Positions 1 to 64,000 of a stretch of 64,000 nucleotides of DNA are shown here, piece by piece. The notes beneath the pieces are model-generated. The model saw only the letters and a list, made by a program, of their open reading frames with translations, was not told the DNA's origin and did not search any database. The position numbers and the translations under genes are program-made. Each line of letters opens with the position of its first letter. Positions within the stretch are counted from its first letter, which is position 1. Origin of the DNA: Phoenix dactylifera (Eukaryota; Streptophyta; Magnoliopsida; Arecales; Arecaceae); contig NC_052393.1 of NCBI RefSeq assembly GCF_009389715.1, forward strand, positions 4,898,001 to 4,962,000, written 5' to 3'.

Positions 1-213
1 CACTTCCAGTAATATCAGACCAGCAAAGATTAGTCCTACAATCTAACCTGCAAAGTCAAGCAGGGGATTCATGAATTAACATTTGCACTGAATGCAACAG
101 TAGTTGTATGAGATCTTGGAATGTCATCTACAACGAAAACAGCCGCAATTAGGGGACGTAATAATTGTTGAGTCATAATTGCTGTCAATATACTTACCAG
201 ACGACCTTTAGCA

Positions 214-3200
214 TTATGATTCAGCTACTAATGATTTTAACTTCTCGCGGACCTTGGGAACATCATCAGCTTTTACAACCATGACTAGTCCCATCTCCTT
301 GTAATTCTTCAACTGCAGAAGAACATAAATTCCATGGTTAACCTGCCTTAAAAGTCACAAAAAATGATAACTTGCACTAGAAACACACACAACAATGGAA
401 AAGAAGAATATATTCAACCATGAATCCTATCTATTCAGAGCCAGCTTCATGAAACTAGTTATGAAGATATAATCAGTGTGTTGTATCCTACATTAATAAA
501 CTCTTTTGAAATTCTGCTGAGTCATGACTTAAATAAACACCTCTTTCACCACCACTATTCAAGAAACTTCCGGGCCTATTCTCTTTTAAATAATTTTCCT
601 TTTCCGGTGAATGGTACTTTTCCTTCAATGAACAAAATCAGGCCACTTTATTCAGTTTCCGCTCATTCATAAGGCAAAAGAGACATCATTTAATGCTTCC
701 TCTTTTAACAATAATACAAACAACAAGAAAAAATAAATCAATTGTATCAGCCCGTTAATAAGTTGCAGTCAGAATTTTTCTGACAGTTCCATCCAAGTGG
801 GGTATCATAAGCTCTCATGAGAGTCTCCATTTGTTTAGGGAGTTCCAATTAGCACAACAAAGAATTTGATGTCCAATTACTACGCATATATTAAGCTTTG
901 ATCAAGAAAAATGAATAATTATAACCTGTAATTATCGTTACAAGTTAGTTTGAAAAAAATATTTGGAAATTACTGATAACTGGACACACAATAGGGTTTC
1001 TAGCATAAGAAAATGGAAAAACAGAAAATACAAAGAATGAAAGAAATACAATGAACAGTAGATCTGGTTTGCTGCTTCAAAGGGACAATGGGATGAAATC
1101 CATGACCAATTACTTTTTCTCTGTTGCAAAGAATGTCCCAAAATTTTTTTTGGAGTGGCAGGGCACTTAAAATCCCATTCTCTTTCATTCAGTCTGCCTT
1201 CCCACAAACCAAATACTCTTTATCACTAAAATGACTCCAACAGAATTTTGGAGGGGTGGTTGAACCTTACCTTTCCTCTCCTTTATCCACCTTTCCAGTA
1301 CAATGACAGTATTAAACAAGAAATTTTCTTAAAATATGATTCTCCTGCTCATATCCAGATTTAGTGCTCACACTCAGATTAATATAAACAATTAGTTAAA
1401 CAAGATTCACTTAAACCACAACCTAGGATAAATTCAACATAAACGAACCTTCCATTTCATTAGAGACTAATAATACTTGAATTTTGCAGATGCTTCCTCT
1501 GTATTTTAGGTGCATAACCACTAAAACAAGTCATGGGCCTGAACCATTTAAATGACCGAGCAGTCCACTAAAACTTACAGGCTATGATATCAATGAGTTA
1601 GGGACATCAAGCCCGTAGAGCCTAATACTTTTGTGGCAGTTCTCTAAAAACTATGACTATTTGCATCCTCATCCGGACTCATATTTGAAGCCTTAGCTAA
1701 GGGGCTATTTGGATATTCCTACAGGATTGGACTGGAAATCCTGAAGAAATTGGGCCCATTGGCCCATTTATCTTGCATTTTCTAAGAGCCTGTCCAAACC
1801 TAGCTTAAATCCTAGCCTTTGGGCTGAAGGAAAAAAAAGGACCTATGGGCTGGGTAGTATTTTTCTCTTCCTATGGAGTTCTTTTTTTTCTTCCTACAGG
1901 ATTTGGGCTGGGTGGTATTGGTTGATATAGGGTCATGCTTAAATGGATGGCCCAATCCATAAATCCTATAGAATTTTCAGCCCAATCCTGTAGAAATGTC
2001 CAAGCAGGCCCTAAATGTTTTGTACCAATTACTCATGGTTTGAAGCCTTCTTGGCTTCAACAAGATAATCCATGATGTATTGAATGTAATTTGATCTTAT
2101 GTGCTGATGTATTTCAACGCATTTTGTCTGCTTAAAGATTGTCTACAATTAAGGACATACTCCATGCTTTCTGGATCCTTGTTTCCAAGAAACAAGCCTA
2201 TGCAATTGATCTCCTACTTGCTGTCTAAAGGCCATATACTCCTCTTAATAGTAAACAATCTTTGGTATTCTATATCTCCATCTCTACTGCTTCCAGCTAG
2301 AGCATAAACAACTTACATTTCCTTGTTTTCTTCTTCAATACCAAACTGTGAAGAAATCATACAGTCACCAACGTTAGAAGGGCTTTCAGTGCCATCTTTC
2401 ATGAATGAAACATTCTTCATTACTGTTCTTTAGAAATAAATCTTTAACATAGTAAGGCGGGTCCAGTGGATCCCCGTGAAAAACAAACATTTGCTGGAAC
2501 CACATCTTTTCCACGATGCTGCAAGCCTTTCCACATATGAGATCTAGTTGAATTCAGGAATGTATTTTGTGGCATCAAATGTTAAGGTATTTGCTGTTGC
2601 TGAAGGGTTATTGCCTTCAACTTCATCTTCACATGAATCTATTATGATCTTCAAATAACATTCACTTGGCACAAGTTTTCTTCAAATGAAAATAAAAAAA
2701 AAAACTGCATTCACTTTTCCAAGTTATGAGTTGATTTAGAACTTATTAGGGGAAGAAAACAACTGCCTGAAATCCAGCATGCCATAGGATAATCATAACA
2801 GAAAGGTCCATTAAATAGATCATAAAACTTCTCCACAATTACCTCCTTGATCCCTCCTTTGAAAAGTCCAAGAGTTCCAAGATACACATAAGCGTGGATC
2901 ACCATTTGAGCTTCTACATGCTCCTTCTGTTGCAAGTTTTGCATGCACTTACATGTTTCTCAATCCTCCTTAAAATATATAAAACCACATGCTCACCATT
3001 TGCCTATGGATCACATCTGTGCAATGTCACCATGCCTTCAATTAGAATGAACTTTTGCATTCTCAACAAATTATGCTGAAATAGGTGTCATAGAGCATCA
3101 CCCTGCACCATAATGGGAGCCTCTAGAATCAACGTTGCATTAATTATATGATTACTTTCATCTAATTTAGGTTAGTATGGTTAACATGAAGTGCAGAACC

Positions 3201-6200
3201 AAGTGTCAAAAACATGCTTGTGGAACCAAATTGTATTCCAATAGATAAAACAGGTTAGAAAGCTATCTAGTATACTACTACACTAAGCAAGACTATATAT
3301 TTTTAACCTTTGATAAACAAATCTTGTTGGTGCAAAATCTGATAGTGTTCAATTGGGCTTTGTTTATAGCTCCCATAACTCCTTCAGTCCCTCCCTTAGA
3401 TATGTGTTTGACTGAGTTCATTGCTCTACAACATTTTGCTTGCCCTTTCTTTTCTTTTTTTTGTTGAAAAAAAAGTCTCCATGACTGCAGTTAGAATGAT
3501 TTTTTGCTTCTCAACAAATTATGGTGGCATAGATGCTGCACAGCATCACCCTACTCCATTATGGAAGCCTCCCCAATCAGTGGTTCCATAAAATTTAAGA
3601 TTACTTTCATCTAATTTAGGCTAACATGTCTACAGTGAATTCCAGAACTGAGTGCCAATACATGTTCGTTGATCCAAATATATGCCAGTTGATAAAATGG
3701 TGTAGCAAGCTATTGGAATCAACTCAACAGTTATGTTAAGCAAGACTACTTGTTTTTAGCATCGATAAACTAATCTCATTTTGCGGAATCCAAAAGTGTT
3801 CAATTGCTTAAAATTCCCAGCCAAAAACTTCTATCCATCCTTTAGATGCTCATTGTTCTAGGCTCATTGTCTTAGAATTACAGTAATGCTAATACTAGAA
3901 GTTTATAACAAAGAACCCTTTAGCATATGAAGTAATTCAAAAAAGTTATGAAAGCTAAATTAAACAATGGAAAAGCTTTTGACGTAACTGATTTTAGTAG
4001 GGAAGGCAAGCTAAATATTTATTTAGAAGTTTATATATTTTTCTTCTTTTTTTCGTTAGTTCCAGCAAGAATATGCAAGTCCATTCAAAAACGAAGTTTG
4101 AGGGCTCCAGAGAGTTAGCATGGTTGCACATCAAACATCTAGAAGAGACAGGACAAATGAGGATTTTAAGGCCTACAACTAAGGTTCGGAACGGGTTCCG
4201 AACCAATCGGAACTGGCCGGTTTCATTCAAACTCGGTGCGAACCATCCGGTTTGCACCGAGTCAACCGGGTTCGAAACCAGGCCCCTCCCCCTTTCCTTC
4301 TTTTGTTAAAAAAAGGTATTGGGAAGGCCGAACATCTTTGTTTCGTTTAGTGTCTAAAGATCTAAATGGCTCCCTCCTTTAGATGCTCATTGTTCTAGGC
4401 TTATTGTCTTAGAATTACAGTAATGCTAATACTAAAAGTTTATAACAAAAAAAACCCTTTAGCATATGAAGTAATTCAAAAAAGTTATGAAAGCTAAATT
4501 AAACAATGGAAAAGCTTTTGACGTAACTGATTTTAGTAGGGAAGGCAAGCTAAATATTTATTTAGAAGTTTATATATTTTTCTTCTTTTTTTCGTTAGTT
4601 CCAGCAAGAATATGCAAGTCCATTCAAAAACGAAGTTTGAGGGCTCCAGAGAGTTAGCATGGTTTCACATCAAACATCTAGAAGAGACAGGACAAATGAG
4701 GATTTTAAGGCCTACAACCAGGGTTCGGAACGGGTTCCGAACCAATCGGAACTGGCCGGTTTCATTCAAACTCGATGCGAACCATCCGGTTCGCACCGAG
4801 TCAACCGGGTTCGAAACTAGACCCCTCCCCCTTTCCTTCTTTTGTTAAAAAAAGGTATTGGGAAGGCCGAACATCTTTGTTTCGTTTAGTGTCTAAAGAC
4901 CTAAACGGCTCCCTCCTTTAGATGCTCATTGTTCTAGGCTTATTGTCTTAGAATTACAGTACTGCTAATACTAAAAGTTTATAACAAAAAAACCCTTTAG
5001 CATATGAAGTAATTCAAAAAAGTTATGAAACCTAAATTAAACAATGGAAAAGCTTTTGGCGTAACTGATTTTAGTAGGGAAGGCAAGCTAAATATTTATT
5101 TAGAAGTTTATATAATTTTCTTCTTCTTTTCGTTAGTTCCAGTTGGAATATGCAAGTCCATTCAAAAACGAAGTTTGAGGGATCCAGAGAGTTAGCATGG
5201 TTTCACATCAAACATCTAGAAGAGACATGACAAATGAGGATTTTAAGGCCTACAACCAAGTTTCAGAACGGGTTCTGAACCAATCGGATCTGGCTGGTTC
5301 CATTCCAACTCGGTGCGAACCGTTCGCACCGAGTCAACCGGGTTCGGAACCAGGCCCCTCTTCCTTTCCTTCTTTTGTTAGAAAATATATTGGGAAGGCC
5401 GAACTTCTCTGTTTCGTTTAGTGTCTTAAGACCTAAACAGCTCCCCTCTTCCTCCCAATTTGCAAAATCACACCGATTCAGCGCGATTGAAAAAAAATCC
5501 AAGCCTAAATAAGATGTGCTCTCTTTCCTATCACATTTTCTCTATTTTTTGGGAGCTTAAAAAATAGCTCAAAATTTGCAGAATAAGAAAAGACCATGCC
5601 AAAATTTTTGATTTGGGCTTGATTTTAGTATATGTTATATATCTATGGATGATCTACACTATGTCATAAAAATTTTTAATTTGCAGATTATATGTAATTT
5701 TTAAAAATTAAAAATATATTTTTGGATTAAAAAATAAAAAAATAAAAAAATAAAATTAAAAAAACTGTGAAATTAGAAGCGTATTTAGGGGCATGCAAGC
5801 TTTCTCTAGCAAAATTTGGTGTCCATTTATTTAAATTTTGATGCGATCATGCGCACAATAGCCTGGCCTAAATTCGAAAAAATTTGAAAAATAAGTAGCC
5901 TTTGATACATGCCTACATGCGTAAAAAATATATATAATTTTACTATTGGATTCTACATAGATATAAGCTGAAATTAATTTTTAAAATATTTATATTTAAA
6001 AATTAATTTTAAATTTAAAAAATAATTAAAAATATGTAATTAATACCAAAAATTATGAAAAATTAGTAGCGCATATTACATAATTCAGAAGTATTTTCTG
6101 AGGTAGAAAACATATTTTTTGAATTTATGATATTTAAATATATTTTTAAATTGAAAAATTATTAAAAATATAGAAATAAAAAATTGTATTATGTATTAAA

Positions 6201-9200
6201 TAAATTATATGTATTTTTTAAAATAAAAAAATATCCTTATTGTAATAAAATTTTATTATTTTTAAATAATTAATAAACTGACGTACTTGATAAACCTACA
6301 AGAATGGAAACATCAAAGAAAAAAAGGAGCCAGGGCATGACATTAGTTGGAATCATGTATAAATGCTCTCGGGTCGGCACCATTGAAAGTGCAACTGATG
6401 CAACATAGAGTTCAAGGAAGGAGTACTAACTAGGTTGAAGAAATATTTAGCCGATGGGCCACTTCATAGCCGTTTGATGAACCATTTTATCAACTAAAGT
6501 ACACCTCTTAGAGTCAGAACTTCAGCAAGAGATCCGAAAATGCTTATAACCCGGAGCTCCTTATGGGATACATATACAACACTGCAACGTCGCTTGATTA
6601 GAGAGGTGGGCTCATATGCCTCCTGACTATGCTAATGATTTGAATATCTACGAGAGGCATCGCCACTTGATGAGATTTTAGATATCAATATGTATATTGT
6701 ACTTTAAATATATGTAATTGATTGTATTATTTTATATTTTTTACATCACTACTTGATTTGAGAATATTTTATGTTGCTTCTCGTAGCATGCAACATTTTA
6801 CTAATTATTTTATGTTTTGTATCATTTTAAAACAACAAGATGCATCATTTAGGTTAAACCGGGTTCATAGAAATATAAAAAAATCAAATTAGACTTCAAA
6901 TCATTAAAAAAGTTAAAAAATATTGATTATCAATTAATTAAACTCGAAAAACTCAAAAAAATGCATGCCGGTACAAAACCGGCACGCCTAAGCATACCGT
7001 GTCGATACGGTACCAGTTTGGTACCATACCGACCTGCCCGCTGATCGGTACGGATCCCGGTTCGGCGGACTGGTACCGCACCGACCTGCCCGCCGATTGG
7101 TACGGGACCCGGTTCGGCAGACCTTGCCTACAACCCAATTGATGAAGATCCAAGGAGCAACGGCCCTACTAGTAAATGGTAATGATAAGAGAACCACTGA
7201 CCAAATCATTAAGGATAGGCCTATGGAAGATTTGACAAATATTGCATATGCTACTGTTCATGATTTGAAAGAGGACCACCAAGCATCAAATCCCAACATA
7301 GCTGATTTCAAATACAAGCAGTTTAAAACACATTCGTTTAGAATGTAACAGATCCATCGTCTTACCTCATTTAAAATTCAATCAAATGCATCAGGTCAAG
7401 TACATGGACCTATTCGAAGTTGTGCTCTGAAATATTCAGAAGTCAACAATTTGCTTACCTGGGGATCCAAGGTGGACATAAAGATTGTGCACATCAAATA
7501 ATCTGATTAATTTTTCATGGGATTTATTTTTATGGATATATAACAATGCTAAAGTAACATCAACTCTCACGAACAACTCACAAAAATCATGGCTAGCAAC
7601 CCCAAAACTGCAACTGTGGGAAGGCTGCCATCCATGCAACCCATAGACAAAAATGGAGGCGCTAACCCTGATTTTCAGGGTTGTTCATGAGGATTGGCAT
7701 AAGTTTGGCATTTTTCATGTTTATAAAAATAACAAAAGGATTATTTAAACTACTCTGCATTTTGTGTTTAAAGTCCTGCAGAAATCTGACAAAGTTGGCT
7801 GCTAAAGGGAGTTTATGGGGGTTTTGGCTGGTTATGTAAACCTCAAACTAATGATCAAGGAAATACTTGTGATAAAAATTTCAGGTGAGCAAAGAAGTGT
7901 TCTGGCATTTTCTTTCAACCAAAGTTAAACTTGGCAAAGAATTAAAGTCAACCAAGAAAAATTAAACAATAAGAGAGAAGCAAAAAAAAATGAAGAAGAA
8001 AGAGTAAAGGGAAAGGAGGAAAAAGAGAGAACTTAAAATGTTCTTTCAATGATCAACTCTATGTCGAGACCAAAGGGAATGACCACCAGGAAGCTTGTAT
8101 AATAATTATTATGTTTGATTCTAAAGAAGTGGGCCCTACACTGTTCAAAATAACTTCTTTTACAAATTTATCTACATTATAAAATCTTATTTTTTTCAGT
8201 TTAGAAAAGGAGCCAATAGGTTTGGCTGACCATAAGTCAAATCGGCCTATTACAAGTTATAGCAAAAATTTATAATTTCAGTTGTATTATCTTGTTTTGC
8301 ACAATGAATCCATGCTTCCTTAGTAACTTAGGAATTTAGGGTTAAGACTAAAGGATATGTCAGTCTTTATGAAATACAGCGAACTGGGTTGCATCCTCTC
8401 CAACCACTCCATTCTTACTAAGATCTGGTCCATAACTAGAAAGACTTGTTCAAAGTGGAGCTGATAAATATCTCACCAGCTTCAATGATGTCATTTACCA
8501 CAGAACTCTACCACTTTTGTCTTGATGCCCTTTTCATTGTTAGCCATCTCTCCACCATACTCATCAGAAAAGCAACTCTGCCATGTTGATTAAATTGCAT
8601 CTTCCCTCTCAATTATATGAGTAGAAGGGCCAATTATTTTTGTTTTACATGGTCAAAATAGATGAGCAAATTTGTCTTCTAATTTTAAGTGTATTTTGTT
8701 AATCGTTGCAGATGTGGAGAAATCTACCAACATATATGCCTTTCACTGAATTGTTTACACATATCAGGATAGTCTAACCTGGCAGACCACCATCTCCAGG
8801 TTCCTTTAGCACAGCACTTACAACTGTGGCACAACGTCCACATTAGGTAAAATGTAGGATAAGATAATTCCTATATCTTAATCGATTGAGGTGCACACAT
8901 AGTGGTTAGGTATGTTAACAACTGCTCCAAGACCAGAAATTTGATCTAGAATACAAAAGATGAGAGAAAGTTAAACTCAGCAAATAAAAGAGGCAACTAA
9001 ATGAAGATCTATCAGAACAACTAGGAGAACCAAAAAATAAATCAGAAAAGGCAGCCCCTTATTTGATCATTCACTACAATGACCATTGCATGATAACCCC
9101 AAAAATTAAGTTCATCAAATTAGAAAAAAAAAGATCCATAAAGTAGACCTACTTTTGTTTATTTGGGCTTTATGCACACATGAGCAGTGATAATATCTAC

Positions 9201-11422
9201 TAGCCCCTTGTCACAACAAATAACTATTTGCAGTTTTAAATTTTAAGAAACTAGCTACATTTCCCAACTTTTCAATTTCCGAAATAATCATATAATTAGA
9301 TTTCTCCCTTGAAAGGTTAAAACCAAGCTATTTCGACAAAAAAGGCTTGAGGTTTGAAGATTGCTAGACTCTGAGGAGCCAAGGGGAAGGTATTCTTAAA
9401 TTGGGATTTCCATAGTTCTTTGCACCATAAGAGTCCCACATCCTCCAAAGTCCAAATTCAGAGTCATAGTAAAGCTTAAGCTTATCTAGATTAAGAACAT
9501 AATATAACAAATAAAATTAAACAACCTCACAAGGCATATTAGATCCTGATCTATGTTAAAATCTTTTTAAAAATATAGCCTATATCTAAAATCTTTCAGA
9601 GTCACAGGGAGAACCTTCATTATTAAATTATAACTGGTCACAGAAGCATGATTGGTAGACATAACCAACTGCATGTTCTACTACATTTTCCCTTTCTAAC
9701 AGGATAGTAACCCATGAAACAATCGTAAAATAGGAGAACAGTAATTTAGAGCATGATCACGGATAGCCATATGCAGCATACCTCAGGTGGAACCAACTGC
9801 TCAGCATGCAGACGAAAAGGAAAAGATAACGAGCTGAGCTGAAATGAGAACAAAGACCATGTAGATAACTTAATTACCAAAACAGAATGGATATCCTGTG
9901 TCTGACAAAAAATACCTCATAAAAAATCTGATCTTCTGACTTTATATAAATGACAGGTTCATCGCAATTCTGGCTTTGTTTCGCCTTGCATTGGTTGACA
10001 GTTTTCTTCTGCAATAACGAACAATTGGAAGGGAAATTAGGACCACAGAAAGATCAAGAGAAGAAGAACGATAACTCTGGACCGTTGAATGGACATGAAT
10101 TCACTGGATCTTAGTTGTCAGCAATAATTTAAAAAACATATTTTTTTTTTTTAAAAAAAGGCTCTTGATCTCCTCTTACAACAGGCATCATGTTTCTTTG
10201 GGTTATTACCAGCCAGCTAAGTCAGAGGACATTATAAGCTGAAGTTCAATAAGTAAGATTAAAATGGCAATGAAGAATTAAATTTGGATAGGAAAACAGT
10301 ATACCTCAAAGATTCTGGTAACCAAGATATAGTATTTGAAGCGGAACGAATCTCGGAGTTCCTGTGTCGGCTTCAAGAGGCAAAACATGTATACCCATAG
10401 AGGAATGAAATTAGCAATTCAAGCGAACTCAGTAAACAATACAAAGAACAACTAAATCGCCTCAAACCTCATCCTCTGTTGCCCATGAAACCTCATCAAA
10501 GAGCGCATCGTAAAGTGGAGGCACCAGTTGGTAGGGGCAGTTTACAAACCGCTGCGAGACCAGAAGACCAACCTCACTTGCTTCCTTTTCCAACAGCAAT
10601 TTCAGCTTTTTCCTTGCACTGTCATCGCTACAAACGTCGAGAAGAAACTGCTTGAGCTCCTTGATGCATCTGTGGTCCTGCAAGAGATCAGAAGGCACAA
10701 TTTTGCTCAGAAAAATGTAAAGAAACCAAGGTGAGACGCAAGGTCTTAAATTCTTACAGCATATCTCCCCAGGTTAAGGGCACTGATGACGGCATACAGA
10801 CCCTCGTCATCATCCCTTCCATCATCGTCTCCTTCCTCCTCTTCATCCTGGGCGCCCGATTTCACGACGGTCCCGACTGTGATCTGCTCCAAGATCAGGT
10901 CCACGAAGCCACCGAGATCCCACGGTTTGTTATCAAGGTAGTTCTGGAGAAGAAGCTTCACACCATGGAAATCTCCGGGCTTGGGGTCAAAGAACTCGAA
11001 ATCAGCTTGCACCATCTCGACCTTCCCCAAAACCAAACCAAGAAGAAATATCACAAGGTATGGAAAAAACTGCTGGATCAAACAGAATAGAAAGAAATCC
11101 AAGATTCTTACTTCTTGGTCCTCCTCGTCTTCGGAGGACTCGATTCGTTTGATTGCTTTGGGTGGCTTAGGATCGGCAAATCCAACCTCTTATTTGGGGA
11201 AAGAAGCGCAATAGGTGAGGATTGGGGGATCGAAACCAAGAAACGAGGAGGAGGAAGCGACGTACCTGTGGTTTTGGAAGAAGGGGAGGGATCGGGAGCG
11301 GTGGAATTGGGGGCGGCGGAGCGGGCGAAGAGGATGGAGCGGGCGAAGGGGGAGAAGGCGAGGAGGAGGGGAGGGAGCCTAGAGAGGCGGCGCCGCTTCG
11401 CCGGCCGCCCTCGCTGGCCCAT
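214..11422 (-). CDS. BCCIP: BCCIP homologue (BRCA2 and CDKN1A-interacting protein family)
   Basis: Exons in transcription order: 11422-11266, 11188-11112, 11021-10758, 10677-10468, 10370-10305, 10008-9916, 9838-9782 and 312-214 (stop 214-216). All junctions are GT-AG and keep frame, giving 340 aa. Seen: a basic, low-complexity N-terminus (MGQRGRPAKRRR), an acidic SSEDEEDQE stretch, then the family-specific blocks FEFFDPKPGDFHGVK, VGLLVSQRFVN, LPPLYDALFDEVSWATEDE-like, ELRDSFRFKYYILVTRIFE and LKNYKEMGLVMVVKA. Length is close to other plant BCCIPs. Known of the family: BCCIP proteins are nuclear, bind BRCA2 and p21 in animals, and act in DNA repair, cell-cycle control and ribosome biogenesis; plant members also interact with BRCA2. 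Most odd is the last intron (313-9781, about 9.5 kb), which is filled with repeats, whereas the other introns are mostly under 400 bp. The start is the first ATG in frame with exon 2. Exon 2 acceptor 11188 is chosen because it alone preserves frame. Confidence 0.93.
1701..2011. mobile_element. Tourist-like MITE (PIF/Harbinger type)
   Basis: This 311-bp non-coding element has imperfect terminal inverted repeats: the left end reads GGGGCTATTTGGATATTCCT and the right end reversed reads GGGCCTGCTTGGACATTTCT. Both continue into CTACAGGATTGG. It is flanked by TAA on both sides (1698-1700 and 2012-2014), the usual 3-bp target duplication of PIF/Harbinger MITEs. It lies in the last intron of the BCCIP gene. 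Confidence 0.75.
3012..3830. repeat. Old diverged tandem duplication, about 455-bp period
   Basis: The segment from about 3030 to 3400 is repeated in diverged form at about 3484-3830. Shared blocks include CTCAACAAATTATG, GATTACTTTCATCTAATTT, AAGCAAGACTA and GTGTTCAATTG, in the same order and spacing. No coding capacity is seen. It sits directly left of the younger three-copy tandem repeat in the same BCCIP intron. Confidence 0.6.
3841..5446. repeat. Three-copy tandem repeat, about 538-bp unit
   Basis: Units start at the word TTTAGATGCTCATTG at 3841, 4378 and 4917, giving periods of 537 and 539 bp. The copies are nearly identical, with a few substitutions and small indels; the third is the most diverged. 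Each unit has an AT-rich front and a GC-richer back. The back holds two short inverted repeats, GGTTCGGAACGGGTTCCGAACC-like at 4185-4203 in unit 1 and a GGTGCGAACC...GGTTTGCACC pair at about 4234-4259. The 78-residue open frames in units 1 and 2 (4073-4309, 4612-4848) are by-products of the repeat and break down in unit 3. Confidence 0.85.
5570..6295. repeat. AT-rich low-complexity intron segment
   Basis: Long runs of A/T with short interspersed words and no open reading frame of note. It is intron sequence of the BCCIP gene between the tandem repeat and a possible transposase remnant. No other feature is seen in it. Confidence 0.5.
6300..6690 (+). pseudogene. Possible decayed transposase remnant
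   Basis: One frame from about 6412 reads EFKEGVLTRLKKYLADGP, which faintly resembles the GG-TRLK-HLA part of plant hAT BED zinc fingers. It is followed by stops and frame changes, with a second open patch ending in PPDYANDLNIYERHRH at about 6610-6680. No intact domain remains. This is an inference from a short match and could be chance. Confidence 0.2.
6960..7125. repeat. GC-rich GGTACC-type palindromic repeat
   Basis: A GC-rich island in AT-rich intron DNA. Two direct copies of about 55 bp (about 7021-7072 and 7077-7125) share CCGACCTGCCCGC, GGTACGG and CCCGGTTCGGC. The left edge carries the palindromic word GCCGGTACAAAACCGGC. It resembles in style the GC-rich inverted motifs in the 3841-5446 repeat. 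Its family is not recognised. Confidence 0.5.
7126..9781. other. Distal part of BCCIP last intron, no further feature seen
   Basis: AT-rich intron sequence. Short open frames exist, but none has recognisable protein similarity, splice context or codon structure. No repeat with clear ends was found by eye. Confidence 0.5.
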
Positions 11423-14400
11423 AGCCGCCGACTCGGGTGGAGAAGGCCGCCAAGGGTTTTGGGGTTTAAAGGGGGGTTAAAGGGGTCTATTCCCATTCTC
11501 ATTTTAGGAGAAATCCGAGAAAATAAAATCTAATATCGGTTCTTCAGTATTCAAATTTTATTCTATAAAAAGATATAAAATATTATTTTAAAAAAATAAT
11601 TTTTTGTTGATTTTTTAAAAATTCAAGTTTTCATCAAAACATTTGCTTTCAATTCTAATTCTACTCGCCAATCAAACACAACGTTAGAATATAGCCATTT
11701 TGATTCCTATTTCCAGTCCATTTCTATTGCAATTTCAATCGTGGACCATATCCATCCACAGATTCCTGTACAAACAACATGCAAGTCCTCCAAAACTAAT
11801 ATACTTTGTAATATCTTATATAAATTGCATAAACTCTTTTTTACTACAAATCGAAGGTAGAAGTTATGGCATCAGAGGGAGAGATATCCTAAACATTGGT
11901 ATCATAAAACAGTCTAATTTAGAATAATCTCTTTTCCAACAATAAAATGATTGTTATAGTGGTCTAGACTCAACTTGAGTTATCCATTTGCATGACCACC
12001 AATTGAAGTAAAATCTTGCTTAGCTATTATTTAATTATAGAAGGTTTTTATACACTAATTACTGACATCAGATGTCTCTGTTTTGGCGAGCAAACTTTTG
12101 ATTGTATAAGTCATAGAAATCATTTTCCCAGATCAATGTGCTGATAAATGCATAGGATATTACTATAGAAACATAAAAATGCACCATATAATCAATATTC
12201 TTTTAAATAACAGTGCTTTGCTATTACTATCTTTTATTTTGGATTACCATGGCTAGCAACAACAGTTTGGCAATTGTTATTCTATTTGAAAGACAATGAA
12301 GGTAGCGAGACTAAAGATCTGGCTAATCGCCCTTTTCTTTCTTAAAATCTCTATTATTGTAATGTAAAAGCAAAGCTTAGGATACAACCTTGCCCCCGAG
12401 TGACTCCACTTTGCCTTATATCTTCTCAGCAACCTTCTCTACAACTAGGAAATATGAAAAATTCCATCTCATTTTAGAGTTCCTAGTGTTAGAATAACAT
12501 TAGAATAACAGAAGAAGAATTTGAGTAAGACCTCCCTTTTGCTAGTATACTGTGTTAGCAACCTTCTATTTGGGCTACATTCCAATGTCCAATCACAGCC
12601 AGAAGCCTAAGTCATTCAAATGTCCAATTCATATCTCCCTCTTTTATTTCTTTTCAAATTCTATTTGTTTACTTCTTTCTTTTATGTTTGATTTTGCATT
12701 ATCTTCTTTTTATTATTATCTAAAAAAACACTCTCCATTCTCCAAATTTGCAGATTGGATGGCCTCAGACTTTACTTGTCTACTCCTTGCTCTCCTATCA
12801 TGGCCTATTTGGAAACGGAAGCATCTCATGGAGGGAAGCAATTAGAATAACATGATCTATCATGTCCTTAAAATATTAGGATAAAACCATCTTATTGTTT
12901 TGATGTCAAAGGATAGCTCTTTTGACACCCAAACAGATCCTTAATTTTGGAACTTAGGTTGAAATATATTATAATGGCCACTCCTAAATTTCATGCATGT
13001 AATCATGTATATATCTTTGTCCTTCAAATCTTTATCTTATTGAGTTGATATGTAAACAACAATCCTATAGCCTTTAAAAAGTGACGCCAAATGCCAAACC
13101 AACCGATATTCATAATAATGCTAAAGTATGAAAACACTAAACATTTTTCTCCTTCTTTATGAATTATTCTTTTCAGTGGCATTTGTTTTTTTTGTGAATT
13201 TTTCACAACCTGTATGAAGAAAATATTCCTGAATTATAGATTAGTTGTAAAATCTGGCCAATTTTGGTCGAACCTCCTCATATCTTAATTCTTAAGAGAA
13301 AATTTTGTAAAACGAAAAAGCTAGAAAAGATTTTCCAAACAAAAACTAGTTTTTTGGACTTTGTTCCCTTGATAGCTAAATGAGCTTAGATTTATGCGAT
13401 TTTATAATCACTCCATATTCCATGTTTGCTCCTACTTAATTCTTAAATAGATCGACTGTTTCCTAAAATTACTGTTGCATTTCCTAAATTTTTTATTTGA
13501 TCCCAATTTTCCCAAAAAGATATGTTATTATGTCTAATTTGAAACCCTTTCAAATATCAATGGTTTCTAAATTTCCTTATGTCAAATATTTCTTTATTTT
13601 TTGAAGTTTTAGATTATGATGATCTTAAAAATCTACCCTAAATAGATTAGCATCTTTTTAAATTGATAAAATAATTTCCCCAAAAAGATATGTTATTTTG
13701 AGTTTTAGGATTAGTCATTTCAAAAAAAAAAAAGCTTTCCTAAATCGGTTAGTGATATTTTGTTTAACCGTGAAAATTAATTTTGTGGAAAATTTGATCG
13801 CCGATTTTTTGACTTCATTATATCACTTATTTCTGTGATTTTATAATCGGTGTATAATCCACACTCACTCTATTTTTAATTCCTAAATAGATCAGTGGTC
13901 CATTTTAATTCATAAATAGATTAATGGTTTAAAGTAGGACTCTATTTTTTTTTCAGAAATCTTTTCTTCCAGATATATTTTCAGTTGGAAGCAATTGATA
14001 GAATTTTATATATTATATGAGCAGCCAGAATTTGGGGGGAATATTTCTGGATTTTGAAACTCATATTTTTAATATAGTAGAGATTTATATATGTATACAT
14101 CCTTTTTAGTTTGATTCTTTTATGTTAAAAAAAGAAGAAGAAGAGGGGAATTCCCTGTTACAATGGATAGTAAGAGCAACCAAAAGCATAAGCTTTAGCC
14201 AAATTAAGCAATTCAAACAGGGAAAGGAATGGAACCAAGTAATAGCAGTAGAGAGGGAAGAAGCAAAAGTTATCTTTAGCTATTGCTGGTCCCACAGTCT
14301 AGAAATATATAATTTTGTATTCATTACTGTTAGAGCGGAAAAGTGACTGCGTCCCGACCAGAGGTATTATCCGCTTTAGGGTATTTATCTCAAATTTAAT

Positions 14401-15975
14401 TTAGCATGATGCTAATTCAAGAGGTCGCTTTGTTTGGTAGAAGTTCCTTTTAATCATGCCAGCTTCCTCTGGAAATCTGGGTAATATTTGTTAATCATCT
14501 AATATTTGTGCATCTTTTCACTATCGTAAGATACTCATTGGTGATTATAATGGCAATGCATCAAACTAGTTTTCCACGAGGTGTTGCATAGGTGGTATAT
14601 AGCTGAAATGGCAGTTTCTTGGAGTGACCACAGAGGCCAGTTTTTGGGATTCTTGGGATAGGTTTGAGCCACATTTCCTTGTTTGACTTTTCTCTATGGT
14701 TAAGTCCTCTCGTTTGAGTAGCTGAGGTGTTTGGCCATAGCAATGAGGTAACCAGGTGGAATACTGCAGAGAGAAGGAAATTTAAAGCCCTGTTGGTTGA
14801 ATGGATGTTTGATTGGGGATTGGTGGAAAGGGAGCTGGGCTGGCTCATGTGATGGATCTAAATGGCACCAAGGAAAGAACTAGTGTGGTCTTTGGTTGGT
14901 GAACATGAGCTTGGACTAATGTAGATGCATTGCTTGGGGTAAATAAGGTGTTTTTTTGTTCTTTTTTTCTCCTCTCATATATCTCTATGCTGTTAGCTTG
15001 TTAGTAGATTTCATTATGATAAATGGCAGGCAATGTCTAATCCTCCCATGCATGGCTTGTTGGTTATATCACTCTCATACATAATTTATGTCCTGGGCTG
15101 GATTTCAGGTCGGATGGATCCTTCTCAATTTCCTTCTCATCTAAAAGGGTGGCAATCAGGTCAGATCGGATCGGACACAAGATAGATCAAAATTCTATCA
15201 ATCCAAACCATACATGTTTCTGAAATATGTCAAAAATCCATATCTTAACCTGATTATTTTATTAAACAGGCAATCTAATTTGATTTATAATTGGTTGAAT
15301 CAAGTTAAACAGCTCAAACGGCTAAGTATCGTCACCAGATATGCATCACTTCTATGTATTTGTGGTGCATGTGATGCCATTTTTTTTTTCAAAGGATAAG
15401 TTAACTTTAGTTCACGATCTTATTTTTTGCTTCCTTTTGTGAAGGTTAACTTCAGTAGCTCTCTCTTGGCCACAAAACGATAAGTTGCTGAACATGTTTG
15501 TTTATTGTAGAGATTTTTTTCTTTTTTTAATGTAAATTGCAGAGAAAGAGTTGGTTTGGTTGCAGCTGCAACTGCAGAGGTAACAAAGTAGTCTGTGATT
15601 TTATCATATGAAACATGCTAAAGAGGTGAGCTAATAGTTGGAATCATGCCGGTTTTTGTTTATGACAGCTGGTTTGTCCTTTATGCAGGATAACCAACAC
15701 GACCATACCTGCTAATCCAGGAATCTTCTCAAACAATGTCTTAAAAGAGAGGTTTGATTGTATCTTTCATGTGAAAGAATGATTGATCTTTTTTTCTTCT
15801 TTTTTTTTCGATGTCGGCAATTGAATCGCACCCTACATAACTCTCAAAACGCTCCAAATTTTTTCATTCTCTATCTACACATATTTCAAAGTGTCTATTA
15901 TGTGAGGGTGGATTCGCACTAAAAAAAGATTGAATCCTACTTTTGTACAAAAAATACAATCCCTATCTTTGAAGA
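11423..15975. other. Upstream region of BCCIP and intergenic DNA, no gene seen
   Basis: This begins with the presumed promoter and 5' UTR side of the minus-strand BCCIP gene (about 11423-11900) and continues as AT-rich intergenic sequence. Open frames up to 97 codons (for example 12552-12845) show no recognisable similarity. A stretch at about 15110-15310 has the imprecise GGGTGGCAATCAGGTC style often met in plant repeats. No promoter element is certain. Confidence 0.45.
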
Positions 15976-16334
15976 CTTGTTTGATTCGTAGAAAAAAAAT
16001 TTTATTACTAGAATATTTTTCTGCAAAGATAGTTTTTGAAAATATGATGCCAAAAAAATAGTTTTAGCCTATTTAGTTAATCATTGAAAAGTGACACATT
16101 CCATAATGACTTATATTTGGCTGACTATTTACCTTTCTGAGAAAGTTGTATGAAATATATATTATATTCTTAATAAAGAAAAAAAATCATAAATTTCGAT
16201 AGCTTAATAATATTTTTTAAAAAAATCTAATTTTTTAAAAATAGTTTTTCTATGTCTCTCATAATTTTTTTTTTTAACCTAAAAATTTTATTTTAATGAG
16301 AATATTTTTTTTTTTGAAACACTAATCAAACAAG
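15976..16334. mobile_element. MITE-like element with CTTGTTTGATT ends
   Basis: The left end CTTGTTTGATTCGT is mirrored at the right end (ACTAATCAAACAAG), giving about 13-bp terminal inverted repeats around 359 bp of AT-rich non-coding DNA. The bases GAAG lie next to both ends (15971-15974 and 16335-16338), a possible short target duplication. The superfamily is not assigned. Confidence 0.45.
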
Positions 16335-17718
16335 GAAGTATTTATTCTTGTAGCTGACCAATGCAAAATGTTCAATCTGCCGTTGCATGGAAAGCACCCA
16401 AATTTAGTCATCTCCGTATTTGGGAGACCCGAAGTCAAGTTGTACCCGACCAACCCATCTTTGCAGCAGGTCCCAGCAATGCTAAGCTTTTTTAAACCAT
16501 TTTTCCATCAGGTGATGACCACTTTCTCCCTGCACGTGGGAACTTCAAGCTAGTGGAACGACACCTCGTCCTTGATGACATTGCAAGGCTCAAAAAGCTA
16601 ATTAGGACGTCCCTTTCTAATCATAATATCATGCAGGACCACGATAGCTACAATGCAGTTATATCGGAGGTCTATGGTAGGCCCAGGTGCTGAATAACAA
16701 TTGATAGAAAGACAGTCTGATGAAGCTAGAAATTATATCCTACACCACATGCACCATATTAGCGTTAATACTCGTAAAAGATAGTAAGAATCCATGAAAT
16801 CTATGAAGCCTCTAGAATGATGAATGGGGCAAACGAAAAATTTAATTATCGTGGTACACCGCTGATGTAGGATATAATTTTTCGGAAACGTACAAACACG
16901 AGCAAAGCACCTTGGATGCCCTTGGAGGGGCTCAATTGGGAAATATTGTTAGCATCATTGGGCATGTACATCAACCTAAGTATTATTTGAATGCACTGTG
17001 GTCATCATTGACAGCAGATAGATGGTCCTGACCCAGAATTTTTTGTCCCTTCTAAGTTGCATAGGGCAGTCCTAGTTTAGTTGAGTTTGGGCAGAAAGGG
17101 AGGACGACCCACTTGCATTATAACTACTGAAGAATTCTGGAGATGCACCAAATTTATGAAATCCAAAACTTGCATTATAACCTTTTTTTTTAAAGAAAAA
17201 ATCAATTTGATTATTTTCTTGGGTTGAAAGAGACGCATTAGTCCTTTGGGTTGACGCTATTTCATCTGATAGCTATGGTGTCATCATGATCATCTTTCTT
17301 GTTTTCTATTTCCTTTATAGTTGGTCTCCATTTATCTTGGCCATACAATAACCCCCCTTGCAGCCAACTAGATCTATTGCAACCGGCTATTTAAATAATA
17401 ACCAGGGGATCAGACCACGCAACATGGAGATTTACTTGGCTAACGGAAATGGCTAATGAATCGGTTAATGAGTTTAGTCATATTCTCGAGAAAAGAAAAG
17501 AGAAGGTAATGACAATTAAGATGGAGGTATAGTTCTAACTTGTTGAAGCTGTTGACAATGTCAACCTCAGTATTTGATTTAACTGAGTGAGCATTTTGAT
17601 TTATCAGCTTCCTAGTAATGAAAGGATGACATTAGAGTTGTAAGAAATAGATTTTTTATTTTTCGTGAGGAGCTTGATTTATCAACTTATAGTAATTCAA
17701 AAGATGAAATTTGACTTC
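16335..17718. other. Intergenic DNA, nothing recognised
   Basis: No coding region, RNA gene or repeat with defined ends is seen. The longest frame (16368-16553) has no recognisable protein similarity. Confidence 0.4.
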
Positions 17719-18190
17719 TAAAAAGAGTTTTTTGTATGAATACTTTCCTAAATATCGAATTTTGCAAGATTACTTTCTCAAAATTGATATTTGCATGTAT
17801 ACCCTCGTAAAACACTTGTTTTGTCATTTTATCATTTTTTATCCTTATTGTTGTATATGTACCCGCGTCATCTAACACCGTTAAAAAAATGGTGGTTTCA
17901 TATTAAAATGACTAAAATACCCTTAATGGGTAGATGTGCAAAAAGAAATATTTATAAGACGATCGCGATGAGAGATAAAAAAATAATTTCAAAATTCTAT
18001 TTTATGTGTAATTAAAATAAATATGTTTTTTTATTAACGGTGTTAGAAAAACCGTTATATTAGAGGTATTTGTGCAAAATCAGTATTTTATGAGGGCACA
18101 TAAATAAATATAAATTTTAAAAGTTGTTCATGCAAATTTGAATTTTTAGAAGGATATTCATGCAAAAATATCTTTCTAAAAATTAGGATT
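17719..18190. mobile_element. Long-inverted-repeat MITE-like element
   Basis: The two halves are diverged reverse complements. Left words TATGAATACTTTCC, TTTGCATGTATACCCTC and CTAACACCGTTAA reappear reversed on the right, as in GCATGAATATCCTTC, GTGCCCTCATAAAA and CTAACACCGTTAATAA. That gives inverted arms of roughly 170-200 bp around a short centre. It has no coding capacity. The structure fits a foldback or Mutator-like MITE; target duplications are not clear. Confidence 0.5.
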
Positions 18191-18249
18191 CATTTTTACT
18201 TTAATATTTAAAGAGACTAATTTATCAAAATCTTGGTGGAGGAAAGAGG

Positions 18250-18250
<1 letters not shown>

Positions 18251-18286
<36 letters not shown>

Positions 18287-18322
18287 GAATATATGTATAT
18301 ATGTATATATGTGTATATATAT
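18251..18322. repeat. (CT)n and (TA)n microsatellite
   Basis: A CT run is followed directly by TA and TATG runs, ending at the left LTR of the next element. Related TA-rich sequence resumes after 18888, so the LTR element appears to be inserted into the microsatellite. Confidence 0.8.
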
Positions 18323-18888
18323 TGTTGAGGTCGAAGTTCCTCCGACCTCAGATCTTAGCTCCCATCGAACTGAAACAGAAAAAAAAGACTGCGTTTCCAC
18401 AGAAGGTATTGTCCGCTTTGGAGCAGGTAGAAGCCTTCCTCACGGTTTTACCGTTTAAAAGGCACCTCCTGAGGGAAGGGTAATCTAGTCCTTCATTTAA
18501 GGTACAGACCTTTTCGCTATTCAATCGATGTGGGACTAAGTCTGAGACCTTTTATTTCCACAACATCAGCCCTCCAGCAGGAAGGTCAGTGCCGAGGTCA
18601 AGGGTCCCTTCTTGGCGTGCCATTGTTGAGGTCGAAATTCCTCCGACCTCAGATCTTAGCCTCCACAGAACTAGAACAGTAAAAAAGACTATGTTCCTAC
18701 AGAAAGTATTGTCCGTTTTGGAGCAGGTAGAAGCCTTCCTCACGGTTTTGCCCTTTAAAAAGTGCCTCGTGAGGGAAGGGTCAAGGTGCCTCCTGAGGGA
18801 AGGGTAATCGAGCCCTCCATTTAAGATAGACTTTTTCGATATTCAATCAATGTAGGGATTAAGTTTGAGACCCTTTATTCCCACAATA
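18323..18888 (-). mobile_element. TRIM-like LTR pair with a very short centre
   Basis: Two direct repeats, 18323-18565 (243 bp) and 18624-18888 (265 bp), each begin TGTTGAGGTCGAA and end near CCACAACA or CCACAATA. They are separated by only 58 bp. The right copy is longer because of an internal duplication of GTGAGGGAAGGG-type sequence (about 18770-18805). The words GATGTGGGACTAAG near the right ends are the reverse of the AGTCCCACATC motif in the other TRIM-like LTRs here, suggesting a minus orientation. No protein is encoded. A standard primer-binding site was not identified in the centre. Confidence 0.65.
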
Positions 18889-19833
18889 TATGTATATATC
18901 TTAATTGGATGAACAAATAAGAGAAGAGTGACAAGAAACATGGAGTCTTCTGCAGTCCACCTTGGTTGGCCCCTGGGAAATTCAACAGCACGGAAGGCTG
19001 TCCTGGACCAAGCAGCTGATCCTAGCAGAAGCCCGTGATGATGGGGGCGGCGCCATCTTATCTATGAGGAAGAAGCTGGGCTTTACCTCCGGGCCCACTC
19101 GCTCTTATCCCCAACCACCGACTCACCGGCGCGACGTGCGGGCCGATGTCCGTGCCCACGTGTCCATCACGTGCCTCGGTCCCACACATGCCTTTCATCA
19201 ATCATGGAAAATAGCAAACCATCGTACACTTGATTGTATTAAAGGTAAATCTGCTTGCTAAAAAAATATTTTAATTTAAGTTTATTACCTTAATAAAACA
19301 TTAGATCTTAAAACAAGATTTTATTTTTTTATTTGTGCTACAACAAAAATTAGCTTGTGCAGGGCTACGCTAATCTTCTTCGATGTATTATTTCAGTTTT
19401 ATTAGGTATTTTCAATTAGTCCAAAAAAAAATTCAAAAATTTTTTCTTGCATACTAATGTACTTTTAGTTGTCAAAATTTGGCAATTGTTTGTGAGGCTT
19501 CGCCCTGCAATGTGCAGGGGCTCATAAGAATTTCATACATGCGATGATGGAATCCAATGCATCAGGTAACTAGTTTTATAAGAAAAAAATTATCCAGACT
19601 TTTTAGGATATTGAAGTTTGCCTAAGCTCAACTTGGGATATGCAGGACCTGGTGCCTCTGAGCCACAAGGATAAGCACAGATAAATCTATTTTGATGGAC
19701 CAGAAGAAAAATCTATCGAAGTGTGAGAGTCGTTTGGAGGAGGACAGGTTAGAAAGAGATAGATTTGGGGTACTTTTGGCTACCATGCTTATCTTATGAT
19801 TTTGTGTCAACTTTGTTATATTGATGGCTGAAA

Positions 19834-20260
19834 TGTAACAACCCAGGACCTCACCAAAAATAGCTAGCCGGAAGGTATTATTTATGTTCCTTAATTTTGT
19901 ATAAGTACCGAAGATCTACCTAGCGAATAACCGATGTGGGACTAAACACACGCCCGCATGGATCGTCACATACTCCCCCCGTTCAAGCTCTGACGTCTTC
20001 ATTCAAATCCATTCAAATCTAATCACAAATACCACGATCGGTCCGTAGTCAACCTCAATAGATCCATGCTGCAGTGTCCTTTAGTCCACATAAGTTATGG
20101 GCCGGATCCGCTCTGATACCATTTGTAACAACCCAGGACCTCACCCAAAATGGCTAGCCGGAAGGTATTGTTTAGGTTCCTTGATCCTGTATAAGTACCC
20201 AAGATCTATCCAGCGAATAACCAATGTGGGACTAAATACACACCCGCACGGGTCCTCACA
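19834..20260 (-). mobile_element. Complete TRIM retrotransposon, minus orientation
   Basis: Two 137-bp direct repeats (19834-19970 and 20124-20260) begin TGTAACAACCCAGGACC and end CACA on the plus strand. The 153-bp centre begins with TACTCCCCCC, which on the minus strand is a purine tract. It ends with GCTCTGATACCATT, which on the minus strand reads AATGGTATCAGAGC, the usual binding site for initiator methionine tRNA. This gives the order LTR, primer site, purine tract, LTR on the minus strand with no coding capacity, the definition of a TRIM. Flanks TGAAA and TGGAA are a probable, mutated 5-bp target duplication. Confidence 0.85.
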
Positions 20261-22464
20261 TGGAAGGTTCGAGTAATGATAGTTACAGAATTGCAGTGGC
20301 CATTGCTGTTATAATAACAGACATTGCTTACTATTTTTATTGGTCACTAACAAAAAGTAATACTATGAATAAGTAGCAATACTGCGTTCGAGTTCCGAGT
20401 GATGTATCTCCAATAATTGGACCTTGGTGATCATAGTAGTGAATTGGTTTCCCTTTGGAAAAATCTTGGAGATATATATGTAGACTTGGCTACACTATAG
20501 TGAATTTCTCTACTCAGATTTGATCAATTCTAGCTTAGATGGTGGGGGTTGTAAATCGATGATCCGAGCCATTGGATATTATCTGCAGTCTCTAAATTGC
20601 TTGCACAAGAAAATAATATGATTTAGAGATTTCTATTTTATGCATCAAGTAGCCAAAAAATTAAACAGTTTAAATAATATGAAACAATATATCTCTTTAA
20701 CCACTTGATACATAACTAGAGATCTCCAAATACTTCATATAAAATTTAATTTTTTTTTGAAGATTAGTCTTTGAAGTAATCCATATTTCCATATTAAGTC
20801 CTTTCTTTTCATGTTTGTATTTTATAACTTATTGCTTATACACCCTTTACATTAATTATATGAGAATGAAATATTTTGCTTTTATTTGATATTCTAATTA
20901 TATTAATTTTATTTTTGTGGATATTTTATTATTAGTCCTCAAACTTAACCGATTCCTTAATATGTGCTCCTCCACCATGGATATCTTAGTGGTCCAATTC
21001 TGAGCAAGAGGAAGCCAAGGCACAAGCCTAATATAAAGGCATTTTTGTCCTTATGCAATCCTGGTTAACTTAATCAATATTTAGTTAAAAAAAAAGAGCA
21101 AGCGGTAGGACTGATTTAAAGACACAGGGAACTTTATAAGTATTTATATAATATAAAAAATAAGGAGAATCAATGCACAAATATGGAAAACTTCAGGACT
21201 AATTTATCAAAAACTATAAAACTACGATTCACACAGTTTTCTTCATATAATTGGCTTTGTATCCGTTATGATGCAAGAGCAACAAAAAAAAAAAGAAGCA
21301 GAACCCAGAGATTTGCAGCACCCCAGCGGATGTTCTGATTCGGACACTGGGAGGTATTTCCTACATAATTTTTTTCTCCCAAAAGGTTATATTATAAAAA
21401 AAATTATCTCATATAGTTGCGTGACTTTCTTGTTCTTGTGTAATTCATCTCTAATACCTTACAATGCTGGCCAAGCCTTGTAAAAATACCCTCATTGGGT
21501 TAAGTCTAAATATAGTTAATTTTGCAGCTAAACTGACTCAACCATATCATTAGTCATCTCCATAGTCCCTATCGGGTAGAATTGCTAAACAAGTACTTGC
21601 TAAACACGGCCTAATGATGCATAAAGTGATGGATAAGAATGGCAATGCTTAACCATTTAATCATTTAACTTGTTTCAACCACTGAAATTCATATTAAATT
21701 ATGAGCTTAATAAAATTGTCAGGCTGGAATCTGAAGTTTTGATATGTTTAAATTAATAGGTTAAGTTTGGTTTGATACATTTTAATTTATCCTATATCCG
21801 ATCAAATCGTATTTTGTTTGATCCGATCTGGTTGCTACCCTCGTGGTAGGGTTGGATCCCCAAATGCATAACAACAATAGCAGTAATTAAAATTTTATTT
21901 TTTTCAAAAAAATTGACTTTTATATCTTTTATACAGTGGTGGATGTCGGAAATTTGTGGAGCAAATTTATGTGTGGGTTTGCATCTAAGAAGTCTCTCAT
22001 TTTGAGGGATGAGTATCAGCATATTTATTTCAATGGCTGATGGAAATTTCAACGGAAAAAAAGGCAGACGGAATTCTAATTAAATGGGTTGTTTTGTATT
22101 TTATATTCGCATCTTGTCCATCAAGCACGAAGGATGGGATAAAGGAAAAAGGCCAGTGAACATAATGTAGTGGAGTTTAAAATTATAGAAAGGGAGCTGT
22201 GAGACTCAATTATGGCGGGCTTTTTTCTCACCTTTCGTACAAGAAAGAGCAAATGAAGGACGGCAATGCTTTAAGCAATTTAAAGGTCAAAAGAGAAAAA
22301 GGAGGCGATAGCTGTGGGGTTGTGTTGGAATCTTGTTCCTTCAGGTCGTAGTACTTTTCTTGTATTTTTTTTCATTCAACGATGACAGCTTTTTGGTGCT
22401 CCTTTCCCCAAATTGTAAGAACTCTTGGAAAAAGTGAAAAAATTTACAAAAATGTTAGGGGTTT

Positions 22465-22468
<4 letters not shown>
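20261..22468. other. Intergenic DNA, nothing recognised
   Basis: AT-rich sequence with no supportable gene. Open frames such as 21268-21483 and 21792-22052 lack recognisable similarity. The patch at about 21730-21880, around CCGATCAAATCG, has the look of the dispersed repeats seen elsewhere but no clear ends. Confidence 0.4.

Positions 22469-22511
<43 letters not shown>
22469..22511. repeat. Poly(T) tract, 43 bp
   Basis: An uninterrupted run of 43 T. It may be the reverse of a retrotransposed poly(A) tail, but no element body is recognised beside it. Confidence 0.8.
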
Positions 22512-22514
<3 letters not shown>

Positions 22515-22568
22515 CGGGGATGCTGGGAGAAGCAAAATTTAAAAAATTTTATCAGTGAGCAGAAAATT

Positions 22569-23161
22569 TGTGCGAACATATATTTAGTTCCACGTCGGTT
22601 ATTAGCCGAGAAAACATTAGATATTCATACAAGACTAAGAAAGTAAAAAAATTTTCTTCCAGCTAGCTATTTTGGGTGAGATCCTGAATTGTTACAAATA
22701 GTATTAGAACAAAGTCAGCCTATAGCCTATGTAGATTAGAGGACATTGTAGTACGAGTTAATGGAAGCACGAGCGGCCCAATGCATTTGGGGGCCTAAGG
22801 CGAACTCACTAAGATTAGCCTTTTTTTTTTTTTTCTATTTTGTCTTTGAGGCTTTTCCTGCAGTGGGCCAGCCTAAGGTGAACTCACTAAGAGGCCTTCC
22901 CTATGGTGGGCCTTCTTTAGGCCGGGGCCTTAGGCGACCGCTTCAATCGCCTAAGGGTGGGGCTGGCCCTGTGGAGGCTGACCACGAAACAATTGTGATT
23001 TGAACCACTAGCCGATGAGAATATGTGAGGACCCGTGCAGACCTGTATTTAGTTCCAAATCAGTTATTTGCCAATGAGATGTTGGGTAATTATATATAAC
23101 TAAAAATTTCAAAAAATAACTTCCAGCTAACCAACCTCAAGAGGTCTTCACTTATTTAACA
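22569..23161 (+). mobile_element. Degenerate TRIM with an internal insert
   Basis: A left LTR (about 22569-22696) and right LTR (about 23024-23161) share TTTAGTTCCA, GTTATT and CTTCCAGCTA with each other and with the TRIM at 19834-20260. After the left LTR, AATAGTATTAGAAC is a mutated form of the AATGGTATCAGAGC primer site, giving plus orientation. The centre (22697-23023) is longer than usual. It carries GC-rich repeated words such as CCTAAGGCGAACTCACTAAG and GCCTTAGGCGACC around a T run, apparently a nested repeat. Confidence 0.6.
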
Positions 23162-23865
23162 ATTGGTTGTTCCTATGTATTCAAAAACATGCAATTTCAG
23201 ATGACTAGGTACTCAAATGGAGGATTTCTGGATATCCTTTATCCAAGAAGGGTCATCACGGCTTACTTTGTTTTTCATTTCAGCAGCAGAACTGGCTCTA
23301 AAATGATTTGTTTGCGGCTTCTTAGGCATGCATGCATCATCGATGGATACCAACTCCAAATATTGGTGGATTCCACTACAATGCTGAATTCCCTTTTAAT
23401 TATCTATTCTCTCTTCTGTATGACAATATTGAAACTGAATACTTCACGGTTCATCGTATCATCCACTCTTTTTTTCAATCAGGAAACTATATCTATATTG
23501 AATAAAATTTGGGTGGCTTAGCCTCCCTTTTTCTCTCTCTCTCAAAAAAGAAAAACTTCAAAAAGATGCAATGACCTACGGGAGAGAACTTATGGGAGCA
23601 TACTCATCAAATTTCAGTTCCTTCTGTACCTGAGTTCACTGAATCTAATATGAGCATTTTGAAGAGTCCATTACTTTGTCAATTTTTGTTTTTTTTTTCC
23701 TTAGTGTTTGCATAGATCAGATAGAAAAGAAGACATAAAAACTGAAAATTTCAGAGATCATGTTCAATTTTGCATGGCTATAGCATGTTTTCTTTTCCAC
23801 AAAATATGGTCATAGCAGACTGATACCTTTTCTTCAGGATATATTGTGAGTGCTGACATGCTTAT
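23162..23865. other. Intergenic DNA, nothing recognised
   Basis: One plus frame of 110 codons (23189-23521) has no recognisable similarity or splice context. No repeat with defined ends is seen. Confidence 0.35.
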
Positions 23866-24950
23866 TCTAGAATAGAAATTGGAGTGGGATGGGAATGGAA
23901 GATAGAATGGGAACTAGAATTCCTATTCCAATATTGTTTGGTCATGATATAGGAATGCACAAAAAAGAAATACCAATTCAATTCTAATACTTAATTTAGC
24001 TAGTTATGTATTAGAGTATTCCATTTATCATTTTTAGGATATTTTACTATATTTTTTTACTTAATATCTTTACTTTTATTTATTTTTCAATATTTTCTTT
24101 GATTAAAGTGATTCATAATTTTCTTATAATATTTATTTTATTTTTTATTTTTAATATTTTATTTAATATATTTAATTTTCTTAAGTTTATTTATTTATTC
24201 ATATTTTATTACACTTTTATTCCTACTTTATTCATATTTTATACTTTCTAACAAAAATATTTTATATATTAGTTTATATTTTTGACATTTTCATGGGATA
24301 TTCTAGTACTTTTTATTTTTATAAATTTTTATTTTATGTTTTATTTTAATATATCATCTTAATTGACATTCTAATATTTATCTAATATATTTTTGTTTCA
24401 TATCCAATACTATTTGATAATTTATATCTACACTTTATAAATTCTTTCATGTAACATGCATCATGTAATGCTCATTTGTTAGTATTATACATAGCAAACC
24501 ATTATGTAACAATATAATGATATAATACATGCTGCTAGGTATTTCTAATATTTTCAATATAATAATAATTAATTAAAATATTATAAATTTATTTATATTA
24601 TCTTGTACTATAATTATCAATAATTAACTTAATTTAAATATAGCATTTGTTGTTATTTTATACCATAAATATTACTAATAAGTTCATTTTTCTAAAATAC
24701 TATCCATTCTTATCCACATGAACATGGCCGTCCTTCCTATTTAAAAGTGGATCACCATTCCTTCAATTGAAGGAATGGCGATTCCAAAGAAGATGTGATT
24801 CCATGGTTTATTGCTGTACTTGAAGGAATGTGATTCCAAAGAAGATGTAATACCAGAATTTTTCGCTATACCAAACGCTGGAATGGAGCTAAAAATAAAA
24901 TTTCCATTCCATTTCAGTGCTTATTCCAGTGAACCAAACATAATGTAAGA
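23866..24950. repeat. AT-rich element with inverted GTTTGG ends
   Basis: Very AT-rich DNA bounded by words that mirror each other: GGAATGG and ATTGTTTGGTCATG on the left, and CCATTCC and GAACCAAACATAAT on the right. It has no coding capacity. The composition and mirrored ends suggest a non-autonomous DNA element of about 1 kb, but the exact ends and a target duplication cannot be fixed. Confidence 0.35.
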
Positions 24951-26423
24951 GGTTTGAGTTGGGAGGGTTAATTTGTTAAAAACCAATTAGTATACCAAAG
25001 ATAGATCATTTATCCAAAAACTAAGATATATAGCCTCTATTTATAATGGTGAGGCTCATTCTTGCATACATCGGATCGATTTTTTTTTTAGTTCTAATAT
25101 GAATTATTTTTCTAAAATACACTTGACCAGTTAAAATAAACTCAAAAAAACTAAAATTTTACATAAGATAGATTTCAACTTGTACATCATCTTTATCTTT
25201 TGTTGCTCCACCTAATTCTTCTTAAATTAGGATATATGTTCAGTCAAAGTAAACTTTTAGTTGACCAACCTATTTCAGAGCTCCTGATGTAGGCCTCCAA
25301 AATTTTTGGCAGATCTCAAGCTCGAATCCTATTCTACCCTATCCATAATGGCCAAAGTAGTCCAAATTACGTCCAGTGATCCTCCTGGACCAATGCACCT
25401 AAGCTTCGTATCTAGAACTTCCCTCAAAGAGATCAAGGGCGTTCCTAGGGGGGCATTGTCTACTTCTAGTTTATTAAATTTTAAATGCTTGTTCTTCTTA
25501 ATACTCATTCTTCTCCTAATATCATGACATATTTGCAAATTCGATCCATTTGGGCATCCCCTAACCTTCATCGCACGTGTTTGTTCTTTCACAAATAATT
25601 CCTTGTTAATTTCACCTATCGTACCGCGACTCCATAGCGAGAGCGTGGGTGCATGCATGCATACCTTAAGGACAATTTGTACTTCGAAATATTGTAAGTG
25701 TCTACTCTGACACCTACCTTTAATATCACACAATTCTGGGACCCAAACATCTCATAAAGGCATTTGATTTTGGTATTCTACTTCCATCTCATGAAGTCGC
25801 ATGATCCATGGCCCAAGGCATACTGCATAGCCCTCAAATAAAGGTGCAAGCAAGTACAGCTACAGAGATATGCTTGATTTCCGAAATTAACTCTTACAGA
25901 GTCGATAATTGCACCCTTACACCCTTACACAAGTTACATGAATCAGGAGACAAAAGGTTGTTGAATTTAAAATTCTTATTGGTTTAAGTTTCTTGTACAT
26001 GGTGGCATACTTGTGTGTGTGCAGTGAGGCTAGTTTAGATATACAAGCACCGGCAAACATGACTTACCCCTGAAGTTTGCAAGTGTTAACCAAAAGAAAA
26101 GGAGAAAATTAAAAAGCGAGATCCGAATAAGAGCCTCACAGGGGCAGTTGGTGCCCAGGCAAATTATTGGAAGAGTGCAGTATGAAAGCAATCAATGCCT
26201 TCTCTTTCCGTTGCTTGGAGCAATGGAGAGGACCCTTGTGACGAAGACAAGGTGGGAATTTTCTCATCACTTTCCTACTCATGCTTCTCCTTTAACTTGC
26301 AATCCTGCGCTCATGCCTATCACCATCTGAGTCCCATCAGTCACGACCAGATACTCATCTCCACTTCTATTTAAAATTCTGTTCATGCTCATCTCCTGGT
26401 GCCTTCGTATGAGATTTTGAGCC
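24951..26423. other. Intergenic DNA upstream of the HD-Zip gene
   Basis: This contains a minus open frame of 134 codons (25329-25733) with no recognised domain. The last few hundred bases should include the promoter and 5' UTR of the HD-Zip gene. An in-frame TGA lies two codons upstream of its ATG. No TATA box is assigned with confidence. Confidence 0.4.
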
Positions 26424-28312
26424 ATGGAGGTGGCTTCGTCGGCCTGTAATGGTGACTGGAGTAGTAAACAAAGCACGGCCGGGCAAGAGCTTAGCTTGAT
26501 GGATAAAGATGGTGGGGCACTGACGATCCAACCCTCCCTTCAGCTCGAATTGAAGCTCTCGTGGCTGGCTGAGACTGAGTTAGGTAGGTCTCTGTTTTCA
26601 TAAATTAAGCTCGTAATATCGAAGATACACGCTATGGTGAGAAAAAAGATCGACTATACTGCTTTCTGAAACTTGCTGAGATGCTTTTTTCTTTGTTTTT
26701 GGACACAGAAGAAGAAAGGAACATTGATGAAGCCAAATCTCGACGACGGCTCAATGTGAAGGGGGCCGCTAGAGATGCACACGATGCTTGTGATGATATG
26801 AAGCCCTCGTCTTCAACTTCTCACAGCATGACAGCAGAGAGAGGCTCTCAGCAATGTCGCAATGGTAGCGAAGGTGAGGGAGGCAAAGGAGGAAAGAAGC
26901 TAAGGCTATCCAAAGAGCAGTCTTCTTATCTGGAAGAGAGGTTTAAGGAGCACACCACCCTCAACCCGGTTAGTAACATTGAGATATGCATTAAAAAATC
27001 CTATATATTCTACAACTTCATTTGTCTCTTCTTCTTCTTCTTCTTCTTCCTACTCCCCTCCCCCCTTTTCCCTTTGTTTAGTTGGTTTAGTTTGGAGCTT
27101 GGTTTGCAAGTTTGAAAACATGTCTGATATCTTGTTCCTTGATTTTCTTTTTATTGAGAATAAATGGGTTAACCCATGGGATTCATTTCACGAGCAGAGG
27201 AAATGAGTTTCTTGGATTTCCTTCCAAAAACAAATAACAGAAATCATGTTTCTAGTATTCACTTCTTGGTGCTTCTTTCCTCCCACTGAGTCAGGGTATG
27301 TTTACATCTCTCTCTCTCTCTGTCAGATTAAGGATCTTGCGATTGTTACCATATTATGATAACGTAATAATTATATAAGATGATACCGTAACAAATATCT
27401 ATCCTTAGATTGCCTTTATCGAAGCTTGGATTTGGCTGTGTCTTTAATTCATGTCCTACAGATAGCAGAGTTTGCTATATTAACCTCACCCTCTACTATT
27501 GTGGTCACCCCTAACTTTTGAAGATCCAGCAAGGTTGTTCCCTAGTTCCATGAGAGTTCAAATAACTAACAGCTATTGGAAATATTTCTTGACTTGTCTC
27601 ACTTAACAGGAAGGCTACTCTTAAGGCGATTATTTTACAGAGCAATTCCTGAAGGGCCAGCAATGATCCCATGTTACATTTTGACTTTCTGACCCACTGG
27701 AGGAATAGAGCCATACACTTAATCATTATGCTTAATAAGCACGGCTAATTGTGGCAGTAGTGGTTGTCATTCCTTCAATCATCCCCTCGGACTTTCTGAC
27801 TGAAATCCAAAATGCTACATATAATTCACCAAATGATCATGTAAGCGCACCTTCAATTGCCAGCAAAAGTTATCTTGAAAGCTGACAGGATTTCATGATT
27901 GCAGAAACAAAAGCTTGCAATAGCTAAGAGGCTAAATCTGCGGCCTCGGCAAGTAGAGGTGTGGTTTCAAAACCGAAGAGCCCGGTATCATATTGCGCTC
28001 TGCTGCTGTCTTGACCATAATCTAATCATTGTCTTAAAATTTCAACTTCTTAATTATCTATTCACTCGGTTTTTCTATTTGTCGTGCTACCTCTGATTCA
28101 GAACCAAGCTCAAGCAGACTGAGGTGGACTATGAATACTTGAAACAATGGCGTGAGTATCTGACTGAAGAGAACCGAAGGCTCCATAAGGAGATTCAGGA
28201 GCTCAAAGCATTCGAATCTCCCCTCCAAAATGTTTATCACTTCAGGCATCCGACGATGCTAACTATCTGCCCTTCATGTCAGCATGCTATCGGTCTTCAG
28301 AAAAATTGGTAG
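26424..28312 (+). CDS. Homeodomain-leucine zipper class II transcription factor
   Basis: Exons 26424-26583, 26709-26968, 27905-27984 and 28102-28312 join in frame to 236 aa. All introns are GT-AG. Seen: LQLELKL at residues 39-45, an LxLxL-type EAR-like repression motif; the homeodomain at about 113-169, including [21 protein letters not shown] and the recognition helix [11 protein letters not shown]; a directly following zipper with leucines at 180, 187, 194 and 201; and CPSCQ at 223-227. Homeodomain, adjacent zipper and CPSC motif together define class II. Known of the family: nuclear repressors binding CAAT(G/C)ATTG-type sites as dimers, acting in shade response, auxin signalling and leaf polarity. 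Odd: the usual CPSCE is CPSCQ, and zipper residues QWR replace the common KCC. An in-frame stop upstream fixes the start. The exact orthologue is not assigned. Confidence 0.93.
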
Positions 28313-29189
28313 CTTCGATGCCACGGCCGCAGCGACAGCTTCCTTAGATTGGCCTGTTAGGGTTTATAATTGGTTTGTAACATGTTAGAATCGCAGAATT
28401 TAGGAGTGTTAGATTTAGAGAAGTGTTAGCTAATGTGGCCGGGAGAAGGCTTCTTTTATAGCAGTTCCTCTGTTTTAATTTGTTATGAAGAAGAGCAACT
28501 TTTGAGTAGAGTGCAGGAGGTCGAACAAGGCCCCAAGCTTGGCACAACCAGGTTTTAACATGAATATATTCTAATACAAATTATATATTATATTTATATC
28601 AACAAATAAAGATATTGTACAAATGCATGTATACATAAAATGTCAAATGAGAGAAAAGAGTGCTCATAAAAACCAGTGCATGGAATAACAGCCTAGTTTG
28701 ATAACCATGAAATTGGAAACATACCAAGCACTTGCAAAATGCATGGAAAGTTGGAAATAAAGGGGAAACCAATACTGTCGAAGATATATCCTCTTATTAT
28801 TATATTGAAAACTTTCTTGTTTCAACTCCACCCTAGATTTGAATTATTTTTTTATACGGACTCACCCTCTGTATTATATTTTTTTTCTTGAACATCTTCT
28901 CGCGAATGTCAACTTTACATGTTTAATATTTTAGCTTTTTAGATATTGAAGTAGGATCTCCTTTTCTGTGATTCTGATTATTCTCTGAAGCACCCCGGCA
29001 CCCCAAACATGTATATAAAGACACCGTATTGCATGTACATATGTATATAGAGACATTATTACACATACATAGTGTAGTTTCAGAGAAACAGAAGTGCTTT
29101 GGCCAACCTGGTGCCAAAAGAAAATGCTCCAAAAATCAGGCGTAAATGGGTTTGGTACTGTATACCGCAACCCGACTATGTATCCTATC
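28313..29189. other. 3' flank of HD-Zip gene, no further gene seen
   Basis: Contains the presumed 3' UTR (from 28313) and AT-rich intergenic sequence up to the LTR array. No poly(A) site is assigned with certainty and no repeat with defined ends is seen. Confidence 0.4.
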
Positions 29190-29194
29190 ACCAA

Positions 29195-32100
29195 TGTGAG
29201 GCCCAATAGTCCCACATCGGAAAGACTCGTTCCAGAGCCTGGGCATATGAGGCGGGTGTCTCCAAATCCTGTAGACGCGTTTTGGGTGGAAAACAAAACC
29301 GGGGAGGGGTGAAGGACACTTGCGTGAAGCCCCAGAACCGGACAATATCTGGCAGGGGAGCCCCGTGTTCCCCCCTCATGTGGCCCCCACGTGGGCACTA
29401 GGTGCCTCACGTGCCTCGCAGAGGCGGGGGCGTGACATTTGGTATCAGAGCCGAGGACGGCTCTTGTCCGATGGTGGGAAGGGTGTGAGGCCCAATAGTC
29501 CCACATCGGAAAGACTCGTTCTAGAGCCTGGGCATATGAGGCGGGTGTCTCCTAATCCTGCAGACGCGTTTTGGGTGGAAAACAAAACCGGAGAGGGGTG
29601 AAGGACGCTTGCGTGAAGCCCTAGAACCGGACAATATCTGGCAGGGGAGCCCCGTGTTCCCCCCTCATGTGGCCCCCACGTGGGCACTAGGTGCCTCACG
29701 TGCCTCGCAGAGGCGGGGGCGTGACATTTGGTATCAGAGCCGAGGACGACTCTTGTCCGATGGTGGGAAGGGTGTGAGGCCCAATAGTCCCACATCGGAA
29801 AGACTCGTTCTAGAGCCTGGGCATATGAGGCGGGTGTCTCCTAATCCTGCAGACGCGTTTTGGGTGGAAAACAAAACCGGGGAGGGGTGAAGGATGCTTG
29901 CGTGAAGCCCCAGAACCGGACAATATCTGGCAGGGGAGCCCCGTGTTCCCCCCTCATGTGGCCTCCACGTGGGCACTAGGTGCCTCACGTGCCTCGCAGA
30001 GGCGGGGGCGTGACATTTGGTATCAGAGCCGAGGACGGCTCTTGTCCGATGGTGGGAAGGGTGTGAGGCCCAATAGTCCCACATCGGAAAGACTCGTTCC
30101 AGAGCCTGGGCATATGAGGCGGGTGTCTCCAAATCCTGTAGACGCGTTTTGGGTGGAAAACAAAACCGGGGAGGGGTGAAGGACACTTGCGTGAAGCCCC
30201 AGAACCGGACAATATCTGGCAGGGGAGCCCCGTGTTCCCCCCTCATGTGGCCCCCACGTGGGCACTAGGTGCCTCACGTGCCTCACAGAGGCGGGGGCGT
30301 GACATTTGGTATCAGAGCCGAGGACGGCTCTTGTCCGATGGTGGGAAGGGTGTGAGGCCCAATAGTCCCACATCGGAAAGACTCGTTCTAGAGCCTGGGC
30401 ATATGAGGCGGGTGTCTCCTAATCCTGCAGACGCGTTTTGGGTGGAAAACAAAACTGGAGAGGGGTGAAGGACGCTTGCGTGAAGCCCTAGAACCGGACA
30501 ATATCTGGCAGGGGAGCCCCGTGTTCCCCCCTCATGTGGCCCCCACGTGGGCACTAGGTGCCTCACGTGCCTCGCAGAGGCGGGGGCGTGACATTTGGTG
30601 TGAGGCCCAATAGTCCCACATCGGAAAGACTCGTTCTAGAGCCTGGGCATATGAGGCGGGTGTCTCCTAATCCTGCAGACGCGTTTTGGGTGGAAAACAA
30701 AACCGGAGAGGGGTGAAGGACGCTTGCGTGAAGCCCTAGAACCGGACAATATCTGGCAGGGGAGCCCCGTGTTCCCCCCTCATGTGGCCCCCACGTGGGC
30801 ACTAGGTGCCTCACGTGCCTCGCAGAGGCGGGGGCGTGACATTTGGTATCAGAGCCGAGGACGACTCTTGTCCAATGGTGGGAAGGGTGTGAGGCCCAAT
30901 AGTCCCACATCGGAAAGACTCGTTCTAGAGCCTGGGCATATGAGGCGGGTGACTCCAAATCCTGCAGACGCGTTTTGGGTGGAAAACAAAACCGGGGAGG
31001 GGTGAAGGACGCTTGCGTGAAGCCCCAGAACCGGACAATATCTGGCAGGGGAGCCCCGTGTTCCCCCCTCATGTGGCCTCCACATGGGCACTAGGTGCCT
31101 CACGTGCCTCGCAGAGGCGGGGGCGTGACATTTGGTATCAGAGCCGAGGACGGCTCTTGTCCGATGGTGGGAAGGGTGTGAGGCCCAATAGTCCCACATC
31201 GGAAAGACTCGTTCCAGAGCCTGGGCATATGAGGCGGGTGTCTCCAAATCCTGTAGACGCGTTTTGGGTGGAAAACAAAACCGGGGAGGGGTGAAGGACG
31301 CTTGCGTGAAGCCCCAGAACCGGACAATATCTGGCAGGGGAGCCCCGTGTTCCCCCCTCATGTGGCCTCCACGTGGGCACTAGGTGCCTCACGTGCCTCG
31401 CAGAGGCGGGGGCGTGACATTTGGTATCAGAGCCGAGGACGACTCTTGTCCGATGGTGGGAAGGGTGTGAGGCCCAATAGTCCCACATCGGAAAGACTCG
31501 TTCTAGAGCCTGGGCATATGAGGCGGGTGACTCCAAATCCTGCAGACGCGTTTTGGGTGGAAAACAAAACCGGGGAGGGGTGAAGGACGCTTGCGTGAAG
31601 CCCCAGAACCGGACAATATCTGGCAGGGGAGCCCCGTGTTCCCCCCTCATGTGGCCTCCACGTGGGCACTAGGTGCCTCACGTGCATATGAGGCGGGTGT
31701 CTCCAAATCCTGCAGACGCGTTTTGGGTGGAAAACAAAACCGGGGAGGGGTGAAGGACGCTTGCGTGAAGCCCCAGAACCGGACAATATCTGGCAGGGGA
31801 GCCCCGTGTTCCCCTCTCATGTGGCCCCTACGTGGGCACTAGGTGCCTCTCGTGCCTCGCAGAGGCGGGGGCGTGACATTTGGTATCAGAGCGGAAGGGT
31901 GTGAGGCCCAATAGTCCCACATCGGAAAGACTCGTTCTAGAGCCTGGGCATATGAGGCGGGTGACTCCAAATCCTGCAGACGCGTTTTGGGTGGAAAACA
32001 AAACCGGGGAGGGGTGAAGGACGCTTGCGTGAAGCCCCAGAACCGGACAATATCTGGCAGGGGAGCCCCGTGTTCCCCCCTCATGTGGCCTCCACGTGGG

Positions 32101-32431
32101 CACTAGGTGCCTCACGTGCCTCGCAGAGGCGGGGGCGTGACATTTGGTATCAGAGCCGAGGACGGCTCTTGTCCGATGGTGGGAAGGGTGTGAGGCCCAA
32201 TAGTCCCACATCGGAAAGACTCGTTCTAGAGCCTGGGCATATGAGGCGGGTGTCTCCTAATCCTGCAGACGCGTTTTGGGTGGAAAACAAAACCGGGGAG
32301 GGGTGAAGGACGCTTGCGTGAAGCCCCAGAACCGGACAATATCTGGCAGGGGAGCCCCGTGTTCCCCCCTCATGTGGCCTCCACGTGGGCACTAGGTGCC
32401 TCACGTGCCTCGCAGAGGCGGGGGCGTGACA
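29195..32431 (+). mobile_element. Tandem array of a miniature LTR (TRIM/SMART-type) element
   Basis: LTR copies start with TGTGAGGCCC at 29195, 29484, 29773, 30062, 30351, 30599, 30888, 31177, 31466, 31900 and 32189; a twelfth copy (about 31685-31878) lacks its first 49 bases. A full LTR is 243 bp, begins TGTGAGG and ends GTGACA. The linker between LTRs is 46 bp (first copy 29438-29483). It starts TTTGGTATCAGAGCC, the methionine-tRNA primer-site word, and ends in the purine tract GGTGGGAAGGG. The period is 289 bp, with 248 bp at the fifth unit. The array is flanked on both sides by ACCAA (29190-29194 and 32432-32436), a perfect 5-bp target duplication. Repeated open frames of about 93 and 170 codons are by-products of the repeat. 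Confidence 0.93.
29438..29483 (+). other. Minimal internal segment: primer-binding site plus purine tract
   Basis: This 46-bp segment between the first two LTRs holds TTTGGTATCAGAGCC at its left end and GGTGGGAAGGG at its right end. These are the positions expected for the minus-strand primer site and the polypurine tract of an LTR element. About 20 bp lie between. Equivalent segments occur after most LTRs in the array; those at about 30594-30598 and 31879-31899 are shortened. Confidence 0.75.
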
Positions 32432-32436
32432 ACCAA

Positions 32437-34005
32437 TTTCCTAGAGCCATATAATATGTTCTAAGGTTGAGACATGCAACATCACTCCTAAAAATGTGAT
32501 CAAGAAGCTTTGATGGCGACAACTTCTCCTGATCTTGTATCCATTTTCCATATGTTTCTGACATGCTGAGACTTTTAATCTTTATGTAATTCTCATTAAT
32601 TTGCATTTTTGACAAGATTAAGATCTTTAGGAGGCTAATATCGAAAAGAATTTACCCACCGCTAAGTCCTTCCTAAGATTGACTTGTAAACCAGCATGGT
32701 CTCTCTTCTACAAGACTAGGGTGAAACATATAAATCACCTGCTGTTGGGAGCAATCATTATATTCTTTCATGGTAAATCTGAAAAATCCTGCTCTTCATC
32801 ATCTTTGTACCACTGGAAGGATGTCCATGGAACAAGCTAACCTCAGAACAATGTGGAATATGTTAATCTTGGCTATCTGATGACTCATTGGTTTATATAG
32901 AGCAAAAGAAGAAAAGCATGCATTTGAACATTAGAATTTAGAAAGCACCACTTATTTTATTTTTGCAAGGGATGTGAACAATGCAGTAGAGATAGCAATG
33001 GCTCAGGTTGGGTTAGTCATAATGTTCAAAACCCTTCCCATACTTAACCCATCTCAACATTGGGTCAAGACTCCCCAAACCATAAGCGTCCATATATAGG
33101 TTGAAACCTACGATCCTATGTAAACCATTCCATCCACAGTCTTGTCTATTTTACACACCTTAGTCCCTTATGAACCCAACCTAATATTTCTAACCTAATT
33201 TTTATAATTCTTGATCATTCATCTTCAAGGTGATATAAGCAACTAGTGTTATAAATTATTAAAAAAAATATATCCAGATTCATGATCCAATCATATATAA
33301 ATTTTTCCGATCCGTATAGAACTCTACCTAAATAATTCGAGGTGGGTCAAAGTTCTGATCTATATAGGGCTCATTTAAAGGTCAAAAGGTATGAGAATCT
33401 AGACACAAACTAAATAAAACCCGACTGAACCTAGCCCAAAGAAGGTTGTGTAGGGCCAGGTTTTTGGGTTAGATCAATTTTTGCCGCCGCTGCAATAAAA
33501 ACCCTTTAGAATATTGTCTCTGAGTTTCTCCTTGGATCTTTTCCTGTAGGACTTTTAAGGCAACTCCAATAAAGCTTCTTGTTTAGTCTAAAGAAAAGCA
33601 AGGAGAAGCGAACGAATAAAATGAATGGTGAAAGAACAGATAAAGTGACAACTATTATCATAATCACACTAAACGTCGGTATATAACATGGATGATTACA
33701 AAAAATTATCCCTAGGTACATGGCAGTCCAATGGCATTTGTCGTTACAATAATATCCTCTGCTTCTTTGTTGATCTATAAATTGTGCTGTTACTAAAAAA
33801 AATTTATTTTTAAGAAATATATTATTCAAGAAACAATTGATAATGACAAGGATTGTGATCATGATATATAATTTTCCTTTTTGTACTCAAAGAGACCCAT
33901 CCTTCTGGTTATATGAAATCTTCTTCTCCTTTTGACATTCTCAGTATTTTTTTTTTGGTTTCAGTAATTGATTGTGATGTAAGGAAATGAATATTCTTTT
34001 ATCAA
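32437..34005. other. Intergenic DNA, nothing recognised
   Basis: No gene is supported. A minus frame at 33506-33862 (118 codons) has no recognised domain. The patch at about 33000-33480 (GGCTCAGGTTGGGTTAG style) resembles dispersed plant repeats without clear ends. Confidence 0.4.
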
Positions 34006-34411
34006 TGTAAGGGCTTGTGCGAGCGTATGTTTAGTCCCATATCAATTATTCGCTGGATAGATTTTGGGTACTTATACAGATCAAGGAACCCAAATAATAT
34101 CTTTCGACTAGCTATTTTGGGTGAGGTCTTGGGTTGTTACAAATGATATCAGAGCATACTCGGCCCATAACTTATATGGACTAGGAGACACTACGGCATG
34201 GATCCATCGAGGCTGACCATGGGCCGATCGTGGTATTTGTGATTAGATTTGAATGGATTAGAACCCTTAACTTGATGAGGATGTGATTATTTGCTGGATA
34301 GATCTTGAGTACTTATACAGAATTAAGAAACTAAAATAATATTTTTTTTTTACTAGCGACCCAAATAATATTTTTTGGTTAGCTATTTTGGGTGAGGTCT
34401 TGAGTCGTTAA
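34006..34411 (+). mobile_element. TRIM retrotransposon, plus orientation, right LTR damaged
   Basis: The left LTR (34006-34141, TGTAAGGGCTTG to GTTACA) is followed by AATGATATCAGAGC, a one-base variant of the AATGGTATCAGAGC primer site. The centre shares GGCCCATAACTTATATGGACT and GATTTGAATGGATT-type words, reversed, with the TRIM at 19834-20260, so both belong to one family. The right LTR (34282 to about 34411) has lost its first part and contains a duplicated AATAATATTTTT segment. It ends about 220 bp upstream of the TBL start codon. Confidence 0.75.
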
Positions 34412-34634
34412 AGTCGAGGTTTTAGTCACCACACTAATCCAATGCTATGACCAATCAATCATGTGTTAATATATGCATGCAAGCCGTTATATAGCCTTTA
34501 AATCGGATGCAAGACATGAAGCGCCAGCGGCCAGGGCAAGCCAAGAATTCTCCTAAACCACTCTTTTGGAACTCATCAAGAGGAAGATCCCTTAACCAAA
34601 CTACAGAACACATCAGGAAGAAGATCTCTCTCTC

Positions 34635-37347
34635 ATGGCCTCTTCCAAGAATCTCTTGAAGGACGTCCCCAAGCCTCTTTTCCAGTCCTTCCTGTTTGGG
34701 ATCGCAACCTGCTTCACATCCTGCCTACTGTTAGCGCTCTTCTCCTTCATCATCTTCCTCGGCCGCCACCCTCAGACTTTGGTGTTACGCCCCCGGGTCC
34801 TCATAGGCGCTGGCTCGCCACCTTTTATTCCTTCAAACACTTCTGAGAATGGCACGAATGCCACCAAAGTCCTTAATTCTTCTTCCACTTTCCTCCCTTC
34901 TGCTGCTCCCAAGATCCTCTCCGGCGTCATTCAAGACCTTAACCTCCTCAAGAACCAGAAGTGGAACATGGGGAGTTGGGTGGAGGGTGGGCATGGGGAC
35001 TTGGCCTCTTGTGATCTCTTTGATGGGAGATGGGTGGCTGATGACTTGAGCCCCAATTACTCACCGGGGACATGTCCGTTCATTGACAATGCCTTCGACT
35101 GCTTCGGCAATGGCCGCGCCGATTTGAACTACATGAAACTCCGGTGGCAGCCTAAGGGCTGCAGGATACCAAGGTCTGGAATCTCCTCCATTTTCTTTCA
35201 CTTCTTGCATTGAATTCTGGCGTTGGTGCCGTTTGGGTTGTTGCTTTTCTTTGTCATTTTAGTTTCTGTCTTTCTTGTAATCAGTTTTGATTAATGTGGG
35301 TTTCTTCTTTCTGGTGAATATATATATATATATATATATATAGGGTTCTCTTTATGCTTCTGAAAACAATGTCTTCAGAACTACTAACAGTTCTTGGATG
35401 GAATTCTGGCAAAAGAATTGTACTTTTGATTTTTTTCTCAAGTAATTGGAGCCTGTCGACATGGGAAGTGGAAATGTTTTAACTTTGGTTTACTGCTGAA
35501 TCTGTCATTTGGGCAGTTACTATTATATATCAATTGCCTAGTACTTGCCCTGCTTGAAGTCAAGCTAGAGATTCTGAATGAAATTTCTTTGCTATAGTTT
35601 GAATTTTTCTCACCAGCTTTGAAATCTATATTCTTAGGCTGGAAGGGAAGAGAATGCTGGAATTGTTGAGGGGGAAGAGGCTGGTGTTTGCCGGGGATTC
35701 GCTGAATCGGAATATGTGGGAGTCACTGGTCTGCATCCTGAGAAACTCTCTGCGAGACAAGCGACGGGTATTCGAGATAGCAGGCAGGACGGAGTTTCGA
35801 ACCAATAATTCGTATGCTGTTAGGTTCATCGTAAGCATATTTGTGCATATGCTCATAACTCTATAGTGATTACAGAGACTATAAGATGAAAGATTTCATC
35901 ACATTGCACATTGTCATTGTCATGCAGCACTACATTTACTTGATTTTGTATTTTGGAAGCATAGGATTATAACTGTTCGATCGAGTTCTTTCGATCGCCA
36001 TTTCTTGTGCAACCATGGGCAAGAGTGGATGCAAAGGGACGGCGGAGGGAGACACTTCGACTTGATTTGATCGAAGAATCATCTTCAAAGTTCGAAGATG
36101 CCGATGTGATTGTATTTAACTCAGGGCACTGGTGGACACATGAGAAAACCTCCAAAGGGTAATGCATGAATATTTCCAACAGCTTCTAGAATTCTAAGTT
36201 CACTTTGAAAGACATAAAGCAACTTCATTTGGTTATGCATATCTGTATGTCTGTGACCTTCATGCAGGAAGGAAAAAGATTATTACTTTCTATTTTCCTC
36301 AACCTAACTGGACTACAACATGGTTTCTTTTTCCTATGATCAATCGATCATTTAAATAAAACTGTTCAGGTAGTAGTCAGCACTGGATTTTAGTACTTCA
36401 TGATTTCTTTTCCTTTTTTTTTTTTTTTGTTGATTGGTTGAACCCTCCAAATTGAAGCTGGCTAATTAAACAGTCCACATTGAATTATTTGTTATGATTG
36501 CAGCAACAGTTTCTGCTGAATTCCAGGGTAACTGAAAAAATAAATGCTGCACACCAGAATTATTACCATTTAGTGGTGTTAAAGAAACAAGTGATCCGGA
36601 AAGAGAATAGAGTAGTAACTGACCTCGGAGGTCTTTGCAACGGTCTCAAGTTTTTTAAATCACGTAAATGGTTGCTCCCATGGAAATTGTTTTGAACCTC
36701 GGAATAATAAGAGAACTTGGTTTCTTAGCCCAACCTAGCACCTAAATTTCATGTCTTGCTGCTAACTTCCAAAGTTTTAGCAGGAAGAATTACTACGAGG
36801 AAGATGGTCATGTGTACCCCCAGCTGAGAGCAGCAGAGGCTTACGGGAAGGCGATGAGAACATGGGCGAGATGGATCGACACACATATCGACTCAAAACG
36901 AACTCGGGTCTTCTTCCGGGGTTACTCCAGCTCTCATTTCAGGCAAGTCTGATTCACCGGTTTATCCTAACAATTGTAGAACACGAGAGCTGAAGTCAGG
37001 TTCTCTGCAGCGGCGGCCGGCGGTGGAGCTCAGGCGGGACCTGCGATGGAGAGACCCTTCCAATTACCAATGACAAGCACCTAGCAAAGTACCCGGCCCT
37101 GATGCAAATCCTCGGGTCGGTGATCAAAGAGATGAGAACGCCTGTTCTGTATCTCAACATCACAAGAATGACGGATTACCGTAAGGATGCTCATCCTTCA
37201 GTGTACCGCCAGCCCGCGGCACAGAGGAAGCCTGGAGCGGTGCAGGACTGCAGCCACTGGTGCCTCCCTGGCGTCCCTGATGCATGGAATGAGCTCCTGT
37301 ATGCAATGCTTTTGAGGGGCTCAGGTGGAGAGACCAGAAGCAGCTAA
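34635..37347 (+). CDS. Trichome birefringence-like (TBL/DUF231) O-acetyltransferase
   Basis: Exons 34635-35173, 35638-35830, 35965-36158, 36784-36942 and 37011-37347 join to 473 aa. Seen: a short basic N-terminus and a single membrane span at about residues 15-43, the type II Golgi topology of the family; a TBL domain start with CDLFDGRWV and an SPGTCPFID block; the GDS motif [13 protein letters not shown] with the serine at 201; [13 protein letters not shown] after the last intron; and the C-terminal DCSHWCLPG with D441 and H444. GDS serine and DxxH form the catalytic set of these enzymes. Known of the family: they acetylate xylan, mannan, xyloglucan or pectin in the Golgi. Which polymer this one uses cannot be read from sequence. 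The fourth intron (36943-37010, 68 nt) begins GC rather than GT. A TRIM lies just upstream. Confidence 0.94.
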
Positions 37348-37439
37348 CACTGATGCATGCTGATCATGGAGTTGAGACAAAATGACTGGAGTCTATAGAT
37401 GGTCTAATCTCCTTCTCTTTGCACCATAAGAAATCCATG

Positions 37440-37532
37440 ACATTGCCGATGCTTTTTAATATGTATACCGCTGCTTAGTATCGGTAGTTTTGTTTCCGAT
37501 ACTTTCAAAAGCATTGCAAAAGCATCGGCAAT
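37440..37532. repeat. Hairpin-forming repeat just downstream of the TBL stop
   Basis: CATTGCCGATGCTTTT on the left is mirrored by AAAAGCATCGGCAATG on the right. A second nested pair, AGTATCGGTAG and CCGATACT, lies between them. It begins about 93 bp after the stop codon, so it may be in the 3' UTR. The word GCATCGGCAA resembles sequence at about 56780-56840, suggesting a dispersed CACTA-type or MITE fragment. Confidence 0.6.
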
Positions 37533-38552
37533 GTAAGCATCACGCTTTTGATTTATAAGGAGCTAAAAGATTACAGTGAATCATGAACTTTTGCCTTACA
37601 TGAAGAGTGCCCATATATGTTTTTTTTTTTTTGTTTTTTTGTTTTTACTTTGGACTGCTGTATGTTTAAGACATGAAGAAACTTCTACTGTGTCTGGAAG
37701 TGGTGAAAGTTCGGCAACCTGTGATGATGATGTTGTTTGTGTTTATCTTCACCTCTCATCGACAAAAGGAGAGAGAAATGAGAAGACCAAGAGGACCAAG
37801 GACAGATCGAAGGTGTGATGCAGGGAGAGGGAGGCACAAGTTTAAGGTTTGCGACTTCTATACTATGAAAAATCAAGGTTAATAACTGGAGTTGGATTTG
37901 AAATTTGAGGGGAAAAGAATTATTTATGTATTTTAAGTCCATGGCACTCATGTTATAGCATTATTGTTGCACCAAGACGTGAACTCAAATTTAGAAACTG
38001 AAAATTTGGAAAATAAGTAAGATTTAACACCACCACCAGATGGAAATTGGAATGCCGACTCCAATCTCGCTTGTGTATTCGCTTCTCCGTAGCATCCCGG
38101 GATCTCACGAAGATGGAGCTCGTAAACACAAAAATCGATTTCTAAATCCTCTTTTTCCCAGCAGGATTTGACAATTCCAACGATGATGGAGCGCGGGGCT
38201 CTCGAGCACAAGACTAGTCAAAACGGATAGAGTCATAGAGAGGTTCCAGGAGATGGCCTGCAACCAAACGAGCCCCAGAGAGAGCAGGACGTCGTGGAAA
38301 TGGCCACTGGATGCATCATCACCTCGTATGAAAGAAGTTTCATATGTGGCCAATTCCTTTCTCACGCAAGAGTTATTCATATGGTAGACCCACTCTGTTG
38401 GTCTTTCTTTTTATCAAATTTCCTATCGAGTGTCAGTTCCTGTGACTGGAGTAGTAAGCTTTCTACGTAAAATTTATTATCATTAAGAGGGACGTAAATG
38501 GTGTGCATACGTGAAGGAATATTTTATTGCCAATGACTTTTCTTGGTCTTTA
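37533..38552. other. TBL 3' flank, nothing recognised
   Basis: No gene is supported. Short open frames on both strands lack similarity. A T-rich run lies near 37620-37645. Confidence 0.4.
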
Positions 38553-39032
38553 GGGCTCGTTTGGTTCGCAGGAAAGGAAGGGGGGAAGTGTGGTCAACGA
38601 AAAAGTAATGAAATGCCTCTTGTTTGATTGGAGTTTTCAAAGGAGAGAGATGGGAAAGTTGTATTTTCATGGGAATATGATTCCCACATTTCATGGGAAA
38701 GTCTTTCCCATGAGAAACATGGGAAAGTTACTTTCCCATGAGGTGGGAATCACTCCTTTTTTATTTTTTCCCAAAAAGACCCTTCAGCATTAAAGAAGCA
38801 TTAAAGAGGCATTAAAGACCTAATTTTTATTAAGGGCATAATAGAAATTATACATAACTTTCCTAGGAAAGTGGATGGTCAACCAAACATAAGTACTTTG
38901 GAAATTTGTCACTTTTCCATGGTTAACTAAACATGCCAAAAGTGCTTTCCTAGGTATCCTCTTTCTAGGAATCTGATTCCCAGGAATCATATTCCTAGAA
39001 GGAAAAATACTTCCCGCGAACTAAACGAGCCC
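38553..39032. mobile_element. MITE with GGGCTCGTTTGGTTCGC ends
   Basis: This 480-bp element begins GGGCTCGTTTGGTTCGC and ends GCGAACTAAACGAGCCC, giving 16 of 17 matching terminal inverted bases. It is flanked by TA on both sides (TTA left, TAA right), compatible with a PIF/Harbinger or Tc1-type target. The interior contains several CATGGGAAAG / CTTTCCCATG inverted words. No coding capacity. Confidence 0.75.
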
Positions 39033-40251
39033 TAATAGAACTTGCAGTTGGAAGCAGAAGCACTACAGTTCTATTTGCACGGTAATCGTGACTGCAAGAA
39101 ACATACTTTTGGTTTACATGGCTGTTAGGTGATAAGTGCGAGGGCAATGAACCAAATAGGATGATCCACTTCAAGAACAGTGGGCATAATGCATTAACTC
39201 GTGATATTATATTTAGACAATATTATGTTGTAATAATATATTTATATAATATTATACTTATTTTAGTTGGTATAATGTTGTATTTGTTATTCTACTATGT
39301 TAGTATATTACATTACTTCTTAGATAATACTATTATGGTACGCATGGGCAGATCTAGGGGAGGTTCATAAGTCATAACGAACCATGACCACCTCCCTCCC
39401 TCCCTCCTCTCCTCCACCTCTTCCCCTATATTAATATTTTAAAATTTTAAACCCTGTTTATATATGGAAAGCTCAAAACTAGAACTTACTTTCCTATTGG
39501 TTTATAGAAACCTCCATCCCTTAAATTTTTCTACTATGTTTTCTTTAAAACCCTACATAACTTAGTTTTAAAACATCTTTTTTACTTCTATGCATATGCT
39601 TATGGATGTGCACAAAAAATTCTATTGCAGAAATTAGATACAATTGTAAAAAAATCTAAAGAAGAAATTAACTTTAGATAATTTGGACATATGCAAAAGA
39701 GCACAAACCTCATAAAATCATTATTTTCAGTGAAAAGTGTTAATCAAATTTTAATCAATTTTTTTTGGCTACATAGGGATGACAATCTGCTCTGCTCCAT
39801 CAGGCACACGACCCTTCTCGACCCTAATGGGTGGATTTTACACAAACCTATTTAGAGTCTATGGCAGAACGGGTCTTCATGCTAAAACCTACAGCGGATC
39901 TAGAGTAGTGCGAACAATAGCAATGTCTACCCCAAACTTGACCCCATTATATATAATGCTTGATCATTATGATGTTACGATGATAATAGAGGAGAAAGTA
40001 TGAAGATGCAAGCTTAGTCTTTTCTTTTAATTTTTAATCGATTGCTTTTCTTAATTTAAGAAACATTTGATTCCTAAATTAAAATATTTTTGTTTGTTGT
40101 TTCTATTATTATTCAAAATTTAATTTGTTATGTTTTCTATCTTTGACTCTTATTTTATTTAATGTTATGTGAAGTGAAGAGATTTACTTTTATATTTTAT
40201 TTATTTATTCGACTTGTATGCCCCGTCTAATTCTAACCATCCCATCCTACC
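39033..40251. other. Intergenic DNA, nothing recognised
   Basis: AT-rich DNA without a supportable gene. A patch at about 39770-40000 (GGGATGACAATCTGC style) resembles the dispersed repeat patches at 15110 and 33000, but its ends are unclear. Confidence 0.4.
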
Positions 40252-40256
40252 CTAAG

Positions 40257-41970
40257 GCCATGTTTGGGGGAGCTGTTGGCAGTAGAGCTGTTAGAAGTAG
40301 AGCTGTTGGAAGTAGAGCTGTCTGAAGTAGAGCTGTTATAAAAAGCTGTTTGCTGTTTGGTAACTACATTCGTAAAGTGCTGTGGTACTTTGTTTTGTGT
40401 TTGGTAAACAAACTGAGAAAGTACTTTTGTATGAAAAAATTACCATAAAGGACATTGCATAGTATTATACAACAGAACATAATAAAACATAACATATATT
40501 AATACATAAATATACGATATAGTATAATATTTTTGTAATATAAAATAATATTATTATAATATAGCATAATAGTAATATAATTATTAGAGTAAATTAATAT
40601 TTTGTAATATAACATAATATTAAATTATTTAACATAACATATTAATGTATTATGATATAATGTAATATATATTATATTTATAGTATAATACAATAATAAA
40701 GGTATAAAATATTATAATTATTGGTATAAATTAATTTCTCATAATATAACATAATATTAAATTATTTAAAATAACATATTAATGTATTATAATGTAATGT
40801 AATATATATTATATTTATAGTATAATACAATAATAAAGGTATAAAATATTATAATTATTGGTATAAATTAATTTCTCATAATATAACATAATATTAAATT
40901 ATTTAAAATAACATATTAATGTATTATAATGTAATGTAATATAATATAATATTAATAGTATAATACAATAATAAAGGTATAAAATATTATAATTATTAGT
41001 GTAAATAATTAATAATATTGAAATATATTTATTTATTATCTCATTTTTTCATTCATTCATTCATTTATATAAATAAATATTTATTTATTTATTCTTTTTT
41101 TATTTTTTAAATTTTTTTTTCTTCTCTTTTTTTTTTCCTTTTCTTTTCCTTTTCTTTTTTTTCTTTTTCTTCTTCTCCTTCCTTCCTCTCCCCCGTTCTC
41201 CTTTCTTCTCCTCCCGCGCGGCCGGCGGCGCCGGAAGGGGGCCAGGCCGCCGCGGCCGCGGGAGGGGGCCGGGCTGTGGCCGGCGACGGCCGTGGGAGGG
41301 GCCAGATCGTGGCCGGGCCGTGGCGGCCGCGTGAGGGGCCGGGTCGTGGCCGGGCCGTGGGAAGTTCTCTCCTCCCGCGAGGCCGATAATGCCGGGCTGG
41401 GCCGTGGCGGACGCGGGAGGGGGCGGGTCATGACCGCCGGCGGCCGCAGAAAGGGGGAGGGCGCCCCCTTCTTCTTCCTGTTCTTCGGCCCCTCCCCACC
41501 GTGGAATCTCCTTTTTCGGCACCGTCCCTTTTCGTGACGGGGACATCGTCGCCGGCGGCGGCCGCGGGAAGAGGAAGACCACCCGTCTTCCTCTTCTTCG
41601 GCACCTCCCCACCATGGGGGCGGGGGAGAGGGAGGGGGTGCGACGGCGGGGCAGAGGGAGAGGGTGCGGCGGCGGAGGAGAGGGAGTGGGGTTGGGTGGG
41701 AGAGGAAGAGACGGTGAGAAAGAGGTTTTGGGGAGTAATTTTTTTTTAATTGGGGGTATTTTGGTCAAAAATACAGCTTTCCGAAAAAGCTGAAAACAGC
41801 ATTTTCGGAAAGCTCCAAATTGGAGCTTCCCCCCAAAAGCTGTTTTCAGCTTCCCGCAAAAGCTGAAACAGCTTTTCGAAAAATTTACCAAACATCATTT
41901 TTTAGCTAAAAGTACTTTTGGAGGGCCAGAAAGTGCTTTTTGGCCCTCCAAAAGCTCCCCCAAACAGGGC
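40257..41970. mobile_element. 1.7-kb non-autonomous terminal-inverted-repeat element
   Basis: The ends are inverted copies of GCC(A/C)TGTTTGGGGGAGCT, with one mismatch over 18 bases, and CTAAG flanks both sides (40252-40256 and 41971-41975). Inside are, in order, AGAGCTGTT-type short repeats, an AT-rich block with about three copies of a 137-bp tandem unit (about 40594-41010), a CT-rich stretch, a GC-rich island (about 41210-41720) and subterminal AAGCTGAAAACAGC words. The 263-codon minus frame (41100-41891) is low-complexity Pro/Arg/Lys sequence without a domain. The superfamily is uncertain. Confidence 0.7.
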
Positions 41971-41975
41971 CTAAG

Positions 41976-43854
41976 ACAGGTATGAGGCGAGTATGGATAC
42001 GTGCTTTCCTAGCAAAAAGAGTACAAGAAATAACCAATCTAAGCCATACCAACCCTGCCGCCATCTCTATGGTTGCATGTATACATACGGGCCCTCCCAA
42101 GCATTAAATCCTAACTTCACCTTGATAGCATGCATTAATTCCTACAAAGAGCTTTGGTAGGTGCTTTCTCTCGTTTTCCACCAATTCAATTTCGGAAGCT
42201 TGAACAAGGGTTGGAGGCTCAACAAATACATCACATCAAGGGGAATCCTCCATAGACATTAGGGTGGCTTTGGAATGGAGCCCGATTCCCTTCAATTTAG
42301 TAAAACTAGAACCGATTTTAGTAAAGAAAAGCTCCATCAAATCCTTCAAGATCTAGAAAATGAGGGCACAAATAGGATGCGAGTTTTTTGATTTATTAGG
42401 TGTATTCATACACACACTATATAAAGAATCTGCCTAAGGGAAAAAAAAAAAGAAGGATGCGAGCGTGCTCATGCAGAGAGAGAGGATGGAGATTCCCACC
42501 CCTCAAGCTTCAAGCTGGATGGTATCAATATATTGAACATCTACAATAATGTCTTTTCTTTGGGGAACAAGGGAGAGTACTATCAAATTTGCCGAAATCA
42601 AATATACTGGAATAGAAGCACCATATACTATCTCAATCTATTGGGACAAAGATTGCAATCTGAAGGGCAAGCAAAACACCGAACTTCCATGAAATGTCCA
42701 ACAAATCCATTTCTCAAGAAGTAAACTGTACTCTCCCCCTATAAGATCACCTTGAAAAAATATATATGCATTTCTAACTTGTAAAATCTTGTTACATTTT
42801 TATTCTTGGTAAAAGGTAAAAAACACAGAGCCGATGCAAGATATTTCAGAATCACTATAAGTGCAAGTATGGTGAGAAAATTTGAACATATCACTTATTA
42901 TTAACTTCTCTCATCACCTGAGTGTCCAAGGTCAGTTTGATAAATCCCACATTACAAGATCCTTAATGTTTTCAATACTGAACAATAACATGTAACATGC
43001 ATTGAAAACGAAGAAACTAGTCAAGTAAACTTTGTGATTTATCATTGCCACATATTTCCCCTATTGCATATTCTGCACTAATGCTAAATTCTGATTTATT
43101 TTTAAATCAGAAGAGCTTAACTAACTTTTTTCTTTTAAGAACTACATAGAAGAACTAAGGTTACTTCTTTTTTTTCAAATGAAAAATTTTCACATAATTG
43201 TTTTATCTTTCCTTGATTTTTCTTTTGTTTTATATGCCATAATTTGCACAGTAAGTCCAACAAGTTTAAATTAAATGGCTCGTATTAGAAAAAAACAGAA
43301 TGTTTCATCAATATATATTGCCAATGTTTAAACCTAGATGTATTTAGAAAATGATATAATTGGGTCCTTGACTATTCAAACAAAAATCTGCAGAAACAAC
43401 TAGATATCAAGTGTTTACATTATTTTCCTGTCAGCAAAAACAACAAAACTAAATCTAGCATTAATCATGATATAAAAAATATCTGCTTTAAATCCTTCAA
43501 GTTCCTCTGCAAGATGAATGTAGAAGTTGATATATACTTGGATTCATCTTACTCTCCCCTTAACAAGAACAGTTAATGACTGGAGTTTCATAAAGCTGGC
43601 CTTAATATGTTTCCACATGCATCTGCATGGACAAGGGGAATGCAACTCAGTTAATTACTGGCGATATTGAAAACCATGGGGGAATCATATGGTAGAACAT
43701 ATACTTAAATTTAAGAAATTGGTTTAAACAAGAGGAATTCACAAGGTAAACATATCAACAGGATCGAATCCACTAGAAGATTGTTTACAACAAAAAAGGT
43801 AAATGCTTACCATGACCTATCAACTAAATATTCAAAATTTGGAAATTTGTCTGT
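41976..43854. other. Intergenic DNA downstream of the PAGM gene
   Basis: No gene is supported. The part next to 43854 should hold the 3' UTR of the minus-strand mutase gene. Confidence 0.4.
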
Positions 43855-46800
43855 TTAAGCCAATTGGTGAGGACTGCAAAACCCAAGAAAGTGATCAACA
43901 TGTTGCGCCACAGAGTGGGCAAGACCATCAGCAGCTTCCTGTGTGGATGCCTCAGCATAAACACGTATTATATCCTCTGTACCAGATGGTCGGATAAAAC
44001 ATCGCCCTCGATTGTACTTGGCTGCAATAAGTTCCAGCAAAGAAAGTGCCATAAATCAGTAAGTGTGATTTATTTGTTAAACAGAACTTAGGATAGTAAT
44101 CATGAAAATCTCCTAATATTTAGTCAAATGGGTTAAAGAGTATACTAATTAGGTAGGAATTTTCATATAAGATCCAAAGATAGATAAAATAATCATTCCA
44201 TATACAGGCAACCAGAGGTACTTCCAGACATGCACATCCTTACCAGTCTCAGCATCTATCACTTCTTGCAGTCCCAATGGTTTCACAACCTGTGTTTCTG
44301 CATTTGCTGTGACTACAGCGCTTCTATCTGCAACTTTTACCTGAGTAAAAAAGAATCAAAAAAATCAGTGAACCCACAAATGTCAAAAAAAAACATTGTT
44401 TCAAACAAATCTCCTGTTGAAACCAAATAAACATTATAAAATGTCTGATTAAATCTTATACAGAGAAAGTGTGGCTAATTTGATGTTGGATGCACCCTTA
44501 CAAAAAAAGGACATAGAAGACAGAGCTTAGAAGATCGAGCTAACTTCAACGTTTTAATAAGTTATAGCTGGGCTTCTTATTAAAAGGCATGGACCGAAGG
44601 TAAAATTGCTGGTTTAGTTTATTTGTAACACCATAGAAGGATCAACTTATCAGGCATGATGCTTGATTTATTTTGATATGAATGTGGAACGAGACAATTT
44701 ACAGATAGAGATCTATTTCTACATTTTTAAATCTGTAAAGGAATATTTTAACAAGAAGAGCAACTCTTGTTTGGTACATATTAGGCACTATACACGATGA
44801 AGTTTCACTCAAATATCTAGATCTCCAGATCATGCAGTGCTGTAAGTTACAGATTCTTCAGATCAGTATAAAAAATCACAAGTTTGGATTTTTCTGTGAG
44901 GGCTTAGTAGATAATCTGTGAGGGAGAGCTTTGGCACAACGGTAAGGTTTCTTCACTATGACCTGGAGGTCATGGGTTCGAAACAAGAAAACACCCCCTC
45001 CGCATGCAGGGGTAAGGCGGGAGCATTGTGCATTGAGCTACCCTTTACTAGTTGATAACAATCTGTCTGCAAAAGCAGTTACTTATTTCAAAATTAAAAT
45101 TAGAACTGTAGATTCAAAATAGATTCACAATCCTTCAAATTTAGCTTCAATTCTAAAATACTCCATACCAATCATAAGCCCAATTTAAATCCTCATTAAA
45201 ATTTAACTCCTTAGTATAATCAGAGACATCCTACCCTTATCCCATACCTAAAGATTACTAATAACTAAATCACTTCAATTTACCAACTTAATCTAATAGC
45301 AAAATCCGTGTCCATAGGAGATGAAAATTGATCTTGTACCATCTTCTCATTTATATATATGAATATGAATTCAATCAACAATACAATATGAACCCCACCA
45401 CCCCAAAAAATGCCCCAACCAAAACCACAAAACCAAAAGCAGAAGGAAACTAGGAAGAAAGCCATCCAATCAAATCTAGATGGATCTTAATATGGACATA
45501 AAATACATAGATACCTTAGAGAATATTAAAATTATGGTTGGCATCACAAACATTGCTTGGAAATCAGAAATTAACAACTGATGGAGTTCATTCTAGGTAA
45601 AGAAGAAAAGAATTTTAGTTGCCCAACAACGAAATGTCATGCAAGGGAAGTATATCAATAATCTCAACTATCATGCAGCAAATAAGCAGAGTAGTTGACA
45701 ACTTCATCCAACAAAAAGAAAAAGTGTCAGGCACATCAACCAGCAGAAATGGCAGGCATAGAAACAAATTGATCTATTAGCTGGTAAAGTGGGGAAATTT
45801 TTGAAACATTGCTCATTACAAATATTTTTAGTTTCGATAAAAGGGATTAATTGTTAAATTTTATTCAGTTTATCAAAATTCACACGTAACTGTACAGTTC
45901 ACTAATAGAATTAGTAACATGTAAGGGGAGAAAAAACAATTACCAATAGGATAAGTTTTGTCTTCTTGAATTTGAACTGTCATCTACAATCACAGAAAAT
46001 CTAGTGTGACTGATATCTTTCTGTCTAGACGCATAGGCATTGTAAAATTGTAATATAACTGCTGGATATTATTAATTATTTTGTGGATTTCCATGTTAAG
46101 TAGAATCGAATTCAGTCTATGTATCTACAAGTGGGTGTATTCAAGCAAGTCTAGGTTGTGTAAAAATAGCATCATCCAAACAAGCACCCACATAAGCAAC
46201 TTACCTTCAGCTGCCTACTGGGCAGGTCACTGTAAAGTTCACTCCACCTTTGGATTGACCATCCCATATATTGCAGCACAGCCTCCACCAAAAGCAACCC
46301 ACTAAGGGCATCTCCTACTGCTTGATTGATCAATTGACTGACTGCCAACAATCTAAGAGCAGCCTTATGATGCTCCGAACCTAAGAACAACAGTAATGGA
46401 ATTTTAATATTGTCCTGAAATATTAGGCATGCAGGCTAAATATGTTACATAAATTCATGAGTAAACCTGCAGATCCAGAGGCAAGTTCATTGTTCACAGC
46501 CTCCAATCTAGATATAAAATTTTCTGAGAATAGAATAGTTCCGTGCCCATTTGCCTCAAAATATATTCCAATATCATACTCTAAAGCTTTCTTATGCAGA
46601 TATTTTACACCTGTAGGAGTAAATACTACTTCCAGGCCCAGCTGCTTGAGGTAATCTGTTGATGCTCCATTCGCATATGCCGTCTGAACAATGCCAAGTC
46701 TTGCTGGGAATTCTTTGTATAGTTCATTTTCCTTCTGATTAAGAATACTTAATTGTTCCTTGATGAATACTGCAAAGAGAGCTAATATCTTATCTCCATC

Positions 46801-49184
46801 GACAAGATCAATGCTATCACTACTTTGTGATAAGACAGAGAAATAAACAAGCCTGTCAGCATCACCATCAAAACTAGCACACCTGAAACACTAGATGAAC
46901 CCATGCAGTTAGCAGTAGATGAATACAAGCTCAATGTATCAAGCTTCAAACTTACGAAGTAAAGAAAAAGAGAGGCACCTTATTCCTACATCATCAGGGC
47001 CAAAACCACATGGAACAACTTTCTCCTTCTGCACATAATCAGCACCACATCTCTCGTTAAGTATCCCTTCTCCTTTCTTACCAGAATTTCTCACGTAAAT
47101 CTCCAACCCTGTCATCATTTTCTTCAGTTCTTCAAGCTTCCCTCCACCAACACCATTGGCTCCATCTACAACAAGTTTTGTATCCATCCGATCTTTTATT
47201 TTTTCTTTAGGGACCAAGTCCATCAGGCACCTGCCATCCAATATTTTGAATCTTAAACACACTAAAGCATCATTTTTCCTTTTACGTCTGATAAAAAAAA
47301 ATTTTGTTGAAAAAAAAAATTCTTTTCAAACCGACTTAAAAGATCTTGAGAGTTGCGTAAAGTAATCAGGCTCAGATGCCTTCATTCCCTTATTCCTACT
47401 CCTAACCATCCAATGGAGTTGTGGGGTTGTTAAGATTCCCATGTCGATTGCAACAGCACCAATTATAGCATTAATTCCCTTCAACAGAAGAAAGAGAAAT
47501 TGCATTTATTTTTTACATTTGACAGTAAATATATATCAGAACATTTATATCAATTCTAAAGACACCACTACCTGCTTTGCAGCTTCAAGAAGAGCTTCAC
47601 CGCTAGGCCTCGTGTCTCTTCCCAATAATATCTGTGCAGACTGCCCCCCTCCTATTGTTATATTCTCCTCCTTTGAAAACTGAATCACCAACTGAAAATC
47701 AAATGGAAAAAAGAATAAAAAGGCCGAGCTCAGTAGCATGAGCTTGTTAACTCAAGCAGGGGCTATGAGATGGCTGAACTGTTTGGGTTATCATAAATTC
47801 GAGTGAGGTACACTACTACTATAAAAAAAATAAACTCTCATCGGTCTTTCCAGGTTAATCAATGAACACATGGACAGGTCTGTTAATTAGTCATTTTCTT
47901 TAGCTGAGCAGGTTCAGGACTTGACACTGACCACCCAGGGGTCTTGATTGGTCTGTGTCATCTCAAATGTTTAAACAAAATCTTATAATCTTCCTCCAAA
48001 AAGAAGGGTGACAAAATAAAACACTTGCATTAGACGGACATAATAATAAGTGAGCGGCTTTTTATTTGTGTATCGCAGAAAAGGTTTTAGAAGAATAATA
48101 GAATTTCAGAATCTCACTAAAATACAGAATACATATTTCACCATCTAAAAAGCTAATGATAAAGTTTATTGGTCCAAATTTTTTAATTTAAAAAATCTCA
48201 GATCATCTAAATGGTAACATCGAAATCCAGTATGGGGGCAATTTGGAAATTTCATAAGAAAAATAAAAGAGCAGAGAAGGAAATCACCAAACATGGGACA
48301 AAAAAGAGCTTTTCACGAATCGTCAAAACTAAAATCACCACATATCGGGCATCACATAAGTTCCAGATACTCACAAACTAACTGAAATGTAAAAAAATAC
48401 ATTCCAAAAAGTAACAAACTATCTGAGTCAGACGACGGCAAGTTCAAAGAAATCCGCTAAATACATTCCAAAAAGAAACAAACTATCTGAAATCTAGACC
48501 AAATTCTCCGCTAAGAGCGGCAAGGTCAAGAGAGAATAGAAATAAGGGGAGAAAACTACGAAGACAAGAAACAAAGAAGAGCCATTTTTTCTTTCTTTTA
48601 AACATCAAAGTTAACACCACAGTATTACCATCCAACATAGGTTATAAAAGATATTGAATCGGGCAATCCAAATACTAACAAACAAAATGAAATCTAAATC
48701 AAAATTTCCACAAACAAGGCCAAGATCAAATCAGAACGGAGCTACTAAGAAAAGGGGAAAGAAGAAAAAGCCCAACTTGGAGGAGGTGCTCGGGATATGG
48801 GGCGTTGGCGAGGGCGTCGGCGAAGGGCTCCCATCGCTGAGTCATCATGCCGCCATCGGGGTCGGCGATCTTGACACCGTTGTCGGCGACGGGGTTGTGG
48901 GAGGCGGTGATCATCAGGCCGACGGTGGATCCGGTCGTGAGCGACCTCAGCGCTGCCAGTATCCCCGCCCGGAACACCGTCGATGCCAGCATCGAGCCCT
49001 GCGACCGGAACCCGGCGGTCCCGTACGAGAACTTCGCCCCTGCAAGCAAAAGGTGGGATCTTCTTGATGCGGGGAAACCGAGAAGATTCGGGGATTAGGG
49101 TTTGAGATGGTGCGAACCAGAGGGGAGAGGAAAACGCGAGGCGGATTCGAGGAGGAGGGATCGCTGCTTCGCTTCATCCGCCAT
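43855..49184 (-). CDS. AGM1: Phosphoacetylglucosamine mutase (EC 5.4.2.3)
   Basis: Exons in transcription order: 49184-49118, 49039-48777, 47691-47572, 47478-47336, 47230-46979, 46882-46467, 46380-46205, 44340-44244 and 44021-43855. All are GT-AG and in frame, 566 aa, near the usual plant length. It converts GlcNAc-6-phosphate to GlcNAc-1-phosphate in the cytosol, the step before UDP-GlcNAc, which feeds N-glycans, GPI anchors and O-GlcNAc. Seen: the active-site phosphoserine loop TASHNP (Ser69), the metal-binding loop DGDADR (287-292), the sugar-binding loop FEANGHG (390-396), which separates this enzyme from ordinary phosphoglucomutases, and the phosphate-binding RPSGTED (522-528). All four domains are intact, so it should be active. 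The Arabidopsis homologue is also called DRT101. The start is the first ATG of exon 1. A SINE sits in the seventh intron. Confidence 0.95.
44921..45050 (+). mobile_element. tRNA-derived SINE (Au-SINE-like)
   Basis: It has RNA polymerase III promoter words: an A-box-like TGGCACAACGGTAAGG (about 44932-44947) and a B-box GGTCATGGGTTCGAAAC (about 44968-44984). These are followed by CAGGGGTAAGGCGGGAGC, typical of the plant Au SINE body. Flanking GATAATCTGT and GATAACAATCTGT may be a diverged target duplication. It is in the intron between exons 7 and 8 of the PAGM gene, opposite to the gene strand. Confidence 0.75.
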
Positions 49185-51255
49185 CGCCTGCTGATGCTGT
49201 TTCTCATCTCGACTTTGCCTCTCACAATATTAGCACCGAGCGCGTGACATGCACGTGAGGACCATGTGGATAGTTATGCAATTATAAAATTAGTTTTACT
49301 TCATAAAATAAGAATTTTTTAAGAACAAATTATTAAATCATTGCAAGGCAAATATGAAATATTTGATAGATGATTAGATCGCATGAGAGGGGCATCAATG
49401 GTTGTGATTTGCTCTCTAAATACATTCTTTTATGAAATGATAATGATTTTTTACTATAGATGGAGGAGGCTCAATAACCATGGATAAAGGCAGACTGCTG
49501 GCAGTGCGGATAAGTGCCAGCCCCTGGTCTGAGACATCCAAGCCATAGTCTGCGACAGAATGGCCTCGTATTGGCCAACCACTCCGGAAACACTCTATAG
49601 GTTGGAAAAAATGAGCTACCTAGTACGCTTTAAGATATGTTGTATTTTGATTTTTTTTGGATGTATCTATACTAGATCTGTATGAATCGTCCGTTTCAAA
49701 AAAATGATAAAAAAGAAACAGACTGAGTAGAATCGGCATCTATAACCAGCTCACTGCAACTTTTGGTTGCTCCAAACAAAAAGAAAGAAAAGCATATAAA
49801 CTAAGCTAGAGACATTTGGCAGACACACATACAAGTGAAAGATAGAAGATAGATGAACATCCAATTGCTCATATGCTAATAGAAGTTGGCTTTATGTGGT
49901 GATAAAGATGAGCAATATCGGAAAAAAACCCCAAGTAAAAGAATTGCTCATCCATTTAATTTTTCTAGGTAAAGATAACTTGCAATCTAACTGAGCTAAT
50001 TGAGTACAGGTCTACAAAGCATTTCTTGAAATCAATATTATATTAAGTCTGAAATTGAGGGTCGAGCTTGGCTAGTTTTAACTTTAATTGTCTTCACTCA
50101 ACTTTATTCAGAGTCAAGTCGAGCACGAGCCTTTTCTCGAATAGTTTGATACCACTTGAATTAAGTCATATTAAGATCAAGCGTCAAGGCAGTTTGGTTT
50201 GAATTTAAAATATCAGCACTCTAATCCAAAATAAAAAAAGAAGCTTGTGAAGGCACATCCACAGAGATTGTGAGCCCACCTACAACTTAAGGACCTATAT
50301 ATAATTGGAAATATATTCATGCCTAAATATGTAATGTGCATATATTTGTTGTCATAAGGGTTCTTGATCAAACATCCATAGTTTCCTTGGGAGACAATAT
50401 TGGTCGTATGGTATTCATTTTTTCATAAAAATACAGTATGACGCACAAGCATTTGTTTTCACATGGATGAAACCTATTTGGAGAATTCTGGGCAACATAT
50501 GAATCCTTGCTTGTAATTTTATTTTCCCTTATATGCATATGCCGGAAGAATAATGTAACATCACACTAAAAGGCCCTTGAATATACCTTATTTCAGTTCA
50601 CATATATATAATTTGTGTGGGTTCATTTGTCAAATTTGACATCACATTGAGTAGGAGAAAAGTATGATGTGATTTGCAAATACTTAGGTTAATTTGTGAA
50701 TGTGATCAGTATAGTTCAAGATTACTGACATTACGACCCCCAATGAAGAAAATGTAATAATTTGGAGCTCATTCAGTACCGAGTGCAATTGTCTCTGACC
50801 AATTCTTTATCATCAGATGATCAGATGTTACCACCACACAGTTGACAGAAAAACATTCGAACATCACCACAGAGAAATAAGAGTCAGGTAACAAAAAGCC
50901 ATTCACTTCAACAGTAATCCCTACAGCAATAGCGGCAAGGTAGAAAGGGCAAAAGTAAAGCGAAATGGCAAGCTATCCTTACAAATCACAACCTAAAACC
51001 CATAATCATAAAATTCATGTAAGTGTTCTATCTTTCTGTATCTCTTGTCATCAATATTTTCGGCCACCGAAACATCATATATCAAATTTGTAGCTGATTC
51101 CTAGGAAGTGAGAAAAGGAGATTAAATTGTCCGTTAGTCTACAGCACATGCTCCATTCAATACTTCTAATTAAGAGAGGCTGCCCAAATGCTAATTTGAG
51201 AAAGCATGGAATTCTATCAAGAAAACACAAATTGCAGAAGAATATCTAGAGTTGT
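49185..51255. other. Upstream region of PAGM and intergenic DNA
   Basis: The first few hundred bases should be the promoter and 5' UTR of the minus-strand mutase gene; no element is certain. The rest is AT-rich with no supportable gene or bounded repeat. Confidence 0.4.
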
Positions 51256-51349
51256 ATCAAGTTTTATCATTTTTAACCTTTTTATATTTTAGTTTGTTTG
51301 TGGTGATTGTCTTAATTGCTTTGTTTGATAATATTATTTTTAGATTCAA

Positions 51350-53102
51350 ATGTCTAATAGAAAATATGAATGTAAAAATAAAAAACTCAAAAAAAAATTG
51401 AAAATCGAAAAACTCATTCAATCTCAAAAATGAGCTCTAGATAGATTTATTGTCACAAACAAATAAAACATCACATCAAGTTCCACTCAGAAATTAGCAA
51501 CAGAACAAGCACCCGAAATAGAGTTAAAAGATGACATAGAAAAAACGAAACAAAATGAGATTGACAACCAGATTTATAGTAGTATTCAAACATCAACTAA
51601 AACAATCTCTAGTGAAGAACACAATGAGTAATTAGATGGAGATAGGATAAACAAAGATAGTGTAGAGCTTAGTGAAACTAGTTCTATTTCTACAAATATA
51701 TATGATCCTGGTAGATGGAAACAGATTGATACAAAGTTGAAAAATCTCTTAGTGGAAAGAGGTCAAAATAAAGATTATAATCTTCATTGTTTAAGGGATG
51801 AAAACAATAGACACTTCTCTACGATACATTACATTCGTAAGTTACCTAATGGTAAAAAATATGATAGAAGATAGTTAGTGTATTCGAAGGATTTGGATAG
51901 GGTATATTATTTTTGTTGTAAATTATTTGATTCAAAGCATAGCATGAGTCACTTAGTCAATGAAGGAACTAGGGATTGGAAAAATCTAAGTATTAAGCTC
52001 AAAAGTCATTACACAACTAATGAACATAATACTAGCATGAATAAGTGGATTGATTTAGAAGTGAGATTGTTGAAAAATAAAATAATTGACAAAAGTCTCC
52101 AAGAACAAATAAACCAAGAGAATGATCATTGAAAAAAGTACTATTTAAAATTATACCATAGTAAAAAATCTTGCAAAAAATAATTTAGCATTTCAAAAAA
52201 AGAATGAAAAGATCTACCCAAGCAATAACAAGAATTTTCTAAGTCTTATTAAAATGATTGCGGAATTTGATCTAGTAATGCAAGAACATGTTCGATACAT
52301 TCAACATGGTGAAATTCACAATCATTATTTAGGTCATAATATTCAAAATAAATTGATTCAAATGTTATAATCTAAAATTAAAACTATAATAATTAAAAAA
52401 ATAAAAAAAGTAAAATACTTTTCCGTAATACTGAATTGCACTCATGATGCAAGCTATTAAGAACAAATGGCCCTAGTTTTAAGATGTGTAAATACTTCAA
52501 CAAGTCTAATAAAAATAGAAAAATATTTTTTAGAATTTTTAGAAGTAAATGATACATCTAGGAAAAGCTTTTTTAGGGAACTTCTAAAAATAATAGAGAA
52601 ATATAAATTTGAGGTTAATGATATAAGAGGACAAGAGTATAACAACGAGTCTAATATGAAAGAAAAACATCAAGATGCACAAAGAAGATTATTTGATATA
52701 AATTCTAGAACGTTTTACACACCGTGTGGATGTTATAACTTGAATTTAGTATTATGTGATGTTGCTAACTCATGTCCTAAGGCTATATCTTTTTTTGAAG
52801 TGATACAACGAATTTATACCTTATTTTTTTCTTCTACAAAATGATGGAAAATTTTATAAGATAATTTATCTACATTGACTCTTAAACCCTTATCACAGAT
52901 ACGTTGGAAAAGTCGTATTGAAAGTGTCAAAGCAATTAAATACCAAGCTTCTAAAATAAGAGATGCCTTAGTTCAATTAGCGAAAACTAGTAAAGATAAT
53001 AAAATAAAGAGTGGAGCCATATGCTTAGCTACATATGAGATTGAGAATTTTGAATTTTTATTGGGCAAAATATTTGGTATGATCTTTATTAGTTTTCGCT
53101 AA
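51350..53102 (+). pseudogene. hAT-type transposase fragment (TTF zinc finger, DUF4371), left arm
   Basis: Seen in order, with stops and frameshifts between: ALDRFIV, YDPGRWKQID, IHYIRKLPNGKKYDR, YYFCCKLFDSKHSMSHL (the TTF-type zinc finger region), DWKNLSIKLKSHYTTNEHN, then [59 protein letters not shown] and FYTPCGCYNLNLVLCDVANS of the DUF4371 region, and the RW-SR-ESVKAIKYQ segment. The fold matches plant ZMYM1-like or TTF-type/HAT dimerisation transposases. The C-terminal half with the hAT dimerisation domain is missing. At least six in-frame stops make it non-functional. Confidence 0.85.
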
Positions 53103-54690
53103 TTTAACTAACACATTTCTTATTTTAGGAGCTTGGTATTTAATTGCTTTGACACTTTCAATATAACTTTTCCAACGTGTCTGTGACAAGGATTTAAGAG
53201 TCAATGCAGATACATTATCTTATAAAATTTTTCATCATTTTGTAGAAGAAAAAAACAAGGTATAAATTTATTGCATCACTTCAAAAAAAAGATATAGCCT
53301 TAGGACATAAGTTAGCAACATCGCGTAATACTAAATTCAAGTTATAACATCCACATGATGTGTAAAACGTTCTAGAATTTATATCCAATAATCTTCTTTG
53401 TACACCTTAATGTTTTTCTTTCATATTAGACTTGTTGTCATACTCTTGTCCTCTCATATCATTAACCTCAAGTTTATGTTTTTCTATTATATTTATAAGT
53501 TTACTAAAAAGTCCTTTCCCAGTGGTATCATCTACTTCAAAAAAATTTAAAAAATATTCTTCTATTTTTACTAGACTTGTTGAAGTATTTACAAATCTTA
53601 AAACTATGATCATTTATTCTTGATGACTTGCATCAGGAGTGCAATCTAGTATTACAGAAAAGTATTTTACTTCTTTAATCTTTTTAATTATTATAGTTTT
53701 AATTTTAGATTCTAACATTTGAATAAATTCATTTTGAATGTTATGACTTAAATAATGATTGTGAATTTCACCATGTTGAATGCAATCATTTTAATAAGAC
53801 TTAGAAAATTCTCGTTATTGCTTTGATCTTTTCATTTTTTCTCCAAAATGCTAAATAATTTTTTATAAGGTTTTTCACTACATTAATAATTTTTAATAAT
53901 ACTTTTTTCCAAAGAACCTTCTCTTGGTTTATTTGTTCTTGGAGACTTTTGTCAATTGTTTTGTTTTTCAACAATCTCACTTCTAAATCAATCCACTTAT
54001 TCATGCTAGTAATATGTTCATTAGTTGTTTAATGACTTTTGAGCTTAATACCTAGATTTTTTCAATCCCTAGTTTCTTCATTGACTAAGTGACTCGTACT
54101 AGATTTTGAATCAAATAATTTATAATAAAAATAATATACCCTATCCAAATCCTTCGAATATATTAACCATCTTCTATCATATTTTTTACCATTAGGTAAC
54201 TTACGAATGTAATGTATCATAGAGAAGTGTCTATTGTTTTTATCCCTCAAACAATAAAGATTATAATCTCTATTTTGACCTCTTTCCACTAAGAAATTTT
54301 CCAACTTTGTATCAATCTATTTCCATCTATCAGGATCATATATATTTGTAGAAATAGAACTAGTTTCACTAAGCTCTACACTATCCTTGTTTATCCTATC
54401 TCCATCTAATTACTCATTGTGTTCTTCACTAAAAATTGTTTTAGTTGATGTTTGAATACTACTATAAATCTGGTTGTCAATCTCATTTTGTTTCGTTCTT
54501 TCTATGTCATCTTCTAACTCTATTTTGGGTGTTTGTTCTGTTGCTAATTTTTGAGTTAAACTTGATGTGGTGTTTTATTTATTTGTGACAACAAATCTAT
54601 CTAGAGCTCATTTTTAAGTTTGAATGAGTTTTTTTATTTTTTTTTTTTAATTTTTTTATTCCCATACATTCATATTTCCTATTAGACATT
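53083..54690 (-). pseudogene. hAT-type transposase fragment (TTF zinc finger, DUF4371), right arm
   Basis: This is the same protein as in the left arm, read on the minus strand: NFLVERGQNRDYNLYCLRD, YSKDLDRVYYFYYKLFDSK, NKWIDLEVRLLKNKTIDKS, NTSTSLVKIEEYFLNFFEV and VNDMRGQEYDNKSNMKEKH. Some stops differ from the left arm: YDRRWLIY is open here but interrupted on the left. The arms have therefore diverged separately. It is truncated at the same region as the left arm and is non-functional. Confidence 0.85.
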
Positions 54691-54783
54691 TGAATCTAAA
54701 AATAATATTATCAAACAAAGCAATTAAGACAATCACCACAAACAAACTAAAATATAAAAAGATTGAAAATGATAAAACTTGAC

Positions 54784-56714
54784 CATGTCAAAAGAAACGA
54801 ACTCAAGTCCCGACAAGCAGTGCCGAACTCGACGACGAGAAGTGGTGCCGGAGATTGATGGGTAGAGTTGGAGAAGAAGCCGAAGTATTGGCCGAAGATG
54901 GCGCCAAGCGGCAAAATAGAGTTGGAGAGGACAAAAGCGAGGCGGAACTTGGGGCTGCTCGGGATCTTGGGTGTTGCTTTTCTTTCCTCTTTAATTTTTT
55001 TCAGTAACAAAGAGACTCATGAAGCACGTTACAGGCTGATAATTTCCATGTCTATAGTAATATAGAAAAGAAGATGTATAGAAGGCTTGCAGATTTAAGT
55101 CCAATTAAGCAAGATTTGAAATTGTTAACACCAAAAAAACAAAAAAGAAAAAGAAAAAGATCATGCTGATAAAAGAGACAGTAACACACCTGATTGAGAA
55201 GGCTCGGCTGGAGGTATACTTGAAGCATAGAATAATTTTTTTAATAATAACTACATTGATCTAATAACACATGCTAAAAAGAAAACTATCTAACAATGTT
55301 AGATACGCTCTATATAGTCTATACTAACGATGCAGTAAGCACAGGGGAGCTAAACAGAACATAGCGACGGAAATTCTTAGTGTTCAACATTTAATTGACC
55401 AATCCTGGAGCAACCCAATAAATTAAACCACCGAAGTTCACATTTTCTTAGTTTGTAGTAACTTGACTAGGACTTGCTAGAAATGAAAGCAGCTGTTTTA
55501 GTGCACTCAGCACCCTAAAGGAAAAGCTAGTCTCCATTGAACAAGATTCAGGAAAGTAAGCAAATAATTCAATAGTTGAACTGTAGACTACCTAAGATTT
55601 TTTAGGAAAAAAAAAAAGAGAGAGATGCTCTTCCTCTGGCATGCCGTGAACATGCAGGAAAATATTACCCTTTTTTAATATTAACCTAATTTCCCAGGCT
55701 CATGGATAAAGAATTCCTCCTATTATCTATAAAACTCATTTCAGTTATGATGAAGTGGAATTATTACTTAAACCGGACTTTTGGAGAAGTTAAACAATAT
55801 TTCCATGTAAAATAACTCAGCTTTATCTACATGTTAAACAGTTGCACTAAATTAGGAAACCCAACAGCACCTAAATGTGCCTCAAGAAAATTTTGCATGT
55901 CATCCATCTACGAACAAGACACCATTTGGAACTATTAAATCACATAGCAGTAATTTTAGAATTGAGTGATTCTCTTCAGGGTTTCGATGATATTCACATT
56001 TTGCATAGTATTCTAAGCAACAAAAACTGTGCGTACTCTACTTAACCCAACTGCTGCTAATTTACTATATGTTTAAGCACCTTTACATCATTCTCATTTG
56101 ATAACCAATTTTTCTTCATCTCAAACCACCACCTTGGCAGGAGATTGGCAATCTCAAAATAGGACATATTCTACTGCAAGAAACACAGATATTTTTTTGT
56201 TGCCTCGCCCTTAAACTCGGGAGCACTGTCCTATATACGTCTGGTCAGTTTGATGTGCGAAAGTATAGACTTGTTAAAGCTCAAAACTTGTACGAACAAA
56301 TCTTTGACATTAATCAGGTGCTTAACATGAAAATTAGAACCCTGATGGAAATCGGAACCTGTATTATTGGTTACACATTATAAGTTTCCATAACGATGTG
56401 CAACCTTCCAATATCTTTCCAAAATTATAATGAGTTCGTATGAGAGAGTAGCAATGAGAGGTTTAATCCAGCAAACAGCAATCATCTTACAGGCAAAAAC
56501 TATTAGGCAACAAGTCAGAATCCAACACAACCTCAATAATCAAAATATGTATTGCTGGTAAAATACAGCCAACTGTCAATCAATGGCTACGTATAATCTT
56601 CATCTAGCCGGAAGAAACAGAGATGAACCTATAAATTAGAATTATGAACACAGAGCAGTATAAAAGAAAATAGCTGCATATTGTAATAATTAAGTTAAAA
56701 TAAAGAAAAACTAC
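54784..56714. other. Intergenic DNA right of the palindrome
   Basis: A short stretch at 54868-55065 has open frames on both strands (65 codons on plus, part of 87 on minus) without a recognised domain. The rest is AT-rich with no supportable gene. Confidence 0.4.
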
Positions 56715-56935
56715 TATGATGAGCCTTTTTTAGGCTGGGGTCTTAGACGACCGTCTCAGTCGCTTAAGAGTGTCCTTCATTACCGATGCTTTTAATCGTC
56801 CTAATCTATTGAAGCTAATAAAAAGCGTCGGCAAATTTTGATGTGGTAAATAACTTACCAACGTTTATTTCTAACATTGGCAAATAACAGCCGGGATTAC
56901 CATTTCTTCCTAGTGTAGTTTAAAGTTGAAGGATT
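56715..56935. repeat. Fragment of dispersed repeat, CACTA-like edge
   Basis: GGCTGGGGTCTTAGACGACCG at the left resembles GGCCGGGGCCTTAGGCGACCG nested in the TRIM at 22697-23023. The right edge on the minus strand begins CACTAGGAAGAAATGG, reminiscent of CACTA transposon termini. GCGTCGGCAAATTTTG-type subterminal words resemble the hairpin at 37440-37532. Only a fragment is present, and the assignment is tentative. Confidence 0.35.
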
Positions 56936-57018
56936 GGAATCAGGAAAATAATCAAAATAGAGAAAAGATGGTGGAAAAACAGTAAGGTAGAATGAGACCA
57001 AGAGGGGCTAACGTTTAC

Positions 57019-57132
57019 ATTTTGGAGAGCTTGGATGGCATCTGCCCCGTCAACATTGGTCATGTTGGCTGGAATCCGGTTCTTCTAGCAGAGCGCCTGC
57101 AGATCTCTCCTCGATAGGCTGTGGAAATCCAT
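57019..57132 (-). pseudogene. Broken first exon resembling a plant SAP-like N-terminus
   Basis: The minus strand reads MDFHSLSRRDLQALC, then TAG, then KNRIPANMTNVDGADAIQ and a GT donor at about 57018. The pattern MDF-LxRxxLQxLCKxxxIPANxTN-ADAL is one I associate with the start of a small plant-specific protein family. Here a stop replaces the expected lysine codon after LC. No following exons were recognised to the left. It may be a pseudogene fragment, or an exon with a sequence error. Confidence 0.4.
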
Positions 57133-59610
57133 TTCTTGTATTGGACAGGGGAAGGTTACCTTCAAGGTGATTGAGGGGAATGACGAGGGGGACGGTGGAG
57201 GAACGATAGAGGCTGTCTGAGGAGAGGGGGAAGAGAGGCTTAAATAGAGGAGGGGTGATTTAAAAAAAAATGACCGTTGCGAGAGCTTTGCTGAAACTTT
57301 GAAAATATGATGCATTGGCGAAGCTTAAGGCGGCCGCGCCGGTGAGCGGATTCGCCCCGTCCACCGGAAACAGTGAAACCCTTCTTTGCGCGTAGGCTCT
57401 GTCACTCTGTGCGGCTACAGCTTGTAGGCCATATGGTGTTCGTCTTGCACCTCTCGGCCTGTCCATTTTTTGGTCAGACTAGAATTGGTAATTGTTTTTT
57501 TTTGAGAGATGCTAGAATTGGGAAAATGGAAATTGTTTATTTAGGGCATCAGACTGATGCATGGCAGGGAATCCGACGCGGCAAGGAGAGATTTGATTAT
57601 CTATTTTTGTTAATATTTTTATGTTTGAATTTTTTTTCAAATTTGTCGACTAACGATATGCGCAGTACCGAGCAGTAGTCTTTTAGTTAGAACAAAACTC
57701 TGAATACATCATGACCAACTTCGTCGGACAATTCTGAGGTCTAATTACGCCGACAAGTAGAAGCGCACGGTAGAATGGCTTCTTTATTTTATCTAAAAAT
57801 TAAGAGTGTGATTGCTTTATGAAAAAATGAATAAAAAAAAGAGAGATTCTTCTCATCCTTGTTATCTTGAAGGGTTTTTCTCATTCTTTGAAAGAGCACT
57901 GCTGGGATCTGTCATTCGCATGAGAAGTTTTCCTGCTACGTAGTGCGAGGGGAGTAGTGTTGATTGCAGGATTTGGTGCAACACCGAAGGGCTGGGCAAG
58001 TTTCAAATTGCCAACTAAGCATTTGGGAGCACTTGGGCAGCATTAATGGAAGCTCCTACCCAAAACCTAAGCAATACCATCAATCGAGGGAAGGTTTTAT
58101 CATTTATGCCTTGAAAGTGCATGTAATTTTTTATGTTAGCCATGTTGTTCCTCCCATCTTTTAGCAAGTTCTCCCCAAATTTATGCGAACCTTTTGTTTG
58201 AAGATTAGGTGGGAAGAATTCTGCCAGAAATTGAGTATGAGGGTAAAACTTCAATCTAGGTCCTTAATACCAATCCTATAAGGCCCTAGCTAACACTGTG
58301 ATGAAGAAAACTCCCACACTATTTTTTTTTTTCTTTTTTTGGCCTTAGGAAAGTTTACCAAGGGATGCAGCATGAAGACTTTAACTGCAAGTTCTGATGA
58401 GATCAAATAATCTGCTGCTGGGATTACGACAACCCCCCTGCCAATTAGTTTCAAGGTTTCACATCAAGCCTATAATATCTTTGGCCAACACTAAATTCAT
58501 AGAGGGTTGGTGTGTGTTTACGAACTGAAGCTTCACACTCTCCCTTTTGAGCTGGCAGCATTAAGCCTAATAGTTAAATCAAGTAGAAGATTTTATATCA
58601 ATTGTCTAATTCCTTGCATGATTTTCTTGGACTAAAGAGTCACTCGGAATAAGTATCTGCAGTAATCTCCCAAGATCACATACAGACTAGCAATAGCAGT
58701 TGCTCCATGCAGCTCCTGCAGTAGCCACTTAGACGAACCCAGATGACTATGATCTGTACCTTTGCACATTTGCTGATCAATCAACTCCAATGTTGCTCCC
58801 AAAAAAGCGAATCAAATCCAAAAACTGCTTGTCGCACCAAGGTCAAATCAAATGTAAACTGCCACAACCTCTTACAGTATCTCCTTCCCCTTTTTTCCCC
58901 ATTCCAGTTGATGCAAGAAATGCAAGAGAAGTTGAGCATGTGCCAATGCAGCAGGACAACGTGCAACCCTATACGCTTCAAGCTCCTGTCATCACCCGGT
59001 GAACTGACACCACAGGAAGCTTTCACCGTTGGCTATTCTATGAATGCACTCCCATGGAGCCGTTATCCATATACAGTCAATTAAATTCGGCTCCAATTTA
59101 GGTAACAAACTCAATCAGCATATCCTGTAGAAGCTCTTGCAACTGATTTTGGTACTTGATATATTCTGATGGCAGTGTATATAAATAAATCTTTACAACT
59201 TTGAGCTTAGCGTATAGAATAAAACATCCTCAACTGTCCTAGACATGGTATGATGATTATACACAAAATTATCCTATTCCGATTCAACACCTGAGCAGAG
59301 ATAGAAGCACAACTATAGGCACAATTCAAACATCATCCAAGAATATATATACCACAAAACACAACAAATCAACAGGTCTATGCACTTACTACTCTAAGAT
59401 CAGAAAGAATTAGATTAGTCGATAACACGCATTCCATATCTTAAATCTTGTGAAGTTGAAAATATTTTTCTTCTTCCAGAGGAAAAAAAAAATCTAGACA
59501 GCAAAAATCATAACAAGCTTTACAACTGGAAGACATGGCACTTCCCTAGGCAGCAAGGTGTCAGATAAAAAAAGTTGATCACCTGCACAGCTGAAGAGCT
59601 ACAGGTTTAG
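57133..59610. other. Intergenic DNA left of the TOPLESS-related gene
   Basis: No gene is supported. Several short open frames (for example 57373-57678 and 58743-59084) lack similarity. The part close to 59610 should be the 3' UTR of the minus-strand co-repressor gene. Confidence 0.4.
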
Positions 59611-62600
59611 TCACCTTGGAGGGCCTTCTGATACCTGATTACACAGAGCAGGATTGGAAGGGATGGATGGGAGGGTTCCATTGTCCTTGGGGGGCAGCGT
59701 TCCCCATTTTGATTCTGTATCTGATGGTTCCACCACATGGACTGCCCCATCACTCATTCCCAATGCTAATTGATTGGGGTCTGATGGATGGGCAGCAATA
59801 GCCAAAGGATAGACTGTTCCAGTGCTGCACAGTGATTAGGTCAAAAAGTTCAATATCCACCCCAAATTAGAGAACAAAGCATCTTTGTAGAAAGATAAGC
59901 AAAGTATACACTTGTGTTACATAAGAAGCATGCAGATTATCTCAAACTTAATAGTAAAAAAGTTTATGCACATGGACATAATTTGATAATTTTAAGATAG
60001 AGTTGAACTTCTGCTTCTATAGTTGGCAAATATCTATAAATAATTTTTCATCCACTGAAGGTGGCTAATTTGCTGTTCGTGCAACAAAGGAGATGCTGCT
60101 GATTCATGTTAGCACTGGAATACCTGGGAACTGAAGGGGATATATAGGCAGAAGGTGCAATACGACATCGAAGCCTCAGGCTGTCTGCATCAAAAACTCC
60201 AACTGCACCATCACAGAATCCAGCATATACCAACAGACCATCACAGGAGTATATTGCACATGAAATGGGGGCAGGAAGGGCATCTCTAGGAGACCACTGC
60301 ATTACAGGAGATGAGGTCAGTTGAAAATCAATAGCACCTGAAAATGAGTCAAACCTCCAAGCTGATTTTAAAAGTGCAAATAAAAATGAGGTTAACAAGA
60401 CTCTGCATCTCAAGGTCAGGCCTATGCCCTTCTTCCACTGATCAAACTACATTATCTCACTACAGAAGATCCAACTTTTACAACAAACCATGATCCATTT
60501 CACCATCACAGAAACTCTTCGGTTGCAATTAATGCTATAGAAAATGATACGGAATGGATATACAGCAAAAACTTAATCGAATGCATCATTCAGCATCACG
60601 AGTTATGGGACCTGTGAACTAATATCACATACGGTCATTAATCATAGCCTCATACAGTCATAAATCATAGCCAAAATATCCTTCAGGATAACTCCAAGTC
60701 ACAACTCCCAAAATATTTGCAACTGCAAGCCAAAAAGAAAAAATCCGGTTTACTAAGGACTGAAGCAATCATTGTTTTCCTGCCTAAAACCTTCTTCCTC
60801 TCACCTGCTCGGAAGATTTATACTGGAATGCTAGAGTAACAGTCCTATAAACGATAAGTGACACGACCATATTGTACTCAAATAAATCACAAAAATTTCA
60901 GGTCTTTTGTTGTTGATATCTACCAAGCTTCCTTGCCACAGGGTACAAACTAGTAACAGACATGATACTTTTAGTCCAAAAAAGCATTTCTGTAAGGATA
61001 CATCTTGGTGATTAAATTGCCGCAACTGAAGGAGTATGGATCTTTTTTCTTGTTTTCTTTTTCAACACGAAAAACTACAACTATGATAACTAGATGTAAG
61101 AACTAACCGAGCGAAGGCATTCAAGTTTGCTGTCATAGACAGAAAGTTGGCTTTCGTGCACAACTAAGAGATGTGCCTGATCATTGTGGAACTGAACCTT
61201 GGTTTCCCCAACTAATGGAGCTGCATGACTAGCTGGTGCTTGAATGAATCTTGATTTCTTCTTCTCCCATCCATCAATATTCCATACACAAAGCTGCAAT
61301 TTAATTTACATCAATGAGTTAAGAGTGAATAGGAAACAGAAAATGCAACAAAAATTACAAGCGGAAATGAAAGAAGGTGCTATGATTTCATATGTTGCAA
61401 CCTCTCTCTCACTCACAGGTTAGAGCCTTGGAGCAACTGTTTATTCTCTGAGAAGAGCAAATTTACCTTATTTCTAAACTAAAGTTTATCTATGCTTATA
61501 CACAAAGTGCCATTAGATTAATTATCCATATACCTGTGCATCTGCTCCTGAAGATACGAGAACATTTAATGACTGGGAAAATGCGAGGCCTGTAATTTTT
61601 TTCTGGTGACCCTTGAGTTTGGTTTTTACCTGCAAGCATAATGGAAATGAATACTGAAGCGCACAGCCTATAATTTCAGAAAAATGGCAAAATGAAAACT
61701 TAACAGTAAATGTTTTTCATTCAAACCAACCCTCAACAACATCTTGTCCCTAGTATGGAATATTCGCACCATGACAAACATATGATCTACTGCTGAAAGT
61801 TCTAAGAAATCTAAATATAGGGGATATTAATAGTTAAAAAACTTTTAGCCCATGCAACAAGGAGCAATAAGTTTTTTCTAGGCTTGGAAAGAGTAAAAGT
61901 AAAGGAGCGGTTTTTTTACTCTCTTATCTCAGTTGACAAATGATCCATGACCTCGAGGCCAATATCCTTTCAAAGGTCAGTAGTTAGTGCTTATAATGTA
62001 ACTTGAGGTTTCTCTTTGCATATCTCAACTGGCATGCACATTATAAAGGCAGTTATTCTAAAGATAAGATTGCAACAGCTAAGAGAATTATTAGTAAATG
62101 TGACAAGCTTGTAATTCTTCGCTTTTCTACAATGTGAAGACTCAGGTTTAGACTCCACCAAAGCATTCAACGGCACCTTGGTTTCTTCCTCTTCACAGTC
62201 ACGTGCATAGCATGTGCAAAAATCTAGCATTAAAATTCATAGAGCACTAACAAGACTTCATTTGTAAAAGTAGAGACAGCCGTTCCTGCCACCACGTGCA
62301 ACATTAACTTTTCAGAGGTTTTGTTGTAGTGTAAGCACCAGAATAATTTCGTATCAGGACACGTTTGCAATTTTCTACCAGAAAGCAAAAAGTCGGAAGA
62401 GCTCTGTCATCACCTCATCAATTCTGACATTATATATTTGGATGCTAGAATCTTCCATTCCTATGGCTATAATATTATTATCCTGAGGATGAAATGCCAG
62501 AAAAGTGGCTGCAGGAGGAGGTGACATGAAGGTCGTCATAACCTGTGAAACATTTATACAGTATTAACTCCAGATCATTAATAAAACCAGTTAAATGATG

Positions 62601-63064
62601 CTTTAAGAACATGCCACATAACATGAAGAAATGTCTTCCAGCACATGCACATGGAAGGTGGTCTATTAAGAAGTTTTGTACCTTAAATGTCATCATGTTG
62701 AACAAAGAAACCTTTCCACCAGATGCAGACATAACATATGAATCATTCTTTGACAAAGCAATACAAGCAGTTGATTCTTCCGCTGGGTTGCTATCATTTA
62801 TTTCATTGGTCATAAGAATTCCATTTGCTGGTTGCCACAGCTGAGGTGCAGCAGATGCAGTGGACTGGCAACATAACACAAGGGATTAAATTCAAATGAA
62901 GCAAATGTACAAAGAATTGATCCTATCTGGAATATTTATAGCAATATGCGAACCTTGCCACTTGGATTTCTTTCATTACGCTGCCATTTCCAAAGCTTAT
63001 GAATGGCACTGGAAGCAAGAGCCAACACAGCCATGCCAGAGTTTGTATACAGAAGACGCACAAC
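59611..63064 (-). CDS. TPR: TOPLESS-related transcriptional co-repressor, C-terminal WD40 part (5' end off window)
   Basis: Exons in transcription order: 63064-62954, 62864-62682, 62542-62414, 61629-61534, 61293-61108, 60296-60124 and 59824-59611. They are in frame with GT-AG introns and encode the last 363 aa. Seen: RLLYTNSGMAVLALASSAIHKLWKWQR, CIALSKNDSYVMSASGGKVSLFN, TFLAFHPQDNNIIAIGMEDSS, KLKGHQKKITGLAFSQSLNVL, GADAQLCVWN and ISCAIYSCDGLLVYAGFCDG (each only part of the block shown), ending QVSEGPPR. These are WD40 repeats specific to TPL/TPR proteins. The N-terminal LisH, CTLH and first WD40 repeats must lie beyond 64000. Known of the family: nuclear co-repressors recruited by EAR-motif factors, Aux/IAA and NINJA, with histone deacetylases. 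Which TPR member this is cannot be told from this half. Confidence 0.93.
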
Positions 63065-64000
63065 CTGCAATAAGTGCAACAACTAGAATCCTGAACCAGT
63101 GAAAGTAAGCACAATGCCCAATTATGCAGATAGGATTTGAAGGGGCTAACTGTGTTCATAAGGGTTTCAGCTCAAACTAGGTAATAAAACTTGGTATTCC
63201 AAAACAGTGTTGACAACAATTAGGTTTCCTTTTGGCAAAAGAATATCAATGGATGGTCTTTTATGATTCAGATGTGCACCACAAGATGGACCAGGGATTC
63301 AAGGTGTGAAACAGAAGCTCCGTCTCATTAATATAATTGATTAATGGAATACATTGGCTTGCAAAAAAGGGATTGCTAATATTGAAAAACTGAATGGAAT
63401 ATCAAAGGAGGCGCTGATAATTTAAAGGTGTCATAACAAAAGATGTCATGAAATCTGGGAGAAGAATTGCTACACATACAAGGGAAAAATGGCTTGTGAA
63501 ATACATATTGCAAAACTAAGAACAAGCTCTGTAGAAAATTAAATAACAAGCAATAATATAATTGAAAAAGAAAAGACAGACACATAGGAACATCCTAAGC
63601 AGTCACCACATATATTGCTGGAGTCATCATCATGGTTGCTATTCTAGATATCGAATAACAGGGCAGTCAGTCCCCCAAATTCTTTTACCTCCCTATCCTT
63701 CATTACTATTCTTCTCCCTTACCAATCCTCTTTCCTCCTTACTTTGCAATGTTTCGGCAAGTCAAAAAAGAAAATATTTCCCGATAGATATCTAGAAGGA
63801 TCACTTTGATCTCTCACCTGTAAGGAATTAGGGCCCACAACTTACTAAACAATAAACAAATAGTGGCTACTCAAGCGGGATACTAAATAATGGAAAAATT
63901 AAACAAATGGTCTGACCGTTAGTTCTTTCCTAAAAATCTACCCCTGCTACAAAAGTAAATGGTGGGTCCCAGGTTTCAAAAGATGCAAGTGAATCTAAAG
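63065..64000. other. Intron of the TOPLESS-related gene, running off the window
   Basis: The exon starting at 63064 has an AG acceptor and begins in phase 0, so the sequence to the right is intron. No upstream TPR exon was recognised up to 64000; the intron is therefore at least 936 bp. Confidence 0.6.

Follow-up and report, generated by a model that had tools for sequence, protein, structure and literature searches.

A tandem array of twelve LTRs in the date palm genome, which is a tandemly arrayed TRIM (TA-TRIM) and thus of an already established kind, probably originated as one integration of concatenated cDNAs and was afterwards rearranged in place. The array lies in a stretch of 64,000 nucleotides of Phoenix dactylifera (contig NC_052393.1, positions 4,898,001 to 4,962,000; hereafter the window). 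It has one target duplication, mixed unit classes and joins between LTRs, and its relatives elsewhere in the genome include palindromes with two U5 ends. Concatenation was preferred because growth by unequal exchange leaves the mixed old alleles, the pairs from two sources and the palindromes unexplained; concatenation covers all of these together with the cDNA ends retained at the joins. The evidence for this origin is drawn from one genome.

Architecture of the array

The array proper occupies 29195-32431 and is bordered by exact copies of ACCAA at 29190-29194 and 32432-32436, which are flush with its outer ends and form one 5-bp duplication. A first-pass annotation had described twelve 243-bp LTRs of a miniature TRIM-type element alternating about eleven times with a 46-bp internal segment inside this single duplication. 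The array proved to be real, with these lengths and exact flanks, and the type of element had been recognized correctly; the twelve LTRs were borne out as ten full copies and two fused partial ones. Alternation of LTR and internal was likewise found, in a less regular form than described: from 11 possible internals, 8 are full (46 nt), two persist in part (5 and 21 nt), and one is absent. With its 12 LTRs, 8 full internals and ACCAA, the array has the at least three LTRs, at least two internals and one duplication that define a TA-TRIM. Its parts, all on the plus strand, are as follows.

29190..29194, plus strand: 5' target site duplication, ACCAA
29195..29437, plus strand: LTR 1, class A (C39, T78, A124)
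29438..29483, plus strand: first internal, 46 nt, with TT, PBS TGGTATCAGAGC (29440-29451) and the purine-rich GGTGGGAAGGG preceding the next LTR
29484..30350, plus strand: units 2-4, LTR classes B, R and A, with a full internal in each
30351..30593, plus strand: LTR 5, class B, with no normal internal behind it
30594..30598, plus strand: near-direct LTR-LTR join, spacer TTTGG (5-nt internal remnant)
30599..31465, plus strand: units 6-8, LTR classes B, S and A', with a full internal in each
31466..31878, plus strand: LTR 9 (positions 1-220) fused to LTR 10 (positions 49-243), overlap 2 nt
31879..31899, plus strand: internal remnant, 21 nt (25 nt gone)
31900..32431, plus strand: LTR 11 (class S) and LTR 12 (class R) with a full internal between them
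32432..32436, plus strand: 3' target site duplication, ACCAA

The LTR reads TGTGAGGCCC...GGGCGTGACA and the internal segment TTTGGTATCAGAGC PBS ... GGTGGGAAGGG. Motifs for the LTR start and the LTR end were each counted 11 times in the array, and the fused pair at about 31684, where LTR 1-220 is joined to LTR 49-243, brings the LTRs to 12. The PBS TGGTATCAGAGC, whose pairing partner we take to be the initiator tRNA-Met, was present in nine exact copies inside the array; ten exact copies, or 11 with at most one mismatch, were counted in the window against 0.25 expected, and chance is therefore excluded. Besides the PBS, the 46-nt internal carries a purine-rich 3' end, and protein coding is impossible at such a length. 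An artefact of assembly is unlikely, since the duplications directly abut the array at either end and the genome matches a long-read assembly.

Unit classes and alleles

The LTRs fall into class A (units 1 and 4, and unit 8 as A'), class B (units 2, 5 and 6), class R (units 3 and 12) and class S (units 7, 9 and 11), with unit 10, a fused remnant, left unclassed as X. Their order is A B R A B, then the TTTGG join, then B S A' S X S R, and differences between classes reach 8 sites. The succession A B R A B suggests that several units were later copied together in place.

That one ordinary two-LTR copy (LiL) inserted and then grew by unequal LTR exchange between sister chromatids or homologues, and was later altered by deletions and mutation, is in our judgement unlikely. 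It draws support from units 1 and 2 and units 4 and 5, which differ by 1 each as a period-3 duplication would have it. The adjacent units, however, are not the most alike, which is what the first-pass annotation had proposed to check by LTR-by-LTR alignment: the lag-1 distance over all 12 units was 4.98 compared with 4.84 in permutations (P 0.58), and 4.13 compared with 4.38 without the fused unit 10 (P 0.32). Lags 3 and 4 gave distances of 4.25 (P 0.17) and 4.02 (P 0.11), and permutation at lags 1-5 revealed no significant similarity of neighbours in the array. Moreover, unequal exchange begins with two identical LTRs and so does not provide classes built of alleles from other loci. Two transversions, at LTR positions 65 and 70, illustrate such alleles; A65 occurs at 11 other locus clusters and T70 at 30, and both are therefore older than the array. 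Since the units mix alleles found at other loci, growth solely from one element with identical LTRs is unlikely. Comparison of nearest neighbours inside and outside the array was left out as proof because old copies lie near the common ancestor anyway.

Mixed units within an old duplication would also be given if cDNA had entered a resident copy by homologous recombination, as happens with the Ty elements of yeast, enlarging that copy without a new duplication. This route is very improbable for the array, for it does not give the flush two-U5 palindromes and the end-to-end LiL-LiL inserts described below.

A third alternative places the multimer at reverse transcription, either from read-through RNA of an array or by template switching between co-packaged RNAs, with the multi-unit cDNA inserted once. 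A single duplication and mixed units are equally expected of it, and T192, which is present on the R, S and A' backgrounds and hence indicates exchange between units, could be a product of recombination during reverse transcription. This allele is nearly private to the array, being shared with one LTR of L078 by alignment column and with no other sampled LTR by sequence context. For Cassandra, template switching has been proposed and multi-unit transcripts reported in the part of that literature available, and the discussion of PMC11899658, as far as available, proposes tandem transcripts. Against it, the unit order of the window was found at no other locus in the fetched sample, and the GG and TT at LTR-LTR joins are not predicted by it alone; we rate it as rather improbable. 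A unit order common to two loci had also been considered as proof of transposition of whole arrays, and the fetched loci provided no such case for the window.

The family in the genome

A search with the LTR over the genome of 773,078,369 bases in 2391 contigs scored 40 out of 1103 first-look candidates and gave at least 155 matches; forty loci (L021-L060, the array of the window being L060) were fetched. Exact, flush 5-bp duplications were found at 25 of 42 match clusters, and the other 17 had none. In the control for these duplications, which leaves out one of the 42 clusters, situated where its stretch ends, flank pairs from the same locus matched over 5 bp in 25 of 41 cases and those from different loci in 7 of 1640. 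The 25 insertions comprised 10 LiL copies, 2 solo LTRs (L038 and L043), 4 regular arrays of at least three LTRs, 4 insertions with LTRs joined to each other (L027, L032, L041 and L060) and 5 with inverted parts (L021, L029, L034, L050 and L056). The genome search that the first-pass annotation had suggested for solo LTRs and two-LTR copies was thus fruitful for both, and the solo LTRs with exact duplications are in keeping with unequal exchange. Copies with two LTRs of 243 bp, such as L025, are 532 bp long.

Arrays as long as that of the window were found at L021, L029 and L034. At L034, 8 of 11 LTRs are mutually identical and the rest are 1, 4 and 7 away, and L036 is nearly uniform in like manner; the two loci count in favour of unequal exchange, and the near-uniformity of L034 fits growth in place. 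An array at L067 (2205-3883) lies within an exact duplication of TATCC, and its left end is internal position 6, not an LTR start.

LTR-LTR joins and retained ends

Joins were scanned for with an exact pattern that allowed 0-20 nt between an LTR end and an LTR start. There were 36 near-direct joins compared with none in the reversed control, and the spacer ended in GG in every one (TTTGG 8, TTGG 7, TTAGG 4, GG 4, TTTTGG 2 and eleven singles). Thirty of the 36 were fetched, of which 26 had an LTR of the array family on both sides: TTTGG 6, TTGG 6, TTAGG 4, GG 3, TTTTGG 2, and TGG, GTGGG, TTTGCGG, TTTTTTTGG and TTTGGTATCGGG once each. Exact duplications surround 9 of the 26 (L032, L041, L060, L063, L065, L066, L067, L070 and L078). 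These 26 joins are not all independent, because flanks are shared (L061 with L086; L075 with L081 and L084) and several more stem from a composite of the array family and a second TRIM family. The four joins that were dropped (L064, L068, L074 and L076) have something other than an LTR of the array family upstream; there too the spacer before TGTGAGG ends in GG, and perhaps the U3 cDNA end of the family was joined to another element.

The element has TT separating the LTR from the PBS, and GG separating the purine tract from the LTR that follows. The linear cDNA expected from this is GG-LTR...LTR-TT, and a plain join of two ends would read TTGG. GG by itself says little, because any deletion that keeps at least 2 nt of the 3' end of the internal also ends in GG. 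Simple deletions of the first 46-nt internal of the window that leave at most 20 nt give 231 products, among which TTGG occurs once, TTTGG three times, GG once and TTAGG never; for the TTTGG join of the window, deletion at GG microhomology can thus be an alternative source (3 of 231 products). At 9 of the 26 joins the spacer is beyond any simple deletion of that internal (TTAGG 4, TTTTGG 2 and three singles), and one spacer can become another by point mutation.

The TT was kept at all three kinds of U5 end that are joined into the interior of an LTR, one at L021 and the others at two LTR positions of L029, one of them present twice. At the position-78 join of L029, the second T is not derived from the LTR, since 11 intact sites within the locus carry C. 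A further join at L029, with a 37-nt insert of a partial LTR copy, reads TTTGCC and so keeps TT or TTT, and at L056 one U5 end lacks TT and gives way to unrelated sequence over 49 nt. The aberrant L029 junction that is present twice is also what unequal exchange would leave. As for end-joined cDNA of the 2-LTR type, TT and GG were found at most joins and CCGG at the single head-to-head join, with deletion possible for TTTGG.

Two-element and palindromic insertions

Inserts of two LiL elements within one exact duplication were found at L027 (one inner LTR truncated), L032, L063, L065, L066 and L078, and one of three elements at L041. L063 consists of two distinguishable elements end to end, LiL-TTTGG-LiL within GTCCT; the two LTRs of an element are 2 and 3 differences apart, LTRs of different elements 10-13, and for 8 of the 9 fixed differences both alleles occur at other loci. 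The pattern of L065 (ATATA) is the same and older, with 7 and 9 differences within elements, 10-17 between, and both alleles elsewhere for 7 of 7 fixed differences. No fixed differences separate the two elements of L066 or those of L032, and at L078 divergence is about equal throughout; these three loci are without two clean LTR pairs, for which age or mixing may be the reason.

Head-to-head palindromes with U5 at both outer ends and one exact duplication were found at L029 (ATATT), L034 (TGATT), L050 (ATCAC) and L088 (ATCAT). They count against unequal exchange because crossover between direct LTRs cannot make them; nor can it yield the CCGG join. That join had been predicted for head-to-head cDNAs before the search, and L088 was found as its only site (n=1), with CACA-CC to the left of the centre and GG-TGTG to the right; the LTR left of the centre lacks positions 22-213. 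A looser head-to-head pattern was uninformative, with 4 sites against 6 in the reversed control. The predicted tail-to-tail join, TTAA, gave no true case in an exact-pattern search; at L089, the only hit, the upstream end belongs to another element.

The LTRs of L050 pair crosswise, unlike those of two ordinary cDNAs. As we read the sequences, one and the same short stretch shared by PPT and LTR marks the head-to-head centres of both L034 and L056. Fold-back of the strand, or switching, would place them there, and this is a point in favour of multimers made at reverse transcription. Among the palindromes found, none has U3 at both outer ends, which suggests that either integration or the fold-back of strands at the PPT end is biased.

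A proposed sequence of events

The preferred reading, concatenation of cDNAs followed by a single integration, would proceed as follows. Several linear TRIM cDNAs, copied from different members of the family, would be joined before integration, some of them end to end with the 2 nt past each LTR kept (TT at the U5 end and GG at the U3 end), and others through recombination, with one LTR left in common. Integrase supplied in trans would then insert the whole concatemer, generating one 5-bp duplication. For the array of the window, both the joining before integration and the enzymes involved are what we infer from these traces. Later, in place, several units would have been duplicated together (A B R A B), LTR 9 would have fused with LTR 10, internals would have suffered deletions and units would have exchanged sequence; such later exchange is likely in view of A B R A B, the duplicated L029 junction and the near-uniform L034. 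Of the two origins named in the first-pass annotation, unequal exchange and a multimeric cDNA, joins and palindromes across the family favour the multimeric cDNA as the start, with rearrangement in place as a later contribution. For the family as a whole, we see an even chance that its arrays and palindromes are integrated fossils of cDNA concatemers, joined in either orientation and inserted in one concerted integration, with GG-LTR...LTR-TT ends preserved at joins, and that this is a regular route by which TRIMs spread.

Other small elements and chimeras

A copy of a second TRIM family was observed on the minus strand of the window at 19834-20260, with LTRs of about 140 bp (TGTGAGGACCCGTGCGGG...GTTGTTACA), AA before the PBS, and flanks TTCCA and TTTCA that differ by one mismatch. 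L048, L057, L059, L062, L069, L071 and L075 are chimeras in which the LTR end of this second family is joined at the PBS to the internal and LTR of the array family. Several of them have flanking sequence in common, and composites of the two TRIM families appear to have multiplied. At L023, L036, L055, L039 and L089, LTR-like ends of other elements (...GGGGCGTGACA) adjoin the PBS or LTR of the array family; these are possible relatives of an autonomous partner. L023, L048, L055, L057 and L059 had been candidates for integrated one-LTR cDNA intermediates starting at the PBS, and were rejected on account of the LTR or LTR-like end of another family upstream. At about 18500-18890, also on the minus strand of the window, another repeat is present in two copies, which begin TGTGGGAATAAAGG and TGTGGAAATAAAAGG and of which one has the motif CCCACATCG; it is perhaps a third small LTR element.

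Comparison with known systems

The TA-TRIMs of Gao et al. (2016; PMC4717578) are described, in the part of that paper available, as alternating LTRs and internals inside one duplication; a figure legend has two inverted TRIMs within one duplication, and the date palm row of the genome table gives 9, 777 and 13,358. Those of maize mostly have three LTRs (63 of 93), compared with 12 in the window, and no analysis of junction ends was found in the same part of the paper. Wukong of maize, according to the available text of PMC4528315, is a TRIM of 532 bp with 230-bp LTRs, 5-bp duplications and arrays of 3-7 LTRs. The likeness to the date palm family is one of description: the two-LTR copy is 532 bp in both, whereas the LTR is 230 bp in one and 243 bp in the other, and the internal 72 bp as opposed to 46 bp. 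The LTRs of Wukong usually have one orientation and recombination between elements was proposed; unequal exchange is the published view for Wukong and for the neighbouring Echinococcus TRIMs in the accounts as available.

For Cassandra, the accessible part of PMC7215508 reports PCR evidence for arrays with as many as 13 LTRs and 12 internals and offers both routes of origin; no differences between units are reported there, whereas units of the window array differ. Cassandra LTRs carry 5S-like sequence. None was found in the window, where no Rfam match was obtained at the gathering threshold; the box pattern of PMC7215508 had no exact match, and 89 matches with at most 2 mismatches against 101 expected by chance. 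The first-pass annotation had called an array so long uncommon, which holds in part: published arrays reach 7 LTRs in Wukong and 13 in Cassandra, and 13 of the 25 sampled insertions with exact duplications were multimeric, a share that is biased because only the loci ranked highest by similarity were sampled.

The tandem LTR-RT of rice (PMC11899658), in the part available, also form LTR-sharing arrays for which a single insertion was inferred and the origin left open; these elements are of full size, gypsy reportedly forming more of the arrays, whereas the element of the window is miniature. SMART, a very small LTR element of 292 bp in the available description (PMC3281118), compares by description with the 532-bp two-LTR copy of date palm. 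In the literature as available, no analysis of cDNA ends retained at LTR joins was found, and the choice between complex insertion and later recombination for tandem LTR elements was called open in 2025 (PMC11899658, available part). On that open mechanism the array provides useful evidence, and the short, well-resolved arrays, end-to-end pairs, single-duplication palindromes and cDNA-end signatures of its family make the question of origin testable from sequence alone.
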